DNA of 64,000 nucleotides from contig CACGIZ010000003.1 in NCBI GenBank assembly GCA_902573235.1, positions 1 to 64,000 on the forward strand. Reading direction: 5' to 3'. The DNA comes from an uncultured Pelagibacteraceae bacterium. Lineage in GTDB: Bacteria; Pseudomonadota; Alphaproteobacteria; Pelagibacterales; Pelagibacteraceae. Positions within the stretch are counted from its first letter, which is position 1. Each line of letters starts with the position of its first letter. Both the position numbers and the translations under genes were made by a program. Below the pieces are notes generated by a model. That model did no database searches. It was not told the origin of the DNA and was given only the letters and a program-made list of their open reading frames with translations. Positions 1-64,000 of the stretch are shown piece by piece.

Positions 1-3000
1 CAGTTATGGCACCAGAATTTCTTACTGCAAATCTATCTCCTGCCTGACCAGAAGCAAATAGTTTGCCTGATGTAGCTCCATATAAAACAGTATTACCAAT
101 GATAGTATTTTCGCTTGATATCAAATTACTCTCATCCGAAAGTCTTATTGAAATTGTTGCACCTGATAATCCTTTTCCAACATAGTCATTTGCATCTCCT
201 TTAAGAATTAATTTCAATCCTTTTGCTGCAAATGCACCAAAAGATTGGCCTGCGGAACCTTTAAAATTTAATGTTAGAAAATTGTTATCTAATTTTTCAT
301 AACCATACTTTTTATATAGATAATGAGAAATTCTAGTTCCAACAGCTCTATTTGTATTTTTAATAATAAATTCTTTCTTAATTTTCTCTGAATTGTTTAA
401 AGATTTTTCAATGTCAGGCCAAATTTCCTCATCTAATGTATCAGGAACTTTGTTTATTTCTTGGTACTCACAATATCTTTTATTGTTTCCCGGATCAGCT
501 TGAACAAATAAAGGATTTAAATCCAAATCATCTAAATTAGGCGAAGCTTTATTCACTTGCATCAATAAGTCTGTTCTTCCAATAATATCATTTAGAGATT
601 TGAAACCAATTTTCGCCAGAATTTCTCTTACTTCTGATGCAATAAAGGTAAATAAATTCACAACTTTATCTGGAGTCCCAGTAAACTTTTCTCTCAATTT
701 CTCATCTTGTGTGCATACTCCAACTGGACACGTATTAGAATGACACTGTCTTACCATGATACATCCCATGGCAACTAAAGCAGTCGTTGCTACTCCATAT
801 TCTTCAGCACCCATCATTGCAGCGATGACAACATCTCTACCAGTTTTAATACCTCCATCTGTTCTTAAAGTGACTTTGTGTCTTAAATTGTTAAGTGTGA
901 GAACCTGATTAGCTTCAGTAAGTCCCATTTCCCATGGTATTCCAACATATTTAACACTTGTTTGTGGAGTTGCTCCAGTTCCACCGTTATGACCTGAAAT
1001 TAAAATGATGTCAGCCTTTGCCTTTGCTACTCCTGCTGCTATTGTGCCTACGCCTGATGAGGCAACTAATTTAACACCAATTCTCGCTTTTGGATTTATT
1101 TGCTTTAAGTCATAAATTAATTGAGCTAAATCTTCTATAGAGTAAATATCGTGGTGAGGTGGTGGAGAAATCAATGTAACTCCAGGAGTTGAGTGTCTTA
1201 ATCTTGCTATTTCATTAGTAACTTTAAAACCAGGTAGTTGACCACCCTCGCCAGGTTTTGCTCCTTGAGCAATCTTTATCTCAATTTCGTTACAGTTATT
1301 TAAGTAATTGACTGTTACTCCAAACCTTGCAGAGGCAATTTGTTTTACTCTCGAATTTGCACTATCACCATCACTCATCACTTTAAATCTTTTTTCATCT
1401 TCACCACCTTCCCCACTACAGGACGCACCTTTGATCCTGTTCATACCAATAGCAAGGGTTTCATGTGCTTCTTTAGACAAAGCCCCGTGAGACATACTTC
1501 CGCTTCCAAATCTCTTTAATATTTCATTAATAGGTTCAACATCTGATAATTCTATTGATGAACCTAATTTTTTTTTTCTAAAATCCACAAGATCTCTTAG
1601 ATTAATAGGTGGCAAATTATAAATACCCTCAGCATATTTTTTATAGGTTTCATAAGAGTTTGAACCTACCGCACTCTGTAATAAGTGTATTAGCCTACCT
1701 TGATATTGGTGTGTTTCGCCGTTTTTTCTATATCTGTAAATACCACCAATAGGTAAAACAGTCTCTGTGCTTTCAAACGCCTCTTTGTGAATTTCTCTTA
1801 TTTTTTTTTCAATACCTGTCAATCCGATACCTGATATTTTAGATGTTACTCCAGGAAAATAATCATCAACAACAGTTCTACTTAGTCCAACTGTTTCAAA
1901 ATTACATCCACCTCTATAAGAACTTAAAACAGAAATTCCCATTTTAGACATTATCTTTAATAAGCCAGCATTAACTGACTTTATATATCTTTGAATGCAT
2001 TCATCGAAGCTGAATTGACCAAAAAGTTTTTTTGAATGTCTTTGGTATAAGCTATCAAAAGCCAAATATGGGTTAACTGTAGTCGCACCAACCCCTATTA
2101 ATGTTGCAAAAGAGTGAGTATCTAAGGCTTCTCCAGATTGAACATTAATTGATACATATCCTCTTAATTTTTTTTCAATTAAAAAAGTATTTATAGCTCC
2201 AACACATAATAACATTGGCATAGGTAACTTTTCAGAAGAAAGGTCCTTATCGCTTAGAACAAGCTGTGTAACGCCTTGTCTTACAGCAATTTCTGCCTCT
2301 TTTTGAATTTTTTTAATTGCACTAGCCAAACTTTCGTCTTGAGAAAATGTACAATCAATATTTATAGAATTTTTACCAAAAAAATTTATAAACTTATTAA
2401 ATTGTGAATTTGATAAGATTGGGCTGTTTAGAACATAGATGTTCTCTTTTGTTAAAGTATCGAAATCTAAAATATTTCCCAAATTTCCAAATCTTGTTTT
2501 TAAACTCATTACTTTGTTTTCTCTTAAAGAGTCAATTGGTGGATTGGTTACTTGACTGAAATTTTGCCTAAAAAAATGATATAACGGTCTATATCTATCA
2601 GACAAGACTGCTAAAGGAGTATCATCGCCCATGGAGCCTGTCGCTTCTTTGGCATCCTCTGCCATAGGGTGTAAAATAAGTTCTAAATCTTCAAGGCTTA
2701 TCCCAAAAGTATATTGTCTTCTCCTTAAATTTTCACCCTCAAAATTATTTTGCTCGTTAGATATAGACAATTTTTCATCTAGGTCAATAATTTGTGAATT
2801 AAAATGTTTAAACTCTTTAGCTAAGTAATCTTTTATTTGGTCATTAGTAAAAATTTTTCCTTTTTCAATTCTCACCCCAATTATTTCACCTGGACCTAAT
2901 CTACCTTTAGATACAATTTTTTTTTCATTTAATTCTATCATTCCAGTTTCAGATCCTGCGAAAAGCATTTTATCTTTTGTAATTGCATATCTGAGTGGTC

Positions 3001-4129
3001 TAAGTCCGTTTCTATCATTTGCAGCTATAACCCACTCATTATCTGTGGCAGCTATAGCAGCAGGTCCATCCCATGGTTCCATTGTGCTATTTAAAAAATT
3101 AAATAACTGCTGATGATTTTTTGGAAGTGTCTTATTCTTTTTTGACCAGGCATCTGGAACTAACATCAATTTAGCTAAAGGTGCAGATTGACCTGATTTA
3201 TTTAATAACTCAAAAACATTATCTAATGCTGCTGAGTCTGAAACACCCTTTTGAATGACTGGCTTCAAATTTTCTATATTGTCAAAAAGTGGACTACTCA
3301 TTTCTTGTTCATGAACTTTCATCCAATTTTTATTTCCTTTATATGTATTAATCTCACCATTATGAGCAATTGCTCTAAATGGTTGGGCCAAACTCCAACT
3401 TGGAGCAGTATTAGTTGAGAATCTTTGATGAAAAATTGCATATCTTGAGATAAATCTTTTATCTTTCAAATCCAAATAAAAGTCAGATATCGCTTCAGCT
3501 AGATATAGTCCCTTATAAATTATTGATTTTGAACTAATCGAGCATATATAAAAATTATTTAATGATAGCTCAAAAGCTTTGTTTTCAATTTTTTTTCTTG
3601 TTTCGTAAATTTTTCTTTCTAAATTTTTATCTATTAAATTTGGATCATTAGATTTAAATAAAACTTGAATTATTTCGGGCATGGTTTGAAATGCCTTTTC
3701 ACCTAAAATTTTAGGATTTACAGGAACTTGTCTCCAGCCATAGATACTAAAATCATTTTTTGTTAATTCACTTTCCACAATAGTTTTACAACTTTCCTGA
3801 GAAGAATAGTCATTTCTTGGCAAAAAAATCATTCCAACACAAATTTCAGAATTATCGTAGTCGTGTCCAGTTACCTCTATTTTTTCTATGAAAAAATCTT
3901 TTGGAATTTCAACATGAATACCAGCACCATCACCTGTTTTACCATCTGCATCAACTGCTCCTCTATGCCAAACCGCTTTTAGAGCTTCGATTCCATATTC
4001 AACTATTTCTCTAGATTTTTTTCCTTCAGTTGAGGCTATTACACCAACACCACAAGCATCATGTTCCATATCTTTTGAATAAACATGATTTTCAGTCAAT
4101 AATTTTAGGTTCTTTTTATAATTATCCAT
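1..4129 (-). CDS. gltB: Glutamate synthase large subunit, partial (C-terminus beyond window)
   Basis: The large subunit releases ammonia from glutamine and adds it to 2-oxoglutarate, giving glutamate; it works with GltD in the cytoplasm. About 1,376 residues are visible; the family is near 1,500, so only the tail is cut by the window edge. The type II amidotransferase nucleophile appears as Cys26 in DACGVG, after a short propeptide that is normally removed. The FMN-binding synthase domain shows the GGQLPG and SGHNGGTGA motifs, and the 3Fe-4S ligands appear in CIMVRQCHSNTCPVGVC. The start is fixed by a TAATG overlap with the gltD stop, implying translational coupling. The order gltD then gltB is the reverse of the common gltB-gltD order. 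Confidence 0.97.
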   Translation of the reverse strand, partial: MDNYKKNLKLLTENHVYSKDMEHDACGVGVIASTEGKKSREIVEYGIEALKAVWHRGAVDADGKTGDGAGIHVEIPKDFFIEKIEVTGHDYDNSEICVGMIFLPRNDYSSQESCKTIVESELTKNDFSIYGWRQVPVNPKILGEKAFQTMPEIIQVLFKSNDPNLIDKNLERKIYETRKKIENKAFELSLNNFYICSISSKSIIYKGLYLAEAISDFYLDLKDKRFISRYAIFHQRFSTNTAPSWSLAQPFRAIAHNGEINTYKGNKNWMKVHEQEMSSPLFDNIENLKPVIQKGVSDSAALDNVFELLNKSGQSAPLAKLMLVPDAWSKKNKTLPKNHQQLFNFLNSTMEPWDGPAAIAATDNEWVIAANDRNGLRPLRYAITKDKMLFAGSETGMIELNEKKIVSKGRLGPGEIIGVRIEKGKIFTNDQIKDYLAKEFKHFNSQIIDLDEKLSISNEQNNFEGENLRRRQYTFGISLEDLELILHPMAEDAKEATGSMGDDTPLAVLSDRYRPLYHFFRQNFSQVTNPPIDSLRENKVMSLKTRFGNLGNILDFDTLTKENIYVLNSPILSNSQFNKFINFFGKNSINIDCTFSQDESLASAIKKIQKEAEIAVRQGVTQLVLSDKDLSSEKLPMPMLLCVGAINTFLIEKKLRGYVSINVQSGEALDTHSFATLIGVGATTVNPYLAFDSLYQRHSKKLFGQFSFDECIQRYIKSVNAGLLKIMSKMGISVLSSYRGGCNFETVGLSRTVVDDYFPGVTSKISGIGLTGIEKKIREIHKEAFESTETVLPIGGIYRYRKNGETHQYQGRLIHLLQSAVGSNSYETYKKYAEGIYNLPPINLRDLVDFRKKKLGSSIELSDVEPINEILKRFGSGSMSHGALSKEAHETLAIGMNRIKGASCSGEGGEDEKRFKVMSDGDSANSRVKQIASARFGVTVNYLNNCNEIEIKIAQGAKPGEGGQLPGFKVTNEIARLRHSTPGVTLISPPPHHDIYSIEDLAQLIYDLKQINPKARIGVKLVASSGVGTIAAGVAKAKADIILISGHNGGTGATPQTSVKYVGIPWEMGLTEANQVLTLNNLRHKVTLRTDGGIKTGRDVVIAAMMGAEEYGVATTALVAMGCIMVRQCHSNTCPVGVCTQDEKLREKFTGTPDKVVNLFTFIASEVREILAKIGFKSLNDIIGRTDLLMQVNKASPNLDDLDLNPLFVQADPGNNKRYCEYQEINKVPDTLDEEIWPDIEKSLNNSEKIKKEFIIKNTNRAVGTRISHYLYKKYGYEKLDNNFLTLNFKGSAGQSFGAFAAKGLKLILKGDANDYVGKGLSGATISIRLSDESNLISSENTIIGNTVLYGATSGKLFASGQAGDRFAVRNSGAIT

Positions 4130-5568
4130 TATGCTACTTTTGCTTTTTTCAATTCTTTATTTTCTAAATATTTTTTAATTGCACTAGCTGCATCTCTACC
4201 ATCTTTAATTGCCCATACGACAAGAGATGCCCCTCTAACAATATCGCCAGCTGCAAATACACCGTTTAGATTGGTTTCCATTGTATCAAAATCTGTTTTT
4301 AAAGTTCCCCATTTTGTAACTTGTAGTTCTTTAGCATCAAATAAATAAGGTAGATCCTCTGGATCGAATCCAAGAGCCTTAATAACCATATCTGCTTTAA
4401 TTTGAAATTCTGAATCTTTTTTAACTTCTGGTCTTCTTCTACCAGAGTCGTCTGGCTCACCTAATTGGATTCGATCAACAATTAATTTTTCAATTTTATT
4501 TGTGCCTTTAAACTCTTTAGGACTTGATAGCCAAACAAATTCTATACCTTCCTCCTCTGCATTTGCAACTTCTCTTGCAGACCCTGGCATATTTTCTTTA
4601 TCTCTTCTATAAAGACACTTAACAGATTTTGCTTTCTGTCTTACAGAAGTTCTAACACAATCCATAGCTGTGTCACCACCTCCAATGACTACAATATCTT
4701 TTCCTTCTGCATTTAAGACTCCTTTATCAAATAATTCAACTTTATCCCCCAAACCCTTTTTATTTGAGGCTGTTAGAAATTCCATAGCAGGAAAAATATT
4801 TTCTAAATCATTACCTGGTAAGTTTATCTCTCTTGGTTTGTAAACACCTGTTGCAATCAAAATTGCATCATGTTTTTTTCTTAACTGTTCTAAAGTCGCA
4901 TCTTTTCCTACTTCAAAATTTTGTATGAATTCTATCCCTCCATCTCTAAGTAACTTTGTTCTTCTTTCAACTACATGCTTTTCTAATTTAAAATTTGGAA
5001 TTCCATAAATTAATAATCCTCCTGCACGATCATAACGATCATAAACAGTAATTTTATATCCATTCTTTCTCAACTGTTCAGCTGCTGCTAAACCTGCTGG
5101 ACCTGCACCAATAATTCCAACACTTTGGTTTTTTTCATATTTGACTTCTATAGGTTTAATCCAACCTTGTTCCCATGCATTGTCAGTTATATATTTTTCC
5201 ATTGATCCAATGGTAACAGTCCCGTGACCTGACTGTTCAATAACACAATTACCCTCACATAATCGATCTTGAGGGCAAATTCTTCCACATACTTCAGGCA
5301 TATTATTTGTGCTTTGAGATAATTCGTAAGCTTCTTTTAATCTTCCCTCTGCAGTTAATTTCAGCCAATCTGGAATATTATTGCTTAGAGGACAATGAAC
5401 TTGGCAAAATGGCACTCCACATTGTGAACACCTGCTTGATTGTTCTTGAGCTTTTTTCTTTATAAAATCGTCATAAATTTCGTTGAAGTCTTCTTTCCTC
5501 TCTTTAACCTCTCTTTTAGGTGGAGTCTGCTGACCTATTTTTACAAATTTAAGCATTTTATCAGTCAT
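4129..5568 (-). CDS. gltD: Glutamate synthase small subunit, NADPH-dependent
   Basis: This 479-aa flavoprotein passes electrons from NADPH to GltB for glutamate synthesis. The N-terminal cysteine clusters expected for its 4Fe-4S centres are present (C47, C50, C55, C59 and C94, C98, C104, C108). The FAD fold is seen as GAGPAG at about residues 154-159 and the NADPH site as GGGDTAMD near 295. The length is normal for the family. It is the first gene of a gltD-gltB pair joined by a one-base stop/start overlap. The 184-base gap to the divergent uppP gene contains two dyads, so nitrogen-responsive control is plausible but not shown. Confidence 0.96.
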   Translation of the reverse strand: MTDKMLKFVKIGQQTPPKREVKERKEDFNEIYDDFIKKKAQEQSSRCSQCGVPFCQVHCPLSNNIPDWLKLTAEGRLKEAYELSQSTNNMPEVCGRICPQDRLCEGNCVIEQSGHGTVTIGSMEKYITDNAWEQGWIKPIEVKYEKNQSVGIIGAGPAGLAAAEQLRKNGYKITVYDRYDRAGGLLIYGIPNFKLEKHVVERRTKLLRDGGIEFIQNFEVGKDATLEQLRKKHDAILIATGVYKPREINLPGNDLENIFPAMEFLTASNKKGLGDKVELFDKGVLNAEGKDIVVIGGGDTAMDCVRTSVRQKAKSVKCLYRRDKENMPGSAREVANAEEEGIEFVWLSSPKEFKGTNKIEKLIVDRIQLGEPDDSGRRRPEVKKDSEFQIKADMVIKALGFDPEDLPYLFDAKELQVTKWGTLKTDFDTMETNLNGVFAAGDIVRGASLVVWAIKDGRDAASAIKKYLENKELKKAKVA

Positions 5569-5624
5569 ATTTAATTTTAGAATCAGGGCAAAATATACAT
5601 TGTTTTTTATAGTAAAAGAAATAT

Positions 5625-5647
5625 TTAGGTCAATATATATGACCTAA
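5625..5647. promoter_or_regulatory. Perfect dyad upstream of gltD, candidate operator
   Basis: Arms TTAGGTCA (5625-5632) and TGACCTAA (5640-5647) are exact inverted complements around a 7-base ATATATA spacer. The site lies 57-79 bases upstream of the gltD start in a divergent intergenic region. The half-site symmetry suits a dimeric regulator, but the regulator is unknown. Confidence 0.55.
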
Positions 5648-5660
5648 TTTTAATAAAAAT

Positions 5661-5693
5661 ATGCGAAAATTAAAGAGATTTTAATTTTTGCAT
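5661..5693. promoter_or_regulatory. Long inverted repeat between gltD and uppP
   Basis: Fifteen pairs can form between 5661-5675 and 5679-5693 around a 3-base AGA loop, all Watson-Crick except two G/T pairs. It follows the first dyad by 13 bases and ends 60 bases before uppP. It could be an operator or a 5' leader hairpin of uppP. A terminator is less likely because no gene ends here. Confidence 0.45.
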
Positions 5694-5752
5694 ACCTAAT
5701 ATGATCAAATCGAATTGTTTTAAAAGGATAATTTTTAAGTTACGAAACTTAT

Positions 5753-6520
5753 ATGTTTAAGGATTTTATAGAAATTCTAATTTTATCAGCTATTCAAGGT
5801 ATATCTGAATTTTTACCAATAAGTTCATCAGCACACTTAATTATAATATCAAGTTTATATAATTTAAAGGCGAGTTCGCTGTTAATTGATATAAGTCTAC
5901 ACTTAGGATCTTTGTTAGCAATAATATTTTTTTTCAGAAAAGATCTATTTGACATTAAAAATAATCAAAAATTATTAAGACTTATTATAATTGGCTCAAT
6001 TCCACTTATTATTCTTGGATACATTTTGCATTCTACAGAAGTAATTCATCTTTTAAGAAATATTAAAGTAATAGCCTGGACTACATTAATTTTTGGAATT
6101 TTTCTTTATTTTTCAGATCAAAAAAAAATTTATAAAAATATTTCTTCAAACTTAAGTATAAAATCAATTGTATTTATTGGAATGTTTCAAATACTTGCAT
6201 TGATACCAGGCGTAAGTAGAGCGGGTATTACTATAACAGCTGCAAGATTATTGAGTTTTAATAGAGTGGACTCAGGAAAAATTTCTTTTTTACTTTCAAT
6301 TCCTGCTTTAGCAGGTGCAAGTTTTCTAGGTTTGAAAGATATACCAAATGAATCAATTGAAATAAATTTATTGGTTATTATTGCAATAATTTTATCTTTT
6401 ATATTTTCATATCTAACTGTAAAATTTTTTTTAAGATATCTTAATAGATTTTCATTGAATATATTTGTAATATATAGAATTACTATTGCTTTAATTTTAT
6501 TATCAATAATATATTTTTAA
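5753..6520 (+). CDS. uppP: Undecaprenyl-diphosphate phosphatase (UppP/BacA)
   Basis: This 255-aa integral membrane enzyme removes a phosphate from undecaprenyl diphosphate, recycling the lipid carrier for peptidoglycan and other envelope polymers. The signature SEFLPISSSAH (about residues 18-28) and the second motif PGVSRAG (about 147-153) are both present, the latter with Ala where Ser is common. Multiple hydrophobic helices span the protein and the length is typical. It is transcribed divergently from gltD. Its last four bases overlap the convergent transporter gene, so the two transcripts must meet here. Confidence 0.95.
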   Translation: MFKDFIEILILSAIQGISEFLPISSSAHLIIISSLYNLKASSLLIDISLHLGSLLAIIFFFRKDLFDIKNNQKLLRLIIIGSIPLIILGYILHSTEVIHLLRNIKVIAWTTLIFGIFLYFSDQKKIYKNISSNLSIKSIVFIGMFQILALIPGVSRAGITITAARLLSFNRVDSGKISFLLSIPALAGASFLGLKDIPNESIEINLLVIIAIILSFIFSYLTVKFFLRYLNRFSLNIFVIYRITIALILLSIIYF

Positions 6521-7407
6521 ACTGTTTTTTTCATTAAAGGTAGTAATTGAGATAACAATACGCCACACAATATAAAAAAACATCCAAATAAATTATTAAT
6601 TCCTAAAATTTGATTTAAAAGGAACCAAGCTGCTATTGTCGCAAAAACACCCTCTAAAGAAAAAATTATTGCAGCCGGAGCAGGTGTGATATTTTTTTGA
6701 GCATAAATTTGTAATACAAATGCAAAACCTCCTGATAAAATACCTGCGTATAAAATTGAATCTATTTCATTTAAGATATTTTCAATTATAAATTCTTCAT
6801 AAATAAATCCAATTATAAAAGAAAATAAAGCTACCAGTAAAGTTTGGATTGCTCCTAAAGTTAAAGGTAAGTTATATTTAGTTACTATAATTCCAGTAAA
6901 AATGATATGTGTGCTCCAAAATAAAGCTCCTAAAATTACTAAAGTATCACCTAATCTTACAGTAGCGTCATGAAAGTTTGTCAAAAGATATCCACCTATT
7001 AAACATAAAACTACAGATGGCCAAACACTCCAATGAATTGATCTTTTTTTAAATAGGAAAATTATTATTGGTACCATAGGGACATAAAAAATTGTGAAAA
7101 ATGCAGCATTTGCTACATCTGTGTAAAGAAGTGCCACTTGTTGTAATGCTGATCCTAAAAAAAGCGATAATCCAATTAAAAAAGAAAGAGTAGCAAAAGT
7201 TTTAAAATCTAATTGAAACTCAGATTTAAATTTTTTTAACTCAAATAAAAAAACCAGAGGTACAATCGCTAAAAAACCTACAAAAAATCTTACAGAATTA
7301 AAAGTAAAGGGACCTATATCGTCCATACCAGTATCTTGTGCAATAAACGTTGTTCCCCATATAAATGTACATAATAAAGCACTTAAAAGTGAAACAGTTT
7401 TTGACAT
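6517..7407 (-). CDS. EamA/DMT-family membrane transporter
   Basis: This 296-aa protein has about ten hydrophobic segments arranged as two EamA repeats, the layout of the drug/metabolite transporter superfamily (RhaT/YdcZ-like permeases). The N-terminal FIWGTTFIAQ resembles the conserved start of the first EamA repeat. The substrate cannot be read from the sequence; family members export or import amino acids, metabolites or drugs. It lies 8 bases after the E2 gene on the same strand and may be co-transcribed with pyruvate dehydrogenase, though no functional link is evident. Confidence 0.85.
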   Translation of the reverse strand: MSKTVSLLSALLCTFIWGTTFIAQDTGMDDIGPFTFNSVRFFVGFLAIVPLVFLFELKKFKSEFQLDFKTFATLSFLIGLSLFLGSALQQVALLYTDVANAAFFTIFYVPMVPIIIFLFKKRSIHWSVWPSVVLCLIGGYLLTNFHDATVRLGDTLVILGALFWSTHIIFTGIIVTKYNLPLTLGAIQTLLVALFSFIIGFIYEEFIIENILNEIDSILYAGILSGGFAFVLQIYAQKNITPAPAAIIFSLEGVFATIAAWFLLNQILGINNLFGCFFILCGVLLSQLLPLMKKTV

Positions 7408-7415
7408 AAATAATA

Positions 7416-8702
7416 TTAGACAGCTAATTTATAAGCAAAATTTTTACCTAGATTCTCCTTTAGATCATTGTTAAAACGAGCAGCTTCTGCGCCATCAATT
7501 ATTCTGTGATCATATGACAATGATAAAGGTAAAATTGTTCTTGTTACAAACTTTCCATCTAAAAAAACTTGTTTTTTTTCTGACTTACCTATCCCCAAAA
7601 TTGCAACCTCGGGATAATTTATAATAGGTGTAAAAAATGAACCACCTATTCCTCCCAAACTTGTTATAGTCATTGAACCACCAAATAATTCTTTTTTGTC
7701 AATCTTAAGATTTCTGCATTGATTGCTTAAATCTTTAAGTTCATAACTTATTAAATTAATATTTTTATTTTCTGCATTTCTTAGTTTTGGAACCATCAAA
7801 CCATGTGGTGTATCAACTGCTATGCCTATGTGATAGTATTTTTTAATTGTCATTTTTCCATCTTCTATTTCGTCGATAGAGCTATTAAAATTTGGAAATT
7901 TTTTTAAAGATGTCGTTAAAGCTTTTACAATGAAAGCCAAAGGCGTAATTTTTTTTCTTTCCCCAGTATACATATCAGTGAGTGATGTTCTGAATTCCTC
8001 TAATTCAGTAATATCTGCCTCATCATGATTAGTCACATGAGGAATATTGGTCCATGAATTCATTAAATATTTTGAAGATAATCTTTTTACTCTTGGAATA
8101 TCTTTTATTATGACTTCCCCAAATTCAGAATGTGCATATTCTTGTGTAATTTTTTCATTGTTTTTCTTTTCAATTTTTGTTGAATTATTTGATCTTGATG
8201 CAACAAATAACTTTACATCACTTTCGATAACTCTACCTTTACGTTCACTACCAATAACTTGATTGATATCTACTCCAAGCTCTCTTGCAAATTTTCGAAC
8301 TTTTGGACTTGCAGATGATATATTTGAGATTTTATTTTGATTAGAAAAAGATTTTTTATTTTCTATTTTTATTGTTTGAATTTTTTTGGACTCTTTTTCT
8401 ATTAACGGTTTCTCATTTGCATTTTCCTCTAATGGCTTTTCTTGTGTCTTTTCCGTTGCCTCTGATGTTTTTTCTAAGATTAATATTAAATCACCCTCTG
8501 AAACTTTATCTCCCACTTTTATTTTAATAGTTTTAATTTTACCATTAAAATTTGATGGAATTTCTACACTAGATTTATCACTCTCTATTGTTATTAATGG
8601 ATCATTTTTTTTTAATGTTTGACCCTCAGAGACCAAAACTTCTATAACTTCAACATCTTTAAAATCTCCAATATTAGGTACTTTTATATCTATTTCGGTC
8701 AT
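7416..8702 (-). CDS. aceF: Pyruvate dehydrogenase E2, dihydrolipoamide acetyltransferase
   Basis: This 428-aa E2 transfers acetyl groups from lipoamide to CoA and forms the core of the pyruvate dehydrogenase complex. Domains in order: one lipoyl domain (1-75, lipoyl Lys43 in SDKSS), a charged linker, a peripheral-subunit-binding domain (about 131-165), and a catalytic domain ending with SYDHRIIDG, which holds the active-site His and Asp. It has a single lipoyl domain, whereas E. coli AceF has three; a second, very similar lipoyl domain sits on the adjacent E1. Its ATG overlaps the aceE stop by one base (TAATG). No E3 (lpd) gene is in the window. Confidence 0.95.
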   Translation of the reverse strand: MTEIDIKVPNIGDFKDVEVIEVLVSEGQTLKKNDPLITIESDKSSVEIPSNFNGKIKTIKIKVGDKVSEGDLILILEKTSEATEKTQEKPLEENANEKPLIEKESKKIQTIKIENKKSFSNQNKISNISSASPKVRKFARELGVDINQVIGSERKGRVIESDVKLFVASRSNNSTKIEKKNNEKITQEYAHSEFGEVIIKDIPRVKRLSSKYLMNSWTNIPHVTNHDEADITELEEFRTSLTDMYTGERKKITPLAFIVKALTTSLKKFPNFNSSIDEIEDGKMTIKKYYHIGIAVDTPHGLMVPKLRNAENKNINLISYELKDLSNQCRNLKIDKKELFGGSMTITSLGGIGGSFFTPIINYPEVAILGIGKSEKKQVFLDGKFVTRTILPLSLSYDHRIIDGAEAARFNNDLKENLGKNFAYKLAV

Positions 8703-11700
8703 TATAATTTTGTGGGCATTGGTTTGTCTGTATCAATCTTATATTTTTTAATTGCGTCCTTAGCATATTTAGATGCTATTAATTGTTCTTTAGCTAATAT
8801 ACTCAATCCATATGTAACAACATGTTCCTTATCAACTTCAAAAAAATTTCGTAAATTTTTTCTAGTATCACTTCTGCCAAATCCATCAGTTCCCAATGAA
8901 TAAAAGCTTTTATTAATATATGGTCTTATTTGGTCAGAATTCATTCTCATATAATCGGAAGCTGCTAAAATAGGTCCTTCTGTTTTACCTAAACATTTTT
9001 CAACATAAGGTTTTCTTGGTTCTTTATCTGGATTTAAAAGATTATACCTTTCTACTTCTAAGCCATCTCTTCTCAGCTCATTAAAGCTCGTTACACTCCA
9101 AATTTCACTATCTATTTGATATTCTTTTTGAAGTATTTCAGCACCTGCAATCATTTCTCTTAAAATAGTACCAGATCCCAAAAATTGAATTTTGGTTTTC
9201 TTATGCTTGTTGAACTCTTTAATTTTATACATTCCTTTTAAAATTCCATCCTCACACAATTTATCCTTTGGCATTGCTGGATGAGGATAATTTTCATTCA
9301 TCGTTGTAATATAATAAAAAATATTCTCCTTTTTTTCATGCATCCTTTTTAATCCTTCCCTAAAGATAACTGCTAACTCATAATGAAAAGTCGGATCATA
9401 CGATATACAGTTTGGAATTGTTGATGCCAAAAGATGACTATGACCATCTTGATGTTGTAAGCCCTCACCTGCAAGTGTAGTTCTTCCTGCTGTGGCACCA
9501 ATTAAAAATCCTCTAGACTGACTGTCTGCACCTGCCCATGCAAAGTCACCAATTCTTTGAAAGCCAAACATAGAATAAAAAAGATAAATAGGTATCATTT
9601 CAATATCATGGTTTGTGTATGAAGTCCCTGCTGCAATCCATGAAGACATTGCACCAGCTTCATTAATACCTTCCTCTAAAACTTGCCCACTTTTTTCCTC
9701 TCTATATGAACTTAATTGCGCTGAGTCCTCTGGTTCATATTTTTGTCCTTCATGTGCATAAATACCAATTTTTTGAAAAAATCCTTCCATACCAAATGTT
9801 CTAGCTTCATCAGGAATAATTGGTACTAATCTTGGGGCAACATTTTTATCTCTTAAAAGATTTGTTAACATTCTAACTAAAGCCATTGTTGTAGACATTT
9901 CTTTTGTTCCTGTAGACTCTTTCATATTGTCAAAAATATCTTTTGGAGGTGCTTTAATTGGTTTTGCGTAAGTAGTTCTTTCCGGAATAAAACCTCCTAA
10001 TTGAAGTCTTCTTTCTTTAATGTATTTTGCTTCTGGAGAGTTAGAATCTGGTTTATAATATTCTATATTTTTTACTTGTTTATCTGTTAAAGGTACATCA
10101 AATCGATCTCTATAATACATTAAATCATCAATATCTAATTTTTTTGTTTGATGTGTTGTATTGACACTTTCTCCACTTTTACCCATTCCATAACCTTTTA
10201 TTGTCTTAGCAATTACAACTGTAGGACTTCCAATATTTTTTGATGCTTTGTCATACGCTGCAAAAACTTTATGCGGGTCGTGACCCCCTCTATTTAATCT
10301 CCAAATATCTTTATCAGAAAGACTAGACACAAGCTCTTGGGTCTCTGGGTATTTTCCAAAAAACTTTTCTCTTACATAAGCACCATCTCTTGCTTTCATG
10401 GCTTGATATTCACCATCCACAGTCTCATTCATTGTTTTTACAAGATGCCCTGTTTTGTCGTTTGCTAATAATGGATCCCAATATGAACCCCAAATTACTT
10501 TAATAACATTCCAACCTGCCCCTCTAAAAATTCCTTCTAACTCCTGTATAATTTTTCCATTACCTCTTACAGGCCCATCTAATCTCTGTAGATTACAATT
10601 AACTACAAATATTAAATTATCTAAGTTTTCTCTAGCTGCTAAACCAATAGCACCTAAAGACTCTGGCTCATCCATTTCTCCATCACCTAAAAATGCCCAA
10701 ACTTTTCTTCCTTCATCTTTTATTAATCCTCTATTAATTAAATACTTCATATATCTAGCTTGATAGATTGCTAACATTGGACCTAACCCCATTGAAACTG
10801 TAGGAAATTGCCAAAAGTTTGGCATTAACCAAGGGTGTGGATAAGAGGACAAACCACCAGGATTAACTTCTTGCCTAAAACTATCTAATTGTTTTTCATT
10901 AAGCCTTCCCTCTAGAAAAGCTCTAGCATACATCCCTGGGGCACTATGACCTTGAAAATAAACAAGATCACCTCCGAATTTATTATTTTTAGCTCTCCAA
11001 AAATGATTCATACCAACATCATAAAGAGTTGCTGCAGATGCAAACGTTCCAATATGACCTCCAAGCTCAGGAAATTTTTTATTAGCTCTTACGACCATTG
11101 CCGCAGCGTTCCATCTAATCAGCGACCTAATTCTTCTTTCTATGTTTTGATCGCCATTAGATTTCTTCTCTTCACTTACCGGAATCGTATTTATATAAGG
11201 CGTATTTTGTGTGTATGGTATATTAGCTCCCTCCATATATGCCTTATTGATTAATTCTTTAATTAAATAGTGTGCTCTTTGATTACCATCTTTTTCAATA
11301 ACTGCTGAAAGAGATTCAAGCCATTCATTCGTTTCTAGTGGATCAACATCACCCTCACTTACAACTTGAATTATTCCTGGCTTTTGCCTATTTGTTTTCT
11401 GTTCAAATATTTTTTGTTCTGGATTTTTTTTTAAGTATTTTTCAGCTTCTTGAATTATGTTTTCAGTATTTTTTGGTACATCATTTGAATTCTCATATTT
11501 TTTCTCAATATTTGTTATACTTAGAAGTAAATCACCTTTTGAAACTTTATCTCCAACTTTTACTGAAATAGACTCAATCTTTCCAGAAAATATAGATGGT
11601 ATTTCAACGCTAGACTTATCACTTTCTATTGTTACCACAGGATCATTTTCTTTAATTTCTTGACCTTGTTTTACAAGTAATTCTATTACTTCAACATTTT

Positions 11701-11740
11701 CAAAATCACCGATGTCAGGAACTAATAATTTTTCACTCAT
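8702..11740 (-). CDS. aceE: Pyruvate dehydrogenase E1 (homodimeric type) with N-terminal lipoyl domain
   Basis: This 1012-aa protein decarboxylates pyruvate with thiamine diphosphate. From about residue 131 it aligns closely with E. coli AceE, beginning at VDPLETNEWLESL. The thiamine motif is GDGEMDEPES at 352-361 followed by NCNLQRLDGP. Residues 1-75 are an additional lipoyl domain (lipoyl Lys42 in ESDKSSVE), joined by a charged 55-residue linker. No methionine occurs between the linker and residue 169, so a separate E1 start is unlikely and the fusion appears genuine. The lipoyl domain closely resembles that of the neighbouring E2, which suggests duplication within the operon. Confidence 0.96.
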   Translation of the reverse strand: MSEKLLVPDIGDFENVEVIELLVKQGQEIKENDPVVTIESDKSSVEIPSIFSGKIESISVKVGDKVSKGDLLLSITNIEKKYENSNDVPKNTENIIQEAEKYLKKNPEQKIFEQKTNRQKPGIIQVVSEGDVDPLETNEWLESLSAVIEKDGNQRAHYLIKELINKAYMEGANIPYTQNTPYINTIPVSEEKKSNGDQNIERRIRSLIRWNAAAMVVRANKKFPELGGHIGTFASAATLYDVGMNHFWRAKNNKFGGDLVYFQGHSAPGMYARAFLEGRLNEKQLDSFRQEVNPGGLSSYPHPWLMPNFWQFPTVSMGLGPMLAIYQARYMKYLINRGLIKDEGRKVWAFLGDGEMDEPESLGAIGLAARENLDNLIFVVNCNLQRLDGPVRGNGKIIQELEGIFRGAGWNVIKVIWGSYWDPLLANDKTGHLVKTMNETVDGEYQAMKARDGAYVREKFFGKYPETQELVSSLSDKDIWRLNRGGHDPHKVFAAYDKASKNIGSPTVVIAKTIKGYGMGKSGESVNTTHQTKKLDIDDLMYYRDRFDVPLTDKQVKNIEYYKPDSNSPEAKYIKERRLQLGGFIPERTTYAKPIKAPPKDIFDNMKESTGTKEMSTTMALVRMLTNLLRDKNVAPRLVPIIPDEARTFGMEGFFQKIGIYAHEGQKYEPEDSAQLSSYREEKSGQVLEEGINEAGAMSSWIAAGTSYTNHDIEMIPIYLFYSMFGFQRIGDFAWAGADSQSRGFLIGATAGRTTLAGEGLQHQDGHSHLLASTIPNCISYDPTFHYELAVIFREGLKRMHEKKENIFYYITTMNENYPHPAMPKDKLCEDGILKGMYKIKEFNKHKKTKIQFLGSGTILREMIAGAEILQKEYQIDSEIWSVTSFNELRRDGLEVERYNLLNPDKEPRKPYVEKCLGKTEGPILAASDYMRMNSDQIRPYINKSFYSLGTDGFGRSDTRKNLRNFFEVDKEHVVTYGLSILAKEQLIASKYAKDAIKKYKIDTDKPMPTKL

Positions 11741-11875
11741 TTTTTTTGTTTATACACTATTAAAATAAAGTTGATCTGTAATTTTAACACATTCTGCTCA
11801 ATTTTTTGACACTCTTTAGGTACATGCTTCAAAAATGATTAAAAAGTTATTAAAAACACTCATTCAACCAAAAGA

Positions 11876-11895
11876 TAGCACCTATATAGATGCTA
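11876..11895 (-). terminator. Weak terminator-like hairpin after thiolase
   Basis: Read on the minus strand, eight pairs (one G/U) form around a 4-base loop, followed by TCTTTT. It lies between the thiolase stop and the aceE start. The stem is AT-rich and the T-run short, so termination is uncertain. Confidence 0.35.
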
Positions 11896-11940
11896 AAATA
11901 TGGATACAAAAAATTTTATTAGAGGAGAAATATGGAAAGA

Positions 11941-13125
11941 TTAATTCTTAATTCTCTCAATACATAAAGCTATACCCATTCCTCCGCCAATACAAAGTGT
12001 TGCACAACCTTTATTCTTTTTTTGTCTTTTTAATTCATGAGTTAGAGTAACAAGTATTCTTGCCCCAGAAGCACCAATAGGATGGCCAAGGGCTATTGCT
12101 CCACCATTAACATTTACTTTTTTTTGATCGATACCCAATTCACGAATTACAGCAATACTTTGAGCGGCAAAAGCTTCATTAATTTCAAATAAATCAATAT
12201 CATTAAGATTCCAATTTGCTTTTTTAGTTGCTTCTCGCACAGCTTCGATGGGTCCTAAGCCCATTAAAGAAGGATCTACTCCAACTGAAGCCCAAGAAAC
12301 TATTTTTGCAAGAGGCTCTATAGATTTTTTTTCTGCTTCTTCTTTAGATGTCAGAAATAAAGCTGCTGCACCATCATTTATACCTGAAGAATTTCCAGGC
12401 GTGACAGTTCCATTATCTTTGAAGACTGTTTTTAACTTTTCTAAATCAGATATCTTTAAGCCTATTCTTGGATGTTCATCTTTTTTCAAAATAGCATTTT
12501 TGAGATTTATCTTGATTATTTCATCTTCAAACTTATCATTAATTATTGCCAGTTCTGTTTTTTTTTGTGAATTAAAAGCATACTGATCTTGTTCTGCTCT
12601 AGATATATCAAATTTTCTAGAAATATTTTCAGCTGTAACTCCCATATGATAATTATTAAATGCATCTATTAAACCATCATTGATCATTGTATCTGATAAA
12701 TCTTTTTCAGTAATTTTTTCTTTATCTCTAAAAAAAATTGAATGAGGTGCAATAGACATATTTTCTTGTCCTCCTGAAATCACATTTTTAGACTCACCTA
12801 ATTTTATTGATTGAAAGCCTGATATCACAGCTCTAAGTCCAGAACCACAAACTTGATTGACTATATAAGCTGGTTTTGAAATTGGTATACCTGCGTTTAC
12901 AGCAGCTTGTCTTGCTGGATTTTGTCCCTCACCAGCTGTCAATACTTGGCCCATTATTACCTCGTCAACCTCATCATTATTAAACTTAGATTTTTTCAAA
13001 ACTTCTTTAATAACTATAGATCCAAGCTGATTAGATCTTATTTTTTTCAATGAACCATTATAAGTACCGATTGGTGTTCTTACAGCACTAACAATAACTA
13101 CTTCTTTTAATTTATTGACCATCAA
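11941..13125 (-). CDS. Acetyl-CoA acetyltransferase (thiolase)
   Basis: This 394-aa thiolase condenses two acetyl-CoA molecules to acetoacetyl-CoA, or runs in reverse. The acylated nucleophile is Cys93 in NQVCGSG. The C-terminal catalytic residues are His348 in GHPIGASGA and Cys378 in CIGGGMG. The length and the biosynthetic-type spacing match AtoB/PhaA. No phaB or phaC gene is nearby, so a role in polyhydroxybutyrate cannot be claimed; ketone-body or amino-acid catabolism and supply of acetoacetyl-CoA are alternatives. It lies upstream of aceE on the same strand with a 200-base gap containing a weak terminator-like hairpin, so it is probably a separate unit. Confidence 0.93.
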   Translation of the reverse strand: MMVNKLKEVVIVSAVRTPIGTYNGSLKKIRSNQLGSIVIKEVLKKSKFNNDEVDEVIMGQVLTAGEGQNPARQAAVNAGIPISKPAYIVNQVCGSGLRAVISGFQSIKLGESKNVISGGQENMSIAPHSIFFRDKEKITEKDLSDTMINDGLIDAFNNYHMGVTAENISRKFDISRAEQDQYAFNSQKKTELAIINDKFEDEIIKINLKNAILKKDEHPRIGLKISDLEKLKTVFKDNGTVTPGNSSGINDGAAALFLTSKEEAEKKSIEPLAKIVSWASVGVDPSLMGLGPIEAVREATKKANWNLNDIDLFEINEAFAAQSIAVIRELGIDQKKVNVNGGAIALGHPIGASGARILVTLTHELKRQKKNKGCATLCIGGGMGIALCIERIKN

Positions 13126-13170
13126 ATTTAAATTTGTCTTATAGTTAAAAAATACTTAATATTAATATAC

Positions 13171-13176
13171 TATAAT
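13171..13176 (+). promoter_or_regulatory. Candidate -10 element for tRNA-Arg
   Basis: A perfect TATAAT ends 16 bases before the tRNA 5' end. No convincing -35 box is seen at the right spacing. Confidence 0.4.
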
Positions 13177-13192
13177 TAAATAAAATTAAAAT

Positions 13193-13269
13193 GCGCCTGT
13201 AGCTCAACTGGATAGAGCGCTTGGCTACGGACCAGGAGGTTCTGGGTTCGACTCCTAGCAGGCGCACCA
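13193..13269 (+). tRNA. tRNA-Arg (anticodon ACG)
   Basis: The cloverleaf folds with acceptor GCGCCTG/CAGGCGC, D stem GCTC/GAGC, anticodon stem CTTGG/CCAGG around the loop CTACGGA (anticodon ACG), and a T arm CTGGG-TTCGACT-CCTAG. The 3' CCA is encoded. A34 would be deaminated to inosine, reading CGU/CGC/CGA. Confidence 0.97.
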
Positions 13270-13285
13270 TTATAAGGAAATAAAT

Positions 13286-13384
13286 ATGTTTGATTGGCTT
13301 ATAAAAATTTCTCTTCAAAAATCAGTGATATATTTCTTTCTATTAATTTTTATAATTTTATTAATCTTAACTTTTGTACTATAA
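13286..13384 (+). CDS. Small single-pass membrane protein (32 aa)
   Basis: This 32-codon frame begins MFDWLIKISLQKS and continues as one hydrophobic stretch of about 18 residues, typical of a single membrane helix with a short polar N-terminus. An AAGGA Shine-Dalgarno-like sequence lies about 7 bases upstream of the ATG. It fits exactly between tRNA-Arg (16 bases upstream) and the thioesterase (6 bases downstream), suggesting co-expression with the latter. I do not recognise a family and assign no function. Moderate confidence, because AT-rich DNA makes short hydrophobic frames by chance. Confidence 0.5.
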   Translation: MFDWLIKISLQKSVIYFFLLIFIILLILTFVL

Positions 13385-13390
13385 AAAAAT

Positions 13391-13816
13391 ATGTCGAAAA
13401 AATTTGAACAAATTAGTTTAAAACCAGGTTTTATGAAACATAATGGTGGTATCATGTTTAGGAGTATTTCCGAGACCGAGTATGAATTTAAGTCTAAAAT
13501 AAATGAAAATCATCTAAATGCTGCTGGAATTACACATGGTGGATATCTTTCTGCATTGGTAGATGCTGGAGCTGGAACAGCAGCGCATCGTTCAGCAGAT
13601 AATGCTCCTTGTGTAACTATTTCTTTAGACCTTAAATTTATTGGTGTATCAAAAAAAGATGATGAGATAATTGGTCATGTCAAAATTTTAAAAAAAACAA
13701 AAACACTAGTATTTTTATTTTGTGAATTAAAATGTAACAACAAAACAATAACCTCAGCTTCTGGAGTTTGGAAAATTTTGAAAATCAAACCTTCAGAGCT
13801 TGGTCCTGGTGGTTAA
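13391..13816 (+). CDS. PaaI-family hotdog-fold thioesterase
   Basis: This 141-aa protein has the hotdog-fold pattern of PaaI/YbgC-like acyl-CoA thioesterases: NAAGITHGGYLSALVDAGAG around residues 43-62, where the HGG and following acidic residue mark the active-site helix. The natural thioester is unknown; relatives cleave aryl- or medium-chain acyl-CoAs. It follows a tiny membrane-protein gene by 6 bases, and 164 bases without a convincing gene separate it from the helicase. Confidence 0.85.
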   Translation: MSKKFEQISLKPGFMKHNGGIMFRSISETEYEFKSKINENHLNAAGITHGGYLSALVDAGAGTAAHRSADNAPCVTISLDLKFIGVSKKDDEIIGHVKILKKTKTLVFLFCELKCNNKTITSASGVWKILKIKPSELGPGG

Positions 13817-13980
13817 TTTTTATTAAGTGTTTTTATATTAAATCAATGTTAGACTTAATTTAAATAATTTTTTAAAATGAGAACTTTTTTTCCTCTGATT
13901 CGGTCTTGTTTTAGACTATTTTTGTTCTTATAAGCTAACAACATCTAGTAGGTAAAAAAAAGAATATACTAAAGATAGGA

Positions 13981-16458
13981 ATGACTAAAAATAAAATAAC
14001 AGCGGTTCTTGGACCTACAAATACAGGAAAAACACATTTAGCTATAGAAACAATGTTGTCCTTTGATAATGGGATGATTGGTTTTCCATTAAGATTACTA
14101 GCCAGAGAAGTCTATGACAAAATTGTAAAAAAAATTGGATTAGATAAAGTTGCATTAATAACTGGTGAGGAAAAAATTATTCCCTCAAACGCTAAATACT
14201 TTCTTTGCACTGTGGAGTCTATGCCTATAGATAAACATTTAGATTTTGTTGGAGTGGATGAAATTCAAATGTGCTCAGATCAAGAACGTGGACATATTTT
14301 TACAGACCGACTTTTAAATATGAGAGGGAATAAATTAACAATGTTAATGGGTTCTAATACCATTAAAAATATCATATCAAAATTAGATGACGATATAGAG
14401 TTTATAAACAGAAATAGATTATCTAAACTTACATACTCAGGTCATAAAAAGATTTCAAGAATTGACAGAAAAACAGCAATTATAGCCTTTTCAGCAGAGG
14501 AAGTTTACGCAATAGCAGAGCTTATTAGAAGACAAAAAGGTGGTGCTGCTATTGTAATGGGTTCACTTAGTCCAAAGACAAGAAATGCTCAAGTAGATTT
14601 ATATCAATCTGGTGATGTTGATTTTTTAGTTGCTACTGATGCAATTGGGATGGGAATAAATATGGATTTAGATCATGTTTATTTTTCTAATCTTAAAAAG
14701 TTTGATGGAAGAAAATCCAGAAGATTGAATTTATCAGAAATTGGACAAATTGCTGGCCGAGCTGGTAGATATTTAAATGATGGAAGTTTTGGTATTACCG
14801 GAGATTGCAAAGAAATCAATTCTGAGGAAGTTGATTTACTTGAGAACCATAAATTTGGGGAAATTCAGACATTATTTTATAGAAACTCAAATTTAAACTT
14901 TGATAACTCTGAAGCATTAATTAAATCACTAGATGAGAAACCATATCAAACTTGGCTAAGAAAAATAAATGAATGTATTGACGAAAAGGCACTTAAATAC
15001 TTTTTAAAAGACAAACATTTTGAAAATATTAAATTTACACGTCAAAACTTAAATCTTTTATGGGAGTGTTGTCAAATACCTGATTTTGTGAAGAAGACTT
15101 ACGGAAATCACTATGAAGTTATAGGAAACGTTTTCAAATTCTTAACTACTAAAAAAAGGAAAATAAATGAAGATTTTATGAGGCTACAGCTAATGAAATT
15201 AGATAAATTAGAGGGAAATGTAGATTCCTTATCGAATAGAATTGCAAATGTAAGAACTTGGTCTTATGTTTCAAATAAAAATAACTGGGTAGAAAATCAA
15301 AATTATTGGATTGAAAAAACAAAATTATTAGAAGATAAACTTTCGGATAGACTCCATGAAGAACTCACTAAAACATTTATTGATAAACGAGCTAGCGTAC
15401 TTGCAAGAGGTTTAAAACAAGATATGGAATTTGATACAAAAATTTTAGATAACAATGAAGTAATGATTGATGATCAATTTATTGGAAGAATAAACGGTTT
15501 AAAATTACAATTAGATTTGAAAAAAGGTGCACTAGAAACGGACATCAAATCTCTAAAAAAAGCTGCCAGACAAACCGTTGGTCCTGAATTAGAAAAAAGA
15601 ATCGAAATGATTATTGATACAGGATTAATAGAACTAAAAGATGACTTCAAAATTTACTGGAATAAATTTCCAATAGGTAAATTAACTTCTGGAAAAGATT
15701 ATCTATGTCCAAATATTGAACTTATAGTCGATGATATTTTAGAAAATAATCAAAAATTTAAATTGATTCAATTTTTAGAAAAATGGATTAAAAATAAAAT
15801 TGAAACTGTTTTAAAAAGCCTTGTTGATATTAAAGATATAAAAGAAAGAAATTCTTCTATTAAAGCACTTGCTTTTCAGCTTTATGAAAAAAATGGTGTT
15901 TTAAAAAGAGAACAGGTTTCTGAATATCTTAAAAATCTTGGTCAAGAAGAAAGAAAAGTGTTAAGAGGACTTGGAGTAAAATTTGGAAGATATCATATTT
16001 TCTTACACAGATTAATCAAACCTGAGCCAGTATCATTAAGAACTCTTCTGTGGAAAAACTTTAATCAAAAATATTTTAATTTAAAACCACCCACTTTCGG
16101 CTTAAATTTTTTGGAGGATAAAGAAAAAAATAAAAATTTTATGTTGTTATGTGGATTTGAAAAATTTGATAATTTTTTTATAAGAATTGACATTTTAGAA
16201 AGGTTGTTTATGAAAATAATTAATTCAAATACTGAAATCAATAAAGAAATAAAGATGACAGCAGAAATGTTAAATTTATTGGGATGTACTAAAGATAATT
16301 TTAAAAAACTACTTAAAAAAATGAACTATAAAATTACAGAAAAAAATGGTGAAATTTTATTTAGATATAATCCATCTAAAAATATCAAGAAAACTTTCAA
16401 TAAAAAAACCTCTAAAGAAAATCCTTTTGGAGTTTTAAAAAGTTTAAACTTAAATTAA
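13981..16458 (+). CDS. SUV3-like ATP-dependent RNA helicase
   Basis: This 825-aa protein is a superfamily 2 helicase of the SUV3 type found in Alphaproteobacteria and mitochondria. Motif I is GPTNTGKTH (11-19), the DExH-like motif II is VDEIQM, and motif VI is QIAGRAGRY. A long C-terminal region follows, in which FGRYHIFLHRLIKPEP matches the SUV3 family pattern. Mitochondrial SUV3 unwinds RNA for PNPase; the bacterial role is less clear but RNA turnover is likely. It heads a run helicase-TerB-fdxA-CarD, close to the alphaproteobacterial order, in which an S4 RNA-binding gene often sits where the TerB-like gene is here. The ATG is preceded by GATAGGA. Confidence 0.9.
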   Translation: MTKNKITAVLGPTNTGKTHLAIETMLSFDNGMIGFPLRLLAREVYDKIVKKIGLDKVALITGEEKIIPSNAKYFLCTVESMPIDKHLDFVGVDEIQMCSDQERGHIFTDRLLNMRGNKLTMLMGSNTIKNIISKLDDDIEFINRNRLSKLTYSGHKKISRIDRKTAIIAFSAEEVYAIAELIRRQKGGAAIVMGSLSPKTRNAQVDLYQSGDVDFLVATDAIGMGINMDLDHVYFSNLKKFDGRKSRRLNLSEIGQIAGRAGRYLNDGSFGITGDCKEINSEEVDLLENHKFGEIQTLFYRNSNLNFDNSEALIKSLDEKPYQTWLRKINECIDEKALKYFLKDKHFENIKFTRQNLNLLWECCQIPDFVKKTYGNHYEVIGNVFKFLTTKKRKINEDFMRLQLMKLDKLEGNVDSLSNRIANVRTWSYVSNKNNWVENQNYWIEKTKLLEDKLSDRLHEELTKTFIDKRASVLARGLKQDMEFDTKILDNNEVMIDDQFIGRINGLKLQLDLKKGALETDIKSLKKAARQTVGPELEKRIEMIIDTGLIELKDDFKIYWNKFPIGKLTSGKDYLCPNIELIVDDILENNQKFKLIQFLEKWIKNKIETVLKSLVDIKDIKERNSSIKALAFQLYEKNGVLKREQVSEYLKNLGQEERKVLRGLGVKFGRYHIFLHRLIKPEPVSLRTLLWKNFNQKYFNLKPPTFGLNFLEDKEKNKNFMLLCGFEKFDNFFIRIDILERLFMKIINSNTEINKEIKMTAEMLNLLGCTKDNFKKLLKKMNYKITEKNGEILFRYNPSKNIKKTFNKKTSKENPFGVLKSLNLN

Positions 16459-16463
16459 AACCA

Positions 16464-16877
16464 ATGTTTTTTAAAAAAACTAAAAAAAAAGATAACCATG
16501 AGTATCTTACTAAAATTGCAGCTTTATTAATACATGCTGCAAAAATAGATGAAAATTTTTCTTCTATTGAAAAGAATATTATTAAACAAACATTATTAAA
16601 AATTGGCGCAAATAGTGAAAATATTGAAGAAATTATTAAAGGTGCAGAAAAAATTGAAGAAAATTCAAATCAAATCTTAGATTTTACAAAAGAGGTTAAA
16701 AACATGGATGAAAAAAATAAAATCGAAATTGTCGAAACTTTATGGAAAATTATATATTCTAATAAAATTGCAGACAACTATGAAACTAACCTAATGCGAA
16801 GACTTGCGGGGCTATTATACATTGACAACAAAATTATGGGGGATATCAAAGAAAAAATAAAAAAAGAAAATTTTTAA
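16464..16877 (+). CDS. TerB-like domain protein
   Basis: This 137-aa all-helical protein matches the TerB/DjlA-N-like domain: a repeated acidic helix pattern with [19 protein letters not shown] near residues 17-35 and a second half carrying [20 protein letters not shown]. TerB-like domains are thought to bind metal or sit at the membrane face; the function here is unknown and need not involve tellurite. It starts 6 bases after the helicase and its stop overlaps the fdxA start (TAATG), so it is surely part of the operon. Confidence 0.78.
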
Positions 16878-17203
16878 TGACTTATATAGTTAATGAAAAA
16901 TGTATAAAATGTAAGTTAATGGATTGTGTTGAAGTTTGTCCTGTTGATTGCTTTTATGAAGGTAAAAATATGCTTGTAATTAAACCGGATGAGTGTATAG
17001 ATTGTGGCGTTTGTGAACCAGAATGTCCTGTAGATGCTATTAAATCAGATACAGAACCTGGAAGTGAAATGTGGTTAGAAATCAATAAAAAATATTCTGA
17101 AATCTGGCCAAATATTAGTGAAAAAAAAGATCCACCCTTGGATCACAAAAAATATAAAGATGAGCAAGATAAGTTTAAAAAATATTTTAAAGAAAACCTT
17201 TAA
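16877..17203 (+). CDS. fdxA: Ferredoxin FdxA, 7Fe type
   Basis: This 108-aa ferredoxin carries one 3Fe-4S and one 4Fe-4S cluster as judged from the cysteine pattern: [17 protein letters not shown] at the N-terminus, then [16 protein letters not shown]. It is a soluble low-potential electron carrier; partners are unknown. The gene sits between the TerB-like gene (one-base overlap) and CarD, an adjacency conserved in many Alphaproteobacteria. The stop codon TAA runs directly into an 11-base A tract that affects the reading frame of the downstream CarD gene. Confidence 0.95.
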
Positions 17204-17907
17204 AAAAAAAAACTGTCAAAAAAGTAAAAAAAAAAGTAGTTAAAATTAAATTTACTAAAACAAAAAAGAAGTTTCCTAAAGTTAAAAAAATTATTAAATC
17301 AAGATTAAAAAAAAACGATAAGAAAAAACAAATAAAAGTTGAAACAAAAAATTCTGATACTAAATCAGATAACTTAAGAATTTCCAAAAGTAATGAGGTA
17401 AAACCTGAAATTAAAAAAGTTAAAAAACAAGCAACTGAAAAAAGAGAATATAAAATAAAAGATTATGTGGTTTATCCAAAACATGGCGTGGGACAAATAA
17501 GTGAGTTTAAAAAAATTAATATTGGTGGAATTGACGTAGAAACCTACGTGATAAAATTTGAGAAAGATAAAGCTAATGGAATGGTGCCAGTAAATAAACA
17601 ATCTCATTTAAGAGCTTTGGCAACCATCAACCAAGTTAACAAATGTATCTCAATCTTAAAAAGTAAACCTAAAATAAAAAGATCTATGTGGAGTAGGAGA
17701 GCTCAGGAATATGAGTCAAAAATATCATCTGGAAAAATTTACGAATTGGCAGAAGTTGTAAGAGATTTAAATAAAGGTGATGATCTTATGGTAGATCAGT
17801 CTTACAGTGAAAGGCAGCTTTTCGAAAAAGCTTATGAAAGAATATTATCTGAATTTAAAATCATATTAAATATCTCCATAGAGGATACTCAAAAAAAAAT
17901 TAGATAA
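17191..17907 (+). CDS. carD: CarD/CdnL-family transcription regulator, frame interrupted at both ends by poly-A tracts
   Basis: CarD/CdnL proteins bind RNA polymerase beta and stabilise open complexes at rRNA and housekeeping promoters. The RNAP-interacting domain is clear from [14 protein letters not shown] (about 17458-17499), followed by the helical DNA-binding half ending ...[13 protein letters not shown]. The open frame extends upstream through about 85 Lys-rich codons but contains no ATG, GTG, TTG or CTG before GTG 17467. That GTG lies inside the first strand of the domain, so it is a poor start. Dropping one A from the A11 tract at 17202-17212 would join the frame to an ATG at 17160. 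Dropping one A from the A9 tract at 17891-17899 would extend the C-terminus to 18028. See the findings for slippage versus sequence error. Confidence 0.8.
17202..17212. repeat. A11 homopolymer at the 5' end of carD
   Basis: Eleven consecutive A residues immediately follow the T of the fdxA stop. Length variation here decides whether an upstream ATG (17160) is in frame with CarD. Confidence 0.9.
17891..17899. repeat. A9 homopolymer at the 3' end of carD
   Basis: Nine consecutive A residues lie 8 bases before the CarD stop. With eight A residues the frame reads on as [10 protein letters not shown]... for 42 more codons. Confidence 0.9.
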
Positions 17908-18028
17908 AGCTTTAAAAAGAAATCTTGAAAATCAACCAAAACCTACAACACCTGTTAATAAGGTTCCTTCTTCAGAATTGCCTGTTGAGGAGCCTATCTC
18001 TGAAAATGAAGAGACTTTAAGCGAATAA
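17900..18028 (+). other. Out-of-frame C-terminal continuation of CarD
   Basis: In the +1 frame relative to CarD this stretch encodes [15 protein letters not shown] and then an acidic tail ending EENEETLSE-like (PISENEETLSE), closing at TAA 18026-18028. The helix-like start fits the C-terminal end of CarD proteins, which often finish with a helix containing an xDKAL-type motif. It lies directly before the terminator, leaving no room for another gene. Confidence 0.6.
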
Positions 18029-18030
18029 AA

Positions 18031-18075
18031 AAAAACGCCTCTCACACGTAAATCGTTATGAGAAGCGTTTTAATT
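18031..18075. terminator. Bidirectional intrinsic terminator between carD and the 25-aa gene
   Basis: AAACGC plus TCTCA on the left pair with TGAGA plus GCGTTT on the right around an AT-rich loop. An A-run on the left and a T-run on the right let it act on both strands. It serves CarD (plus) and the small basic gene (minus). Confidence 0.8.
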
Positions 18076-18091
18076 AAAGAATACTAAGTTA

Positions 18092-18169
18092 TTATCTTTT
18101 TCTTCTTCTTTTTTTAGCTTTCTTAGCTTTTTTCTTAGCCTTCTTTGCTTTTTTTCTTCTCTTAGGCAT
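18092..18169 (-). CDS. 25-residue Lys/Arg-rich protein
   Basis: This minus-strand frame starts MPKRRKKAKK and ends KKRRRKR. Of its 25 residues 13 are Lys, 6 Arg and 4 Ala, with no acidic residue. It has a strong Shine-Dalgarno, AAGGGAGC, about 6-8 bases before the ATG and a good terminator downstream, so it has the parts of a real, well-translated gene. The composition suggests nucleic-acid binding, like a histone H1 tail or a very small ribosomal protein. That is inference from charge only. A perfect 7-bp palindrome lies 24-40 bases upstream of the start. Confidence 0.7.
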   Translation of the reverse strand: MPKRRKKAKKAKKKAKKAKKRRRKR

Positions 18170-18192
18170 CTTTAGCTCCCTTTTTAGTTAAA

Positions 18193-18209
18193 CGAATCAA
18201 AATGATTCG
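18193..18209. promoter_or_regulatory. Palindrome upstream of the 25-aa basic gene
   Basis: CGAATCA (18193-18199) and TGATTCG (18203-18209) are exact complements around an AAA spacer. The site may be an operator or a leader hairpin of the small gene. The remaining 157 bases up to 18366 hold nothing I can identify. Confidence 0.45.
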
Positions 18210-18366
18210 CTATTAAGTTATTTTTATTTTTTTATACACGTTATGTCAATTCTTTAATTAAAGTTAGAATTTTCAAAAAAAAAAATCATAAGTTAAAAAA
18301 TTTTTTTTATTATAATGCTTAAAAAGTTAGTGTTTATGCGCTTTATATCATGTATTTAATAAAAAA

Positions 18367-20067
18367 TTAATAAAGTTTTTCTAAATCATCTTCATATCTT
18401 TCTAAAATCTTTTTTCTTTTTAATTTTAAAGTTGGTGTCAACATTCCATTTTCAATTGTAAATTCTTCTTTAATTAATTTAAATTTTTTAACTTTTTCTA
18501 CTAAAGATAAACTTTTATTCAATTTTTCTAAATAATTTTCAATTTCTTTTTTATTTTCTTCAATTTCGCTAACAATTAAAGCAACTAAATAAGTTTTTTT
18601 ATCTCCATAAACAAAGCTTTGTTTAATTTTTTCATTTAAGCATAATAAATTTTCAATTTTAGATGGTGAAATATTATCACCACCGAGATTTACTATAATT
18701 TCTTTTTTTCTATCAGTAATTTTCAAATTTCCATCCTCAGTAATCTCTCCTATATCCCCAGTGTGTAGCCAGCCATCTTTAATAATCTCATCTGTCTCTT
18801 TTTTCATATTCCAATAACCAAGCATTACATTTTCACCCTTAACTAAAATTTCACCATCCTCAGCAATCTTTACTTTGTTAGTCTTGAAGGGTAGCCCAAC
18901 CGTTTCTATTTTGATTTTTCCAGGAATATTACAACTCACAACAGGGGAAGTCTCTGTTAATCCATAACCTTGTAATGTTGGTAAACCTATAGAATTTAAA
19001 AATTCACCTATTTTTTTATCCAAAGCACCTCCTCCAGATACGAAAGCTTTTAGTTTGCCACCAAACTGTTTTTTTACTTTTCTTCGAACTAATTTTTCGC
19101 AAAAAAAATCGACAAATTTTTCACTAAGATTAAGTTTTTCTTTATTTAAATTCTTAGTTCCAAGATAGATAGTACTTTCAATCAATTTTTTTTTAAAACC
19201 TTTTTGTTTAGAGAAATTTAGAGAAATTTTGCTATATAAATTTTGATAAAATCTTGGAACAGCTGTCATAATGGTGGGTTTAGCAACCGCCATATTGGGT
19301 AATAGTTTTTCTAAACTTTCAGCATAATAAACTTTTGCTCCTAATAATATTTGAACAAATTGGACAGTATGCTCATATGAATGAGATAATGGAAGCCAAG
19401 TTAAAAAAACTGGTTTTTCATTTTTAACTAATGAGTCTAAAATTTCTTGTGCTCCCTCACAATTTGATAAGATGCCCCCATGGCTTAACATTACTCCTTT
19501 CGGATTACCTGTTGTGCCTGATGTGTAGATTATACAAGCAAGATCTTTCCTAATTATTTCCTTATTATAATTGTTAAGAATATTCAACTTGTCTCGTTCA
19601 AAATTTTTTTCCACGATTGTTTTGATGCTTTCAATTTTTTGATCAAAATTTTCGAATGAAATAACTTTAGTTTCATTTGTTATATATTTTTTAATCTTCT
19701 TAAATTGAACATCATTAGAGATTATGCATACTTTCGGTTTACAATCGTTAATTATATATTCATAATCTTTTTCTGAATATGTCGTAAATAACGGAACTGT
19801 TACACCACCTGCATTCATAATTGCTATGTCCGCAACAAGCCACTCGGGTCGATTTTCAGATAATAACACGCACCTATCTCCCTTAGACAAACATTTACTT
19901 AGATAATCAGAAAAGAAAAAAATATTATTTCTTACTTGCTCCCATGTTAAAAAATTATCATCGCTATTCTTTAACCATTTTAAAAATGGCTGATTTATAG
20001 ATTCTTTTTTTTCTTTATACTTTTCAAAAAAAAGTTCTACTAAGCTATTAATATTATTCAATTCCAT
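18367..20067 (-). CDS. AMP-binding long-chain acyl-CoA synthetase
   Basis: This 566-aa adenylate-forming enzyme activates a carboxylic acid, probably a fatty acid, to acyl-CoA through an acyl-AMP. The P-loop-like motif YTSGTTGNPKG is at 181-191, the second core motif is GYGLTETSP, and the third is GWLHTGDIG. The catalytic lysine region near the C-terminus shows TPTLKLKRKKI. The overall pattern is the FadD/FAA type seen in bacterial long-chain acyl-CoA synthetases (FAA1-like). Substrate length is not readable. It stands alone downstream of tRNA-Leu on the same strand. Confidence 0.9.
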   Translation of the reverse strand: MELNNINSLVELFFEKYKEKKESINQPFLKWLKNSDDNFLTWEQVRNNIFFFSDYLSKCLSKGDRCVLLSENRPEWLVADIAIMNAGGVTVPLFTTYSEKDYEYIINDCKPKVCIISNDVQFKKIKKYITNETKVISFENFDQKIESIKTIVEKNFERDKLNILNNYNKEIIRKDLACIIYTSGTTGNPKGVMLSHGGILSNCEGAQEILDSLVKNEKPVFLTWLPLSHSYEHTVQFVQILLGAKVYYAESLEKLLPNMAVAKPTIMTAVPRFYQNLYSKISLNFSKQKGFKKKLIESTIYLGTKNLNKEKLNLSEKFVDFFCEKLVRRKVKKQFGGKLKAFVSGGGALDKKIGEFLNSIGLPTLQGYGLTETSPVVSCNIPGKIKIETVGLPFKTNKVKIAEDGEILVKGENVMLGYWNMKKETDEIIKDGWLHTGDIGEITEDGNLKITDRKKEIIVNLGGDNISPSKIENLLCLNEKIKQSFVYGDKKTYLVALIVSEIEENKKEIENYLEKLNKSLSLVEKVKKFKLIKEEFTIENGMLTPTLKLKRKKILERYEDDLEKLY

Positions 20068-20071
20068 AACT

Positions 20072-20156
20072 TGGTGGGCGAAGAGAGAATCGAACTCTCA
20101 CTTCTTACGAAACACGATTTTGAGTCGTGCGCGTCTACCAGTTCCGCCATTCGCCC
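20072..20156 (-). tRNA. tRNA-Leu (anticodon CAA)
   Basis: On the minus strand the acceptor GGGCGAA pairs with TTCGCCC, the anticodon stem CACGA/TCGTG encloses CTCAAAA (anticodon CAA, reading UUG), and a long variable arm marks it as a class II tRNA. CCA is encoded. Confidence 0.96.
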
Positions 20157-20215
20157 ATAATTGTTTATTAATTAATTAAATAGTATAAGAACTAAAATTA
20201 TATTAAAACCAAAAA

Positions 20216-20821
20216 ATGTTTAACAATCTGTATAAAAAGTGTTTAGATCTAGCAGCACATAAAAGTTCCAAATATTATTTAGCATTAGTTTCATTTATTG
20301 AAAGTTCCTTTTTCCCAATTCCTCCTGATGTAATGATAGTACCTATGGTGATCTCAAAAAAAAATGATTTTATAAAAATTTTTCTAATCGCAACAATATT
20401 TTCTGTATTAGGTGGTGTAATGGGTTATTTTCTAGGAGCTTTTTTTTTCGATGTCGGTATGCAAATAATGAATTTTTATGGATATGAAAATAAACTAATT
20501 GAACTTAAAAATAATTTAATAAGTAGCAGTGGTTTTTACGCTTGGTTAAGCATACTTTTTCTAGCTGGTTTTACTCCTTTACCTTACAAAGTTTTTACAA
20601 TAGCTAGTGGTTTAATAGGTTTTAATATTTTAGTTTTCATTTTTATAAGCCTAATCTCTAGAGGATTCCGGTTTTTTTTAGTGTCCTATCTTTCATTCAA
20701 ACTTGGACATCTTTTTACAGAATTTATGGAGCAACATAGTTCTAAATGGTTTACAATTATTGGAATATTAATTGTTATAATTGGAATAATAATTTATCTA
20801 ATTTTTAAGTCAGATGTATAA
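20216..20821 (+). CDS. DedA/YqaA-family membrane protein
   Basis: This 201-aa protein belongs to the DedA (SNARE-associated, VTT-domain) family. It shows the amphipathic re-entrant region with FFPIPPDVMIVPM near residues 33-45 and the later FLAGFTPLPYKVFTIASG, both typical of YqaA-type members. DedA proteins are implicated in lipid-carrier or phospholipid flipping and envelope homeostasis; the exact substrate is unknown here. It is the first of three overlapping genes (dsbB, coq7); the overlap with dsbB is 8 bases. Confidence 0.88.
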   Translation: MFNNLYKKCLDLAAHKSSKYYLALVSFIESSFFPIPPDVMIVPMVISKKNDFIKIFLIATIFSVLGGVMGYFLGAFFFDVGMQIMNFYGYENKLIELKNNLISSSGFYAWLSILFLAGFTPLPYKVFTIASGLIGFNILVFIFISLISRGFRFFLVSYLSFKLGHLFTEFMEQHSSKWFTIIGILIVIIGIIIYLIFKSDV

Positions 20822-21308
20822 TTTAAAAATAGATACATATTTTAAGATAATTTTTACTATCAGCTTATTTTCCATCATTGCGGCTTTTTTTATTGAATAT
20901 GTTTTAGGACACCAGCCTTGTAATCTATGCCTTATGCAAAGAATACCATATGGATTAAGTATATTTTTAATAATTTTAAATTATTTATTAAAAAAAAATG
21001 AGCAATTTATGATTTTATTATTGATTTTAATATTTTCTTTTTCTTTCTTAATATCTTTTTACCACTTTGGAATTGAGCAAGGTTTTTTTAGAGAGTCTAG
21101 TGTTTGCGGTTTAAATAGCACATCTGAAATAATTTCAAAAGAGGAGATACTAAAACAATTAAATGAAAAAAATATTAGTTGTAAAGATGTGACATTTAGA
21201 GTTTTTGGATTATCCCTAACTACCTTTAATATAGTAACAAGTTTATTTTTAAGTATTTTATTAATCAGTATGTTTAGAAATTATGACAAATTTAAAAAAC
21301 AAAGTTGA
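20814..21308 (+). CDS. dsbB: Disulfide bond formation protein DsbB
   Basis: This 164-aa inner-membrane protein reoxidises DsbA and passes electrons to quinone. The quinone-proximal redox pair is C36/C39 in PCNLCLMQR, and the second periplasmic pair is C98 and C123. Four hydrophobic helices are visible. No dsbA is in the window. The gene overlaps coq7, a ubiquinone-synthesis gene, by 26 bases, giving a loose functional link through the quinone pool. Confidence 0.93.
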   Translation: MYNLKIDTYFKIIFTISLFSIIAAFFIEYVLGHQPCNLCLMQRIPYGLSIFLIILNYLLKKNEQFMILLLILIFSFSFLISFYHFGIEQGFFRESSVCGLNSTSEIISKEEILKQLNEKNISCKDVTFRVFGLSLTTFNIVTSLFLSILLISMFRNYDKFKKQS

Positions 21309-21813
21309 AGAATTTATAAGAGTTGATCACGCTGGTGAAAGAGGGGCAGTAAAAATTTATGAGGGTCAATTATTAGCATTGAATACTTTAGTAAAAGACG
21401 AAAATCTCAAAAAAACTATCGAAGAAATGAGAGTTCATGAAAAAGAACATTGTGAATTTTTTGAAAAAGAAATCAAAAAAAGAAAAATTAAACCTACTAA
21501 ATTTCTTCCGCTTTGGGATTTATTAGGTGTGGGTTTAGGGTTTGGTTCAACAATCTTAGGAAAAAAAGCTGCAATGCTATGTACAGCTTCGGTAGAAGAA
21601 GTAATAGATGAACATTATCAAAATCAAATCAATCAACTTGGTTATGATGAAAAGAATTTGAAAAAAAAAATTATTAAATTTAGACAAGATGAATTAGATC
21701 ATAAAGATATTGCTTATGAAAAAGGGGCTACCAAAAAAGGTTTGTACTCTATTATGGATAAAATAATTAAAGCAGGATCAAAATTAGCAATAAATATCTC
21801 TGAAAAAATTTAA
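21283..21813 (+). CDS. coq7: 3-demethoxyubiquinone 3-hydroxylase Coq7
   Basis: This 176-aa di-iron monooxygenase performs the last ring hydroxylation of ubiquinone. The iron ligands sit in DHAGERGAVKIYEGQ, RVHEKEHCEFF, EEVIDEHY and DELDHKDIA, the full set for the family. It is a short, single-domain alphaproteobacterial/mitochondrial-type Coq7. Translation is probably coupled to dsbB through the 26-base overlap. Confidence 0.95.
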   Translation: MTNLKNKVEEFIRVDHAGERGAVKIYEGQLLALNTLVKDENLKKTIEEMRVHEKEHCEFFEKEIKKRKIKPTKFLPLWDLLGVGLGFGSTILGKKAAMLCTASVEEVIDEHYQNQINQLGYDEKNLKKKIIKFRQDELDHKDIAYEKGATKKGLYSIMDKIIKAGSKLAINISEKI

Positions 21814-21815
21814 TT

Positions 21816-22385
21816 TTAAGCTTGTAATTCTACATCCCAATATAAATAATCCATCCAACTTTTGTGTAAATAATTTGGAGGAAAATTTTTTCCGTTTCGA
21901 TGAAGATCTTCAGTAGACGGTTGATAAGGATATTGGTTTAACTTCATTCCAGATAATTTTAATAACTTACCACCTTTTTTTACGTTACAAGCTGAGCAAG
22001 CTGTAACAACATTATCCCAATTAGTTTCACCGCCCTTAGATCTTGGTAGTAAATGATCAAATGTTAACTCTTCTCTACTACCACAATATTGACATGAAAA
22101 TTTATCTCTTAAGAAAACATTAAATCTCGTAAAACTTGGCTTTGATTGTGGAACAATATAATCTTTTAAAGCTATCACGCTTGGTAATTTCATATTAAAA
22201 GATGGACTTCTAACTACTCTTTCATAGTTACTAACTATAACCACCCTATCTAAAAAAACAGATTTCACCGTATCTTGCCATGACCATAATGATAAAGGAT
22301 AATAACTTAGAGGTCTATAATCTGCATTTAATACTAATGCGGGGCATTTCTCTAAAGAGACATTTTGTTCGATAAAGCTATTCAT
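21816..22385 (-). CDS. HNH endonuclease family protein
   Basis: This 189-aa protein has a C-terminal HNH domain: zinc pair CQYC, then TFDHLLPRSKGGETNWDN, then a second zinc pair CSAC. The N-terminal half, LVLNADYRPLSYYPLSLWSW, is typical of the conserved alphaproteobacterial housekeeping HNH family. It probably nicks or cleaves DNA, but the role is not established. It is not accompanied by a methylase or phage genes. It converges on coq7 with a 2-base gap. Confidence 0.88.
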   Translation of the reverse strand: MNSFIEQNVSLEKCPALVLNADYRPLSYYPLSLWSWQDTVKSVFLDRVVIVSNYERVVRSPSFNMKLPSVIALKDYIVPQSKPSFTRFNVFLRDKFSCQYCGSREELTFDHLLPRSKGGETNWDNVVTACSACNVKKGGKLLKLSGMKLNQYPYQPSTEDLHRNGKNFPPNYLHKSWMDYLYWDVELQA

Positions 22386-22433
22386 AATTAAATTTTAACT
22401 TAAATAAAAAATTATTTCAACACTAAGCAATTA

Positions 22434-23084
22434 TTATATTTTTTTCAAAATATAATTTAATGCAAGACTAGATGCCTCAATAGGAATATGATGGTCACAA
22501 TTTTTAATAAGATGTGTCTCTATTTCTACATTATTTCTAATAAAAAAATCTTTAGCTTCCAACATAAAGTGAGGTGAGACAACTTGGTCAGAATCGCCAT
22601 GTATCAGTAAAGTGTTAGTCGAAACTTTTTTTCTATTTAGAAGATTCTCTTGATCTATTATTTTTCCGGAAAATCCTATTATACAATTGTATTCATCCTC
22701 TGATGTAAGGCCTAAATTTATAGACATCATACAACCCTGACTAAATCCTGATAATATAATTTTTTTATTTTCTAAGTTGAATTTTGTTTTTATTTCACTA
22801 ATAAACTTAATTAGTTTTTTTTCAGCATTAATAGATTGTTCTAAAATATATTTTGGATCATCCTTAGTTAAGTCAAACCATTGAAAACCAGATGGATTAA
22901 TGGAACATTTTTCATGACCATTCGGACAAATAAAAATCGTATTTGGCAAATGTCTTTTCCAATTTAATGACAACATACTTATATCTTTTCCATCACCTCC
23001 ATAACCATGAAGTAAAATAATTGCATTTTTAATATTCGCTTTATCCTCAGGGTAGATAATGGTTGAATCTAGACAAAATGTCAT
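22434..23084 (-). CDS. Phospholipase/carboxylesterase, alpha/beta hydrolase
   Basis: This 216-aa hydrolase has the oxyanion-hole motif LLHGYGGDG, the nucleophile elbow GFSQG (Ser115), a likely acid Asp166 in HGDSDQVV, and a catalytic His near 198 (CDHHIP). That is the phospholipase/carboxylesterase (acyl-protein thioesterase-like) family pattern. The substrate is probably a small ester or lysophospholipid and cannot be defined further. It shows no signal peptide, so it is cytoplasmic. Confidence 0.9.
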   Translation of the reverse strand: MTFCLDSTIIYPEDKANIKNAIILLHGYGGDGKDISMLSLNWKRHLPNTIFICPNGHEKCSINPSGFQWFDLTKDDPKYILEQSINAEKKLIKFISEIKTKFNLENKKIILSGFSQGCMMSINLGLTSEDEYNCIIGFSGKIIDQENLLNRKKVSTNTLLIHGDSDQVVSPHFMLEAKDFFIRNNVEIETHLIKNCDHHIPIEASSLALNYILKKI

Positions 23085-23133
23085 ACTTAATTAATTATGT
23101 TTTTTTATTTTTAAAACACCTTACAATACAATT

Positions 23134-23337
23134 ATGATTTCCGGAATATTACTAAAAGTTTTATCGATCGCTTTATTACTTGCGGTCGGTATAGTGCTGA
23201 TCCTGGGAATTGGTACTTTGTTCAAAGGTGGAGAAACAAGTAAAAAGTATTCTAACAAATTAATGCAATTGAGAGTTTTATTACAATTTATAGCAATTAT
23301 AGCCTTAGTTGGTTTTGCATACTTTTTTAAAAATTAA
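23134..23337 (+). CDS. HIG1-domain twin-transmembrane protein
   Basis: This 67-aa protein has two membrane helices separated by a short polar loop, GGETSKKYSNKLMQLRVLLQ, the hallmark of the HIG1 (hypoxia-induced) family. Mitochondrial HIG1 proteins (Rcf1/Rcf2) assist cytochrome c oxidase and its supercomplexes. A similar role in the bacterial respiratory chain is plausible but inferred. It stands between an esterase and a thioredoxin-like gene and ends with a 4-base overlap on the convergent tlpA-like gene. Confidence 0.8.
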   Translation: MISGILLKVLSIALLLAVGIVLILGIGTLFKGGETSKKYSNKLMQLRVLLQFIAIIALVGFAYFFKN

Positions 23338-23843
23338 TTATATTTGTTTAACCATTTTATAAATTTTTCATCTTTAAAATCAACCGAACCAATAATTCTT
23401 GCAAATTCTAATCCATCTTTATTAATTAAAATAGTTGTTGGAATCCCTCTAAGCTGTAATTCTTTTGGTAAATTTATTGATGAAATAAAATAAATTTCCA
23501 AATTTTTTATTGAAAGATCTTCAAAAAAATTTTGAGTTTTTTTTAAATTTTCTTGGCCAATATTTATTGGAAAAATTTTTAAATTATTCAATTTTTCATT
23601 ACTTTGTAGTTGATCTAAAGAGGGCATTTCTTCTTTGCACGGAGCACACCAGGTTGCCCAAAAATTCAATAAAACTAAATTACCTTTATAATCATCTAAG
23701 TTTAATTCATCATTTTTCGTGTTTAAAAAGGTTATAGCATCATACTTTTTCAGCTTATCGTAAATAACAAGGTTCTTAATTTCAATAGTTTCATCTGCAA
23801 CAGAATTTGATATTAAAAAAATAAATATTATTAAAAATCTCAT
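23334..23843 (-). CDS. TlpA-like thioredoxin-fold protein, exported
   Basis: This 169-aa protein begins with a signal peptide (about 1-16) followed by a thioredoxin fold. The redox motif WCAPC (C66, C69) lies in NFWATWCAPCKEEM, as in TlpA/ResA proteins. A cis-proline region is visible in QLRGIPTTILI. It probably reduces disulfides in the periplasm, for example during cytochrome c or oxidase maturation. A cytochrome role would fit the nearby HIG1 gene, but that is inference. Only 24 bases separate it from the divergent argH. Confidence 0.88.
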   Translation of the reverse strand: MRFLIIFIFLISNSVADETIEIKNLVIYDKLKKYDAITFLNTKNDELNLDDYKGNLVLLNFWATWCAPCKEEMPSLDQLQSNEKLNNLKIFPINIGQENLKKTQNFFEDLSIKNLEIYFISSINLPKELQLRGIPTTILINKDGLEFARIIGSVDFKDEKFIKWLNKYN

Positions 23844-23867
23844 ATTAAAAAGGTATAATTAATTATC

Positions 23868-25262
23868 ATGGTAAAAAATAAAAACAACCGGACAATATGG
23901 GGAAATAGAATTAAGAATAAAAATTCTTCCTTTTTTCAAAAAATTTCAACTTCAATTGATATCGATAAAAGACTTTATGAGGAAGATATAACAGGATCTA
24001 TTGTTCATACAGAAATGCTTTTCAAACAAAGAATAATATCTTTTAAAACAAAAAATAAAATTATTTATGGTTTAAACAAAATTAAAAAAGAAATTTCTAA
24101 TAAAAAATTTGAATTCAGTAAAAAATATGAAGACATACACATGAATATTGAAAAAAGACTTTTTGAAATAATTGGAGAAGAAGCTGGATTTGTTCATACT
24201 GGAAGATCAAGAAATGATCAAGTAATCACTGATTTAAAAATTTGGATGAGATCAGCAATAATAGATATTAATTCAAATATTGATAGAATAATTAAAAGCT
24301 CTTTAAAATTGGCAGAAAAAAATATTTATACAGTTATGCCTGGTTTTACTCATTTAAAAAATGCTCAACCAATTTCTTTTGCCCATTATTTGATGGCATA
24401 TGTTGAGATGTTTTATCGAGATAAGAATAGATTCAAAAATAGTTTAGAGATTTTAAATGAAAATCCTTTAGGTGTCGCTGCATTAGCAGGAACATCGTTT
24501 AATATTGATAGAAACTATACAACTAAAAAACTTGGATTTAAAAAACCAACTAATAATTCCATTGATACCGTTTCAGATCGAGATTTTGTTTTAGATTTTT
24601 TATATAACATTTCAGTTTGCTCAATGCATATCTCAAGAATTTCTGAAGAACTAATAATTTGGAACTCTGAAGGTTTTAATTTGATAAATTTGTCTGATAA
24701 AGTTGTGACTGGTTCATCAATAATGCCTCAAAAAAAAAATCCAGACTATTTAGAGTTTTTAAGAGGCAAATCTGGAAGTACTTTTGGAAATTTAATTTCT
24801 ATGCTCACAATATTGAAAGGCTTGCCTTTGTCATATTTCAAAGACTTACAAGATGATAAGGAAATTGTATTCAAATCAAAAGATACACTAATTAACTCTC
24901 TCAAAATATTTGATCAAATTCTTAAAAACTTATATCCAAATAAAAAGAGGATGCTTCAACTTGCAAGCTCAGGTTATATAACAGCAACAGATTTAGCTGA
25001 TCATCTTGTTAAACAGCATTCAATGCCATTTAGAAAAGCTTATCAAAAAACAACAGCGATAGTAAATTTTGCTGAAAAAAAAAATAAACAACTTAATGAG
25101 TTAACACTGGATGAATTTAGAAAATTTGAACCAAAATTAACAAATGACGTATTTTATGTTTTAAATTTAGAATATTCTATTAAATCTAAAAAATCTTATG
25201 GTGGTACTTCTTTTGATAATGTCAAAAAAATGATATTGAAATATAAGAGACATAATGATTAA
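23868..25262 (+). CDS. argH: Argininosuccinate lyase
   Basis: This 464-aa fumarase/aspartase-superfamily enzyme splits argininosuccinate into arginine and fumarate, the last step of arginine synthesis. It carries the signature GSSIMPQKKNP (about 278-288) and the substrate-binding HTGRSRNDQV near 110. The length is normal. It leads the conserved alphaproteobacterial order argH-lptM-lysA, with overlaps at both junctions. Confidence 0.97.
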   Translation: MVKNKNNRTIWGNRIKNKNSSFFQKISTSIDIDKRLYEEDITGSIVHTEMLFKQRIISFKTKNKIIYGLNKIKKEISNKKFEFSKKYEDIHMNIEKRLFEIIGEEAGFVHTGRSRNDQVITDLKIWMRSAIIDINSNIDRIIKSSLKLAEKNIYTVMPGFTHLKNAQPISFAHYLMAYVEMFYRDKNRFKNSLEILNENPLGVAALAGTSFNIDRNYTTKKLGFKKPTNNSIDTVSDRDFVLDFLYNISVCSMHISRISEELIIWNSEGFNLINLSDKVVTGSSIMPQKKNPDYLEFLRGKSGSTFGNLISMLTILKGLPLSYFKDLQDDKEIVFKSKDTLINSLKIFDQILKNLYPNKKRMLQLASSGYITATDLADHLVKQHSMPFRKAYQKTTAIVNFAEKKNKQLNELTLDEFRKFEPKLTNDVFYVLNLEYSIKSKKSYGGTSFDNVKKMILKYKRHND

Positions 25263-25386
25263 AAATTTATTATTATTTTGTGCTGTAATTTTTATAATTT
25301 CTTCTTGTGGAAAAAAGGGAGATCCTTTTTACAAGGATCCTGAAACAAAATCAAAAAATTACATTCACAATGTGAAAATCATTTAA
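25255..25386 (+). CDS. lptM: Small lipoprotein, LptM-like
   Basis: This 43-aa precursor has a hydrophobic signal ending in ISSC, with Cys18 as the lipidated residue, followed by GKKGDP, the hallmark of LptM (YifL) lipoproteins. LptM stabilises the LPS translocon LptD-LptE in E. coli; the function in this organism is inferred. Placement between argH (8-base overlap) and lysA (TAATG overlap) is the standard alphaproteobacterial position and supports the call despite the small size. Confidence 0.88.
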   Translation: MIKNLLLFCAVIFIISSCGKKGDPFYKDPETKSKNYIHNVKII

Positions 25387-26600
25387 TGATATATATTAAT
25401 AAAAAACTTCGAATTGAGAATATAAACTTAGTAAATATAGCGAAAAAATATGGAACGCCTGCATATTGTTATTCTTATAATCAACTGAAAGATAATATTA
25501 GTAGTTTCAAGAGAAATTTTGCATCTTTTTCACCAATAATTTGTTTTGCAGTTAAATCAAACACTAATTTAAGATTATTAAAAGAAATAAAAAAATTTGG
25601 ATTAGGTGCAGATGTAGTATCACAAGGTGAATTGATGATGGCAATCAAGGCTGGTATTAATCCAAAAAAAATTGTTTTTTCTGGCGTAGGTAAATCAACA
25701 AGTGAGATTACATATGCAATAGATAAAAGAATATTATTGCTAAATGCTGAATCAATGAGTGAAATCAAAAAGATTGATAAAATTGCAAGGTCAAAAAATA
25801 GAAAAGTTAAAGTTGGATTGAGATTAAATCCAAATACTGATGCAAAGACTTTAAGTCAAATATCTACAGGAAAAAAAGAAAACAAATTTGGTGTTAATGA
25901 AAAAACATTTATTGAACTAGTAAAATATTGTAAAAATTCAAAAAACCTAGATTTGCAATGCCTTAGTGTTCATATCGGAAGTCAAATTTTAAATTATAGA
26001 CCATATGAAAAAATGCTAAAGGTAATCGATAAAATTATTTCTAAAGTTAATTATAAATTTGAATTTATAGATCTTGGAGGAGGTATGGGAATATCATATA
26101 CTGACAAAACTAAACAACTAAATTATAGAAAATATAACATCGCTATAAAAAAATTCCTAAAAAAACATAATTCGAAAATAATATTTGAGCCTGGTAGATC
26201 TATAATTGGAAATGTTGGAACCTTAATTTCTAGAATAATTTACATAAAACGAAATGAGAAAAAAAATTTTATTATTTTGGATGCTGGTATGAACGACTTG
26301 ATAAGACCAGCTTTATACGGAGCTTTTCATAATATAGTTCCAACAATACGAAAACAAAGAAAAGTAAAAAAAATAACTGAGTTTGTGGGACCTATCTGTG
26401 AAAGTACAGACAAATTTTTATCATTAAAAAAATTTCAAGAATTAAATGAAAATGATATTATAGCAATATGTGATGTTGGTGCATATGGTATGTCTTTGAG
26501 TTCTAATTATAATTTAAGACCAAAACCTATAGAATTATTAATTGAAGGATCAAAAATAAAAGTTATAAGAAAAAGACAAAAATATACAGATTTTATTTAG
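25386..26600 (+). CDS. lysA: Diaminopimelate decarboxylase
   Basis: This 404-aa PLP enzyme converts meso-diaminopimelate to lysine. The PLP-binding lysine is Lys57 in CFAVKSN. The phosphate-binding glycines are in DLGGGMGI, with EPGRSI downstream, and the active-site cysteine/acid motif is CESTD. It is alanine-racemase-fold type. The start is fixed by the one-base overlap with the lptM stop. Confidence 0.96.
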   Translation: MIYINKKLRIENINLVNIAKKYGTPAYCYSYNQLKDNISSFKRNFASFSPIICFAVKSNTNLRLLKEIKKFGLGADVVSQGELMMAIKAGINPKKIVFSGVGKSTSEITYAIDKRILLLNAESMSEIKKIDKIARSKNRKVKVGLRLNPNTDAKTLSQISTGKKENKFGVNEKTFIELVKYCKNSKNLDLQCLSVHIGSQILNYRPYEKMLKVIDKIISKVNYKFEFIDLGGGMGISYTDKTKQLNYRKYNIAIKKFLKKHNSKIIFEPGRSIIGNVGTLISRIIYIKRNEKKNFIILDAGMNDLIRPALYGAFHNIVPTIRKQRKVKKITEFVGPICESTDKFLSLKKFQELNENDIIAICDVGAYGMSLSSNYNLRPKPIELLIEGSKIKVIRKRQKYTDFI

Positions 26601-26612
26601 CTTTCATCAATA

Positions 26613-27314
26613 ATGATTAAAAACTTTATATTTTCATTTTTCTTTTTTTTAGGAATAATAATTATTTCTTTAGTTTTTTTACCTACTTTATTTTTACCAA
26701 ATAAAATTGTTCTTTTTGGAGGTAAATTAATGGGGTATTGGGCTGGATTTTGTTTAAAATTTTTTTTATCTACAAAAATTTTTATTAAAGGAAAAGAAAA
26801 TATTATATCAAATAGTAAATTTTTTATTGCCTCTTCTCATCAATCTATGTTTGAAACATTCTACCTTCAAACAATTTTTAATTCACCAATTTTCATTTTA
26901 AAAAAAGAATTACTTCAAATCCCGCTTTTTGGTTGGTATTTAAAAAAAATTGGATCTATTTCTATTAAAAGAAATAAGGTTACAAAAGATAACTTAGGTT
27001 TTTTCGATGATATTTCTAAGTTAGTCTCAAAATCAAACCGACCAATCATTATTTTTCCTCAAGGCACTAGGGTTTTACCAACCGAAAGACCAGAATTTAA
27101 AAAAGGCGTATCAAGAATTTATGAAGAATTAAGTATTTCTTGCCAACCAATTGCTATCAACTCGGGTTATGTGTGGCCAAAAATTGGTTCAAAATCGAGC
27201 AATAAAACAATTACAATTTCAATTCTTAAACCAATTTCAGCTGGTCTTAAAAAAGAAGAATTTTTAAAGATTTTGAAGAATAATATTTATTCTGAACTTG
27301 ATAACATAAATTAA
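26613..27314 (+). CDS. plsC: 1-acyl-sn-glycerol-3-phosphate acyltransferase
   Basis: This 233-aa membrane-bound enzyme adds the second acyl chain to make phosphatidic acid. It has an N-terminal membrane helix, the catalytic motif HQSMFE (76-81, the HX4E variant of HX4D common in this subgroup) and FPQGTR (148-153), where FPEGTR is more usual. It closes the argH-lptM-lysA-plsC run with a 12-base gap and overlaps the convergent dnaN by 4 bases. Confidence 0.92.
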   Translation: MIKNFIFSFFFFLGIIIISLVFLPTLFLPNKIVLFGGKLMGYWAGFCLKFFLSTKIFIKGKENIISNSKFFIASSHQSMFETFYLQTIFNSPIFILKKELLQIPLFGWYLKKIGSISIKRNKVTKDNLGFFDDISKLVSKSNRPIIIFPQGTRVLPTERPEFKKGVSRIYEELSISCQPIAINSGYVWPKIGSKSSNKTITISILKPISAGLKKEEFLKILKNNIYSELDNIN

Positions 27315-28423
27315 CCTTTCATAGGCATTACTACAAAAATACTATCAAAATCACCAGGGTCTTTTATTAATGCTGGTGAACCAGAGTCGTTAAAAAAAAT
27401 TTCTATTTTTTCACCAACAACTTGTGATGCAACATCTATTAAATATCTTGAATTAAAACTAATCTCCAAATCATGATCAAATTTTACAATAAGAGTTTCT
27501 TTACCATCTCCACTATTTGCATTATTTACAGAGAGATTAAGTGCATCTTTCGTTAGATTAAACTTAACACCATCCTTTTTATCTAGGGACACTGAAGCCA
27601 CCCTGTCCACAGAGTTTAAAAATAGTTTTAGATCTATTTCTAACTTTTTTTGGTTATTTTTTGGTATTACTTGAACATAATTTGGAAATTTGCCATCTAT
27701 CAATTTTGAAATTAAAATACTTTTATCTAATTCGAATTTAATTTTTGATTTTAAATTAGAAATTTTAACATCTCCATCATAACTATCTAGTAATGAGCAT
27801 AATTGAAAAATAGTTTTTTTTGGCAAAATAATAGGTTCAAATTTTATTTTTTCTCCCAACCTTATTTTTGAAATAGACATTCTATGACTATCAGTTGCAG
27901 CTGCGGTAAGATAAATTTTATCTTCAACTTCAGTCTGATGAAAATAAATACCACTTAAATAATGTCTAGTTTCATCATTAGAAATAGAAAACTTACATTT
28001 ATTTAATAATTTTAGTAACTGTTTTGACTTTATTGAAAATTGATTTTCATCAAAATTTTCATCAGTGATTGGAAATTCTGAAGCACTTATACAATTTAGA
28101 TTAAAAATAGATTTCTCTGACTCTAAATGCAACTTACTTGCATCTGTCAAATTTAAATTAATTTTTTGTCCTGATGCAAACTTTCTAACAATATCATACA
28201 TTATTGACGAAGTAGTTGTTGTTTTACCTTCCTCTAACACCTCAATATTATTAATTTGATGAATAAAAATTAAATCTAAATCAGTCGCTGTAATGACCAA
28301 TTTTGAGTTTTTAACTTCCAACAAAATATTTGATAGTATTGGTAAAGTACTTCTTTTTTCGATAACTCCTTGACAATAATTTAATGCTTGTTGAAGATCT
28401 TGTTGGTTTACATTAAATTTCAT
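27311..28423 (-). CDS. dnaN: DNA polymerase III beta subunit (sliding clamp)
   Basis: This 370-aa clamp tethers the replicative polymerase to DNA. The start MKFNVNQQDLQQALNYCQGV and end VVMPMKG are characteristic, and the three-domain length is normal. It overlaps the 3' end of dnaA by 11 bases on the same strand, the usual dnaA-dnaN pairing. recF, which often follows, is absent here; plsC converges instead. Confidence 0.97.
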   Translation of the reverse strand: MKFNVNQQDLQQALNYCQGVIEKRSTLPILSNILLEVKNSKLVITATDLDLIFIHQINNIEVLEEGKTTTTSSIMYDIVRKFASGQKINLNLTDASKLHLESEKSIFNLNCISASEFPITDENFDENQFSIKSKQLLKLLNKCKFSISNDETRHYLSGIYFHQTEVEDKIYLTAAATDSHRMSISKIRLGEKIKFEPIILPKKTIFQLCSLLDSYDGDVKISNLKSKIKFELDKSILISKLIDGKFPNYVQVIPKNNQKKLEIDLKLFLNSVDRVASVSLDKKDGVKFNLTKDALNLSVNNANSGDGKETLIVKFDHDLEISFNSRYLIDVASQVVGEKIEIFFNDSGSPALIKDPGDFDSIFVVMPMKG

Positions 28424-29837
28424 TTTGCTTTTCGTTATATAAAATCTGATTTTTTAATTTATTAATATTTTCAACCATCTGAGGATCGATCTCTTTCAGT
28501 CTTTCAATAGTTTTGACAGAGTGAATTATTGTTGTGTGATCTCTATTAGAAAATTCTCGACCTATTTCAGGCAAAGATTTAGAGGTTAAAATTTTGGTTA
28601 AATAAATGGCTGTTTGTCTTGGTCTGACCAAATATCTTGATCTACGTGAGGATAGCATCTCATTTTTACTTATTTTGAAAAATTTACAAACTAAAGTTTG
28701 AATCAGATCTATTGTAACTTTATTTTCAGTCAAATTCAAAAGATCTTTTAAAACAATTTTAGTTTCACTTAAATTTGGTAATTTCTTGTAAACTTTAGAA
28801 AAAGAAATTATTCTATTAACAGCACCAATAATTTCTCTTACACTAGCGGTAATTTCTGTACTTATAAAATCTTGAATATCATCAGAAAATTTTATTTCCT
28901 CAGAGTAAAAATCATTTAATTCTTCGATCTTTTTTTTAATAATTTTTTTTCTCAGCTCATATTCAGGTTTTTGAATATCAACTACTAAACCACCTGAAAA
29001 TCTAGATTTAATTCTCTCTTGAATTCTAGAAAGCTTATTTGGAGCTCGATCAGCAGACACAATTATTTGCGAACCTTTATCTATTAATGCATTAAACGTA
29101 TGAAAAAATTCTTCTTGCATCGCTTCTTTCCCATTCATAAATTGAATATCATCAATCAGTAAAATGTCAGTATTTCTAAAGTATTCTTTAAATTTGACCA
29201 TTTCATTAGATTTAATCGATTTTACAAATTGATACATAAAACGTTCTGCCGAAATAAACATAACTTTTTTATTAATTTTTTTAAATTCCAAACCTATAGA
29301 ATTTAGCAGATGTGTTTTTCCCATACCAACTCCAGCATAGATATAAAATGGATTGTAATGAGATACGTTTTCCATAGTTTTTAATGATGCCTCATAAGCT
29401 AACTTGTTACTTCTTCCTAAAATAAAGTTTTCAAATCTTTTGTTTGGATCAATACGATTATATTGTAAGAAAGAATCTTTTATAAATGAAATATTTTCTT
29501 TATCTTGAATAAATTTAGCACTTTGATTTTTTTCAAACTCACTTTTTGATTTTGCCTCAATAATTTTAAATTCAATTCTTATTATATCCTTTTTATATAT
29601 TTTAATTATTTTCAAAATTTGATCTAAATATCTTGATGTTATCCAATCTCGAATGAATCTAGTTGGTACAGATAGTATCAAATAATTGTTAAACTCTTCA
29701 AGAAAATCAATTTTTTTTAACCAGCTCTCATAAATTTCAGGTCCTAATTTATTTTTCATCTCCATTTGAACTAAGTTCCAATTTAAAGAATTAGATTTCA
29801 AATTATCTAAATTATTTTTTGAAAATGTATTATTCAT
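28413..29837 (-). CDS. dnaA: Chromosomal replication initiator DnaA
   Basis: This 474-aa initiator has an N-terminal DnaB-interaction domain, the AAA+ domain with Walker A GVGMGKTH (169-176) and Walker B LLIDDIQF, and a C-terminal DNA-binding domain with NRDHTTIIHSVKTI. The gene order mutM-rpsT-dnaA-dnaN is preserved on one strand. The 263 bases upstream are extremely AT-rich, but I found no exact TTATCCACA box there, so I do not call oriC. Confidence 0.97.
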   Translation of the reverse strand: MNNTFSKNNLDNLKSNSLNWNLVQMEMKNKLGPEIYESWLKKIDFLEEFNNYLILSVPTRFIRDWITSRYLDQILKIIKIYKKDIIRIEFKIIEAKSKSEFEKNQSAKFIQDKENISFIKDSFLQYNRIDPNKRFENFILGRSNKLAYEASLKTMENVSHYNPFYIYAGVGMGKTHLLNSIGLEFKKINKKVMFISAERFMYQFVKSIKSNEMVKFKEYFRNTDILLIDDIQFMNGKEAMQEEFFHTFNALIDKGSQIIVSADRAPNKLSRIQERIKSRFSGGLVVDIQKPEYELRKKIIKKKIEELNDFYSEEIKFSDDIQDFISTEITASVREIIGAVNRIISFSKVYKKLPNLSETKIVLKDLLNLTENKVTIDLIQTLVCKFFKISKNEMLSSRRSRYLVRPRQTAIYLTKILTSKSLPEIGREFSNRDHTTIIHSVKTIERLKEIDPQMVENINKLKNQILYNEKQNEI

Positions 29838-30100
29838 AAATTATCGGAGAGACTTCAGTTAGAGCCATTATAAAAATTTTGCAAGAAATAATTCTTTTTT
29901 TTAAAAAAAAAATAAAATCTAGGATTGTGTAACAAAATTTTTTTTAAGAAAAAAAATATTTATTGATTAAATTTTAAATAAAATTTGTGATTGAATTAAA
30001 AATATTAATTAGTTTACTAAATCTAAATATTGATATTCTTTATTATCAGTTCATACATGATGCGTATGCTTTAGGTTGATTCAACCTTTAGTATTTTAGA
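29838..30100. other. AT-rich dnaA upstream region
   Basis: This 263-base gap between rpsT and dnaA consists largely of A/T runs. The only clear structure is a 6-bp hairpin, AGGTTG (30073-30078) with CAACCT (30082-30087), just after rpsT. It probably contains the dnaA promoter and the end of the rpsT transcript. No gene or exact DnaA box is visible. Confidence 0.5.
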
Positions 30101-30361
30101 CTATATGTTGGCTATTTTTTTTGTAATTCTCGAGACGTTTCTTGACGCGTTTTGTTTTTTGATTATTCCTGTTTTAGCAATTTTCATTAGTTCTGAATTC
30201 AACTTAGGTAAGAATTTAAGTGCCTCAGGTTTTTTTTTACTATCTATAAGAGAGTTCATCTTCTTTAATGCATTTTTATATCTGCTCTTTCTAGCTTTAT
30301 TAACTGCTGTTTGTTTTGCAATTCTTCTTATTCTTTTGATCGCGGATTTAGTATTAGCCAT
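30101..30361 (-). CDS. rpsT: 30S ribosomal protein S20
   Basis: This 86-aa basic helical protein begins MANTKSAIKRIRRIAKQTAVN and contains SRYKNALKKM, the S20 pattern. It binds 16S rRNA in the body of the small subunit. Its place between mutM and dnaA is the typical alphaproteobacterial arrangement. Confidence 0.97.
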   Translation of the reverse strand: MANTKSAIKRIRRIAKQTAVNKARKSRYKNALKKMNSLIDSKKKPEALKFLPKLNSELMKIAKTGIIKKQNASRNVSRITKKIANI

Positions 30362-30410
30362 AGCGCTGGGGTATAACTTGAGAATTTATTTTGGTCAATC
30401 AAATAATTGA

Positions 30411-31274
30411 TCATTTTTGACAAGAATTACAAAAAAAGGTTGATCTATTAGAAATAATTTTTCTCAAAATGATTCCTTTACATTTGTGTCTTTTACATTT
30501 TCTACCTTCTCTTTGATAAACTTTAAAATTTTTTTGAAAATTACCTTTCTCCCCAGAAATATTTTTAAAATCTCTTATACTTGAACCCCCAAAATTAATT
30601 GCTTCAGATAGTACTTTTCTAGAATTATAAGCTATTTTTTTATAATCAATCTTATGCAAAGAGCTCACTTTTTTAGTAGGTTTAATTTCACATAAAAATA
30701 AAATTTCACTTGCATAAATATTTCCAATTCCTGATACAAAATTTTGATCTAATAAAAAATTTTTAACATTTTTACTCTTATTTTTGAAAAAAAAATAAAT
30801 ATAATTTTCATCAAATTTTTCATTGAATGGTTCAGGACCAAACTTACCAAGTTTTTTTTTTAATAAAAAATTATTTTTTATTATTTCAAAATAACCAAAT
30901 CTTCTCGGATCATTATAAATTAATTTAATATCATCAAAAATTATTTCAATATGATTATGTTTTTTTGGTAAAATAGGCGCATTATAAAAACTGGTATTAG
31001 TAATAAGTTTTTTTTTAAATTTATAGATTAGATGAATTGTTCCTGACATACCAAGATGAATCAAACAGTATGTTTTATTTGACAGGTGTAGAATTAAATA
31101 TTTTGAAAATCTATCAACTTTTGTTATTTTTTTGTTTTTTAAAAAATTTTCAAAATTTAAGGGAACTTTAAATCTTAAATTTCTATTTCTAACTATTACT
31201 TTTTTGACCTTTTTTTCTTTAATTTTTTTATTTAGTGACTGTCTGACTATTTCTACTTCTGGTAATTCTGGCAT
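30411..31274 (-). CDS. mutM: Formamidopyrimidine-DNA glycosylase
   Basis: This 287-aa base-excision repair enzyme removes 8-oxoguanine and formamidopyrimidines. The catalytic N-terminus MPELPEVEIVRQ is intact (Pro2, Glu3), and the helix-two-turn-helix shows FVSGIGNIYASEILF. The C-terminal zinc finger ends CNSCQK; its first pair is spaced CKRHKC (CX4C rather than CX2C), a spacing seen in other Alphaproteobacteria. Its 5' end lies 31 bases from ubiE, divergently transcribed. Confidence 0.96.
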   Translation of the reverse strand: MPELPEVEIVRQSLNKKIKEKKVKKVIVRNRNLRFKVPLNFENFLKNKKITKVDRFSKYLILHLSNKTYCLIHLGMSGTIHLIYKFKKKLITNTSFYNAPILPKKHNHIEIIFDDIKLIYNDPRRFGYFEIIKNNFLLKKKLGKFGPEPFNEKFDENYIYFFFKNKSKNVKNFLLDQNFVSGIGNIYASEILFLCEIKPTKKVSSLHKIDYKKIAYNSRKVLSEAINFGGSSIRDFKNISGEKGNFQKNFKVYQREGRKCKRHKCKGIILRKIISNRSTFFCNSCQK

Positions 31275-31305
31275 TTGGCACTATATTGAATATATAACTT
31301 ATTTT

Positions 31306-32010
31306 ATGCAACAATATCTACAAAATAAAAAAGGGCTAGTGCAAAACGTATTTGATCAAGTTTATGATCAATATGATTTAATGAATGATTTAATGTCATT
31401 AGGCACTCATCGTTTGTGGAAAAGCACCATGCTTAACATAATGAATCCCTCAAAGAATCAAAAATTAATTGACGTTGCTTGTGGGACAGGAGATATAGCA
31501 AAACTTTTTTTAAAACATGTCAATAAATCATCAGAGATTACATGTGTTGATCCGAATAAAGGAATGATAAATAAAGGAAAAATAAAGTTAAAACATTACA
31601 AAAATTTAAAATGGATAATTGCACCAGCAGAAAAGCTTCCACTTCAAGATAATCTATTTGATTTTTACACAATAAGCTTCGGATTAAGAAATACAAAAAA
31701 ATTAGATAAATCCTTAGCAGAAGCTTATAGAGTTTTGAAACCTGGTGGAAGATTTCTATGTCTTGAGTTTTCAAAAATACAAAATTCAAATTTAGATTTC
31801 ATTTATAAGAATTATTCCAAAATTATACCAACCATAGGAAAATTTGTGGTTGGTAAAGAACAACCTTATGAATACCTAATAAAAAGTATAAAAAACTTCA
31901 TTAACCAAGATGAATTAATCGATTTAATGATAAAAAAGAATTTTAAAAAGTGTTCTTACAGAAATCTGTCTGGCGGAATAGTTTCTATACATAGTGGATG
32001 GAAATATTGA
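31306..32010 (+). CDS. ubiE: Ubiquinone/menaquinone C-methyltransferase
   Basis: This 234-aa SAM-dependent methyltransferase methylates the ring carbon in ubiquinone synthesis. The SAM site DVACGTGD and the signature SFGLRN are present, as is the C-terminal LSGGIVSIHSGWK. I chose ATG 31306 (MQQYLQNKKG), because an in-frame upstream ATG would force a 140-base antisense overlap with mutM. It begins the conserved run ubiE-ubiB-coaBC-dut. Confidence 0.95.
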   Translation: MQQYLQNKKGLVQNVFDQVYDQYDLMNDLMSLGTHRLWKSTMLNIMNPSKNQKLIDVACGTGDIAKLFLKHVNKSSEITCVDPNKGMINKGKIKLKHYKNLKWIIAPAEKLPLQDNLFDFYTISFGLRNTKKLDKSLAEAYRVLKPGGRFLCLEFSKIQNSNLDFIYKNYSKIIPTIGKFVVGKEQPYEYLIKSIKNFINQDELIDLMIKKNFKKCSYRNLSGGIVSIHSGWKY

Positions 32011-33578
32011 TGATAAAAAAATTAATTATATTATTCAAATTAGGTAGAAAAGTAGCCAAATCTGATATACTGAATATTATCACAAAATTCAAAGAACCTC
32101 CTCTCACGATAAAATTGATATTTAAAATCTTATCTTTTTCATTCTCAAAAAAGGAAGAAACAAATCTGAGTCAGGATGAAGGAGAGAGATTGTCCAGCTC
32201 ACTTGAGTCTATGGGGACTACTTTTATAAAGCTTGGCCAATTTTTAGCAACTAGACCAGATATAATTGGAGAAGAATTATCAAAAAAACTAGAAAATCTC
32301 CAGGATAAATTACCTCCTTTCTCATTAATTCAAGCAAAAGAAATTATTAAAAATGATCTGGGTAATGACACTTATAACTCAATTATTAATTTAAGTGAGC
32401 CTGTTGCTGCAGCTTCAATAGCTCAGGTACATAAAGCACAGATAAACGAGAATGGTACTATTAAAGATGTAGCAATAAAAATTCTCAGACCAAATATAAA
32501 AAAAATATTTAATGAAGAGATAGATGCTATGATGCTTTTTGCCTTTTTAATTGAGTCTTTTGTAAAAAAAACAAAGAGACTTAAACTAGTTGAGGTTGTC
32601 TTTTTACTTAAAGAAATTACAAATTTAGAAATGGACTTGAGGTTTGAAGCTGCTGCTGCAAATGAATATGCAGAAAATACTAAAAATGACATCGGATTTC
32701 GAGTGCCTGAAATTTACTGGAATTATACGAGCGAAAACGTAATGACTTTAGATTGGGTTGATGGAATATCAATTCGAGAAACACAAGAACTCAAAAACAA
32801 AAATTTTAATACAAAAAAAATTGCAGAAGATATAATTCAAAATTTTTTAAGACATGCGGTGAGGGATGGCTTTTTTCATGCAGATATGCATCAAGGAAAT
32901 GTATTTATTGATAAAGATGCTCAAATAGTGCCAATAGATTTTGGAATTATGGGCAGACTAGATAAAATGAGTAAAAGATTCTTAGCTGAGATATTATTTG
33001 GTTTTATTCAAAGAGACTATCGTAAAGTAGCTGAAGTACACCTGATTGCTGGCTTAGTTCCAAAAGAAGTTCCTATAGATGATTTAGCGCAAGCATTAAG
33101 ATCCATTGGAGAGCCAATTTTTGGTCAAGCAGTAAAAGATATTTCTGGCGGAAAACTATTAAAACAACTTTTTGATGTGACTGAAAAATTTAATATGCAG
33201 ACCCAACCTCAGCTTTTGATGCTGCAAAAAACAATGGTTGTTGTAGAAGGAGTGGCAAGAAAACTAAATCCTGAAACAAATATCTGGACGACTTCCAAAC
33301 CTGTTCTTGAAAATTGGTTAAGAGAAACCAAAGACCCAATGACAAAGATTAATGAAACTCTTCAAAACACATCAGAAGTAATTAAAAGATTACCAGAATT
33401 TCCAGAAATAATGGACAAAGCAAATCAGGCTCTTACTTATTTAGCCAGTGGGCAAATACCACAAAATTCTAACTCTTATACTGCTTTAAATACTCAAAAA
33501 TCAGAAATGATCGCTTTTAGAAATCAATCTATTATTGGTTTATTAGTCCTTGTAATTTTTGGAATTTTAATATTTTAA
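32010..33578 (+). CDS. ubiB: Ubiquinone biosynthesis kinase-like protein UbiB
   Basis: This 522-aa protein is an atypical kinase-fold ATPase (ABC1/ADCK family) needed for ubiquinone synthesis. It shows the KxGQ-type motif KLGQFLATRPD, the Ala-rich loop AAASIAQVHKA, HADMHQGNV and PIDFG, and a C-terminal membrane segment. I chose the ATG at 32010, which overlaps the ubiE stop as TGATG; an ATG 12 bases earlier is also possible. Confidence 0.94.
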   Translation: MIKKLIILFKLGRKVAKSDILNIITKFKEPPLTIKLIFKILSFSFSKKEETNLSQDEGERLSSSLESMGTTFIKLGQFLATRPDIIGEELSKKLENLQDKLPPFSLIQAKEIIKNDLGNDTYNSIINLSEPVAAASIAQVHKAQINENGTIKDVAIKILRPNIKKIFNEEIDAMMLFAFLIESFVKKTKRLKLVEVVFLLKEITNLEMDLRFEAAAANEYAENTKNDIGFRVPEIYWNYTSENVMTLDWVDGISIRETQELKNKNFNTKKIAEDIIQNFLRHAVRDGFFHADMHQGNVFIDKDAQIVPIDFGIMGRLDKMSKRFLAEILFGFIQRDYRKVAEVHLIAGLVPKEVPIDDLAQALRSIGEPIFGQAVKDISGGKLLKQLFDVTEKFNMQTQPQLLMLQKTMVVVEGVARKLNPETNIWTTSKPVLENWLRETKDPMTKINETLQNTSEVIKRLPEFPEIMDKANQALTYLASGQIPQNSNSYTALNTQKSEMIAFRNQSIIGLLVLVIFGILIF

Positions 33579-33586
33579 TCCATTCG

Positions 33587-34786
33587 ATGAATTATTTAAG
33601 TAGTAAAAAAATTCTGTTGATAATTTGTGGTGGTATAGCAGCCTATAAAAGTCTTGAAATAATAAGACTTTTAAAAAAAAGGGGTGTGATAATAAAAACA
33701 ATTCTTACTAAAAGAGGTGCTGAATTTGTTACACCACTCTCAATTACCTCATTATCTCAATCAAAAGTTTATCAAGATCTTTTTAGTGTAGAAAACGAAG
33801 CAGAGATGGATCATATTAGTCTTTCAAGATGGGCTGACCTTATACTAATTGCGCCCGCAACAGCTAATACAATATCTAAACTTGCTAATGGAAATGCTGA
33901 TGATTTAGCATCCACAGTTGCTCTTGCTTCAAACAAAAAAATTTTTGTTGCTCCTGCAATGAATGTGAGAATGTGGGACCATCAATCTACTAGAGAAAAT
34001 ATATCTAAACTAAAAACTTATAGCTATAAATTAATTGGTCCAGAAATTGGAGATATGGCATGTGGCGAATACGGTGAAGGAAAAATGTTAGAGCCAAAGA
34101 ATATATTAGATGAAATTGAAAAATATTTTAAAAATTTAAGAAAAAATAATAAATTAAAAGCTATTGTGACTGCAGGCCCAACCAATGAACACATTGATCC
34201 AGTAAGATTTATTACAAATAAATCAAGTGGTAAGCAGGGATACGAGATAGCAAAATCATTATCAAAAAAAGGTTTTGATACAACTTTAATTTCAGGTCCA
34301 ACAAAGTTAGAAATAAATGACGAAATTAATTTGATAAATGTAGAAACTACTGAAGAAATGTTTAAAGCGACACTCAATAGTTTGCCTACTGATGTTGCGA
34401 TTTTTTCAGCAGCAGTAGGTGATTATAAAGTAAAAAAAAAGTCTGAAAGAAAGATAAAAAAGCAAAATAAACTTAATTTAGAGTTAGAAAAAAATGTAGA
34501 TATTCTCAATTATGTTTCAAATCATAATTCTTTAAGACCTAGACTTGTTGTTGGTTTCGCTGCTGAAACTGATAATTTAGAGAATAATGCAATAAATAAA
34601 CTAAATGAAAAAAATTGTGATTGGATTGTTGCGAATGATGTTTCAAATAAAAAAATTGGGTTTAATTCAGATTTTAATGAAGTCTCAATTTTTTATAAAG
34701 ATAATAAAATCGAAAAACTAAAATACAAACCTAAATCTGAAATCTCAGATGAGTTAGTTGATAAAATTATTAATCATTTAAACTAA
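33587..34786 (+). CDS. coaBC: Bifunctional phosphopantothenoylcysteine decarboxylase/synthase
   Basis: This 399-aa enzyme makes and decarboxylates 4'-phosphopantothenoylcysteine in coenzyme A synthesis. The N-terminal flavoprotein CoaC half carries APATANT, APAMN and CGEYGEGKM. The C-terminal CoaB half carries TAGPTNEHIDPVRFITN and SSGKQG. Its stop overlaps the dut start by one base. Confidence 0.96.
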   Translation: MNYLSSKKILLIICGGIAAYKSLEIIRLLKKRGVIIKTILTKRGAEFVTPLSITSLSQSKVYQDLFSVENEAEMDHISLSRWADLILIAPATANTISKLANGNADDLASTVALASNKKIFVAPAMNVRMWDHQSTRENISKLKTYSYKLIGPEIGDMACGEYGEGKMLEPKNILDEIEKYFKNLRKNNKLKAIVTAGPTNEHIDPVRFITNKSSGKQGYEIAKSLSKKGFDTTLISGPTKLEINDEINLINVETTEEMFKATLNSLPTDVAIFSAAVGDYKVKKKSERKIKKQNKLNLELEKNVDILNYVSNHNSLRPRLVVGFAAETDNLENNAINKLNEKNCDWIVANDVSNKKIGFNSDFNEVSIFYKDNKIEKLKYKPKSEISDELVDKIINHLN

Positions 34787-35223
34787 TGGTTAAGGTTTTA
34801 GTAAAAAAATTAAATTCATTAGCTAAGTTACCATCATATAAAACAGATGGTGCATCTGGTATGGACTTAATGGCTTGTATTGAAAAACCAATAAGTTTAG
34901 AACCAGGAAAATCATGTCTAATTCCAACTGGATTGTCAGTTGCATTTTCTGAAAAATATGAAATTCAAATTAGACCTAGATCGGGTTTAGCAGCAAAAAA
35001 TAGTATTAGTGTTTTAAATACACCTGGCACTATTGATAGTGATTACAGAGGAGAGCTAAAAATAATTTTATTTAATCACAGTAATAAAAATTTTATAATT
35101 AAAAATAATGATAGAATTGCTCAAATGGTTTTAACTCCAATTGTAAAAATGGAATTAGAAGAAATAAATGAACTTCCAAATTCCAATAGAGGTGATGGAG
35201 GTTTTGGTTCAACTGGTAAATGA
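34786..35223 (+). CDS. dut: dUTP diphosphatase
   Basis: This 145-aa trimeric dUTPase hydrolyses dUTP to dUMP, which keeps uracil out of DNA. All five motifs are seen, including GASGMDL, PRSGLAA, NTPGTIDSDYRGEL and the C-terminal RGDGGFGSTG. Overlaps at both ends (TAATG with coaBC, ATGA with the next gene) place it firmly in the operon. Confidence 0.97.
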   Translation: MVKVLVKKLNSLAKLPSYKTDGASGMDLMACIEKPISLEPGKSCLIPTGLSVAFSEKYEIQIRPRSGLAAKNSISVLNTPGTIDSDYRGELKIILFNHSNKNFIIKNNDRIAQMVLTPIVKMELEEINELPNSNRGDGGFGSTGK

Positions 35224-35951
35224 AAAACGGTTTAAATAAATCTCAAATAGAAAGATTTTCAAGACAATTAGTTTTAAAGAACATAGGTGCAAAAGGACAA
35301 AAAAAGATTTTGTCTTCTAAAGTTTTAATTGTTGGTATTGGGGGCTTAGGATGTCCTGCTGCAGAAAATTTAGTTAGAGCAGGTGTTGGGATTGTTGGAT
35401 TAATAGACAACGATGTTGTTAATCTATCAAATATTCATAGACAAAGTTTGTTTAGTTCCAAAGACATAAAAAAATATAAAGTTATTGTAGCAGCTAAAAA
35501 ACTCAAAGAAATTAATCCACAAACAAAAATTAAAACTTATAAATTAAGACTTAATGAAAAAAATATCAAAAATATAATTAAGGATTATGAATTAATAATT
35601 GATGGCTCTGATAATTTTAAAACAAAATTTTTGATAAATGATTATTGCATTAAATTGAAAAAAAAATTAATCACCGGCGCTATAAGTAAATTTGATGGTC
35701 ATGTATTCACATTTGATTTTAAAGATAAAAAAACAGTATCTTTAAAGAATTTTTATCAAGAAAAAGAGATTTCTGATGATATTTTTAATTGCGAATTTGA
35801 TGGAGTTCTTGGGACAACTGCAACAATAGTAGGGGCTACACAAGCAAATGAAGCTTTAAAATTACTTATGGAAATTGGTAAAAATTTGAAAAATCAAATA
35901 TTAATCATTGATCTTTTAAATCTTAGTTTTAGAAAAGTTAAATTCAAATAA
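35220..35951 (+). CDS. ThiF/MoeB/HesA-family adenylyltransferase
   Basis: This 243-aa E1-like enzyme would adenylate the C-terminus of a small ubiquitin-like sulfur carrier (ThiS or MoaD). The nucleotide motif GIGGLGCPAAENLVRAGVG is intact, followed by DNDVVNLSNIHRQ and the catalytic cysteine region CEFDGVLGTT. The two CxxC zinc pairs common in MoeB/ThiF are not visible, nor is a C-terminal rhodanese domain. No sulfur-carrier gene lies nearby, so thiamine versus molybdopterin use cannot be decided. Confidence 0.85.
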   Translation: MKNGLNKSQIERFSRQLVLKNIGAKGQKKILSSKVLIVGIGGLGCPAAENLVRAGVGIVGLIDNDVVNLSNIHRQSLFSSKDIKKYKVIVAAKKLKEINPQTKIKTYKLRLNEKNIKNIIKDYELIIDGSDNFKTKFLINDYCIKLKKKLITGAISKFDGHVFTFDFKDKKTVSLKNFYQEKEISDDIFNCEFDGVLGTTATIVGATQANEALKLLMEIGKNLKNQILIIDLLNLSFRKVKFK

Positions 35952-35952
35952 T

Positions 35953-36399
35953 ATGTTGAAAAAAATTTATATTTCAACATTAATTTTATTTTTATTTCAT
36001 TATACTATTGTTTTAGGAGAAACTTTTCTTTCACTTAAAAAGAATAAAGTTAATGTTAGATATGGTCCAAGCTTTGATTCACCAATAAAATATGTTTATA
36101 AAAAAATAAACTTACCGATTAAACAAATAGATAAAAAAGAAAATTGGAGGAGAATTATTGATTCTAAAAACAATAGTGGATGGATACACTGGTCACAATT
36201 AAAGAAAGTGAATTCAATAATTCCTCTCGAAAATAAGATATTGTTTAAAAAACCATCAATTTATTCAGAGCCTTTAGCAAAGATTAAAAAAGGAAGAGTT
36301 TTAGTTTTAGATAAATGCGATAGCATATGGTGTAGGGTTAAAACTGGAAAATTTAAAGGTTGGATAAAAACCAACAATATCTGGGGATCTACTAATTAA
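35953..36399 (+). CDS. Exported bacterial SH3-domain protein
   Basis: This 148-aa protein has a signal peptide (about 1-22) and two SH3b-like repeats. The first contains VNVRYGPSFDSPIKYVY and GWIHWSQL; the second contains GRVLVLDKCDSIWCRVKTG and GWIKTNNIWG. Such domains bind peptidoglycan or other envelope partners. It starts 1 base after the ThiF-like gene and ends the operon, with an 8-base convergent overlap on the DUF3501 gene. Confidence 0.85.
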   Translation: MLKKIYISTLILFLFHYTIVLGETFLSLKKNKVNVRYGPSFDSPIKYVYKKINLPIKQIDKKENWRRIIDSKNNSGWIHWSQLKKVNSIIPLENKILFKKPSIYSEPLAKIKKGRVLVLDKCDSIWCRVKTGKFKGWIKTNNIWGSTN

Positions 36400-36991
36400 A
36401 GTCTGAAATTAATGAATGAACAGTTGCTTTAGTCAGTTTAGTTGAGTGCGAATATTCTTCATGATCAATACCTAATTCAATTTCAGATGAGTCAGATTTA
36501 AATTTGTTTATTTGAACATCGTTAAATTTAAAATGAATAAATTGAACTGATGAAGCTTTTCCCTCTGCTGAAGTTCTATCTACATCTTCTTCAGGTACTG
36601 CTTTAATTAGATCACCGCTAACTTTCATATAAACTTTTTCTTCAATACCACCTACCTTCCCTAAGAAAGCTGCTCGCGAAATAGGATTATCTATTTCGAA
36701 CATTAAAGTAGCTGTTAATTCTTTTCCATTTGGAACTAAGGGATTGTAGGCTGTCAGCTCGTCTTTTAATTGCTCATCTCCACCTTTTTCAATATAGAGC
36801 ATCTCTTGAACTTGAGCCAACATGGTCTCATAACTTTCAAAATAAAATGTTGCATATGGTCCAAGTGGTATTCTTCTATTTTTTTTAAAATCGACAATTT
36901 TTTTTCTTAAATTTTTTCTTTGAATTGTGTAGACATCTAATGGCATAATGTCTTCTTTTTGAATTAATCTTTTTTCTTTTGGCATAATCAT
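36392..36991 (-). CDS. DUF3501 family protein
   Basis: This 199-aa protein matches the DUF3501 family by its start (KEDIMPLDVYTIQRKNLRKK), by VPNGKELTATLMFEID, and by context. Members are consistently encoded beside rubrerythrin and CCG-domain Fe-S oxidoreductases, as here. The biochemical role is unknown, but the company suggests peroxide or iron-sulfur redox chemistry. The start overlaps the stop of the Fe-S gene by 4 bases (ATGA). Confidence 0.8.
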   Translation of the reverse strand: MIMPKEKRLIQKEDIMPLDVYTIQRKNLRKKIVDFKKNRRIPLGPYATFYFESYETMLAQVQEMLYIEKGGDEQLKDELTAYNPLVPNGKELTATLMFEIDNPISRAAFLGKVGGIEEKVYMKVSGDLIKAVPEEDVDRTSAEGKASSVQFIHFKFNDVQINKFKSDSSEIELGIDHEEYSHSTKLTKATVHSLISDFN

Positions 36992-38319
36992 AATCTATAA
37001 CTTTTAGCTACTAATTCTATAGGATGTAGTGCCTCATCATTTGAAATATTTGTGTCAACTTCCAGCTGCTTTAAATGTTTGCCTGCCAAAGGACAATCTG
37101 ATGCCATGTATTTATTATTTTTAGTTTTTATTTGTCTTGCTGTAGGTCTTCCAACTTTGACAGCCAAATCGTGTGTTTGTTTCATTACTCCAAATGTACC
37201 TCCATGTCCTGCACATCTTTCAACAACATCTATTTTTACATTTGGTATTAATTTCAACATATCTCTCGCTTTAATTCCCATATTTTGAGCTCTAGCGTGG
37301 CATGCATGATGGACTGTAACTCCACCATCGATTTCTTGAAGTCCCTCTACAAGACCCTCTTTACTAGCTATATCAACTACATATTCATCAATATCCATAA
37401 CATTTGATGATAATTTTTTAATGTTTTCATCGTTTGGTAATAATAGAGGCCACTCAAACTTGAGCATTAAACCACAACTAGCTGTTAATGTTATAATTTT
37501 ATAACCTTTTTCGATCCATCCCAAAAGATCTTTTGAAACTTTTTTTGCCTGTTGAACAACTTTTGGTAAATCAGCTTGCTCTAAAAATGGCATACCACAA
37601 CAACCTGGATAAGCTTCCTGCACTTCGACACCATTTTTTTTTAATACTTTTAAAGCAGCAATACCTGTATTTTTTTTATTAAAATTTACAAAACACGTAG
37701 AGTAAATAACAACTTTTCGTTCTTTATTAGTTTTTTCAAAATTAATTTTACTATTATTCTTTTTAAAAAAGTTTGAAAAAGTTTCCGAATTATACTTTGG
37801 TAATTGAACCCTAATATCTATTCCAGCAATTATTTCTAAAATCTTTCTTGTGATTTTATTTTTAACACTTGATGCCCAATTTATTAACTTTGCAAACATT
37901 ACTCCTATTTTTCCATTCCTATCAATTTCAGCTAATTGTCTAGGGACCAAAGGTAACTTATTTTGTTTTTTTTGAGCAGTTCTATATCTCAACATTAAGT
38001 GGGGGAAATCTAAATCAAAATCATGAGGTGGTACATAAGGACATTTAGTCATAAAACACATGTCACATAATGTACAAGCATCAACTACAGGAGCAAATTG
38101 CTCACTTGATAAACTTTCAACATCCTCATTTTTAGACTCGTCAATCATATCGAAAAGTTTTGGGAATGAGTCACAAAGATTAAAACACCTTCTGCATCCA
38201 TGGCATATATCAAATACCCTTCTCATTTCATCATCTAATTTTTTTGGATCTAAAAAATCTGGATGTTCAAAATTTAATGGATGACGTATAGGTGCTTCTG
38301 TGCTTCCTTCTTTGCTCAT
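36988..38319 (-). CDS. CCG-domain Fe-S oxidoreductase (GlpC/HdrB-like)
   Basis: This roughly 443-aa protein has two N-terminal 4Fe-4S motifs (CHGCRRCFNLCD and CTLCDMCFMTKCP), then two cysteine-rich CCG domains (GCCGMPF and CAGHGGTFG), the layout of GlpC, GlcF and HdrB-type redox subunits. In this neighbourhood it likely passes electrons to rubrerythrin. I chose ATG 38319 (MSKEGSTEAP), because the upstream in-frame ATG at 38364 would lie in the 38345-38365 hairpin. It sits between rubrerythrin and DUF3501 on one transcript. Confidence 0.88.
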   Translation of the reverse strand: MSKEGSTEAPIRHPLNFEHPDFLDPKKLDDEMRRVFDICHGCRRCFNLCDSFPKLFDMIDESKNEDVESLSSEQFAPVVDACTLCDMCFMTKCPYVPPHDFDLDFPHLMLRYRTAQKKQNKLPLVPRQLAEIDRNGKIGVMFAKLINWASSVKNKITRKILEIIAGIDIRVQLPKYNSETFSNFFKKNNSKINFEKTNKERKVVIYSTCFVNFNKKNTGIAALKVLKKNGVEVQEAYPGCCGMPFLEQADLPKVVQQAKKVSKDLLGWIEKGYKIITLTASCGLMLKFEWPLLLPNDENIKKLSSNVMDIDEYVVDIASKEGLVEGLQEIDGGVTVHHACHARAQNMGIKARDMLKLIPNVKIDVVERCAGHGGTFGVMKQTHDLAVKVGRPTARQIKTKNNKYMASDCPLAGKHLKQLEVDTNISNDEALHPIELVAKSYRL

Positions 38320-38344
38320 ATTTGATAATTTAATTATGAATTTT

Positions 38345-38365
38345 AGTGGGCATAAACCGCCCACT
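38345..38365 (-). terminator. Perfect 7-bp hairpin between rubrerythrin and Fe-S gene
   Basis: AGTGGGC (38345-38351) and GCCCACT (38359-38365) pair exactly around a 7-base loop, but no T-run follows on the minus strand. It may be a processing or partial termination site that lowers expression of the downstream genes relative to rubrerythrin. Confidence 0.5.
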
Positions 38366-38377
38366 AAATAATTTCGA

Positions 38378-38794
38378 TTAGCTAATAGACTCTAAAGTTT
38401 TTTGGAATTTACCAGCATGTGATTTTTCAGCTTTTGCTAATGTTTCAAACCAATCAGCAATTTCCTCAAAACCTTCTTCTCTAGCAGTTTTTGCCATACC
38501 TGGATACATATCTGTATATTCATGTGTTTCCCCAGCTACTGCAGACTCTAGATTCGCTTTAGTTTCACCTATTGGTTTACCTGTTGCAGGGTCACCAACT
38601 TGTTCTAGATACTCAAGATGTCCATGTGCATGTCCAGTTTCACCCTCGGCTGTTGATCTAAAAACTGTAGCTACATCGTTATAACCTTCAATATCAGCTT
38701 TTTGAGCGAAATATAAATATCTTCTATTTGCTTGACTCTCACCCGCAAATGCTGCCTTAAGGTTTTCTTCTGTTTTTGTTCCTTTTAATGACAT
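38378..38794 (-). CDS. Rubrerythrin, ferritin-like di-iron protein
   Basis: This 138-aa protein is a rubrerythrin-type di-iron peroxide reductase lacking a rubredoxin domain. Iron-ligand helices are recognised by [32 protein letters not shown] and [12 protein letters not shown]. It probably reduces hydrogen peroxide using electrons from the co-transcribed CCG-domain protein. An Irr-box-like palindrome lies 60-76 bases upstream of the start, suggesting control by iron or heme status through the adjacent Irr gene. Confidence 0.93.
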
Positions 38795-38853
38795 TTTTAT
38801 CTCCTTAATTAATGTTAAATACTATATAGTTTTAAAAACAAAGATGTCAACAG

Positions 38854-38870
38854 TTTAGAATAATTATAAT
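38854..38870. promoter_or_regulatory. Irr-box-like palindrome upstream of rubrerythrin
   Basis: TTTAGAATAATTATAAT matches the rhizobial Irr box form TTTAGAA-N3-TTCTAAA at 12 of 14 specified positions. It lies in the rubrerythrin promoter region, between that gene and irr. The match is by eye from recalled consensus. Confidence 0.5.
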
Positions 38871-38899
38871 ATATTATTTAAACTATTGAAATTATTATA

Positions 38900-39328
38900 T
38901 TATTTTTGATTTTGATTATCAGTTGCAACTTTAACTAAAACTTCAACTGAATTTATTTTTTTTCCTAAGATATTTTTTTTAATCTTGGGCGTTTCTATAA
39001 TTTTATCGTCACAATCAATTAATTCATTTGTGTCTTCATCAAAAAAATGATGGTGATTTGTGGTATTGGTATCAAAATAACTTTTATCACTGTTAATGGA
39101 AATTTCTTTTAAGTAACCCTTTTTTTTGAATGCATGTACAGTGTTGTAAACTGTTGCTAAAGATATCTTTTCGTTCAATTCTCTAGAAATATTTTTCGCT
39201 AAATCATTTATTGTAAAGTGAAAAGTATGATCCCTATTAAACAATACTTCACAGATTTTTAGCCTTTGTTTTGTAGGTCTTAATCCTGAAGAACGTAATT
39301 TGTTAGTAAATTCAGCGTTTTTAAGCAT
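38900..39328 (-). CDS. irr: Irr-type Fur-family iron/heme response regulator
   Basis: This 142-aa regulator has the Fur winged-helix N-domain with [11 protein letters not shown] and [12 protein letters not shown], and the HHHFFDED stretch that is the heme-sensing His cluster of Irr proteins. The N-terminal heme motif GCPWHD of Bradyrhizobium Irr is not seen. Irr represses or activates iron-related genes according to heme availability. It is transcribed divergently from fabA-fabB-fabI, an arrangement common in Alphaproteobacteria, and lies 105 bases from the rubrerythrin start. A palindromic box sits 6 bases before its own start, consistent with autoregulation. Confidence 0.88.
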
Positions 39329-39333
39329 AGTTA

Positions 39334-39350
39334 TTTATAATAATTCTAAA
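39334..39350. promoter_or_regulatory. Irr-box-like palindrome between irr and fabA
   Basis: TTTATAATAATTCTAAA matches TTTAGAA-N3-TTCTAAA at 13 of 14 specified positions. It begins 6 bases upstream of the irr ATG, so binding would block irr and could also affect fabA. Confidence 0.55.
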
Positions 39351-39401
39351 CTTTATGTATATTATAATTCTGCAAAATCAAGTATTAAGATGTTCTATCT
39401 T

Positions 39402-39902
39402 ATGAAAAAAAACTCCTACTCATATGATGAACTAATAAATTGTGGAAATGGTGGACTTTTTGGACCTGGAAATGCCAAATTACCACTTCCACCAATGCTA
39501 ATGTTTGATAGAATTATAGAAATTAATGATAACAATGGCGCTTTTAAAAAAGGGTCACTTAAAGCTGAACTAGACATTAAAAAAGATATGTGGTTTTTTG
39601 ATTGCCATTTTAGAGACGACCCTGTAATGCCTGGTTGCCTTGGTCTTGATGCAATGTGGCAGCTAGTAGGTTTTTACTTGGGTTGGATTGGTAATCCTGG
39701 GAAAGGTAGGGCTTTAGGAGTTGGGACAGTAAAGTTTACAGGTGAAGTTTTACAAAATGTAAAATTAGTAAAATATGAAATTGATATGAAAAAAATTATG
39801 TCTCCAGGGGGGACGACTGTAGGACTTGCTAATGGAGTTGTTTCAGCAGATGGAAAAAAGATTTATTCTGCGGAAAGTTTAAAGGTTGGATTATTTAAAT
39901 AA
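39402..39902 (+). CDS. fabA: 3-hydroxydecanoyl-ACP dehydratase/isomerase
   Basis: This 166-aa hotdog enzyme dehydrates 3-hydroxydecanoyl-ACP and isomerises the product to the cis-3 form, starting unsaturated fatty acid synthesis. The active-site stretch [20 protein letters not shown] (His and Asp) is almost identical to E. coli FabA. I chose ATG 39402 ([11 protein letters not shown]) by alignment with E. coli; ATG 39390 is an alternative, and earlier ATGs would run into the irr promoter. The stop overlaps the fabB start. Confidence 0.95.
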
Positions 39903-41113
39903 TGAGAAGAGTTGTAATAACAGGTCTTGGAATTGTTTCATGCTTAGGTAATAATCAAGAAGAAGTCTATCAATCATTAAAAAATTCTAAATCAGGTATC
40001 TCTTATGCTGAAGAATACAAGGAACATAACTTAAAAAGTCATGTTCACGGAAAACCGAAAATTAAATTAGAAGACCATATCGATAGAAAAACAATAAGAT
40101 TTATGGGATCAGGATCAGCATATAATTACATTGCAATGAAAGAAGCAATTAATGACTCCGGACTTGAAGAAAAAGAAGTAAGTAATTTTAAAACTGGAAT
40201 AGTCATGGGTTCGGGTGGACCTTCAATTGAAAATGTAATTCTTGCAGCTGACAAAACTAGAGCCAAAACTCCGAAGTTAATGGGTCCATTTGTGGTTCCA
40301 AGAACTATGGCAAGTACGGCATCAGCGACTTTAGCTGTTCCATTTAAAATTAAAGGTATAAATTATACGATGAGTTCAGCATGTGCTACAAGTGGCCACT
40401 GTATTGGTAATTCAATGGAATTAATACAAATGGGGAAACAAGATATTGTTTTTGCAGGAGGAAGTGAGGAAATCCACTGGGCCATGACCGCAATGTTTGA
40501 TGCCATGACTGCTTTATCATCAAAATATAATGATACTCCAGAAACTGCTTCAAGAGCATATGACAAAACAAGAGATGGTTTTGTAATAGCAGGTGGTGGT
40601 GGAGTGTTAGTGCTTGAAGAATATGAACATGCTAAAGCTAGAGGTGCAAAAATTTATGCAGAATTAACTGGTTATGGGGCTACATCAGATGGATATGATA
40701 TGGTAGCACCTTCAGGTGAAGGTGCAGTTAGATGTATGAAAATGGCTATGACAACATCTAAAAATAAAATTGATTATATTAATACGCACGGAACATCTAC
40801 ACCAGTTGGAGATATTACAGAATTAAACGCTGTCAAAGACACTTTTGGAAATAATATCCCAAAAATTAGTTCAACAAAATCTTTATCTGGACATCCATTG
40901 GGTGCAGCATCTGTCCATGAGGCTATCTATTGCTTAATTATGATGAAGAATAATTTCATTGCTGGATCAGCTAATATTTCTGAAATAGATGAAGAAGCTA
41001 AGAAATTCCCTATAGTAGCCAAAACAGAAACTGAGGCAACTTTAAATGCAGTTATGTCTAATAGTTTTGGTTTTGGTGGAACCAATGCGGCTTTGATTTT
41101 TGAAAAGGTTTAA
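39902..41113 (+). CDS. fabB: 3-oxoacyl-ACP synthase I
   Basis: This 403-aa condensing enzyme elongates both saturated and cis-unsaturated acyl-ACPs. The nucleophile is Cys161 in [10 protein letters not shown], and the catalytic histidines are in NTHGTSTP and SGHPLGAAS. With fabA upstream (TAATG overlap) and fabI downstream (2-base gap), it forms the unsaturated fatty acid operon beside irr. Confidence 0.97.
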
Positions 41114-41115
41114 TT

Positions 41116-41901
41116 ATGAGTTTAATGAAGGGTAAAAAAGGATTGATTATGGGAGTTGCTAATGAACGATCTATTGCTTGGGGTATTTCACAAAAATTAG
41201 CTGAGGCAGGAGCTGAATTAGCATTCACATATTTAGGTGACGCTCTTAAAAAAAGAGTTGTTCCTTTAGCTGAAAAATTGAATTCAAAGGTAACATTTAG
41301 TTGCGATGTCGAGAAAAAAGAAGAAGTTGTTAAATTATTTGAGGATATCAAGTCCAAATGGGGGGAAATCGATTTTGTAGTACATGCAGTTGCTTTTTCA
41401 GATAAGTCAGAATTATCAGGTGAATATTTAAATACAACAAGGGAAAACTTTTTAAGGAGTATGTTAATCTCCTGTTTTTCATTTACAGAAGTTGCAAAAG
41501 AAGCATCAAAAATAATGAAACAAGGTGGAAGTCTTCTTACATTAACTTACGAGTCTACCAAAGCTATTCCAAATTATAATGTAATGGGCGTTTGTAAATC
41601 AGCTTTAGAAGCTAGCGTCAAATACTTGGCTAGAGATTTGGGTGCGAAAAGCATGAGAGTAAATGCAATAAGTGCAGGACCCATTAAAACATTAGCGGCC
41701 TCTGCTATTGGGGATGCTAAATTCTTATATAAATGGAATGAAGATCATTCTTTTCTTAAGAGAAATGTTGATATTTATGATGTTGGAAATTCAGCTCTCT
41801 ATCTATTAAGCGACCTTGCGAATGGTGTAACAGGCGAAATTCACTACGTAGATGCTGGTTACAATAAAATGGGAATGCCTGATCCAAAAAATATAACATA
41901 A
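41116..41901 (+). CDS. fabI: Enoyl-ACP reductase, NADH-dependent
   Basis: This 261-aa short-chain dehydrogenase completes each round of fatty acid elongation. The FabI-type glycine motif GVANERSIAWGI and the catalytic Tyr154 and Lys161 in YNVMGVCK (Tyr-x6-Lys spacing) identify it. It is the last gene of fabA-fabB-fabI; the next gene is convergent with a 2-base gap. Confidence 0.96.
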   Translation: MSLMKGKKGLIMGVANERSIAWGISQKLAEAGAELAFTYLGDALKKRVVPLAEKLNSKVTFSCDVEKKEEVVKLFEDIKSKWGEIDFVVHAVAFSDKSELSGEYLNTTRENFLRSMLISCFSFTEVAKEASKIMKQGGSLLTLTYESTKAIPNYNVMGVCKSALEASVKYLARDLGAKSMRVNAISAGPIKTLAASAIGDAKFLYKWNEDHSFLKRNVDIYDVGNSALYLLSDLANGVTGEIHYVDAGYNKMGMPDPKNIT

Positions 41902-41903
41902 TT

Positions 41904-44084
41904 TTAATATAAGTTTTGTTTTGATTTAACAACTCTTAGCTCTAATAAGTGTTCGTGACCTACGCCATCTTTATCAATTCTACTAATTACAGATTTAATA
42001 TTCCACCCATTATCTAAAAACCAATCAAATCCAGATTCCAAAATAACCATTGAGCTATAGTTTTTATCAATAGTAGTACTATATTTGGTTGTTTCTCCAA
42101 CGAAGTTAGCTTTTACATCTGATCCATCTGTAAGATCTTTATCAAAATCTATCTTAAAATAAGGAATAAATAATGAATCGTTAAGATATATTTCTTTCTC
42201 AATCGCAGATCCTAAAGAAATTGATGATGTTTCAAGTTCTCTTTTATCAAATTTTAATTTTGAGCTACTGCTACCCGTCTCAGAATATCCATCAAATTTT
42301 ACAAAACCAAAATTAAATTTGGAATAATTGTGTAATTTATAACTTTTATGGATATTTTTAAAATTATATTTAATCGAACCAAAAACTTGGTTTGCTTTAA
42401 ATTTACCTTTTACAACATTAGAAGGGTTTGAAGTATCAACAATACGTGTCGTTGCGTAAGTAGTTTTTCCAAATCCTAAAAAAGAATCGATATAATTTTT
42501 TTCTGATCCTTGCCAAGTATTATATAAAGATAAATTATCAGATCTTGCTAAAGATCTGGTACTATCCTTAATACCTACATTAGATTGATCATCTTCATGC
42601 CGTAAAGCAAGTCCAAATAAAGAGCCTTTATCATAATTAACATCTGCACCTACTGTAAAACTCTCAGTTCTGTTTATTATTCCTAAATTGCCGTCTGAAC
42701 TCATATTAAGTCTACCTTTTTGAATTGAGCCAGCTGACCAAAATGCCCAATTATTTGGCGTCATTCCATAATTTTCTTTTAAATATTTTGTTAATGGAAG
42801 TTCACTAATTAGATCATTAATATTTTCTGAAGATGAATTTTTATATTTATCAATATAATGATCAAATAATTCTGTTGTTATTTGTTCATTATAATTATTT
42901 TGATTAGCTAGAGTTAATCTCATATCTTTAATTTGAGTCGATTTATTAATACCAACCCTTCTAAACTGCTCCATTCTACGCATGACTTGATTGGTAGTAT
43001 TAAACATAAATCTTTTAGCATGTTCTGTTTGTGCGTTTGCCATTCCACTTACTTGCTTATCATCGAACGCATTGTAAGTACTGCCACTAGCTTCTGTTGA
43101 ATTAATTGTTAACGTTGTTTGACCACTTACTGTTGCACTTTCGCCAGCTGTTCCACCATATTCTATTACATACGCACCAACTATGTGAGTACACGGTAAG
43201 TCATTCCATTGGCCTTTATTATCACCAGAACCGTACATATGTGCACAGTCTTCTTCTCCAATGTCTTCACTATTATGATCATTTGGTTCTAAATCTTTCC
43301 AATTTTCAAATTCATATCCTGATGCTACTTCACAATCTTCATCAGCTGCCTCTGCTTTTATACCAATTTCAACCTGACAAAAAAAAGTGTATCCATTATC
43401 AGGTCCTGAAACCCATTCCCAGGTTCCTTCCGTCTGAGCGTGTGTATTAGATGTATATGTTGAATTATCAGACCCACCAATCCAAGTGTTGGTAGCAAGT
43501 TTATTTTTAATAAAATTATTTTCAGCTGCGCTTGTAATTGTTACAAGATAACCTGTTAAACCTTCATAAGTTGAGGCTTCTGCTGCTGTTTTTGCATCAG
43601 TCCAATTAATATTTCCAGTTACAAGTTGATAATAATGACCATTTCCTGAAAAATAATTTGTACCAGCTGGAGTTACAGCAACAGTAATAGTGGGGGATCC
43701 AGCAGCACCATCACCTTTAAATGATAATGTTGCAAGAGCATTATTTATATCATCTTGTGTTCCTCTAAAACCAATTTCTGTGAGAGAATTACCTGTACAA
43801 GAAGAAGGTACACTTGAATTGTCACTTGAATAACCACAATAGCCCGCTGCCTGCATAAGGTTAGTAACAGACGTTACTTTTATATTTCCATCAGATGCGA
43901 CTGCTGAAACGAGAAGAGTTCCTGTGTAACCACTTATACTAGGTGTTGTTCCTGAACTTGATAATAAAACGAAATCAGTTGTATCAGTTGTTAAAGTTGA
44001 TGGCATTGTAACTGTGCCTGAATAAGCTTTATTACTGTTAAAGAGAAAGATAAGAATTATTAAACTTAAAACAGTAACTCTCAT
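41904..44084 (-). CDS. Secreted C-type lectin domain protein with C-terminal autotransporter barrel
   Basis: This 726-aa protein has a signal peptide (1-22), a Thr/Ser-rich beta region (about 24-140), a C-type lectin domain (about 148-310), a helical linker (about 345-440) and a beta-rich C-terminal region (about 445-726) with the alternating pattern of an autotransporter barrel. The lectin has WIGGSD, EPN (266-268) and WND (293-295), the calcium/sugar-binding positions that in animal lectins favour mannose-type sugars. Cysteines at 236, 251, 280 and 298 could form the lectin disulfides. The final residue is aromatic (Tyr). I infer surface display and glycan or particle binding. It follows pnp by 42 bases. 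Confidence 0.82.
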   Translation of the reverse strand: MRVTVLSLIILIFLFNSNKAYSGTVTMPSTLTTDTTDFVLLSSSGTTPSISGYTGTLLVSAVASDGNIKVTSVTNLMQAAGYCGYSSDNSSVPSSCTGNSLTEIGFRGTQDDINNALATLSFKGDGAAGSPTITVAVTPAGTNYFSGNGHYYQLVTGNINWTDAKTAAEASTYEGLTGYLVTITSAAENNFIKNKLATNTWIGGSDNSTYTSNTHAQTEGTWEWVSGPDNGYTFFCQVEIGIKAEAADEDCEVASGYEFENWKDLEPNDHNSEDIGEEDCAHMYGSGDNKGQWNDLPCTHIVGAYVIEYGGTAGESATVSGQTTLTINSTEASGSTYNAFDDKQVSGMANAQTEHAKRFMFNTTNQVMRRMEQFRRVGINKSTQIKDMRLTLANQNNYNEQITTELFDHYIDKYKNSSSENINDLISELPLTKYLKENYGMTPNNWAFWSAGSIQKGRLNMSSDGNLGIINRTESFTVGADVNYDKGSLFGLALRHEDDQSNVGIKDSTRSLARSDNLSLYNTWQGSEKNYIDSFLGFGKTTYATTRIVDTSNPSNVVKGKFKANQVFGSIKYNFKNIHKSYKLHNYSKFNFGFVKFDGYSETGSSSSKLKFDKRELETSSISLGSAIEKEIYLNDSLFIPYFKIDFDKDLTDGSDVKANFVGETTKYSTTIDKNYSSMVILESGFDWFLDNGWNIKSVISRIDKDGVGHEHLLELRVVKSKQNLY

Positions 44085-44126
44085 AAAATAATTTAATTAT
44101 TCTACTTATTTCTTGATTTTTACATA

Positions 44127-46199
44127 TTAAACTAAAGCTTGTTTAATAGATAATTTTACTTTTCCTCTATCAAATCCGATTACTTTAACTTTCACTTCGT
44201 CACCTTCTTTTACAACATCAGTAACTTTAGCAACCCTTTTATCTGCAAGTTCTGAAATGTGGACAAGTCCATCTTGTTTACCTAAGAAATTAACAAATGC
44301 ACCAAACTCCATAATCTTCATAACTTTTCCTGAATAGATTTTATTTAATTCAGCTTTTGCTGTGATATCTTTAATCATTTGCATAGCAGTGTTTCTAGAC
44401 TCCTCATCCGGAGCAGCAACTGTTACTACGCCCTCATCATTTACATCTACTTTTGCACCTGATTTTTCAACTATCTCTCGTATCGTTGCACCACCTTTTC
44501 CAATTACAGCAGCAATATCTTTTTTGTCGACATTAATCTTTTCCATTTTTGGAGTATGTTTTCCAACATCAGACCTTGAAGCTGATAAAGCTTTATTCAT
44601 CTCTCCTAAAATATGAATTCTTCCATCTTTAGCTTGGCTAAGTGCTTGTTCCATAATCTCAAATGTAATACCTGTAATTTTTATATCCATTTGAAGAGAG
44701 GTAATTCCCTCCTTAGTTCCAGCAACTTTAAAATCCATATCACCTAAATGATCCTCATCACCTAGAATGTCTGACAAAACACTAAAATCATCACCTTCCT
44801 TGATTAATCCCATTGCTATACCTGCAACAGGTTCTTTTATTGGTACTCCAGCATCCATTAAAGCAAGTGAAGTTCCACAAACAGTTGCCATTGAGGACGA
44901 GCCGTTAGATTCAGTAATTTCAGAAACTACTCTAAAAGTATAAGGAAACGCCTCTTTTGATGGTAATGAAGAATGAATAGCTCTCCATGCTAATTTACCA
45001 TGTCCTATTTCTCTTCTTCCAGTTCCTATTCTTCCTGTTTCACCCACAGAAAAAGGTGGAAAGTTATAATGAAGCATAAATCTTTCTCTTTGTAATCCGT
45101 CTAGGCTTTCAATTCTCTGTTCATCATCAGATGTACCTAAAGTAGCTGTTACAATTGCTTGCGTTTCTCCTCTAGTAAACAAAGCAGAGCCATGTGTTCT
45201 TGGCAAAATACCAACCTCACACGAAATTGGCCTAACATCAGATAAACCTCTGCCATCAATTCTATTTTTATTTTTTAGAATATCTGTTCTTACTATAGTT
45301 TTTTCTAAATTTTTTAGTTCAGAATTCACATCAAGATCAGTATAATTTTCATTTTCTTCATAAAGCTTTTTAGCCTTATCTGTAATTTCTGAAATTTGAT
45401 TTGATCTATCTTGCTTATCTCTTGTCGCAAAAGCTATTTTAAGATCTTCTGTGAAAGTTTCTTCAAGTTTTTTCTTTACTTCAGAAAGATCTTTCTTTTC
45501 AACAGTCCATTCCTGTTTTCTACATTCATTTGCAAGTTCCTCTATCATTTTAATTACTGGAACAAAACCTTCGTGACCAAATTTTACTGCATTTAACATT
45601 TCTTCCTCTGTTAATCCACTTGCTTCAGACTCAACCATAAGAACAGCATCTTTTGTACCTGCTACAACTAAATCTAATTTTGATTTTTCCAGTTGAACTT
45701 TTGAAGGATTTAAAACATATTTTCCATCGATGAATCCAACTCTAGAAGCTCCAACTGGACCCATAAATGGCATTCCTGATATAGCTAGTGCAGCTGAAGA
45801 AGCTATAATCGATAAAATATCTGCTTCATTTTCTTTATCATAAGAAATAACAGTTGGTAATAGCTGAACCTCATTTTTAAATTCATCAGGAAATAGTGGT
45901 CTGATTGGTCTGTCAATTAGCCTGGAAATTAATGTTTCACTTTCAGTTGGTCTTGCTTCTCTCTTAAAGTATCCACCTGGAATTTTTCCTGCTGCGTAAT
46001 ATTTTTCCTGGTAATTTACAGATAATGGAAAGTAATCCACATCAGGATTTACTTTTTTTGCTCCCACCACTGTTGCTAAAACGACTGTCTCTCCACATGT
46101 TGCTATTATTGCACCATCTGCCTGTCTTGCTATTTTACCTGTTTCTAAGCTTATTTTTTTTCCTGCTAATTCAATTTCCTTCTTATATATTTTAAACAT
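44127..46199 (-). CDS. pnp: Polyribonucleotide nucleotidyltransferase
   Basis: This 690-aa PNPase degrades RNA phosphorolytically from the 3' end. Two RNase PH domains are present (for example [13 protein letters not shown]-like [14 protein letters not shown] and [13 protein letters not shown]), followed by a KH domain ([15 protein letters not shown]) and an S1 domain ([17 protein letters not shown]). It follows rpsO, as in most Proteobacteria. The 57-base rpsO-pnp gap contains a CGAACGAAA-type repeat instead of an obvious stem-loop. Confidence 0.97.
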
Positions 46200-46206
46200 T
46201 TCATTT

Positions 46207-46240
46207 CCATTTCGTTTCGTTCGTTTCGTTCCATCTCGTT
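46207..46240. repeat. Short tandem CGAACGAAA-type repeat in rpsO-pnp gap
   Basis: On the transcribed (minus) strand the leader of pnp reads as overlapping copies of GAACGA and GAAACGA just upstream of the start. It is unusually G-rich for this genome and has no clear self-complementarity. Confidence 0.6.
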
Positions 46241-46256
46241 CTATCTTCCTTGAGTT

Positions 46257-46505
46257 TTACTTTCTTAAATTCAATTTCGACAGTACATTTTTGTAAGAGT
46301 CCATCTTATTTTTTTTAAGATAGTCTAACAATTTTTTTCTTCGATTTACTGCTCTCAACAATCCAACTGATGAATGTTTGTCTTTCTTGAACTGCTTGAT
46401 ATGTCTAGAGAGAGTTTCAATTTTTTCAGTTAATAAAGCAATCTGTATTTCTGAAGAACCTGTGTCTTTATCATGCATTGCTAACTCTTGTACTTTTTTG
46501 TTCAT
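46257..46505 (-). CDS. rpsO: 30S ribosomal protein S15
   Basis: This 82-aa protein binds the central domain of 16S rRNA. The signature HDKDTGSSEIQIALLTEKI, then LSRHIKQFKKDKHSSVGLL, is unmistakable. It is a little shorter at the N-terminus than the usual 88-89 residues. It lies between rbfA and pnp; truB, normally between rbfA and rpsO, is absent. Confidence 0.97.
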   Translation of the reverse strand: MNKKVQELAMHDKDTGSSEIQIALLTEKIETLSRHIKQFKKDKHSSVGLLRAVNRRKKLLDYLKKNKMDSYKNVLSKLNLRK

Positions 46506-46514
46506 ATCTTTTTC

Positions 46515-46883
46515 CTATTTATTTGATTGTTTAATCAAGTTTTCTATTTTTTCCGCATACTCAAAAGATTCATCTTTTCTAAAAAGTAATTTTGGTAAAA
46601 ATTTCATTACTACTTTTTGTGATAAAATTTTTCTAATTAAAAATGAATATTCTTTTAGGAGCATAATTTTTTCTTCAGCATTTTTTCCTCCTAAAGGGAG
46701 GACATAAGCTTTTGCTATTTTTAAATCTGGACTCATTCTCACCTCAGTGACTGTTATTGTATTTGTTTCTAAATTCGGCACCTTAGCCTCATTTCTAATA
46801 AAAATCATGCTTAAAGATTGCTTGATCATTTCTCCAACTCTTAATTGTCTTTGTGATAACGGTTTTCCAATTCTATCTGTCAT
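46515..46883 (-). CDS. rbfA: Ribosome-binding factor A
   Basis: This 122-aa KH-like protein aids late 30S maturation. It starts [22 protein letters not shown]-like and contains VTEVRMSPDLKIAKAYVLPL, the core RbfA pattern. Its ATG overlaps the infB stop by one base, so the two are coupled. Confidence 0.93.
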   Translation of the reverse strand: MTDRIGKPLSQRQLRVGEMIKQSLSMIFIRNEAKVPNLETNTITVTEVRMSPDLKIAKAYVLPLGGKNAEEKIMLLKEYSFLIRKILSQKVVMKFLPKLLFRKDESFEYAEKIENLIKQSNK

Positions 46884-49096
46884 TAAATTGACCTTTCGGT
46901 AGATGTAACACTAAATGCTTCTATAGTGTCATTTTTTTGAAAATCCATGTAATCTTTAACTGTAATTCCACATTCTTGTCCAGTACTTACCTGTTTTACC
47001 TGATCTTTTTCTCTAAACAAGGTGCCTACTTTTCCTGTATAAATTATTGAACCATCACGGATTATTCTAACCTCTGAATTACTGGTAATTTCACCTTCTG
47101 TCACTTTTGAACCTGCCACTTTTCCAGCGCCAGAAACCTTAAATATTTCCAAGATTTGAGCTGTGCCTGTAATCGCTTCTTTAATATCAGGTGCTAATAA
47201 TCCTGACATTCTTTTTTTAATATAGTCTAATACCTCATAAATTATATTGTAAGATGAAATTGTAATTTTTTCATTTTCTGCAAGTTTTTTTGCCTCCTTA
47301 CTTGGTTTAACATTAAATGCTATTAAAACTGCATTAGAAGCTTTTGCCAAAGTAACATCGGTTTCTGTTACCATTCCAATATCAGCTAAAATAATTTTTG
47401 GTTTCACTTCTTCATGTTTAATTTGGCTAATTGCATTTTTTATTGCCTCGGATGATCCATGAACATCAGATTTAATTATCAAATTTAATTCTTCTGATGA
47501 ATTATCTTTAAAAGCTGATTCTTGAGTAGCAAATGACAGAGGATTTTTTCCACCTTTGCTCTCCTCAGCTCTGTTTTCACTTAAAGATTTTGCTTCTTTC
47601 TCACTATCAAGTACAATGAAATCATCTCCCGCTTTAGCTGCCCCATTTATTCCTAAAATTTCTACTGGTGTTGATGGTAAAGCCTCATTTATATTTTTTC
47701 CTTTGTCGTTTATAATTGCTCTTATTTTACCCCATCTCAATCCACTTACAAAAAAATCACCTTTTTTAAGTGTTCCAGAAGTAATGATAACTGTTGCTAC
47801 TGGACCTCTTCCAATATCTATTTTGGACTCTAAAACAATTCCTGTAGCTTCAGATTCAAAGTCTGTTTTTAAATCCAATATCTCAGCTTGTAATGATATT
47901 GCCTCTAATAATTTATCTAAATTAAGTTTCGTTTTAGAAGATATTTCAACCATCAAAGTATCACCAGACAAATCTTCGGCAATCAACTCATATTCTAATA
48001 GTTGATTCTTCACCTTTTGAGGATCCGCATCAGGAAGATCACACTTATTAATAGCAACAACAATAGGAACATTTGCTGCTTTTGCATGTTTGATTGACTC
48101 TATTGTTTGTGGTTTTACGCCATCGTCAGCAGCAACTACTAATACTACAACATCTGTGAGTTTAGATCCTCTAGCTCTCATTTCAGTAAAAGCTGCATGA
48201 CCCGGAGTATCAATAAATGTTAATTTACTCGATTTATTTTCAATTTGATAAGCACCAATATGTTGTGTTATGCCACCAAATTCTTCTGAAACTACATTAG
48301 CACTTCTCAAAACATCTAAGAGTGAAGTTTTTCCATGATCTACATGTCCCATAACAGTTATTATAGGAGGTCTGTTTTTTAAATTTTCAGATCGAGACTC
48401 TTTAATTTTTTTAATTATTTCCTCAGCTTTTTCCTCTCTAATTGGATTATGACCAAACTCTTTAACTAAAAATTCAGCAGTATCTGCTGCTAAGGTTTGG
48501 TTAATAGTTACTGTTACTCCCATACCAAAAAGATATTTAATCACATTACTAGATTGTTCAGCCATTCTATTTGCTAATTCTCTTACAGTTATAGCTTCAG
48601 GGATATTTATGTCTCTTTTAATTTGTTTTAAATTTTCTTTGTTTTCATCTTTATTAGCATTCTTTAATTCTTTTTGCCTTGCTCTTTTAACTGATGCTAG
48701 ACTTCTTTCTCGTGTTTCTATTTCATCACTTAAAGCTCTTGAAACCGTAAGTTTGACCTCCCTTTTTTTGTTACTCAATTTTGTCTTTTTCTCTTTAGTA
48801 TCTGTCTCACCCTTTAATCTCTTAGTTGCTCTTTGCTCAGCGAGTTTTCGTTTTTCAAAATCGCTTGTTAATAATGATGCCTTAGAGAAATTACCTTTAT
48901 ATTGGATACTTTTTTTATTATTGAAAGGTTGCGCTTTAAAACCAGAGGCTTTATTAAAATTACTTTTGCTTACTGGTTTGTTAATTTGATTATTAATTTT
49001 AATTGTCTTTTTAACTTGGGGTTTAGTTGTATCAAAATTTCTTAAGGTTTTTTTTGGATTTCCAGAAATAGTAAGTTTTGTTTTTTTGTTTTCCAT
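46883..49096 (-). CDS. infB: Translation initiation factor IF-2
   Basis: This 737-aa GTPase brings initiator tRNA to the ribosome. A basic N-terminal extension (1-160) leads to the IF2-N domain (about 165-215), the G domain with GHVDHGKT (250-257), DTPGHAAF and NKCD, and then the C-terminal beta-barrel domains. It lies 10 bases downstream of nusA; ylxR, often between them, is missing. Confidence 0.97.
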
Positions 49097-49106
49097 TTCT
49101 CATACC

Positions 49107-50660
49107 TCAATCTTTGTAAACTATATTTCTTGCTGTCATAATTAAGTTATCAGCTTCCTCTTTTGACAAAGCAAAGTCCTCAAGATAACCTTGAATCTTA
49201 ACTCTCTCACCTTTTATGACATCAAATCCACCTGTTAACTCATCTGAAGCTAAATCTGCAAAATCTTGTAAATTCAATATTTTTTTTTCACCTAAAGTAA
49301 CAAGCATTCCAGGTGTCAAACCTTTCAGTTCAATTAACGAATCCTCTAAACCTAGTTCTTTAATTCTCTGAGAGATATCTTCCTGATCTTTTTGATAAAA
49401 TTCATTAGCTCTTTCAATTAAAGCCTTAGCGGTTTCTTCCTCAATACCCTCTATTTTGACCAAATTCTCCAATGAACTATCTTTTATATCATCAATAGTT
49501 GAAAATCCCTCGGCAACAAGTAACTGTCCTAAAGTTTCATCTAATTCTAAATTCTTTACAAAGTTATCAGTTTTTTCCTTAAACTCCAATTGTCTTCTTT
49601 CAGAATCCTCCTGATCTGTCATAATATTAATTTCATAATTTAAAAGTTTAGTTGCTAGTCTAACATTTTGTCCTCTACGACCTATAGCCTTGCTTAAATT
49701 TTCCTCTGTTAAAATCACATCTAACTTTTTTCTTTCTAAATCAACATTCACTCTTTGAACTTCAGCTGGTGAAAGCGCATTAGAAACTAAAATTGCTGGA
49801 TCTTCAGACCAATTTACTATATCAATTTTTTCTCCTTGCAACTCGTTTACTACTGCTTGTACCCTTGAGCCTCTCATACCCACACAGGCTCCAACTGGAT
49901 CAAGAGAAGTATCTACAGCCTTAACACAAATTTTTGCTCTACTCCCAGGATCTCTTGAGGAAGATTTTATTTCAATTAGTCCATCATAAATTTCTGGCAC
50001 TTCCTGAACAAAAAGTTTTTCCATAAACTTAGGATGAGCCCTTGATAAAAAAATTTGTTGTCCCCTTTGCTCTCTTCTTACATCACTACAATATGCTTTA
50101 ACTCTATCTCCAGCTTTTATATTTTCTCTAGGAATTAACTCATTTTTTTGAATAATTGCTTCTGTTCTACCTAGATCCACAATTATATTACCAAATTCTA
50201 ATCTTTTAACTATTCCGCTTAAAATTGTATCTTTTTTATCAATGAAATCATTAAACTGTCTTTCTCTCTCAGCTTCTCTAACATTAGAATTAATAACCTG
50301 TTTTGCAGTTTGAGCTGCTATTCTTCCAAAATCAAATGAAGGCAAAGGTTGTAAAACTTCATCACCTACTTTTTTATTTTTATTAATCTCATTTAATTTA
50401 ATCGCATCCTCTAATTTAATTTCTACATTTATATTTTCTGGATTTTCTGTAACAATTAATTTTCTAAAAATTTCGATATCACCACTATCTCTATTAATTA
50501 AAACTTTTATTTCATTATCTTGACCAAATTTTGATTTAGCAGCTTTTGCGATGCCTGTTTCCATTGAACTAATTATTAATTCTTTATCAATAGATTTTTC
50601 TAATGCTACAGCTTCAGCTATCCTAAGTAATTCTAATTTATCTGCTCTTCTATTCAACAT
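49107..50660 (-). CDS. nusA: Transcription termination/antitermination factor NusA
   Basis: This 517-aa protein modulates pausing, termination and antitermination. It has an N-terminal RNAP-binding domain, S1 (ILSGIVKRLEFGNIIVDLG), two KH domains (VGACVGMRGSRVQAV and AIGRRGQNVRLA) and two C-terminal acidic repeats. I chose ATG 50660 (MLNRRADKLELL), which has a GGAG Shine-Dalgarno 10 bases upstream; an earlier ATG at 50699 would fall in the terminator hairpin. rimP, its usual upstream neighbour, is absent. A terminator-like hairpin and a candidate promoter precede it. Confidence 0.95.
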   Translation of the reverse strand: MLNRRADKLELLRIAEAVALEKSIDKELIISSMETGIAKAAKSKFGQDNEIKVLINRDSGDIEIFRKLIVTENPENINVEIKLEDAIKLNEINKNKKVGDEVLQPLPSFDFGRIAAQTAKQVINSNVREAERERQFNDFIDKKDTILSGIVKRLEFGNIIVDLGRTEAIIQKNELIPRENIKAGDRVKAYCSDVRREQRGQQIFLSRAHPKFMEKLFVQEVPEIYDGLIEIKSSSRDPGSRAKICVKAVDTSLDPVGACVGMRGSRVQAVVNELQGEKIDIVNWSEDPAILVSNALSPAEVQRVNVDLERKKLDVILTEENLSKAIGRRGQNVRLATKLLNYEINIMTDQEDSERRQLEFKEKTDNFVKNLELDETLGQLLVAEGFSTIDDIKDSSLENLVKIEGIEEETAKALIERANEFYQKDQEDISQRIKELGLEDSLIELKGLTPGMLVTLGEKKILNLQDFADLASDELTGGFDVIKGERVKIQGYLEDFALSKEEADNLIMTARNIVYKD

Positions 50661-50672
50661 TTTTTTGTTTGC

Positions 50673-50703
50673 TCCAAAAAAAAATGGGCCAGAGCCCATT
50701 TTT
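50673..50703 (-). terminator. Intrinsic terminator or attenuator in the nusA leader
   Basis: On the minus strand AAAATGGGC and GCCCATTTT pair around a 4-base loop and run into about nine T residues, a canonical terminator. Its T-run ends at the nusA Shine-Dalgarno, 12 bases before the ATG. It can end the metK transcript or act as an attenuator for nusA. Confidence 0.8.
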
Positions 50704-50725
50704 GATAATTCAACAATGTAATTGG

Positions 50726-50753
50726 AATATATTAAAGTTTTTTAATTATTCAA
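50726..50753 (-). promoter_or_regulatory. Candidate nusA operon promoter
   Basis: On the minus strand TTGAAT (50748-50753) and TATATT (50726-50731) are separated by 16 bases, just after the metK stop. Transcription from here would pass through the terminator hairpin before nusA. Confidence 0.45.
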
Positions 50754-50759
50754 CATAAA

Positions 50760-51929
50760 CTATTTTAAAAAAATATCTGTTTTATTGGTATTTTCCCATG
50801 AAAAAGCTCCATCTTTTTCAGGAACTCTACCAAAATGACCATATGCAGCTGTTTTTTCATATATAGGTTTATTTAGTCCAAGCATCTCTCTTATACCTCT
50901 AGGGCTTAAATCAAAATTTTCCATAATCTTATCCACTACAAATTTATTCTTATCTGAATCATTATCAAAAAGATCAACATAAATTGATAATGGTTTTGAT
51001 ACTCCAATAGCATAAGCTAATTGAATTAAACATTTCTCTGAAATTTTTGAAGCTACAACATTTTTTGCTATGTATCTTGCAGCATATGCGGCTGATCTGT
51101 CTACTTTTGTCGGATCTTTTCCAGAAAAAGCCCCACCTCCATGAGGTGCTGCTCCTCCATAAGTATCAACGATGATTTTCCTTCCTGTAAGTCCACAATC
51201 ACCATGAGGGCCCCCAATTACAAAGTTTCCAGTTGGATTTACGTAAAATTCATTTTCATTGAATTCTCTCAAAAATTCTTTTGGTATTGAGTTTAGCATA
51301 TATGGTCTTAACAATTCTTTAACTTCATTTTGATTTAAATTTGGTGAATGCTGTGAAGAAATTACTACAGATTTTACTTTTAATGGCTTTCCATTAATAT
51401 ATTCAAAAGTAACCTGGCTTTTTGAATCCGGCTCTATATTTTTAAGTTTTCCAGATTTTCTATCTTCTGCCATTAATTTTAAAATTTTATGTGAATAATG
51501 AATTGGTGCTGGCATTAAAACATCAGTTTCATTACAAGCGTAACCAAACATAATACCTTGATCACCAGCCCCTTCATCTTTATTTCCAGATGAGTCTACT
51601 CCCATAGCTATATCTGCTGATTGGGAATGTAAATGACTTTCTATTTTAGTTGCCTCTTTCCAAGTAAATCCTTCTTGATCATAACCAATATCTTTAATAC
51701 AGTTTCTTACTTTTGAAATAATTTCATCTTTACTAATTTCTGGACCTCGAACTTCACCTGCAAGAACAACTTTATTCGTTGTTGTAAGTGTTTCGCATGC
51801 TACTCTCGAATACGGATCACCCGAAAGATACGTATCAACAACCATATCAGAAATTCTATCAGACACCTTATCAGGGTGTCCCTCAGATACTGACTCGCTT
51901 GTAAAAAGAAAATTTTTTAAATTACTCAT
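50760..51929 (-). CDS. metK: S-adenosylmethionine synthetase
   Basis: This 389-aa enzyme makes SAM from methionine and ATP. The ATP motif [12 protein letters not shown], the signature [12 protein letters not shown] and the phosphate loop [22 protein letters not shown]-like region ([16 protein letters not shown]) are intact. It overlaps the lnt stop by 8 bases. No SAM riboswitch is visible, as expected from the lack of a 5' gap. Confidence 0.97.
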
Positions 51930-53466
51930 TTCTGAACCTATTAAATGAAATTATTAAAAAAATATACAATAAAATTAATAGTATAAAAATTTTATTGCCA
52001 AATGTTGAAAAGATTGTTTTATCTAAATCTCTTCTTTTTTGAAAGTCAACATAGCCAGACTCTCCATAATTTATCTTTTTCTCAATTTGTCCTAGAGGAT
52101 TTATAATTGCTGCCATACCATTATTAGATGATCTTAATACATATTTTCCATTTTCTATTGCTCTAAATATACTATGTGAAAAATGTTGCTTAGGTCCTAT
52201 CGATTTTCCAAACCAACCGTCTTCTGAAATATTTAAAATAAAATCAAAATTGAAATTTTTAGTTAAATTTCCAGTATAAATAATTTCATAACAAATTAGC
52301 GGTAAAAATTTTAATTTTTCATTATTAATGTTTATTTCAAAAAAATCTCTTTTATTTCCTTTACTAAATGACTCGATATTATTTGTAATTGTTTTTAAAC
52401 CAACTTTGTTCATAATACTTTCAAAAGGTAGAATTTCTCCAAATGGTACAAGTTTAATTTTATCGTAATTATCAATCAAATTTAATTTATGATCAAATAC
52501 GGAAAATGAATTAAAATATTTATAGTTATCGTCCTCAGCCTCTCTTTTAGTAATTCCTAAACCAATTACGTGATCTTTGTCAAAATATTTAGAAATAATA
52601 TCACTATATAAACCTAATTGATCCTGATACGTATTGGGAATTATTCCCTCTGGCCACACAAAAAAAATTTTTCTTCCCTTTTCTGGTGAACTAATTGAAA
52701 TTAGTTCTTTGATTACAACTTCTGTCTGAATGTTTTGATAAAATCTATCGAGACTAATATTTGAGCCGATTACTCTTATAGTGTAAGGATTTTCTTTAAA
52801 TTCTGTGCTTAAGTATTTATTTTTTTGAAAAGCACCAAAAGTAAAAAATAAAATTGGCAGAAGTAGAAAAAATATAGAAACACCTAATTCTTTTTTTGAT
52901 TTCTTTAAAATAAAAAGTGCTGGTGCTATAAAAAAACTAATTACAATTAAATTTAGTGAGTAAGTACCAATTACAGATACAATGTTTATAAAAGTTAAAT
53001 TTTTAGAAAAACTATAAACTATCAAATTCCACGGAAATCCAGTTAGAATAAATCCTCTGACAAACTCTATTATCCCAAACAAAAGTGAAAATAAAAAGAA
53101 AGCACTTAAAATCCTTTTTTGCTTAAATAAGAAAAAAAAAAATGTAACAAATGCGTAAAACAATCCTAAAAAGGCTGGAATTATAATCATAGCAATTGGT
53201 ATTAAAAAACTTAAATTTTTATCAAAAGTTAGAGAAATAGTTATCCAATATAAATTTGTTAAAAAATAACTGTAACCAAAAACCCAACCAAAATAAAAAG
53301 AGGCTTTTTTTGATATTTTTTGATTAATTTTTTTATATAAAAATATGAACAAAATACTAAATGTAAAAAAGTTTATTAAGTAATAATTAAATGGAGGATG
53401 ACTTAGAGATGTTAAAGTTCCTAAAACGACTAAAAGAGTTGTCTCAAGTATAAAATTTTTTTTCAA
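51922..53466 (-). CDS. lnt: Apolipoprotein N-acyltransferase
   Basis: This 514-aa inner-membrane enzyme adds the third acyl chain to lipoproteins. The N-terminal half has about six membrane helices. The nitrilase-like domain carries the catalytic Glu in VWPEGIIP, Lys in KIKLVPFGE and Cys in LICYEIIY. Its presence fits the LptM lipoprotein in this window. It sits between ybeY and metK, the usual alphaproteobacterial place, with the corC-like gene missing. Confidence 0.94.
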
Positions 53467-53467
53467 T

Positions 53468-53929
53468 TTAATTCAATAATTTTTCAATAGATTTAAAAAT
53501 CTTTTTTTCTTCTCTATACATTATTTGATAATCTTTAAGATTAATATGATCATATCCTAATAAATGCAAATATCCGTGTATAAAAATCTTAATAGTTTTT
53601 TTTTTAAATTCAAAATTAGTTAATTCTCTAGGTTTATTCATATAATTATAACTGATTATGATGTCACCTAAATAAATTTTTTTTAAATTTTTTGTTTTCT
53701 GCCCAGATGGAAAAGAAAGTATATCGGTATGTTTGTTTTTTTTTCTGAATTTTTTATTCAAAATTTTAATATTTTTATTATTCGAAAGTAATATAGTTAA
53801 ATAAACTTTCTTTTTAAGAAATCTAAATTTTTTTGGAAAATGTTTACAAATATTATTGAATAAGTCCTCTTTTTTTTTTAATTTTTTTGACCAAGATTTT
53901 TCCTCAGAAATTACATTAATTCTGATCAT
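53468..53929 (-). CDS. ybeY: Endoribonuclease YbeY
   Basis: This 153-aa metal-dependent endoribonuclease takes part in rRNA maturation and ribosome quality control. The zinc motif HGYLHLLGYDH is intact near the C-terminus. I chose ATG 53929 (MIRINVISEE); a start 21 bases earlier (MLRHTTIM) is possible but would lengthen the overlap with phoH. Confidence 0.94.
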   Translation of the reverse strand: MIRINVISEEKSWSKKLKKKEDLFNNICKHFPKKFRFLKKKVYLTILLSNNKNIKILNKKFRKKNKHTDILSFPSGQKTKNLKKIYLGDIIISYNYMNKPRELTNFEFKKKTIKIFIHGYLHLLGYDHINLKDYQIMYREEKKIFKSIEKLLN

Positions 53930-54917
53930 TATTGTTGTATGCCTTAACAATTTTTGACACTAGTGGGTGTCTTACAACATCTGAATGGTCAAAACTTACT
54001 GTAGAAATTTCATTTATGTGAGATAGTATTTTTTTTGATCTCTCCAGACCTGATGAATTTTTATTTGGTAAATCTATTTGACTTGGATCACCATTAACAA
54101 CAATTTTAGAATTTTCACCTATTCTAGTAAGAAACATTTTTATTTGTGTATCTGTAGCATTTTGTGCTTCATCTAAAATTGCAAAAGAGTTTTTCAAAGT
54201 TCTCCCTCTCATAAAAGCTAGGGGTGCAATTTCAATATCTCCAATTTCTATCATTCTTTGAATCTTTTCAAAATGAAATAAGTCATATAATGAGTCATAT
54301 AAAGGTCTTAGATAAGGATCAACTTTCTCTTTCATATCTCCAGGTAAAAATCCCAACCTCTCACCCGCTTCTACAGCTGGCCTAGATAAAATTATTCTCT
54401 CTATTTTTTTTTCTAATAACATTGTTAAACCAACAGCAACAGCCAAGAAAGTTTTTCCAGTCCCCGCAGGTCCAGCTGAAATTATTATTTCATTTTGTCT
54501 TAATGCTCTAACATATTCCTTTTGTTTTTCCGATCTTGGAATAATTGATTTTTTTGGAGTTTTGATAATATCTGTTACATTGGTATTTTTTACCTTTTCA
54601 TTTATCATGAATTGGTCAACAGAAGATAAGATATCTTTTTGTTCAATAGTTCCGTTATTAATGAATTGATTAGATAAAAATTGAATTGCGTTTTTTACAA
54701 TCTCATTTTTTTCAGAAGTGGATTTTATAAGAATTGAATTTCCTCTAGAATAAATATTCGCACCAATTAACTTTTCTAATTCTTTTAAATTTTTGTTAAA
54801 TTCTCCAACAACACCCATTAATAGATCATTTTCATTAAAAATGACACTAATAGAATTGTTCTCGGAATAAACAAATTTTAGTGAAGATTGAATATCTTTT
54901 TTTATTGAATTACTCAA
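53916..54917 (-). CDS. PhoH-family ATPase
   Basis: This 333-aa P-loop protein has Walker A GPAGTGKT (149-156), the PhoH core RPAVEAGERLGFLPGD and Walker B FAILDEAQNA. An N-terminal KH-like segment precedes it, as in PhoH-like (YbeZ) proteins that partner with YbeY in rRNA processing. It overlaps ybeY and lies 2 bases downstream of miaB. Confidence 0.93.
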   Translation of the reverse strand: MSNSIKKDIQSSLKFVYSENNSISVIFNENDLLMGVVGEFNKNLKELEKLIGANIYSRGNSILIKSTSEKNEIVKNAIQFLSNQFINNGTIEQKDILSSVDQFMINEKVKNTNVTDIIKTPKKSIIPRSEKQKEYVRALRQNEIIISAGPAGTGKTFLAVAVGLTMLLEKKIERIILSRPAVEAGERLGFLPGDMKEKVDPYLRPLYDSLYDLFHFEKIQRMIEIGDIEIAPLAFMRGRTLKNSFAILDEAQNATDTQIKMFLTRIGENSKIVVNGDPSQIDLPNKNSSGLERSKKILSHINEISTVSFDHSDVVRHPLVSKIVKAYNNNDQN

Positions 54918-54919
54918 AT

Positions 54920-56248
54920 CTACGCTACTCTTCTTTCTAAATCTTTTAAACTTTCACCAAATAAAGTATTTTGGTTACTTTTATTAATTTTAACTTTAAT
55001 TATATTTCCCACATCTTGATCATTACCATCAAATATGACTGAAGTCATGTACTCAGATCGACCAAAAAATTTTGTACTTTCATTTATTTTATTTTCTACT
55101 AAAACATCTATTTCTTTTTCCTCAAGCGATTTATTCATTTTAATTTGATTTTCAAATAATAGATTTTGAACTTTTTCCAATCTTTTGAGTGATATTTTTC
55201 TATCAATAGGTTTTAAAGTTGAAGCAGCTGTGCCTGGTCTTGGACTAAATATGAAAGAAAAAGAATTTATGAATTTAATGCTTCTAATTAAATCACATGT
55301 TGCTTCAAAATCTTCCTCATTTTCTCCTGGATAACCAATTATAAAATCACTTGAAAATTCAATTTTTGAATTAATGGATCTTAGTTTTTCATATATTTTC
55401 ATATAATCACTTATTAAGTGTTTTCTATTCATTAACCTAAGAACTTTGTCAGATCCACTTTGAATAGGTAAGTGTACTAATGGCATTAGTTTTTTTGAGA
55501 TAGTATAAACGTTTATAAGATCACCTGACATATCTCTAGGGTGGGATGTTGTGTATCTTATTCTTTTTATTTCTGGCAATTTATCTATTTCAAGAATCAA
55601 ATCTGATAACCTATAATTATTATCTTTGTAGGCATTAACATTTTGACCTAATAGAGTAATTTCACAAACACCATTATCGGATAAAAATTTTGCCTCATCA
55701 ACAATTTTATCAAAAGAGCGAGAATATTCAGGACCTCTTGTGAATGGGACTACACAAAAATTACAAAATTTATCACAGCCTTCCTGTATAGTTAAAAATG
55801 AAGATATTTTTTTGGTTGAATTCTTTATTTCGTCTAAATAATTAAATTTTGATATAGCATCAAAATTTGTTTCATCTAATTTTTTTTGCTTATTCAAATA
55901 TTCTTCAATTTTGCTGTTTAACTTATGATATGATTGTGGTCCAATTACTATGTCAATGTAAGGCTCTCTTTTTAACATCTCTTCATTTTCTGCTTGAGCT
56001 ACACAACCAGCTACTATTACAATAGGTTTTTTTTTTGATCTAAAATTTTTTTTAACCCTTCCTATTTCATGATAGACTTTCTCTTTTGCTTTATCTCTTA
56101 TATGACAAGTGTTTAACAAATAAATGTTTGTCTCTTCTAATTTTTCAGTTTTGTAAAAACCTATTTTTTTGACAGTATCGAATATACGATTGGAGTCGTA
56201 TTCATTCATTTGACATCCAAAGGTTTTGATAAAAATTTTTTTACTCAT
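54920..56248 (-). CDS. miaB: tRNA-2-methylthio-N6-dimethylallyladenosine synthase
   Basis: This 442-aa radical SAM methylthiotransferase modifies A37 of tRNAs reading UNN codons. The N-terminal cluster cysteines lie in TFGCQMNEYDS, LLNTCHIRD and VAGCVAQAE; the radical SAM triad is CDKFCNFC; a C-terminal TRAM domain follows. It overlaps fur by 8 bases. Confidence 0.96.
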   Translation of the reverse strand: MSKKIFIKTFGCQMNEYDSNRIFDTVKKIGFYKTEKLEETNIYLLNTCHIRDKAKEKVYHEIGRVKKNFRSKKKPIVIVAGCVAQAENEEMLKREPYIDIVIGPQSYHKLNSKIEEYLNKQKKLDETNFDAISKFNYLDEIKNSTKKISSFLTIQEGCDKFCNFCVVPFTRGPEYSRSFDKIVDEAKFLSDNGVCEITLLGQNVNAYKDNNYRLSDLILEIDKLPEIKRIRYTTSHPRDMSGDLINVYTISKKLMPLVHLPIQSGSDKVLRLMNRKHLISDYMKIYEKLRSINSKIEFSSDFIIGYPGENEEDFEATCDLIRSIKFINSFSFIFSPRPGTAASTLKPIDRKISLKRLEKVQNLLFENQIKMNKSLEEKEIDVLVENKINESTKFFGRSEYMTSVIFDGNDQDVGNIIKVKINKSNQNTLFGESLKDLERRVA

Positions 56249-56660
56249 CTTTTGAGTTTACTTTAACTCCGTACAGCTCAAGCTTATGATCAACTAGTTT
56301 ATAGCCATACTTTTCTGCAACCTTTTTTTGTAATTTTTCAATTTCTTCGTCTACAAATTCTATTATTTCACCAGTTTTAACATCAATAAGATGATCGTGG
56401 TGACCTTCATTTAATTCTTCATATCGTGCTTTACCACCTTTAAACTCGTGTTTTGTAAGTATGCCAGATTCTTCAAATAATTTTACAGTTCTATATACTG
56501 TAGCAATGCTAATTTTAGAATCAATTTTAGAAACCCTGCTATAAAGTTCATCTACATCTGGATGATCTGAAGACTCAGACATCACTTTTGCAATTATTCG
56601 TCTTTGATCTGTTAGTTTAACTCCTTTGGATAAACATTTTTCTTCAATAGTTTCTGACAT
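56241..56660 (-). CDS. fur: Fur-family metal-dependent regulator (Fur/Mur)
   Basis: This 139-aa regulator has the winged helix with GVKLTDQRRIIAKVM and SIATVYRTVKLFEE, then the metal-binding stretch HHDHLIDVKTGEIIEF. In Alphaproteobacteria this position (tsaB-rimI-fur-miaB) holds Fur/Mur, which often senses manganese, while iron sensing passes to Irr, also in this window. The C-terminal CxxC zinc pair is absent. It is separate from irr and has no HHHFF heme cluster. Confidence 0.88.
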   Translation of the reverse strand: MSETIEEKCLSKGVKLTDQRRIIAKVMSESSDHPDVDELYSRVSKIDSKISIATVYRTVKLFEESGILTKHEFKGGKARYEELNEGHHDHLIDVKTGEIIEFVDEEIEKLQKKVAEKYGYKLVDHKLELYGVKVNSKDE

Positions 56661-56668
56661 AAGTGATT

Positions 56669-57055
56669 TTAACTCGAATAAATAGGATTAATCAAATTTT
56701 TTTCAACATTAAATTTCTCACAAAGTTTAGGTATATTTTCATATTTAACTTCATTCTTTTCATTAAAATCATCAAAACTGAAGGAATAATAGTCTACTTT
56801 ATATGCCAAATGCATTGCTTTGACAATTGAAAAAGAATTTCTTATTCCAGCAAAACTACCAGGCCCTCTATTTACGTAAATTTGAGATATATTTTTTAAG
56901 TCCAATTTTTTTTTATCAAAAAATTCCTTAATAAGTAGTATTAATTTTTCATAATTAGTTTTGGTATTTTCATAAGTAATACTATAATTATTATCCTTAT
57001 TCATGATCATTAAAAAAATTTCATTTTTAGTAGCGTCAATTATAAGTTTATTCAT
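56669..57055 (-). CDS. tsaB: Short TsaB-like tRNA threonylcarbamoyladenosine protein
   Basis: TsaB is the partner of TsaD in making t6A37 on ANN-decoding tRNAs. This 128-aa version keeps the ASKHA N-terminal lobe with NRGPGSFAGIRNSFS (62-76) but lacks the C-terminal lobe of the usual 220-aa form. The N-terminus MNKLIIDATKNE resembles the family start. rimI, normally next, is missing. Its first 53 bases overlap the 5' end of the divergent deacetylase. It may still dimerise with TsaD, as the contact lies in the retained lobe; that is inference. Confidence 0.82.
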   Translation of the reverse strand: MNKLIIDATKNEIFLMIMNKDNNYSITYENTKTNYEKLILLIKEFFDKKKLDLKNISQIYVNRGPGSFAGIRNSFSIVKAMHLAYKVDYYSFSFDDFNEKNEVKYENIPKLCEKFNVEKNLINPIYSS

Positions 57056-58064
57056 TTTTCAACTCTTGTATGTAGGTAATTCTAATTCAGAAGATTATAA
57101 TAGCAAATACTTTTCTGATGATGAAGGTATACTATCATTAATGTATCATCGTTTTAATGAAAACAAATATCCATCTACAAATATTAAAATGGATATATTC
57201 AATGAACAAATGAATATTATCAAAAATCAGGGATATGATTTTTATGACCCAAAAAATTTTTTAGATGAAATCAATGAACCAAAAAATAAAAAAAAAATTT
57301 TAATTACTATTGATGATGGATTTAAATCTTTTTATAATGAAGCCTGGCCTTATCTTAAGAAAAACAAAATTCCATTTATCTTATTTGTTTCTACAGAGCC
57401 TGTAGGTAAAAAAGGTTATATGAGTTGGGAAGAAATAAAAGAAATAGATAATTCAGAAATTGGATATATTGGACATCATTCGCATACTCATGAATACTTA
57501 ATCGATATGAAAAGTTCGGAGTTTATTAATGATATAGAAACAGCTACAAAAATATTCAAAAAAAAGTTAGGGTATGTTCCAAAAATTTTTTCATATCCAT
57601 TTGGTGAATATTCTCTTTTTATGAAAAAATACATAAAAAGAAATTTTAAGATAGCATTTGGTCAGCACTCAGGGATAATTGATAGAAATAAAGATAAATT
57701 TGAATTACCTAGATTTCCTATAAATGAAAAATATGGTGAAATTGAGAGATTTAAATCAATAATTAATTATGGTCCTTTAGAATATAAAAGCCTCAAACCA
57801 GAAGAAAAAAAATTGGATAAATCTAACAACCCACCAAAATTAATTGTTGAATTTTTTGATGAACAAAAAAATATAAAAAATATAAATTGTTACTCTAATG
57901 ATGGTGGTAAATGGAAAAAGCCAAAACTCAAATATGATAATAATATTTTAATAATTGATTTTGAAAAACCATTTATTCCAAGAAGAGGTAGAGTGAATTG
58001 CTCTTTGAATGAAAATGGAAAATGGAGATGGTTTGGAACTCAGTTCACAGTAAAGAAAGATTAA
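57003..58064 (+). CDS. Exported polysaccharide deacetylase (NodB domain)
   Basis: This 353-aa protein has a signal or anchor segment (about 6-24) and a NodB-type carbohydrate esterase 4 domain. Motif 1 is TIDDGF (D104, D105), motif 2 the metal-binding HSHTH (159-163), and FSYPFGEYS forms motif 3. The last 100 residues form an additional beta-rich region. It probably deacetylates an envelope glycan. The 5' end overlaps tsaB divergently by 53 bases, and the next methionine (residue 47) would lose the export signal. Confidence 0.87.
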   Translation: MIIKKISFLVASIISLFIFQLLYVGNSNSEDYNSKYFSDDEGILSLMYHRFNENKYPSTNIKMDIFNEQMNIIKNQGYDFYDPKNFLDEINEPKNKKKILITIDDGFKSFYNEAWPYLKKNKIPFILFVSTEPVGKKGYMSWEEIKEIDNSEIGYIGHHSHTHEYLIDMKSSEFINDIETATKIFKKKLGYVPKIFSYPFGEYSLFMKKYIKRNFKIAFGQHSGIIDRNKDKFELPRFPINEKYGEIERFKSIINYGPLEYKSLKPEEKKLDKSNNPPKLIVEFFDEQKNIKNINCYSNDGGKWKKPKLKYDNNILIIDFEKPFIPRRGRVNCSLNENGKWRWFGTQFTVKKD

Positions 58065-59134
58065 ATTAAGCTTTCCAATTCAATACTAGAAGGAAGCAAT
58101 TTTGCATCATCAAAATCTTTTAAGTTATTTTGCTCTATAATCTTTTGTAAAACTTCAACATATTTTTCACCTGTTTCAGCATAATTTTTCAAATATTCTG
58201 CTAGAATCAAACTATCAAGTTCTTTACCTTGATCTCTTAATTCAGCTCTGGCTTTTCTAAAATCTTTATATGATGAATGCGTATTCAAATTTCTTTGATA
58301 AGCTCTGACAGAAGCTTGTAAAACATTAAACTTCATTACTTTATGACCTTCATTTTTATCTGAATCTTTAGGTTTGAGTCCTTCGCCAGACCAAGTCCAC
58401 TGACCAAATAAGGCATTTCCCTCCTGTGCAAATCTAGAAGTACCCCATCCTGTTTCTTTTGCAGCTTGTGCAAGAGCAAGGGAAACAGGCACTTCATCCA
58501 TTCTTATTTTTAAAATTGATAAATCTCTTGAATTAATTCCATACTGTTTGAATTTTTTATCTAGCCATTTAATTTCTAATTTCGTGTTGTTGCTTTTGTT
58601 TATGATTGTAAATAGTCTTTTCCTATCTATTCGAATGTTATTATTTTCTTTTAAAATTAAGGGCAAAACTATTTGTATAAAGAATTCTTTTCTTTTTTTT
58701 GTACTTTCAATCATTTTAATTTCTTGAGGAAGAAGTGTTAAAGCTACAGGTTTAACCAGTTTTTTTTCTCTTACATCGTTCAGTGAATAATTTGTATCTT
58801 CGAATAACTGTTTAATGGTTGAGGCATTTAATCTTACTGTATCAACTTCTAAATCATTTAGAGTGAATATATCTCTCAATAAATCACTTTCATTCAAAAT
58901 TTCATTGTTATCTTCAATACCATTTTTTTTTTTATTTAATGTATAGGCCAATACAGCTTTTGAATTATTTTGAACTGAATTCAGATCTTTGTTTGCAAAA
59001 TTAATTATTAATGGAGCAGAATAAAAAAAGAAAACTACTAGAATTGAGCTTATAAAGATACGTGGCAATGAACCTATATTCTTTTTATCAAAAAATTTAA
59101 GTACTTTTATTTTTGATTTATTATTTCTAATCAT
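58061..59134 (-). CDS. Bax-like membrane glucosaminidase
   Basis: This 357-aa protein has an N-terminal membrane anchor (about 25-45) and a C-terminal glucosaminidase domain of the Bax type. Its catalytic glutamate is probably in AQAAKETGWGTSRFA (about residue 227), followed by GNALFGQWTW and YKDFRKARAELRDQG. It likely cleaves peptidoglycan glycan strands. I chose ATG 59134 (MIRNNKSK), which overlaps the nfu stop region less than a TTG 15 bases upstream. It converges on the deacetylase with a 4-base overlap; both act on envelope glycans. Confidence 0.87.
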   Translation of the reverse strand: MIRNNKSKIKVLKFFDKKNIGSLPRIFISSILVVFFFYSAPLIINFANKDLNSVQNNSKAVLAYTLNKKKNGIEDNNEILNESDLLRDIFTLNDLEVDTVRLNASTIKQLFEDTNYSLNDVREKKLVKPVALTLLPQEIKMIESTKKRKEFFIQIVLPLILKENNNIRIDRKRLFTIINKSNNTKLEIKWLDKKFKQYGINSRDLSILKIRMDEVPVSLALAQAAKETGWGTSRFAQEGNALFGQWTWSGEGLKPKDSDKNEGHKVMKFNVLQASVRAYQRNLNTHSSYKDFRKARAELRDQGKELDSLILAEYLKNYAETGEKYVEVLQKIIEQNNLKDFDDAKLLPSSIELESLI

Positions 59135-59138
59135 AAAT

Positions 59139-59678
59139 TTATACTGCAATAACCTCTTTTACCTCTGGTATATAATGGCACAAAAGATTTTGAACTCCTT
59201 GTTTAAGTGTCATAGTCGAACTTGGGCATCCTGAACAACTTCCTTGAAGTTGAACTTTAACTATGCCATTTTTAAACTCTTTAAACTTAATATCACCACC
59301 ATCTTTAGCTACAGCTGGTCTAATTTTTTGGTCCAACACTTTTACAATTTTTTTTTCAATTTCTTCTAAATTTTCTTTATCCTCATCTAAACTTTTTTCA
59401 ATAACACATTCTTTACCTTCATTATAAAAATCATTTATCAATGAGATTGCAATATGCTTAATTTCATCCCATGAAATATGCTCAGTTTTGTTAATAGATA
59501 TAAAATCTTTTCCTAAAAAAATTCCCTCAACACCATTAATTGATAATAAATTTCTAATTAAATTATTTTTGGTATCATCTTTATTTGTTATTTCATATGA
59601 GCCATTGTTTGAAACAAGTTTACCAGGTAAAAATTTTAATGAATTTGGATTTGGTGTAGTTTCAGTTTGAACAAACAT
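59139..59678 (-). CDS. NifU-like Fe-S scaffold protein (Nfu type)
   Basis: This 179-aa protein has an Nfu N-terminal domain (TETTPNPNSLKFLPG) and a C-terminal NifU domain with the cluster-binding pair C148/C151 in GSCSGCPSST. It is the alphaproteobacterial/mitochondrial NFU1-like form, and delivers 4Fe-4S clusters to targets such as lipoyl synthase and aconitase in related systems. Its start lies 52 bases from trpS. Confidence 0.92.
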   Translation of the reverse strand: MFVQTETTPNPNSLKFLPGKLVSNNGSYEITNKDDTKNNLIRNLLSINGVEGIFLGKDFISINKTEHISWDEIKHIAISLINDFYNEGKECVIEKSLDEDKENLEEIEKKIVKVLDQKIRPAVAKDGGDIKFKEFKNGIVKVQLQGSCSGCPSSTMTLKQGVQNLLCHYIPEVKEVIAV

Positions 59679-59730
59679 AACTTATATATAATCTAAAATT
59701 TCAAAATTTAAACTTGTTAATAAAAAAAAT

Positions 59731-60732
59731 TTAAAAACCCATTATTTTATGAATTTCTTTAATCTTCTTTGATGCTATATCATTTGCTTTTTGAGCACCT
59801 TCGACTAAGATTTCATCAAGATGACCTTTGTCATTTAATAACTTTTTAATTTCAAGTGAAAGTGGAAATATTTTATCAACTAGAACTTGAGTTAAATTTT
59901 CTTTAAATTCAGAAAAATTTTTTCCAGAAAATTCTTTTACAGATTTTTCTAAGTCTATCTTTTTTAAAATTGAATAAATGCCTAATAAATTTCTGGCTTC
60001 AGGTCTTTTATCTAAATCTTTTATATTTACCGGCATAGGTAAAGGATCAGTTTTAGCTTTTTTAATCTTATTTATGATTTGATCTTGCGTATCGCTTAAA
60101 TTTATTCGACTCAAATCAGATATCTCTGATTTACTCATTTTTTTTAAACCATCTTTAAGACTCATTATTCTTGAAAACTCTTTTTGAATTAAAGGCTCTG
60201 GTGCTATAAAAAAATTTTCTACTTTAAAATCATTGTTAAATTTTTGTGCTATATCTCTACAAAGTTCTAAATGTTGTTTTTGATCATCTCCTACTGGAAC
60301 ATGAGTTGCGTCATACAATAAAATATCCGCCGCCATTAGAACTGGATAAGAATAGAGGCCTACACTAGCCTTTTCTTTATCCTTTCCTGCTTTTTCTTTA
60401 AATTGTGTCATTCTATTTAACCATCCCATTCTGGCAATACAGCCTAAAATCCATGCGGCTTCTGAATGTGCGCTAACTTGAGACTGATTAAAGATAATAT
60501 TTTTTTTTGGATCTATTCCACTGGCAATGAAAGTTGCAACAGTTTCGCGAATATTATTTCTAAATTCCTTAGGATCTTGATTTACAGTAATAGCATGGAG
60601 ATCTACTACACAAAAAATACACTCATTGTCATTTTCGTTGCTTAAATCTACAAAATTCTTGATGGCACCTAAATAATTGCCCAAATGAAGATTCCCAGTG
60701 GGTTGAACACCTGAAAAAATTTTTTTTCCCAT
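59731..60732 (-). CDS. trpS: Tryptophanyl-tRNA synthetase
   Basis: This 333-aa class I synthetase charges tRNA-Trp. The HIGH-type motif appears as [12 protein letters not shown] near the N-terminus and the KMSKS motif as KKMSKS near residue 198. The length is standard. It follows murJ with a 3-base gap on the same strand. Confidence 0.96.
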
Positions 60733-60735
60733 AAG

Positions 60736-62265
60736 TTAATACCTTAATTGAAGATCTTTATAATTAAAAGCTTTGATAAAAAATGATAGTAGTAAATAGA
60801 AACTTAAGGTCAATAAAACCGAAAGAATTAAATAAAACGATTTGAAATGAGAATCATAAATTAACTGATTTTTAAATATAAAAATTAGATAATTAAAAAA
60901 TATTCCCATAATGATTGATGCTAAAACTATTTTAAAAAAGCTTACTAAAAACGAGGCATTAAACTCAAACAAATCTTTATTTCTTAGATAAATAAACAAA
61001 ATTATAGAATTAAACCAAGATGAAATCGTAGTAGCTATTGGAATAATTATAAATCCAATACTTTTAAAATAGTATAGACTTATAAAAATATTTATAAATA
61101 CGGAAATTAGAGAGATATAAAACGGAGTTTTGGTGTCATTATTAGCAAAGAAAAAAGTGGAAAAAACTTTTATGAAAGCAAAGGCTGGTAAACCTAAACC
61201 AAAATAAAAAAGTGCTTTTGCTGAGTTTAAAACTGCATCATTGGTAAATGAGCCATAACCAAATAAAGCTGAAACTATTTCTTCGGAACCTATAAATAAT
61301 GCAACAGAAGCAGGTAAACTTAAAAACATACTTAATTCTAGTGCTTTATTTTGAATAAGTAGAACTTTAATCTTTTTTTTAAGGTAAACATGTTTTGAGA
61401 GTTGAGGAAGAACAACTACACCGATTGCAATTCCAGCTATTGCTAAGTTTATTTGATAAATCCTATCAGCATAATAAAGATATGAAACTGCACTTGTTTG
61501 AAATGAAGCAATAATTGTTCCGATTAATATATTTATTTGTGTAACTCCTGATGAAAAAATACTTGGTAGTAATTTTTTAAAAAAATTTTTTACTTTGTTA
61601 TTAATGGTAATTTTAAAATTTATTTTTATTGAAAAAAATTTTTTTACAAATTTATATAAAAAAAATAGCTGTATTAAACCTGCTATAGAAACTCCAAATG
61701 ATAGATAAAAAACTAATTCATCGCCAAAATAATTTCCACAAAAAAGAATTCCAATCATTACAATATTCAAAATAATTGGTGCAGCTGATGCAGCTGCAAA
61801 CTTATTATGAGAATTAAGTATACCAGCAAAAAAAGAGGACAGGCTTACAAACATTAAAAAAGGAAAGGTAATTCTTGTTAAATCCGTTGCAACTTTAATC
61901 TTTTCACTATCTTCAACAAATCCTGGAGCGATTAAACTAACCACTATAGGCATAAAAATTTCTGCAACTAAAACTAAAAAAAGTAAAGCTAAAAATAATA
62001 AATTAAAAATTTCATTTGCAAAAATATTTGATTTTTTTTTTCCTTGAGCTAATTCTGAAGTATAGCTTGGTACAAATGCAGCATTAAATGTGCCTTCAGC
62101 AAACAGTCTTCTAAAAGTGTTAGGAATCCTGAAGGCCACAAAAAAAGCATCAGCTAAAAAACTTGTACCTAAAAAAATTGCAATTAAGATATCTCTTAAA
62201 TAACCAAGTAATCTGCTGATTATAGTATAAAATCCAAAAGTGCCTGTTGACTTAACTAAATTCAT
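60736..62265 (-). CDS. murJ: Lipid II flippase MurJ
   Basis: This 509-aa membrane protein flips lipid II for peptidoglycan synthesis. About 14 hydrophobic segments and the family motifs GYLRDILIAIFLG and FRRLFAEGTFNAAFVP are present. Only 50 bases separate it from the divergent malic enzyme gene. Confidence 0.95.
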   Translation of the reverse strand: MNLVKSTGTFGFYTIISRLLGYLRDILIAIFLGTSFLADAFFVAFRIPNTFRRLFAEGTFNAAFVPSYTSELAQGKKKSNIFANEIFNLLFLALLFLVLVAEIFMPIVVSLIAPGFVEDSEKIKVATDLTRITFPFLMFVSLSSFFAGILNSHNKFAAASAAPIILNIVMIGILFCGNYFGDELVFYLSFGVSIAGLIQLFFLYKFVKKFFSIKINFKITINNKVKNFFKKLLPSIFSSGVTQINILIGTIIASFQTSAVSYLYYADRIYQINLAIAGIAIGVVVLPQLSKHVYLKKKIKVLLIQNKALELSMFLSLPASVALFIGSEEIVSALFGYGSFTNDAVLNSAKALFYFGLGLPAFAFIKVFSTFFFANNDTKTPFYISLISVFINIFISLYYFKSIGFIIIPIATTISSWFNSIILFIYLRNKDLFEFNASFLVSFFKIVLASIIMGIFFNYLIFIFKNQLIYDSHFKSFYLILSVLLTLSFYLLLSFFIKAFNYKDLQLRY

Positions 62266-62315
62266 AAATCATATTAGTCTTAATTTTACCCCATTTGTAC
62301 ACCTAATTAACGTAA

Positions 62316-64000
62316 ATGAAAAAAACAAAAATTGATCATTACACTGATAAGGAAGCTTTAGATTTTCATAGTCATAAGAAGCCAGGAAAGATTGAAATAT
62401 CTTCCTCAAAAAATATGACTTCAAAAAGAGATCTTGCATTAGCATATTCTCCAGGAGTTGCAGCTCCTGTAAGAGCAATCAGTGATAATCCCGATGCAGT
62501 GTTTGATTATACTAGTAAAGGAAATCTTGTTGCTGTCATAAGCAACGGGTCAGCGATTTTAGGTATGGGAAATTTAGGTGCTTTAGCCTCCAAACCAGTT
62601 ATGGAAGGTAAAGCAGTTTTGTTTAAAAGATTTGCAGATATTGACTCCATTGATCTTGAAATAGACTCATCAGACCCTAATGAAATTATTAATAGTATAA
62701 AAAATTTTGCACCAAGTTTTGGTGGTATAAATCTTGAGGATATAGCTGCCCCAGATTGTTTTGTTATTGAGGAAAAACTTCAAGAAATATTAGATATACC
62801 CGTATTTCATGATGATCAACATGGAACAGCAATTATTACTACTGCTGCATTAATTAATGCACTGGATATCAGCAAAAAAAAGATTGATAAAATAAAAGTA
62901 GTTGTTAATGGTGCTGGAGCCTCAGCGATGGCATGTACCAATTTGTTTAAAAAAAGTGGTGTGCCTCAAAAAAATATTACAATGGTTGATAGGACAGGTG
63001 TGATCTTCAAAGGAAGAGAAAATTTAAATCAATGGAAATCTGATCATGCGATAGATACTAAGGATCGAACATTAGATGATGCTATTAAAAATGCTGATGT
63101 ATTTTTAGGTTTGTCAGCGAAAGGAGCTTTAACAAAAGATATGGTTAAAAAAATGGCCAAGAAACCAATAATATTTGCATGTGCTAACCCAGATCCTGAA
63201 ATTACACCAGAGGAAATTGAGGAGGTCAGAGATGATGCAATTATTGCAACAGGAAGGTCAGATTACCCTAATCAAGTAAATAATCTAATTGGATTTCCAT
63301 ATATTTTTAGAGGTGCTTTAGATGTTAGATCAAAAACTATAAATGAAGAAATGAAAGTTGCAGCTGCAAATGCAATAGCTAATTTAGCAAAAGAGGATGT
63401 GCCAGATGAAGTTGTTGCTGCAATGGGAGGTGAAAGACCCCACTATGGTAAAGATTATATAATTCCATCAACATTTGATCCAAGATTAATAAGTGTAATA
63501 CCTTTGGCTGTTGCTAAAGCTGCAATTGATACCGGTGTAGCAAGAAAAAAAATTGAAAATTTTGACTTATATAAAGATCAACTAAAACAAAGACTAGACC
63601 CCACAGTAACAATTATGCAAGGTGTACATAGTTATATTAAGAAAAAACAAAAAAAAGTTGTTTTTGCTGATGGTGAAGATGAAAATACGCTTAAAGCAGC
63701 CATAGCATTCAAAAATTCAAAACTTGGAATACCTATTTTAGTTGGAAAAGAAGAATTGATCAAAAATCAAATAAAAAAAATTGGCTATAATGAAAATTTC
63801 GACATTGAGATTGTTAATTCAAAAGATAAAGAGAAGAGAGAAAAATATGTAAAACACTTATTTAAAAAACTTCAAAGACAAAAAGGAATGCTGGAATGGG
63901 ATTGTGATAGACTCATAAGAAATGATAGGGTGATTTGGTCTTCTTGTATGGTTGCTTGCGGTGATGCGGATGCAATGGTGACTGGTAATACTAGAAGATA
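62316..64000 (+). CDS. maeB: NADP-type malic enzyme with phosphotransacetylase domain, partial
   Basis: Malic enzyme decarboxylates malate to pyruvate. About 561 codons are visible and the gene runs off the right edge; full-length family members are about 750-760 residues. The malic domain shows AYSPGVAAPV, DDQHGTAI and the nucleotide fold VVNGAGASAMA. From about residue 430 a phosphate acetyl/butyryltransferase-like domain begins (KKKQKKVVFADGEDENT); in this fusion class it is usually regulatory, not catalytic. It could supply pyruvate to the pyruvate dehydrogenase encoded in this window. Confidence 0.95.
   Translation, partial: MKKTKIDHYTDKEALDFHSHKKPGKIEISSSKNMTSKRDLALAYSPGVAAPVRAISDNPDAVFDYTSKGNLVAVISNGSAILGMGNLGALASKPVMEGKAVLFKRFADIDSIDLEIDSSDPNEIINSIKNFAPSFGGINLEDIAAPDCFVIEEKLQEILDIPVFHDDQHGTAIITTAALINALDISKKKIDKIKVVVNGAGASAMACTNLFKKSGVPQKNITMVDRTGVIFKGRENLNQWKSDHAIDTKDRTLDDAIKNADVFLGLSAKGALTKDMVKKMAKKPIIFACANPDPEITPEEIEEVRDDAIIATGRSDYPNQVNNLIGFPYIFRGALDVRSKTINEEMKVAAANAIANLAKEDVPDEVVAAMGGERPHYGKDYIIPSTFDPRLISVIPLAVAKAAIDTGVARKKIENFDLYKDQLKQRLDPTVTIMQGVHSYIKKKQKKVVFADGEDENTLKAAIAFKNSKLGIPILVGKEELIKNQIKKIGYNENFDIEIVNSKDKEKREKYVKHLFKKLQRQKGMLEWDCDRLIRNDRVIWSSCMVACGDADAMVTGNTRR

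Follow-up and report, generated by a model that had tools for sequence, protein, structure and literature searches.

C-type-lectin-like domains displayed on an outer-membrane barrel are known from intimin and invasin, the inverse (type Ve) autotransporters, in which the lectin-like domain binds protein receptors and the barrel is N-terminal. The protein described here, a C-type-lectin autotransporter (CTL-AT), has the opposite layout, with its barrel at the C-terminus (residues 448–726 of 726), and shares a C-terminal PF03797-type barrel with the type Va autotransporter EstA (3kvn). The EstA passenger is globular rather than β-helical, and it is an esterase, whereas the CTL-AT passenger consists of an N-terminal domain followed by a C-type lectin. 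In the mannose-type C-type lectins of animals, the calcium of the sugar site is held by the E and N of an EPN motif, by a following E, and by the N and D of a WND motif; by an established rule, EPN in place of QPD marks the mannose/glucose class. CD23, ASGR1 and the mannose-binding proteins share with CTL-AT both the fold and this EPN…E…WND set, which in the complete form found in CTL-AT we take to be typical of the mannose-binding type. CTL-AT differs from the animal lectins in being bacterial, in lacking the long-range C1–C4 disulfide, and in having an extra, indel-bearing loop segment.

Autotransporters as such are known in SAR11, as the available part of PMC2217521 describes: the type V autotransporters of HVR1 (SAR11_0042/44/46) are of the same order as CTL-AT, and the word lectin is absent from that part of the paper. 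A coastal SAR11 autotransporter adhesin gene is given, in the available part of PMC12636525, as 5000–9500 bp long and as lying next to genes for type IV pili, type II secretion or both, unlike the 2.2 kb CTL-AT gene between pnp and fabI. In the titles and abstracts of the literature searched, a scope from which subscription journals and preprints are excluded, we came across no account of a classical SAR11 autotransporter that bears a C-type lectin with all of its calcium ligands. The parts (C-type lectin, classical autotransporter) are familiar; it is their pairing that is not found described in the literature searched.

The CTL-AT gene lies in a window of 64,000 nucleotides (the whole stretch of DNA that was analysed) from an uncultured Pelagibacteraceae bacterium, contig CACGIZ010000003.1 of assembly GCA_902573235.1. 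In the list of open reading frames its start, end, strand and length are as given in a preliminary description made from the letters alone, and the location between pnp and fabI, also proposed there, agrees with the coordinates (Table 1). Neighbouring genes (pnp, fabI, fabB, rpsO, lpxB, gltX, tsaD, EVE-like and cargo genes) are named by eye or after the preliminary description throughout, and PilY1 in locus L104 by family search. The window's genome assembly (35 contigs totalling 1.046 Mb, at 75% completeness) has Lectin_C once; Pfam places other autotransporter barrels on its contigs C7 and C8, and a profile match places one on C26, so that the picture of a genome otherwise encoding only housekeeping genes fails beyond the window; a Pfam scan of two of these other autotransporters gave no Lectin_C match.

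Table 1. Features of the CTL-AT locus (positions are those of the window).
Feature	Position	Strand	Basis
CTL-AT, C-type-lectin autotransporter	41904..44084	-	ORF, Pfam, orthologues; stop codon 41904-41906
Signal-peptide-like segment, residues 1-22, site between AYS and G	44019..44084	-	sequence; hydropathy of 39 family members
N-terminal domain, residues 23-145, without Pfam name	43650..44018	-	sequence comparison
C-type lectin domain, residues 146-316	43137..43649	-	Pfam, AF2 lectin model, Foldseek, VIA-align, family profile
Variable head segment, residues 204-312 (indel-bearing loops and EPN/WND region), swapped between strains	43149..43475	-	codon comparison, recombination
EPN motif, residues 266-268 (E266 and N268, calcium/sugar ligand positions)	43281..43289	-	37/37 homology-picked rows
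E278, third calcium ligand position	43251..43253	-	37/37 homology-picked rows
WND motif, residues 293-295 (N294 and D295, calcium/sugar ligand positions)	43200..43208	-	37/37 homology-picked rows
Linker, residues 317-447, predicted mostly helical	42744..43136	-	low-confidence AF2 (pLDDT <50) and alignment
Autotransporter β-barrel, residues 448-726, C-terminal tyrosine	41907..42743	-	PF03797, EstA profile match
pnp, upstream neighbour, same strand, 42 bp off	44127..46199	-	named by eye
fabI, convergent downstream neighbour	41116..41901	+	named by eye

Read by eye, the first 22 residues of CTL-AT resemble a signal peptide: they start basic, contain a hydrophobic core and offer a cleavage-like site between AYS and G; a hydrophobic N-terminus is found in all 39 autotransporter members examined. 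The N-terminal domain that follows gave no Pfam family above cut-off. It has the highest amino-acid identity among the segments compared, and its cysteine pair, C83 and C96, is present in 39 of 40 alignment rows. Two Pfam families are matched above their curated cut-offs: PF00059 (Lectin_C) at residues 175–300 (E = 3.8e-8) and PF03797 (Autotransporter) at residues 448–696 (E = 6.7e-24, profile positions 1–250 of 255). A 13-row family profile in addition matches EstA (3kvn) at positions 428–704 (E = 4.1e-9), and on these two profile matches a C-terminal autotransporter β-domain is present in CTL-AT, as had been proposed. The barrel is thus read from sequence, the full-length AF2 model having a mean pLDDT of only 29.9; in that model linker helices are predicted at 348–376, 382–393, 404–415, 419–426 and 430–439, all with pLDDT below 50. 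An NCBIfam match to polycystin was dismissed, since it scored 17.4 bits where the cut-off is 1861.

CTL-AT ends in Y, and F or Y is the final residue of the 39 members with the exception of L033, L040, L043, L127 and L128. Its six cysteines are all in the passenger, in pairs spaced 13, 15 and 18 residues; such close pairs suit export through the autotransporter pore. In 37 of the 39 members every cysteine beyond residue 30 is in the passenger, paired with a partner no more than 27 residues away. L127 and L128, and only these, have a pair 105 residues apart, which by eye corresponds to the canonical long-range disulfide of lectins, and a single cysteine of L127 is inside the barrel; given these exceptions, close pairing is not strictly kept.

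The lectin-only AF2 model is a moderate one (mean pLDDT 53.1, pTM 0.55), and its fold matches were used only alongside the sequence evidence. Each of the 50 Foldseek matches listed is to a C-type lectin-like domain (best E = 1.0e-4, probability 1.00), and the best VIA-align match has a Z-score of 11.4. Sequence and moderate model thus agree that CTL-AT has a C-type lectin fold: the proposal of a lectin with EPN and WND stands, and the structure prediction called for at the outset returned, for the lectin part, the expected fold, at the confidence that such a model allows. The long-range C1–C4 disulfide pair, common in the C-type lectin superfamily and not defining for it, is absent from CTL-AT in the alignment of 40 rows, while the C280/C298 (C2–C3-like) pair is present in CTL-AT and in 21 of the 40.

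All five calcium-ligand residues (E and N of EPN, the following E, N and D of WND) are invariant in 37 of 37 homologues, a count in which 18 rows form one close group and seven (L054–L060) were first found via the Lectin_C model; L127, L128 and L132, chosen for the 40-row alignment because they have EPN and WND, were excluded from it. The homologues that keep these ligands drop to about 38% identity, and the loops around the ligands vary among them in length and in sequence. Invariant ligands in the midst of varying loops were counted in favour of glycan binding. Lectin-like domains that lose sugar binding usually lose these calcium-ligand residues; for sugar binding itself, EPN and WND are necessary and not sufficient.

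The gene is found repeatedly at one chromosomal site. Among 18 close relatives, pnp is upstream in all 18 and fabI downstream in 17, the contig of L047 stopping within the gene; in L045, 2.2 kb of other DNA separates pnp from the CTL-AT gene, and in L040, L043 and L044 about 0.3–0.7 kb separates the gene from fabI. Across the genus, a close fabI was located in 26 of 37 sampled genomes, and these 26 sites differ widely: two have the gene, one (G036) has a 55-codon 3′ remnant, four have a near-empty junction (50–101 bp), 13 have other DNA (324–1211 bp) up to pnp, and six have pnp outside the locus examined. With gene, remnant, near-empty junction and other DNA all occurring there, the pnp–fabI junction is a slot for accessory genes, and on this comparison the CTL-AT gene is accessory, gained and lost at the junction. 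Other CTL-AT lineages are located between lpxB and gltX (by eye), beside pilus genes, or beside other autotransporters. The lpxB/gltX site holds two separate CTL-AT lineages, a split that is forced by the starred branches, and in three of the loci read (L102, L103 and L106) this kind of lectin adjoins other autotransporters.

A profile search found lectin and barrel together in 24 of 397 Pelagibacterales genomes, including the window's own. The 24 were counted by hand as matches touching both lectin and barrel, some of them partial or split (e.g., G511, G396, G538, G520 and G312); 70 of the 397 genomes had some profile match, lectin-only and barrel-only matches being left out of the 24, and CTL-AT was undetected in the remaining 373, with many genomes incomplete and the best two or three candidates scored in each. 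A scan of 399 genomes of the genus with Lectin_C gave 12 but missed the window's own genome, and was not used for prevalence. In a search of genome contigs, 18 of the 20 loci returned were from Pelagibacteraceae, which makes the window's genome one of SAR11. Outside the order, where again two or three top candidates were scored in each genome, a survey of the class (385 genomes) found a single genome, G822, with lectin and barrel, and a survey of the phylum (349 genomes) found the two in one place only in the window's genome. The G822 protein is 94.6% identical to the CTL-AT of the SAR11 genome G520 and has the same neighbours (tsaD and EVE-like, by eye), whereas the TsaD parts of the two are only 64% identical over 225 residues. 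So near-identical a protein beside so divergent a neighbour suggests transfer between families, to be taken with caution as the G822 contig is 4.1 kb long; the least similar 40-residue window of the two proteins (241–280, 80%) is within the lectin.

The same kind of lectin, with EPN and WND, is also carried by SAR11 pseudopilin-like proteins (L130/L062 and L132), and G012 has a 1909-residue pseudopilin-like protein with LamG and lectin stretches, a length that falls in the size range given for the coastal adhesin in the available part of PMC12636525. Farther away, a secreted Aequorivita protein (L050) is 41% identical in the lectin region, keeps EPN and WND, and has a similar-looking stretch before the lectin (by eye). 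It is 1958 residues long, has no autotransporter barrel that we could see, and ends in what is presumably a type IX secretion-like tail. The presence of one kind of lectin on several delivery routes, pseudopilin-like and secreted, was counted in favour of a glycan-binding adhesin.

Codon comparisons with the flanking genes used the window and 15 loci (L045, L046 and L047 were dropped because their flanks are cut), and L047, which is incomplete, was left out of all codon analyses. Over all pairs of these 16 genomes, dS is 0.62 for pnp, 0.58 for fabI and 0.81 for fabB, and near 0.25–0.3 for most of the CTL-AT gene; in 90% of the 120 pairs the linker and barrel together have a lower dS than pnp. 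This lower dS suggests to us that the copies of the frame go back to a younger common ancestor than the flanks do. Within the gene, the head (204–312) has a dN of 0.126 and a dS of 0.44, compared with 0.056 and 0.27 for the remainder (16 genomes), giving head-to-rest ratios of 2.25 for dN (95% range 1.56–3.04) and 1.66 for dS (1.26–2.21) in a codon bootstrap. With codons within four of a gap removed (18 sequences), lectin dN is 0.083 against 0.034–0.054 in the other segments and dS is 0.36 against 0.25–0.27: the excess of the lectin over the other segments shrinks on trimming and keeps its direction, for dN and dS each. For the window strain, the gap-trimmed lectin dS is above that of both other segments against 16 of 17 relatives, L044 being the exception. 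Among 760 circular windows of head length, 22 reach the head's value for dS and nine for dN, the head itself counted, and head dS is greater than linker-plus-barrel dS in just 67.5% of the 120 pairs. By these codon comparisons, no part of CTL-AT diverges more than its lectin head.

Divergence of this kind is distinct from an elevated dN/dS. Over the lectin dN/dS is 0.22–0.40, and no 30-codon window exceeds 0.43. Windows outside the lectin (76–105 and 391–435) equal its value, and dividing the head's dN/dS by that of the rest gives 1.35 (95% range 0.84–2.08, which includes 1). Positive selection is not supported by segment or by window: dN/dS stays under 1 everywhere, and the head does not clearly surpass the rest. 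Strictly defined diversifying selection, which the preliminary description had raised, is thus not borne out. The comparison that it called for, of lectin loops with barrel across strains, shows a contrast in part: the head has the higher dN and dS and recombines apart, but its dN/dS is not clearly higher.

Evidence for recombination comes from several comparisons. A PHI-like statistic (331 sites, 18 sequences) is below all 300 permutations, and the similarity groups differ from segment to segment of CTL-AT (18 sequences). L042 is close to L041 over residues 24–312 (dS 0.09 and 0.05) and to L049 over residues 313–726 (dS 0.064), its head dS with L049 being 0.63; by this change of partner L042 is a recombinant of head and barrel. 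L032 and L048, which are almost identical in fabI (dS 0.006), have a dS of 0.20 in pnp and of 0.82 in the gap-trimmed head. On these alignments the lectin head is exchanged by recombination independently of the barrel. Recombination is heavy in marine SAR11 as a whole (an r/m of 63 is quoted in the available part of PMC4053759), so exchange itself is expected, and mosaicism alone is no proof of selection on the head. Specific to CTL-AT, as far as the aligned sequences go, are the parent switch of L042 at the end of the head and the location of the deepest allele differences in the head. A diversity-generating retroelement is an unlikely source of the variation, which by eye takes the form of shared blocks with indels; the window's 75%-complete assembly gave no RVT_1 match for a reverse transcriptase, in a search whose control was positive in three of 14 genomes.

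Architecture, retained calcium ligands, gain and loss at the junction, and recombination splitting head from barrel are all read from the sequences themselves. As to what they serve, CTL-AT is, we believe, probably a calcium-dependent, glycan-binding surface adhesin of SAR11, carried on its own barrel and with a head exchanged between strains. The protein would be exported by Sec via its signal peptide; the barrel would insert into the outer membrane, with the helical linker staying in the pore, and the N-terminal domain and lectin would be held outside the cell. There, seawater calcium would fill the EPN/WND site and a sugar of the mannose/glucose/fucose class would be bound, with changes in the loops altering which glycan it is. 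The target that we favour for such a site is a polysaccharide-bearing particle or cell, to which attachment would be reversible; candidates in the sea are polysaccharides of phytoplankton or detritus, other cells, and viruses. A bolder version of the adhesin reading, tentative and on balance doubtful, is one of modular recognition: a fixed autotransporter frame in a subset of SAR11, on which lectin-head alleles would be traded between species by homologous recombination with the sugar-coordinating residues fixed, so that glycan specificity would be a shared, frequency-dependent resource of the community.

Phage pressure on the head would give the exchange another meaning, namely escape, with CTL-AT acting as a pelagiphage receptor or as a decoy or blocker. 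The head is indeed the part most divergent and exchanged, the gene has been lost from some strains (as in the remnant of G036), and the available part of PMC4053759 reports the hypothesis that high recombination in SAR11 stems from selection for variable phage receptor proteins. A pure receptor, however, would not need the five calcium ligands that all 37 homologues keep; dN/dS is below 1, and the searches turned up neither a partner on the phage side nor a close relative among phages. Two pattern-based scans of viral_contigs gave no confirmed CTL-AT relative (distant ones may escape such scans), PHROGs gave no family for CTL-AT at an E of 0.01, and matches in the phage collection were limited to four records of Flavobacterium phages, at about 31% across the lectin. 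We consider this explanation unlikely. On the same searches, a phage origin or a phage-carried copy was rejected, as were plasmid copies: 17 plasmid records matched, none above 80% of the query, and the eight listed are barrel-side matches near 20%.

Less probable still, and in our view improbable, is that the lectin-type domain binds a non-sugar target (a protein, ice or a mineral), or that its calcium serves the fold alone. The structural neighbours of the lectin model in VIA-align do include such non-sugar binders, among them type II antifreeze protein and the snaclecs of snake venom. Against them stand the full EPN, E and WND set, complete in 37 of 37 homologues, and the best lectin matches of the 13-row family profile, which are CRDs: those of CD23, ASGR1, mannose receptor 2 and the mannose-binding proteins (E of about 1e-8 to 1e-6), covering roughly 40–70 residues and mostly the EPN–WND part. 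Capture of glycans for feeding, with the lectin concentrating oligosaccharides or glycosylated particles near transporters, is very improbable: a role in taking up nutrients or organic carbon is speculated on, in the available part of PMC12636525, for another autotransporter adhesin of SAR11, but no glycoside hydrolase or glycan transporter gene was seen by eye beside CTL-AT in the window (the neighbours are pnp/rpsO and fabI/fabB), and other lineages have lpxB and gltX as neighbours.

SAR11 cells are regarded as streamlined drifters that do not adhere. A putative surface lectin whose calcium site is conserved, present in a minority of genomes and with a head that recombines separately from its anchor, makes the question of recognition by SAR11 a testable one. 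If the head binds glycans, as the adhesin reading would have it, then differences between strains in contact with particles, algae or phage may be readable from about 110 residues.

The convergent junction between pnp and fabI, in which the lectin autotransporter lies in the window, is a place into which accessory genes slot: genes lying there in the relatives (L064-L089) resemble, by eye, msrB, sodB or those for a rhodanese, a methyltransferase or a SET protein, and in some relatives the junction is almost empty. The C-terminal remnant in G036 marks a loss of the lectin autotransporter. A profile search also returned a short C-terminal match in G641, resembling the G036 remnant. At L045, where additional DNA intervenes, the 17 bases preceding the autotransporter's start codon differ from the window's at one position, although a different gene lies upstream.

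The lectin autotransporters of L127 and L128, from two genomes of different families (the SAR11 genome G520 and G822, outside Pelagibacterales), are 94.6% identical and have the same neighbours on both sides; the TsaD-like proteins are 64% identical. A recent transfer is probable.

Features discussed, with coordinates
Feature	Location	Strand	Context
Lectin-autotransporter remnant, final 55 codons	L065:2292-2456	-	G036, between fabI and pnp
pnp/fabI convergent junction	window 41902-44126		Equivalent in relatives: L064-L089
Additional DNA, 2.2 kb, several ORFs	L045:1812-4000		Separates pnp from lectin autotransporter
Autotransporter	L131:3886-6036	+	Window's genome; barrel by family scan
Autotransporter	L121:4783-7110	-	Window's genome; barrel by family scan
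Pseudopilin-like protein, 1909 aa	L130:2919-8648	-	G012
Protein with pilin motif and C-type lectin region, 612 aa	L132:1954-3792	+	G434

The window's genome encodes two other autotransporters, for whose passengers the family scan of both proteins gave no family above the cut-off, and a third candidate, on contig C26, by profile match only.

In G434, the 612-aa protein carries both the pilin N-methylation motif (PF07963) and a C-type lectin region with EPN/WND. In G012, the 1909-aa protein, whose N-terminus by eye resembles that of pseudopilins, contains stretches matched by the lectin profile as well as a LamG domain (PF13385, E 2.3e-7, Pfam); it is apparently a SAR11 type IV pilus component displaying a C-type lectin.
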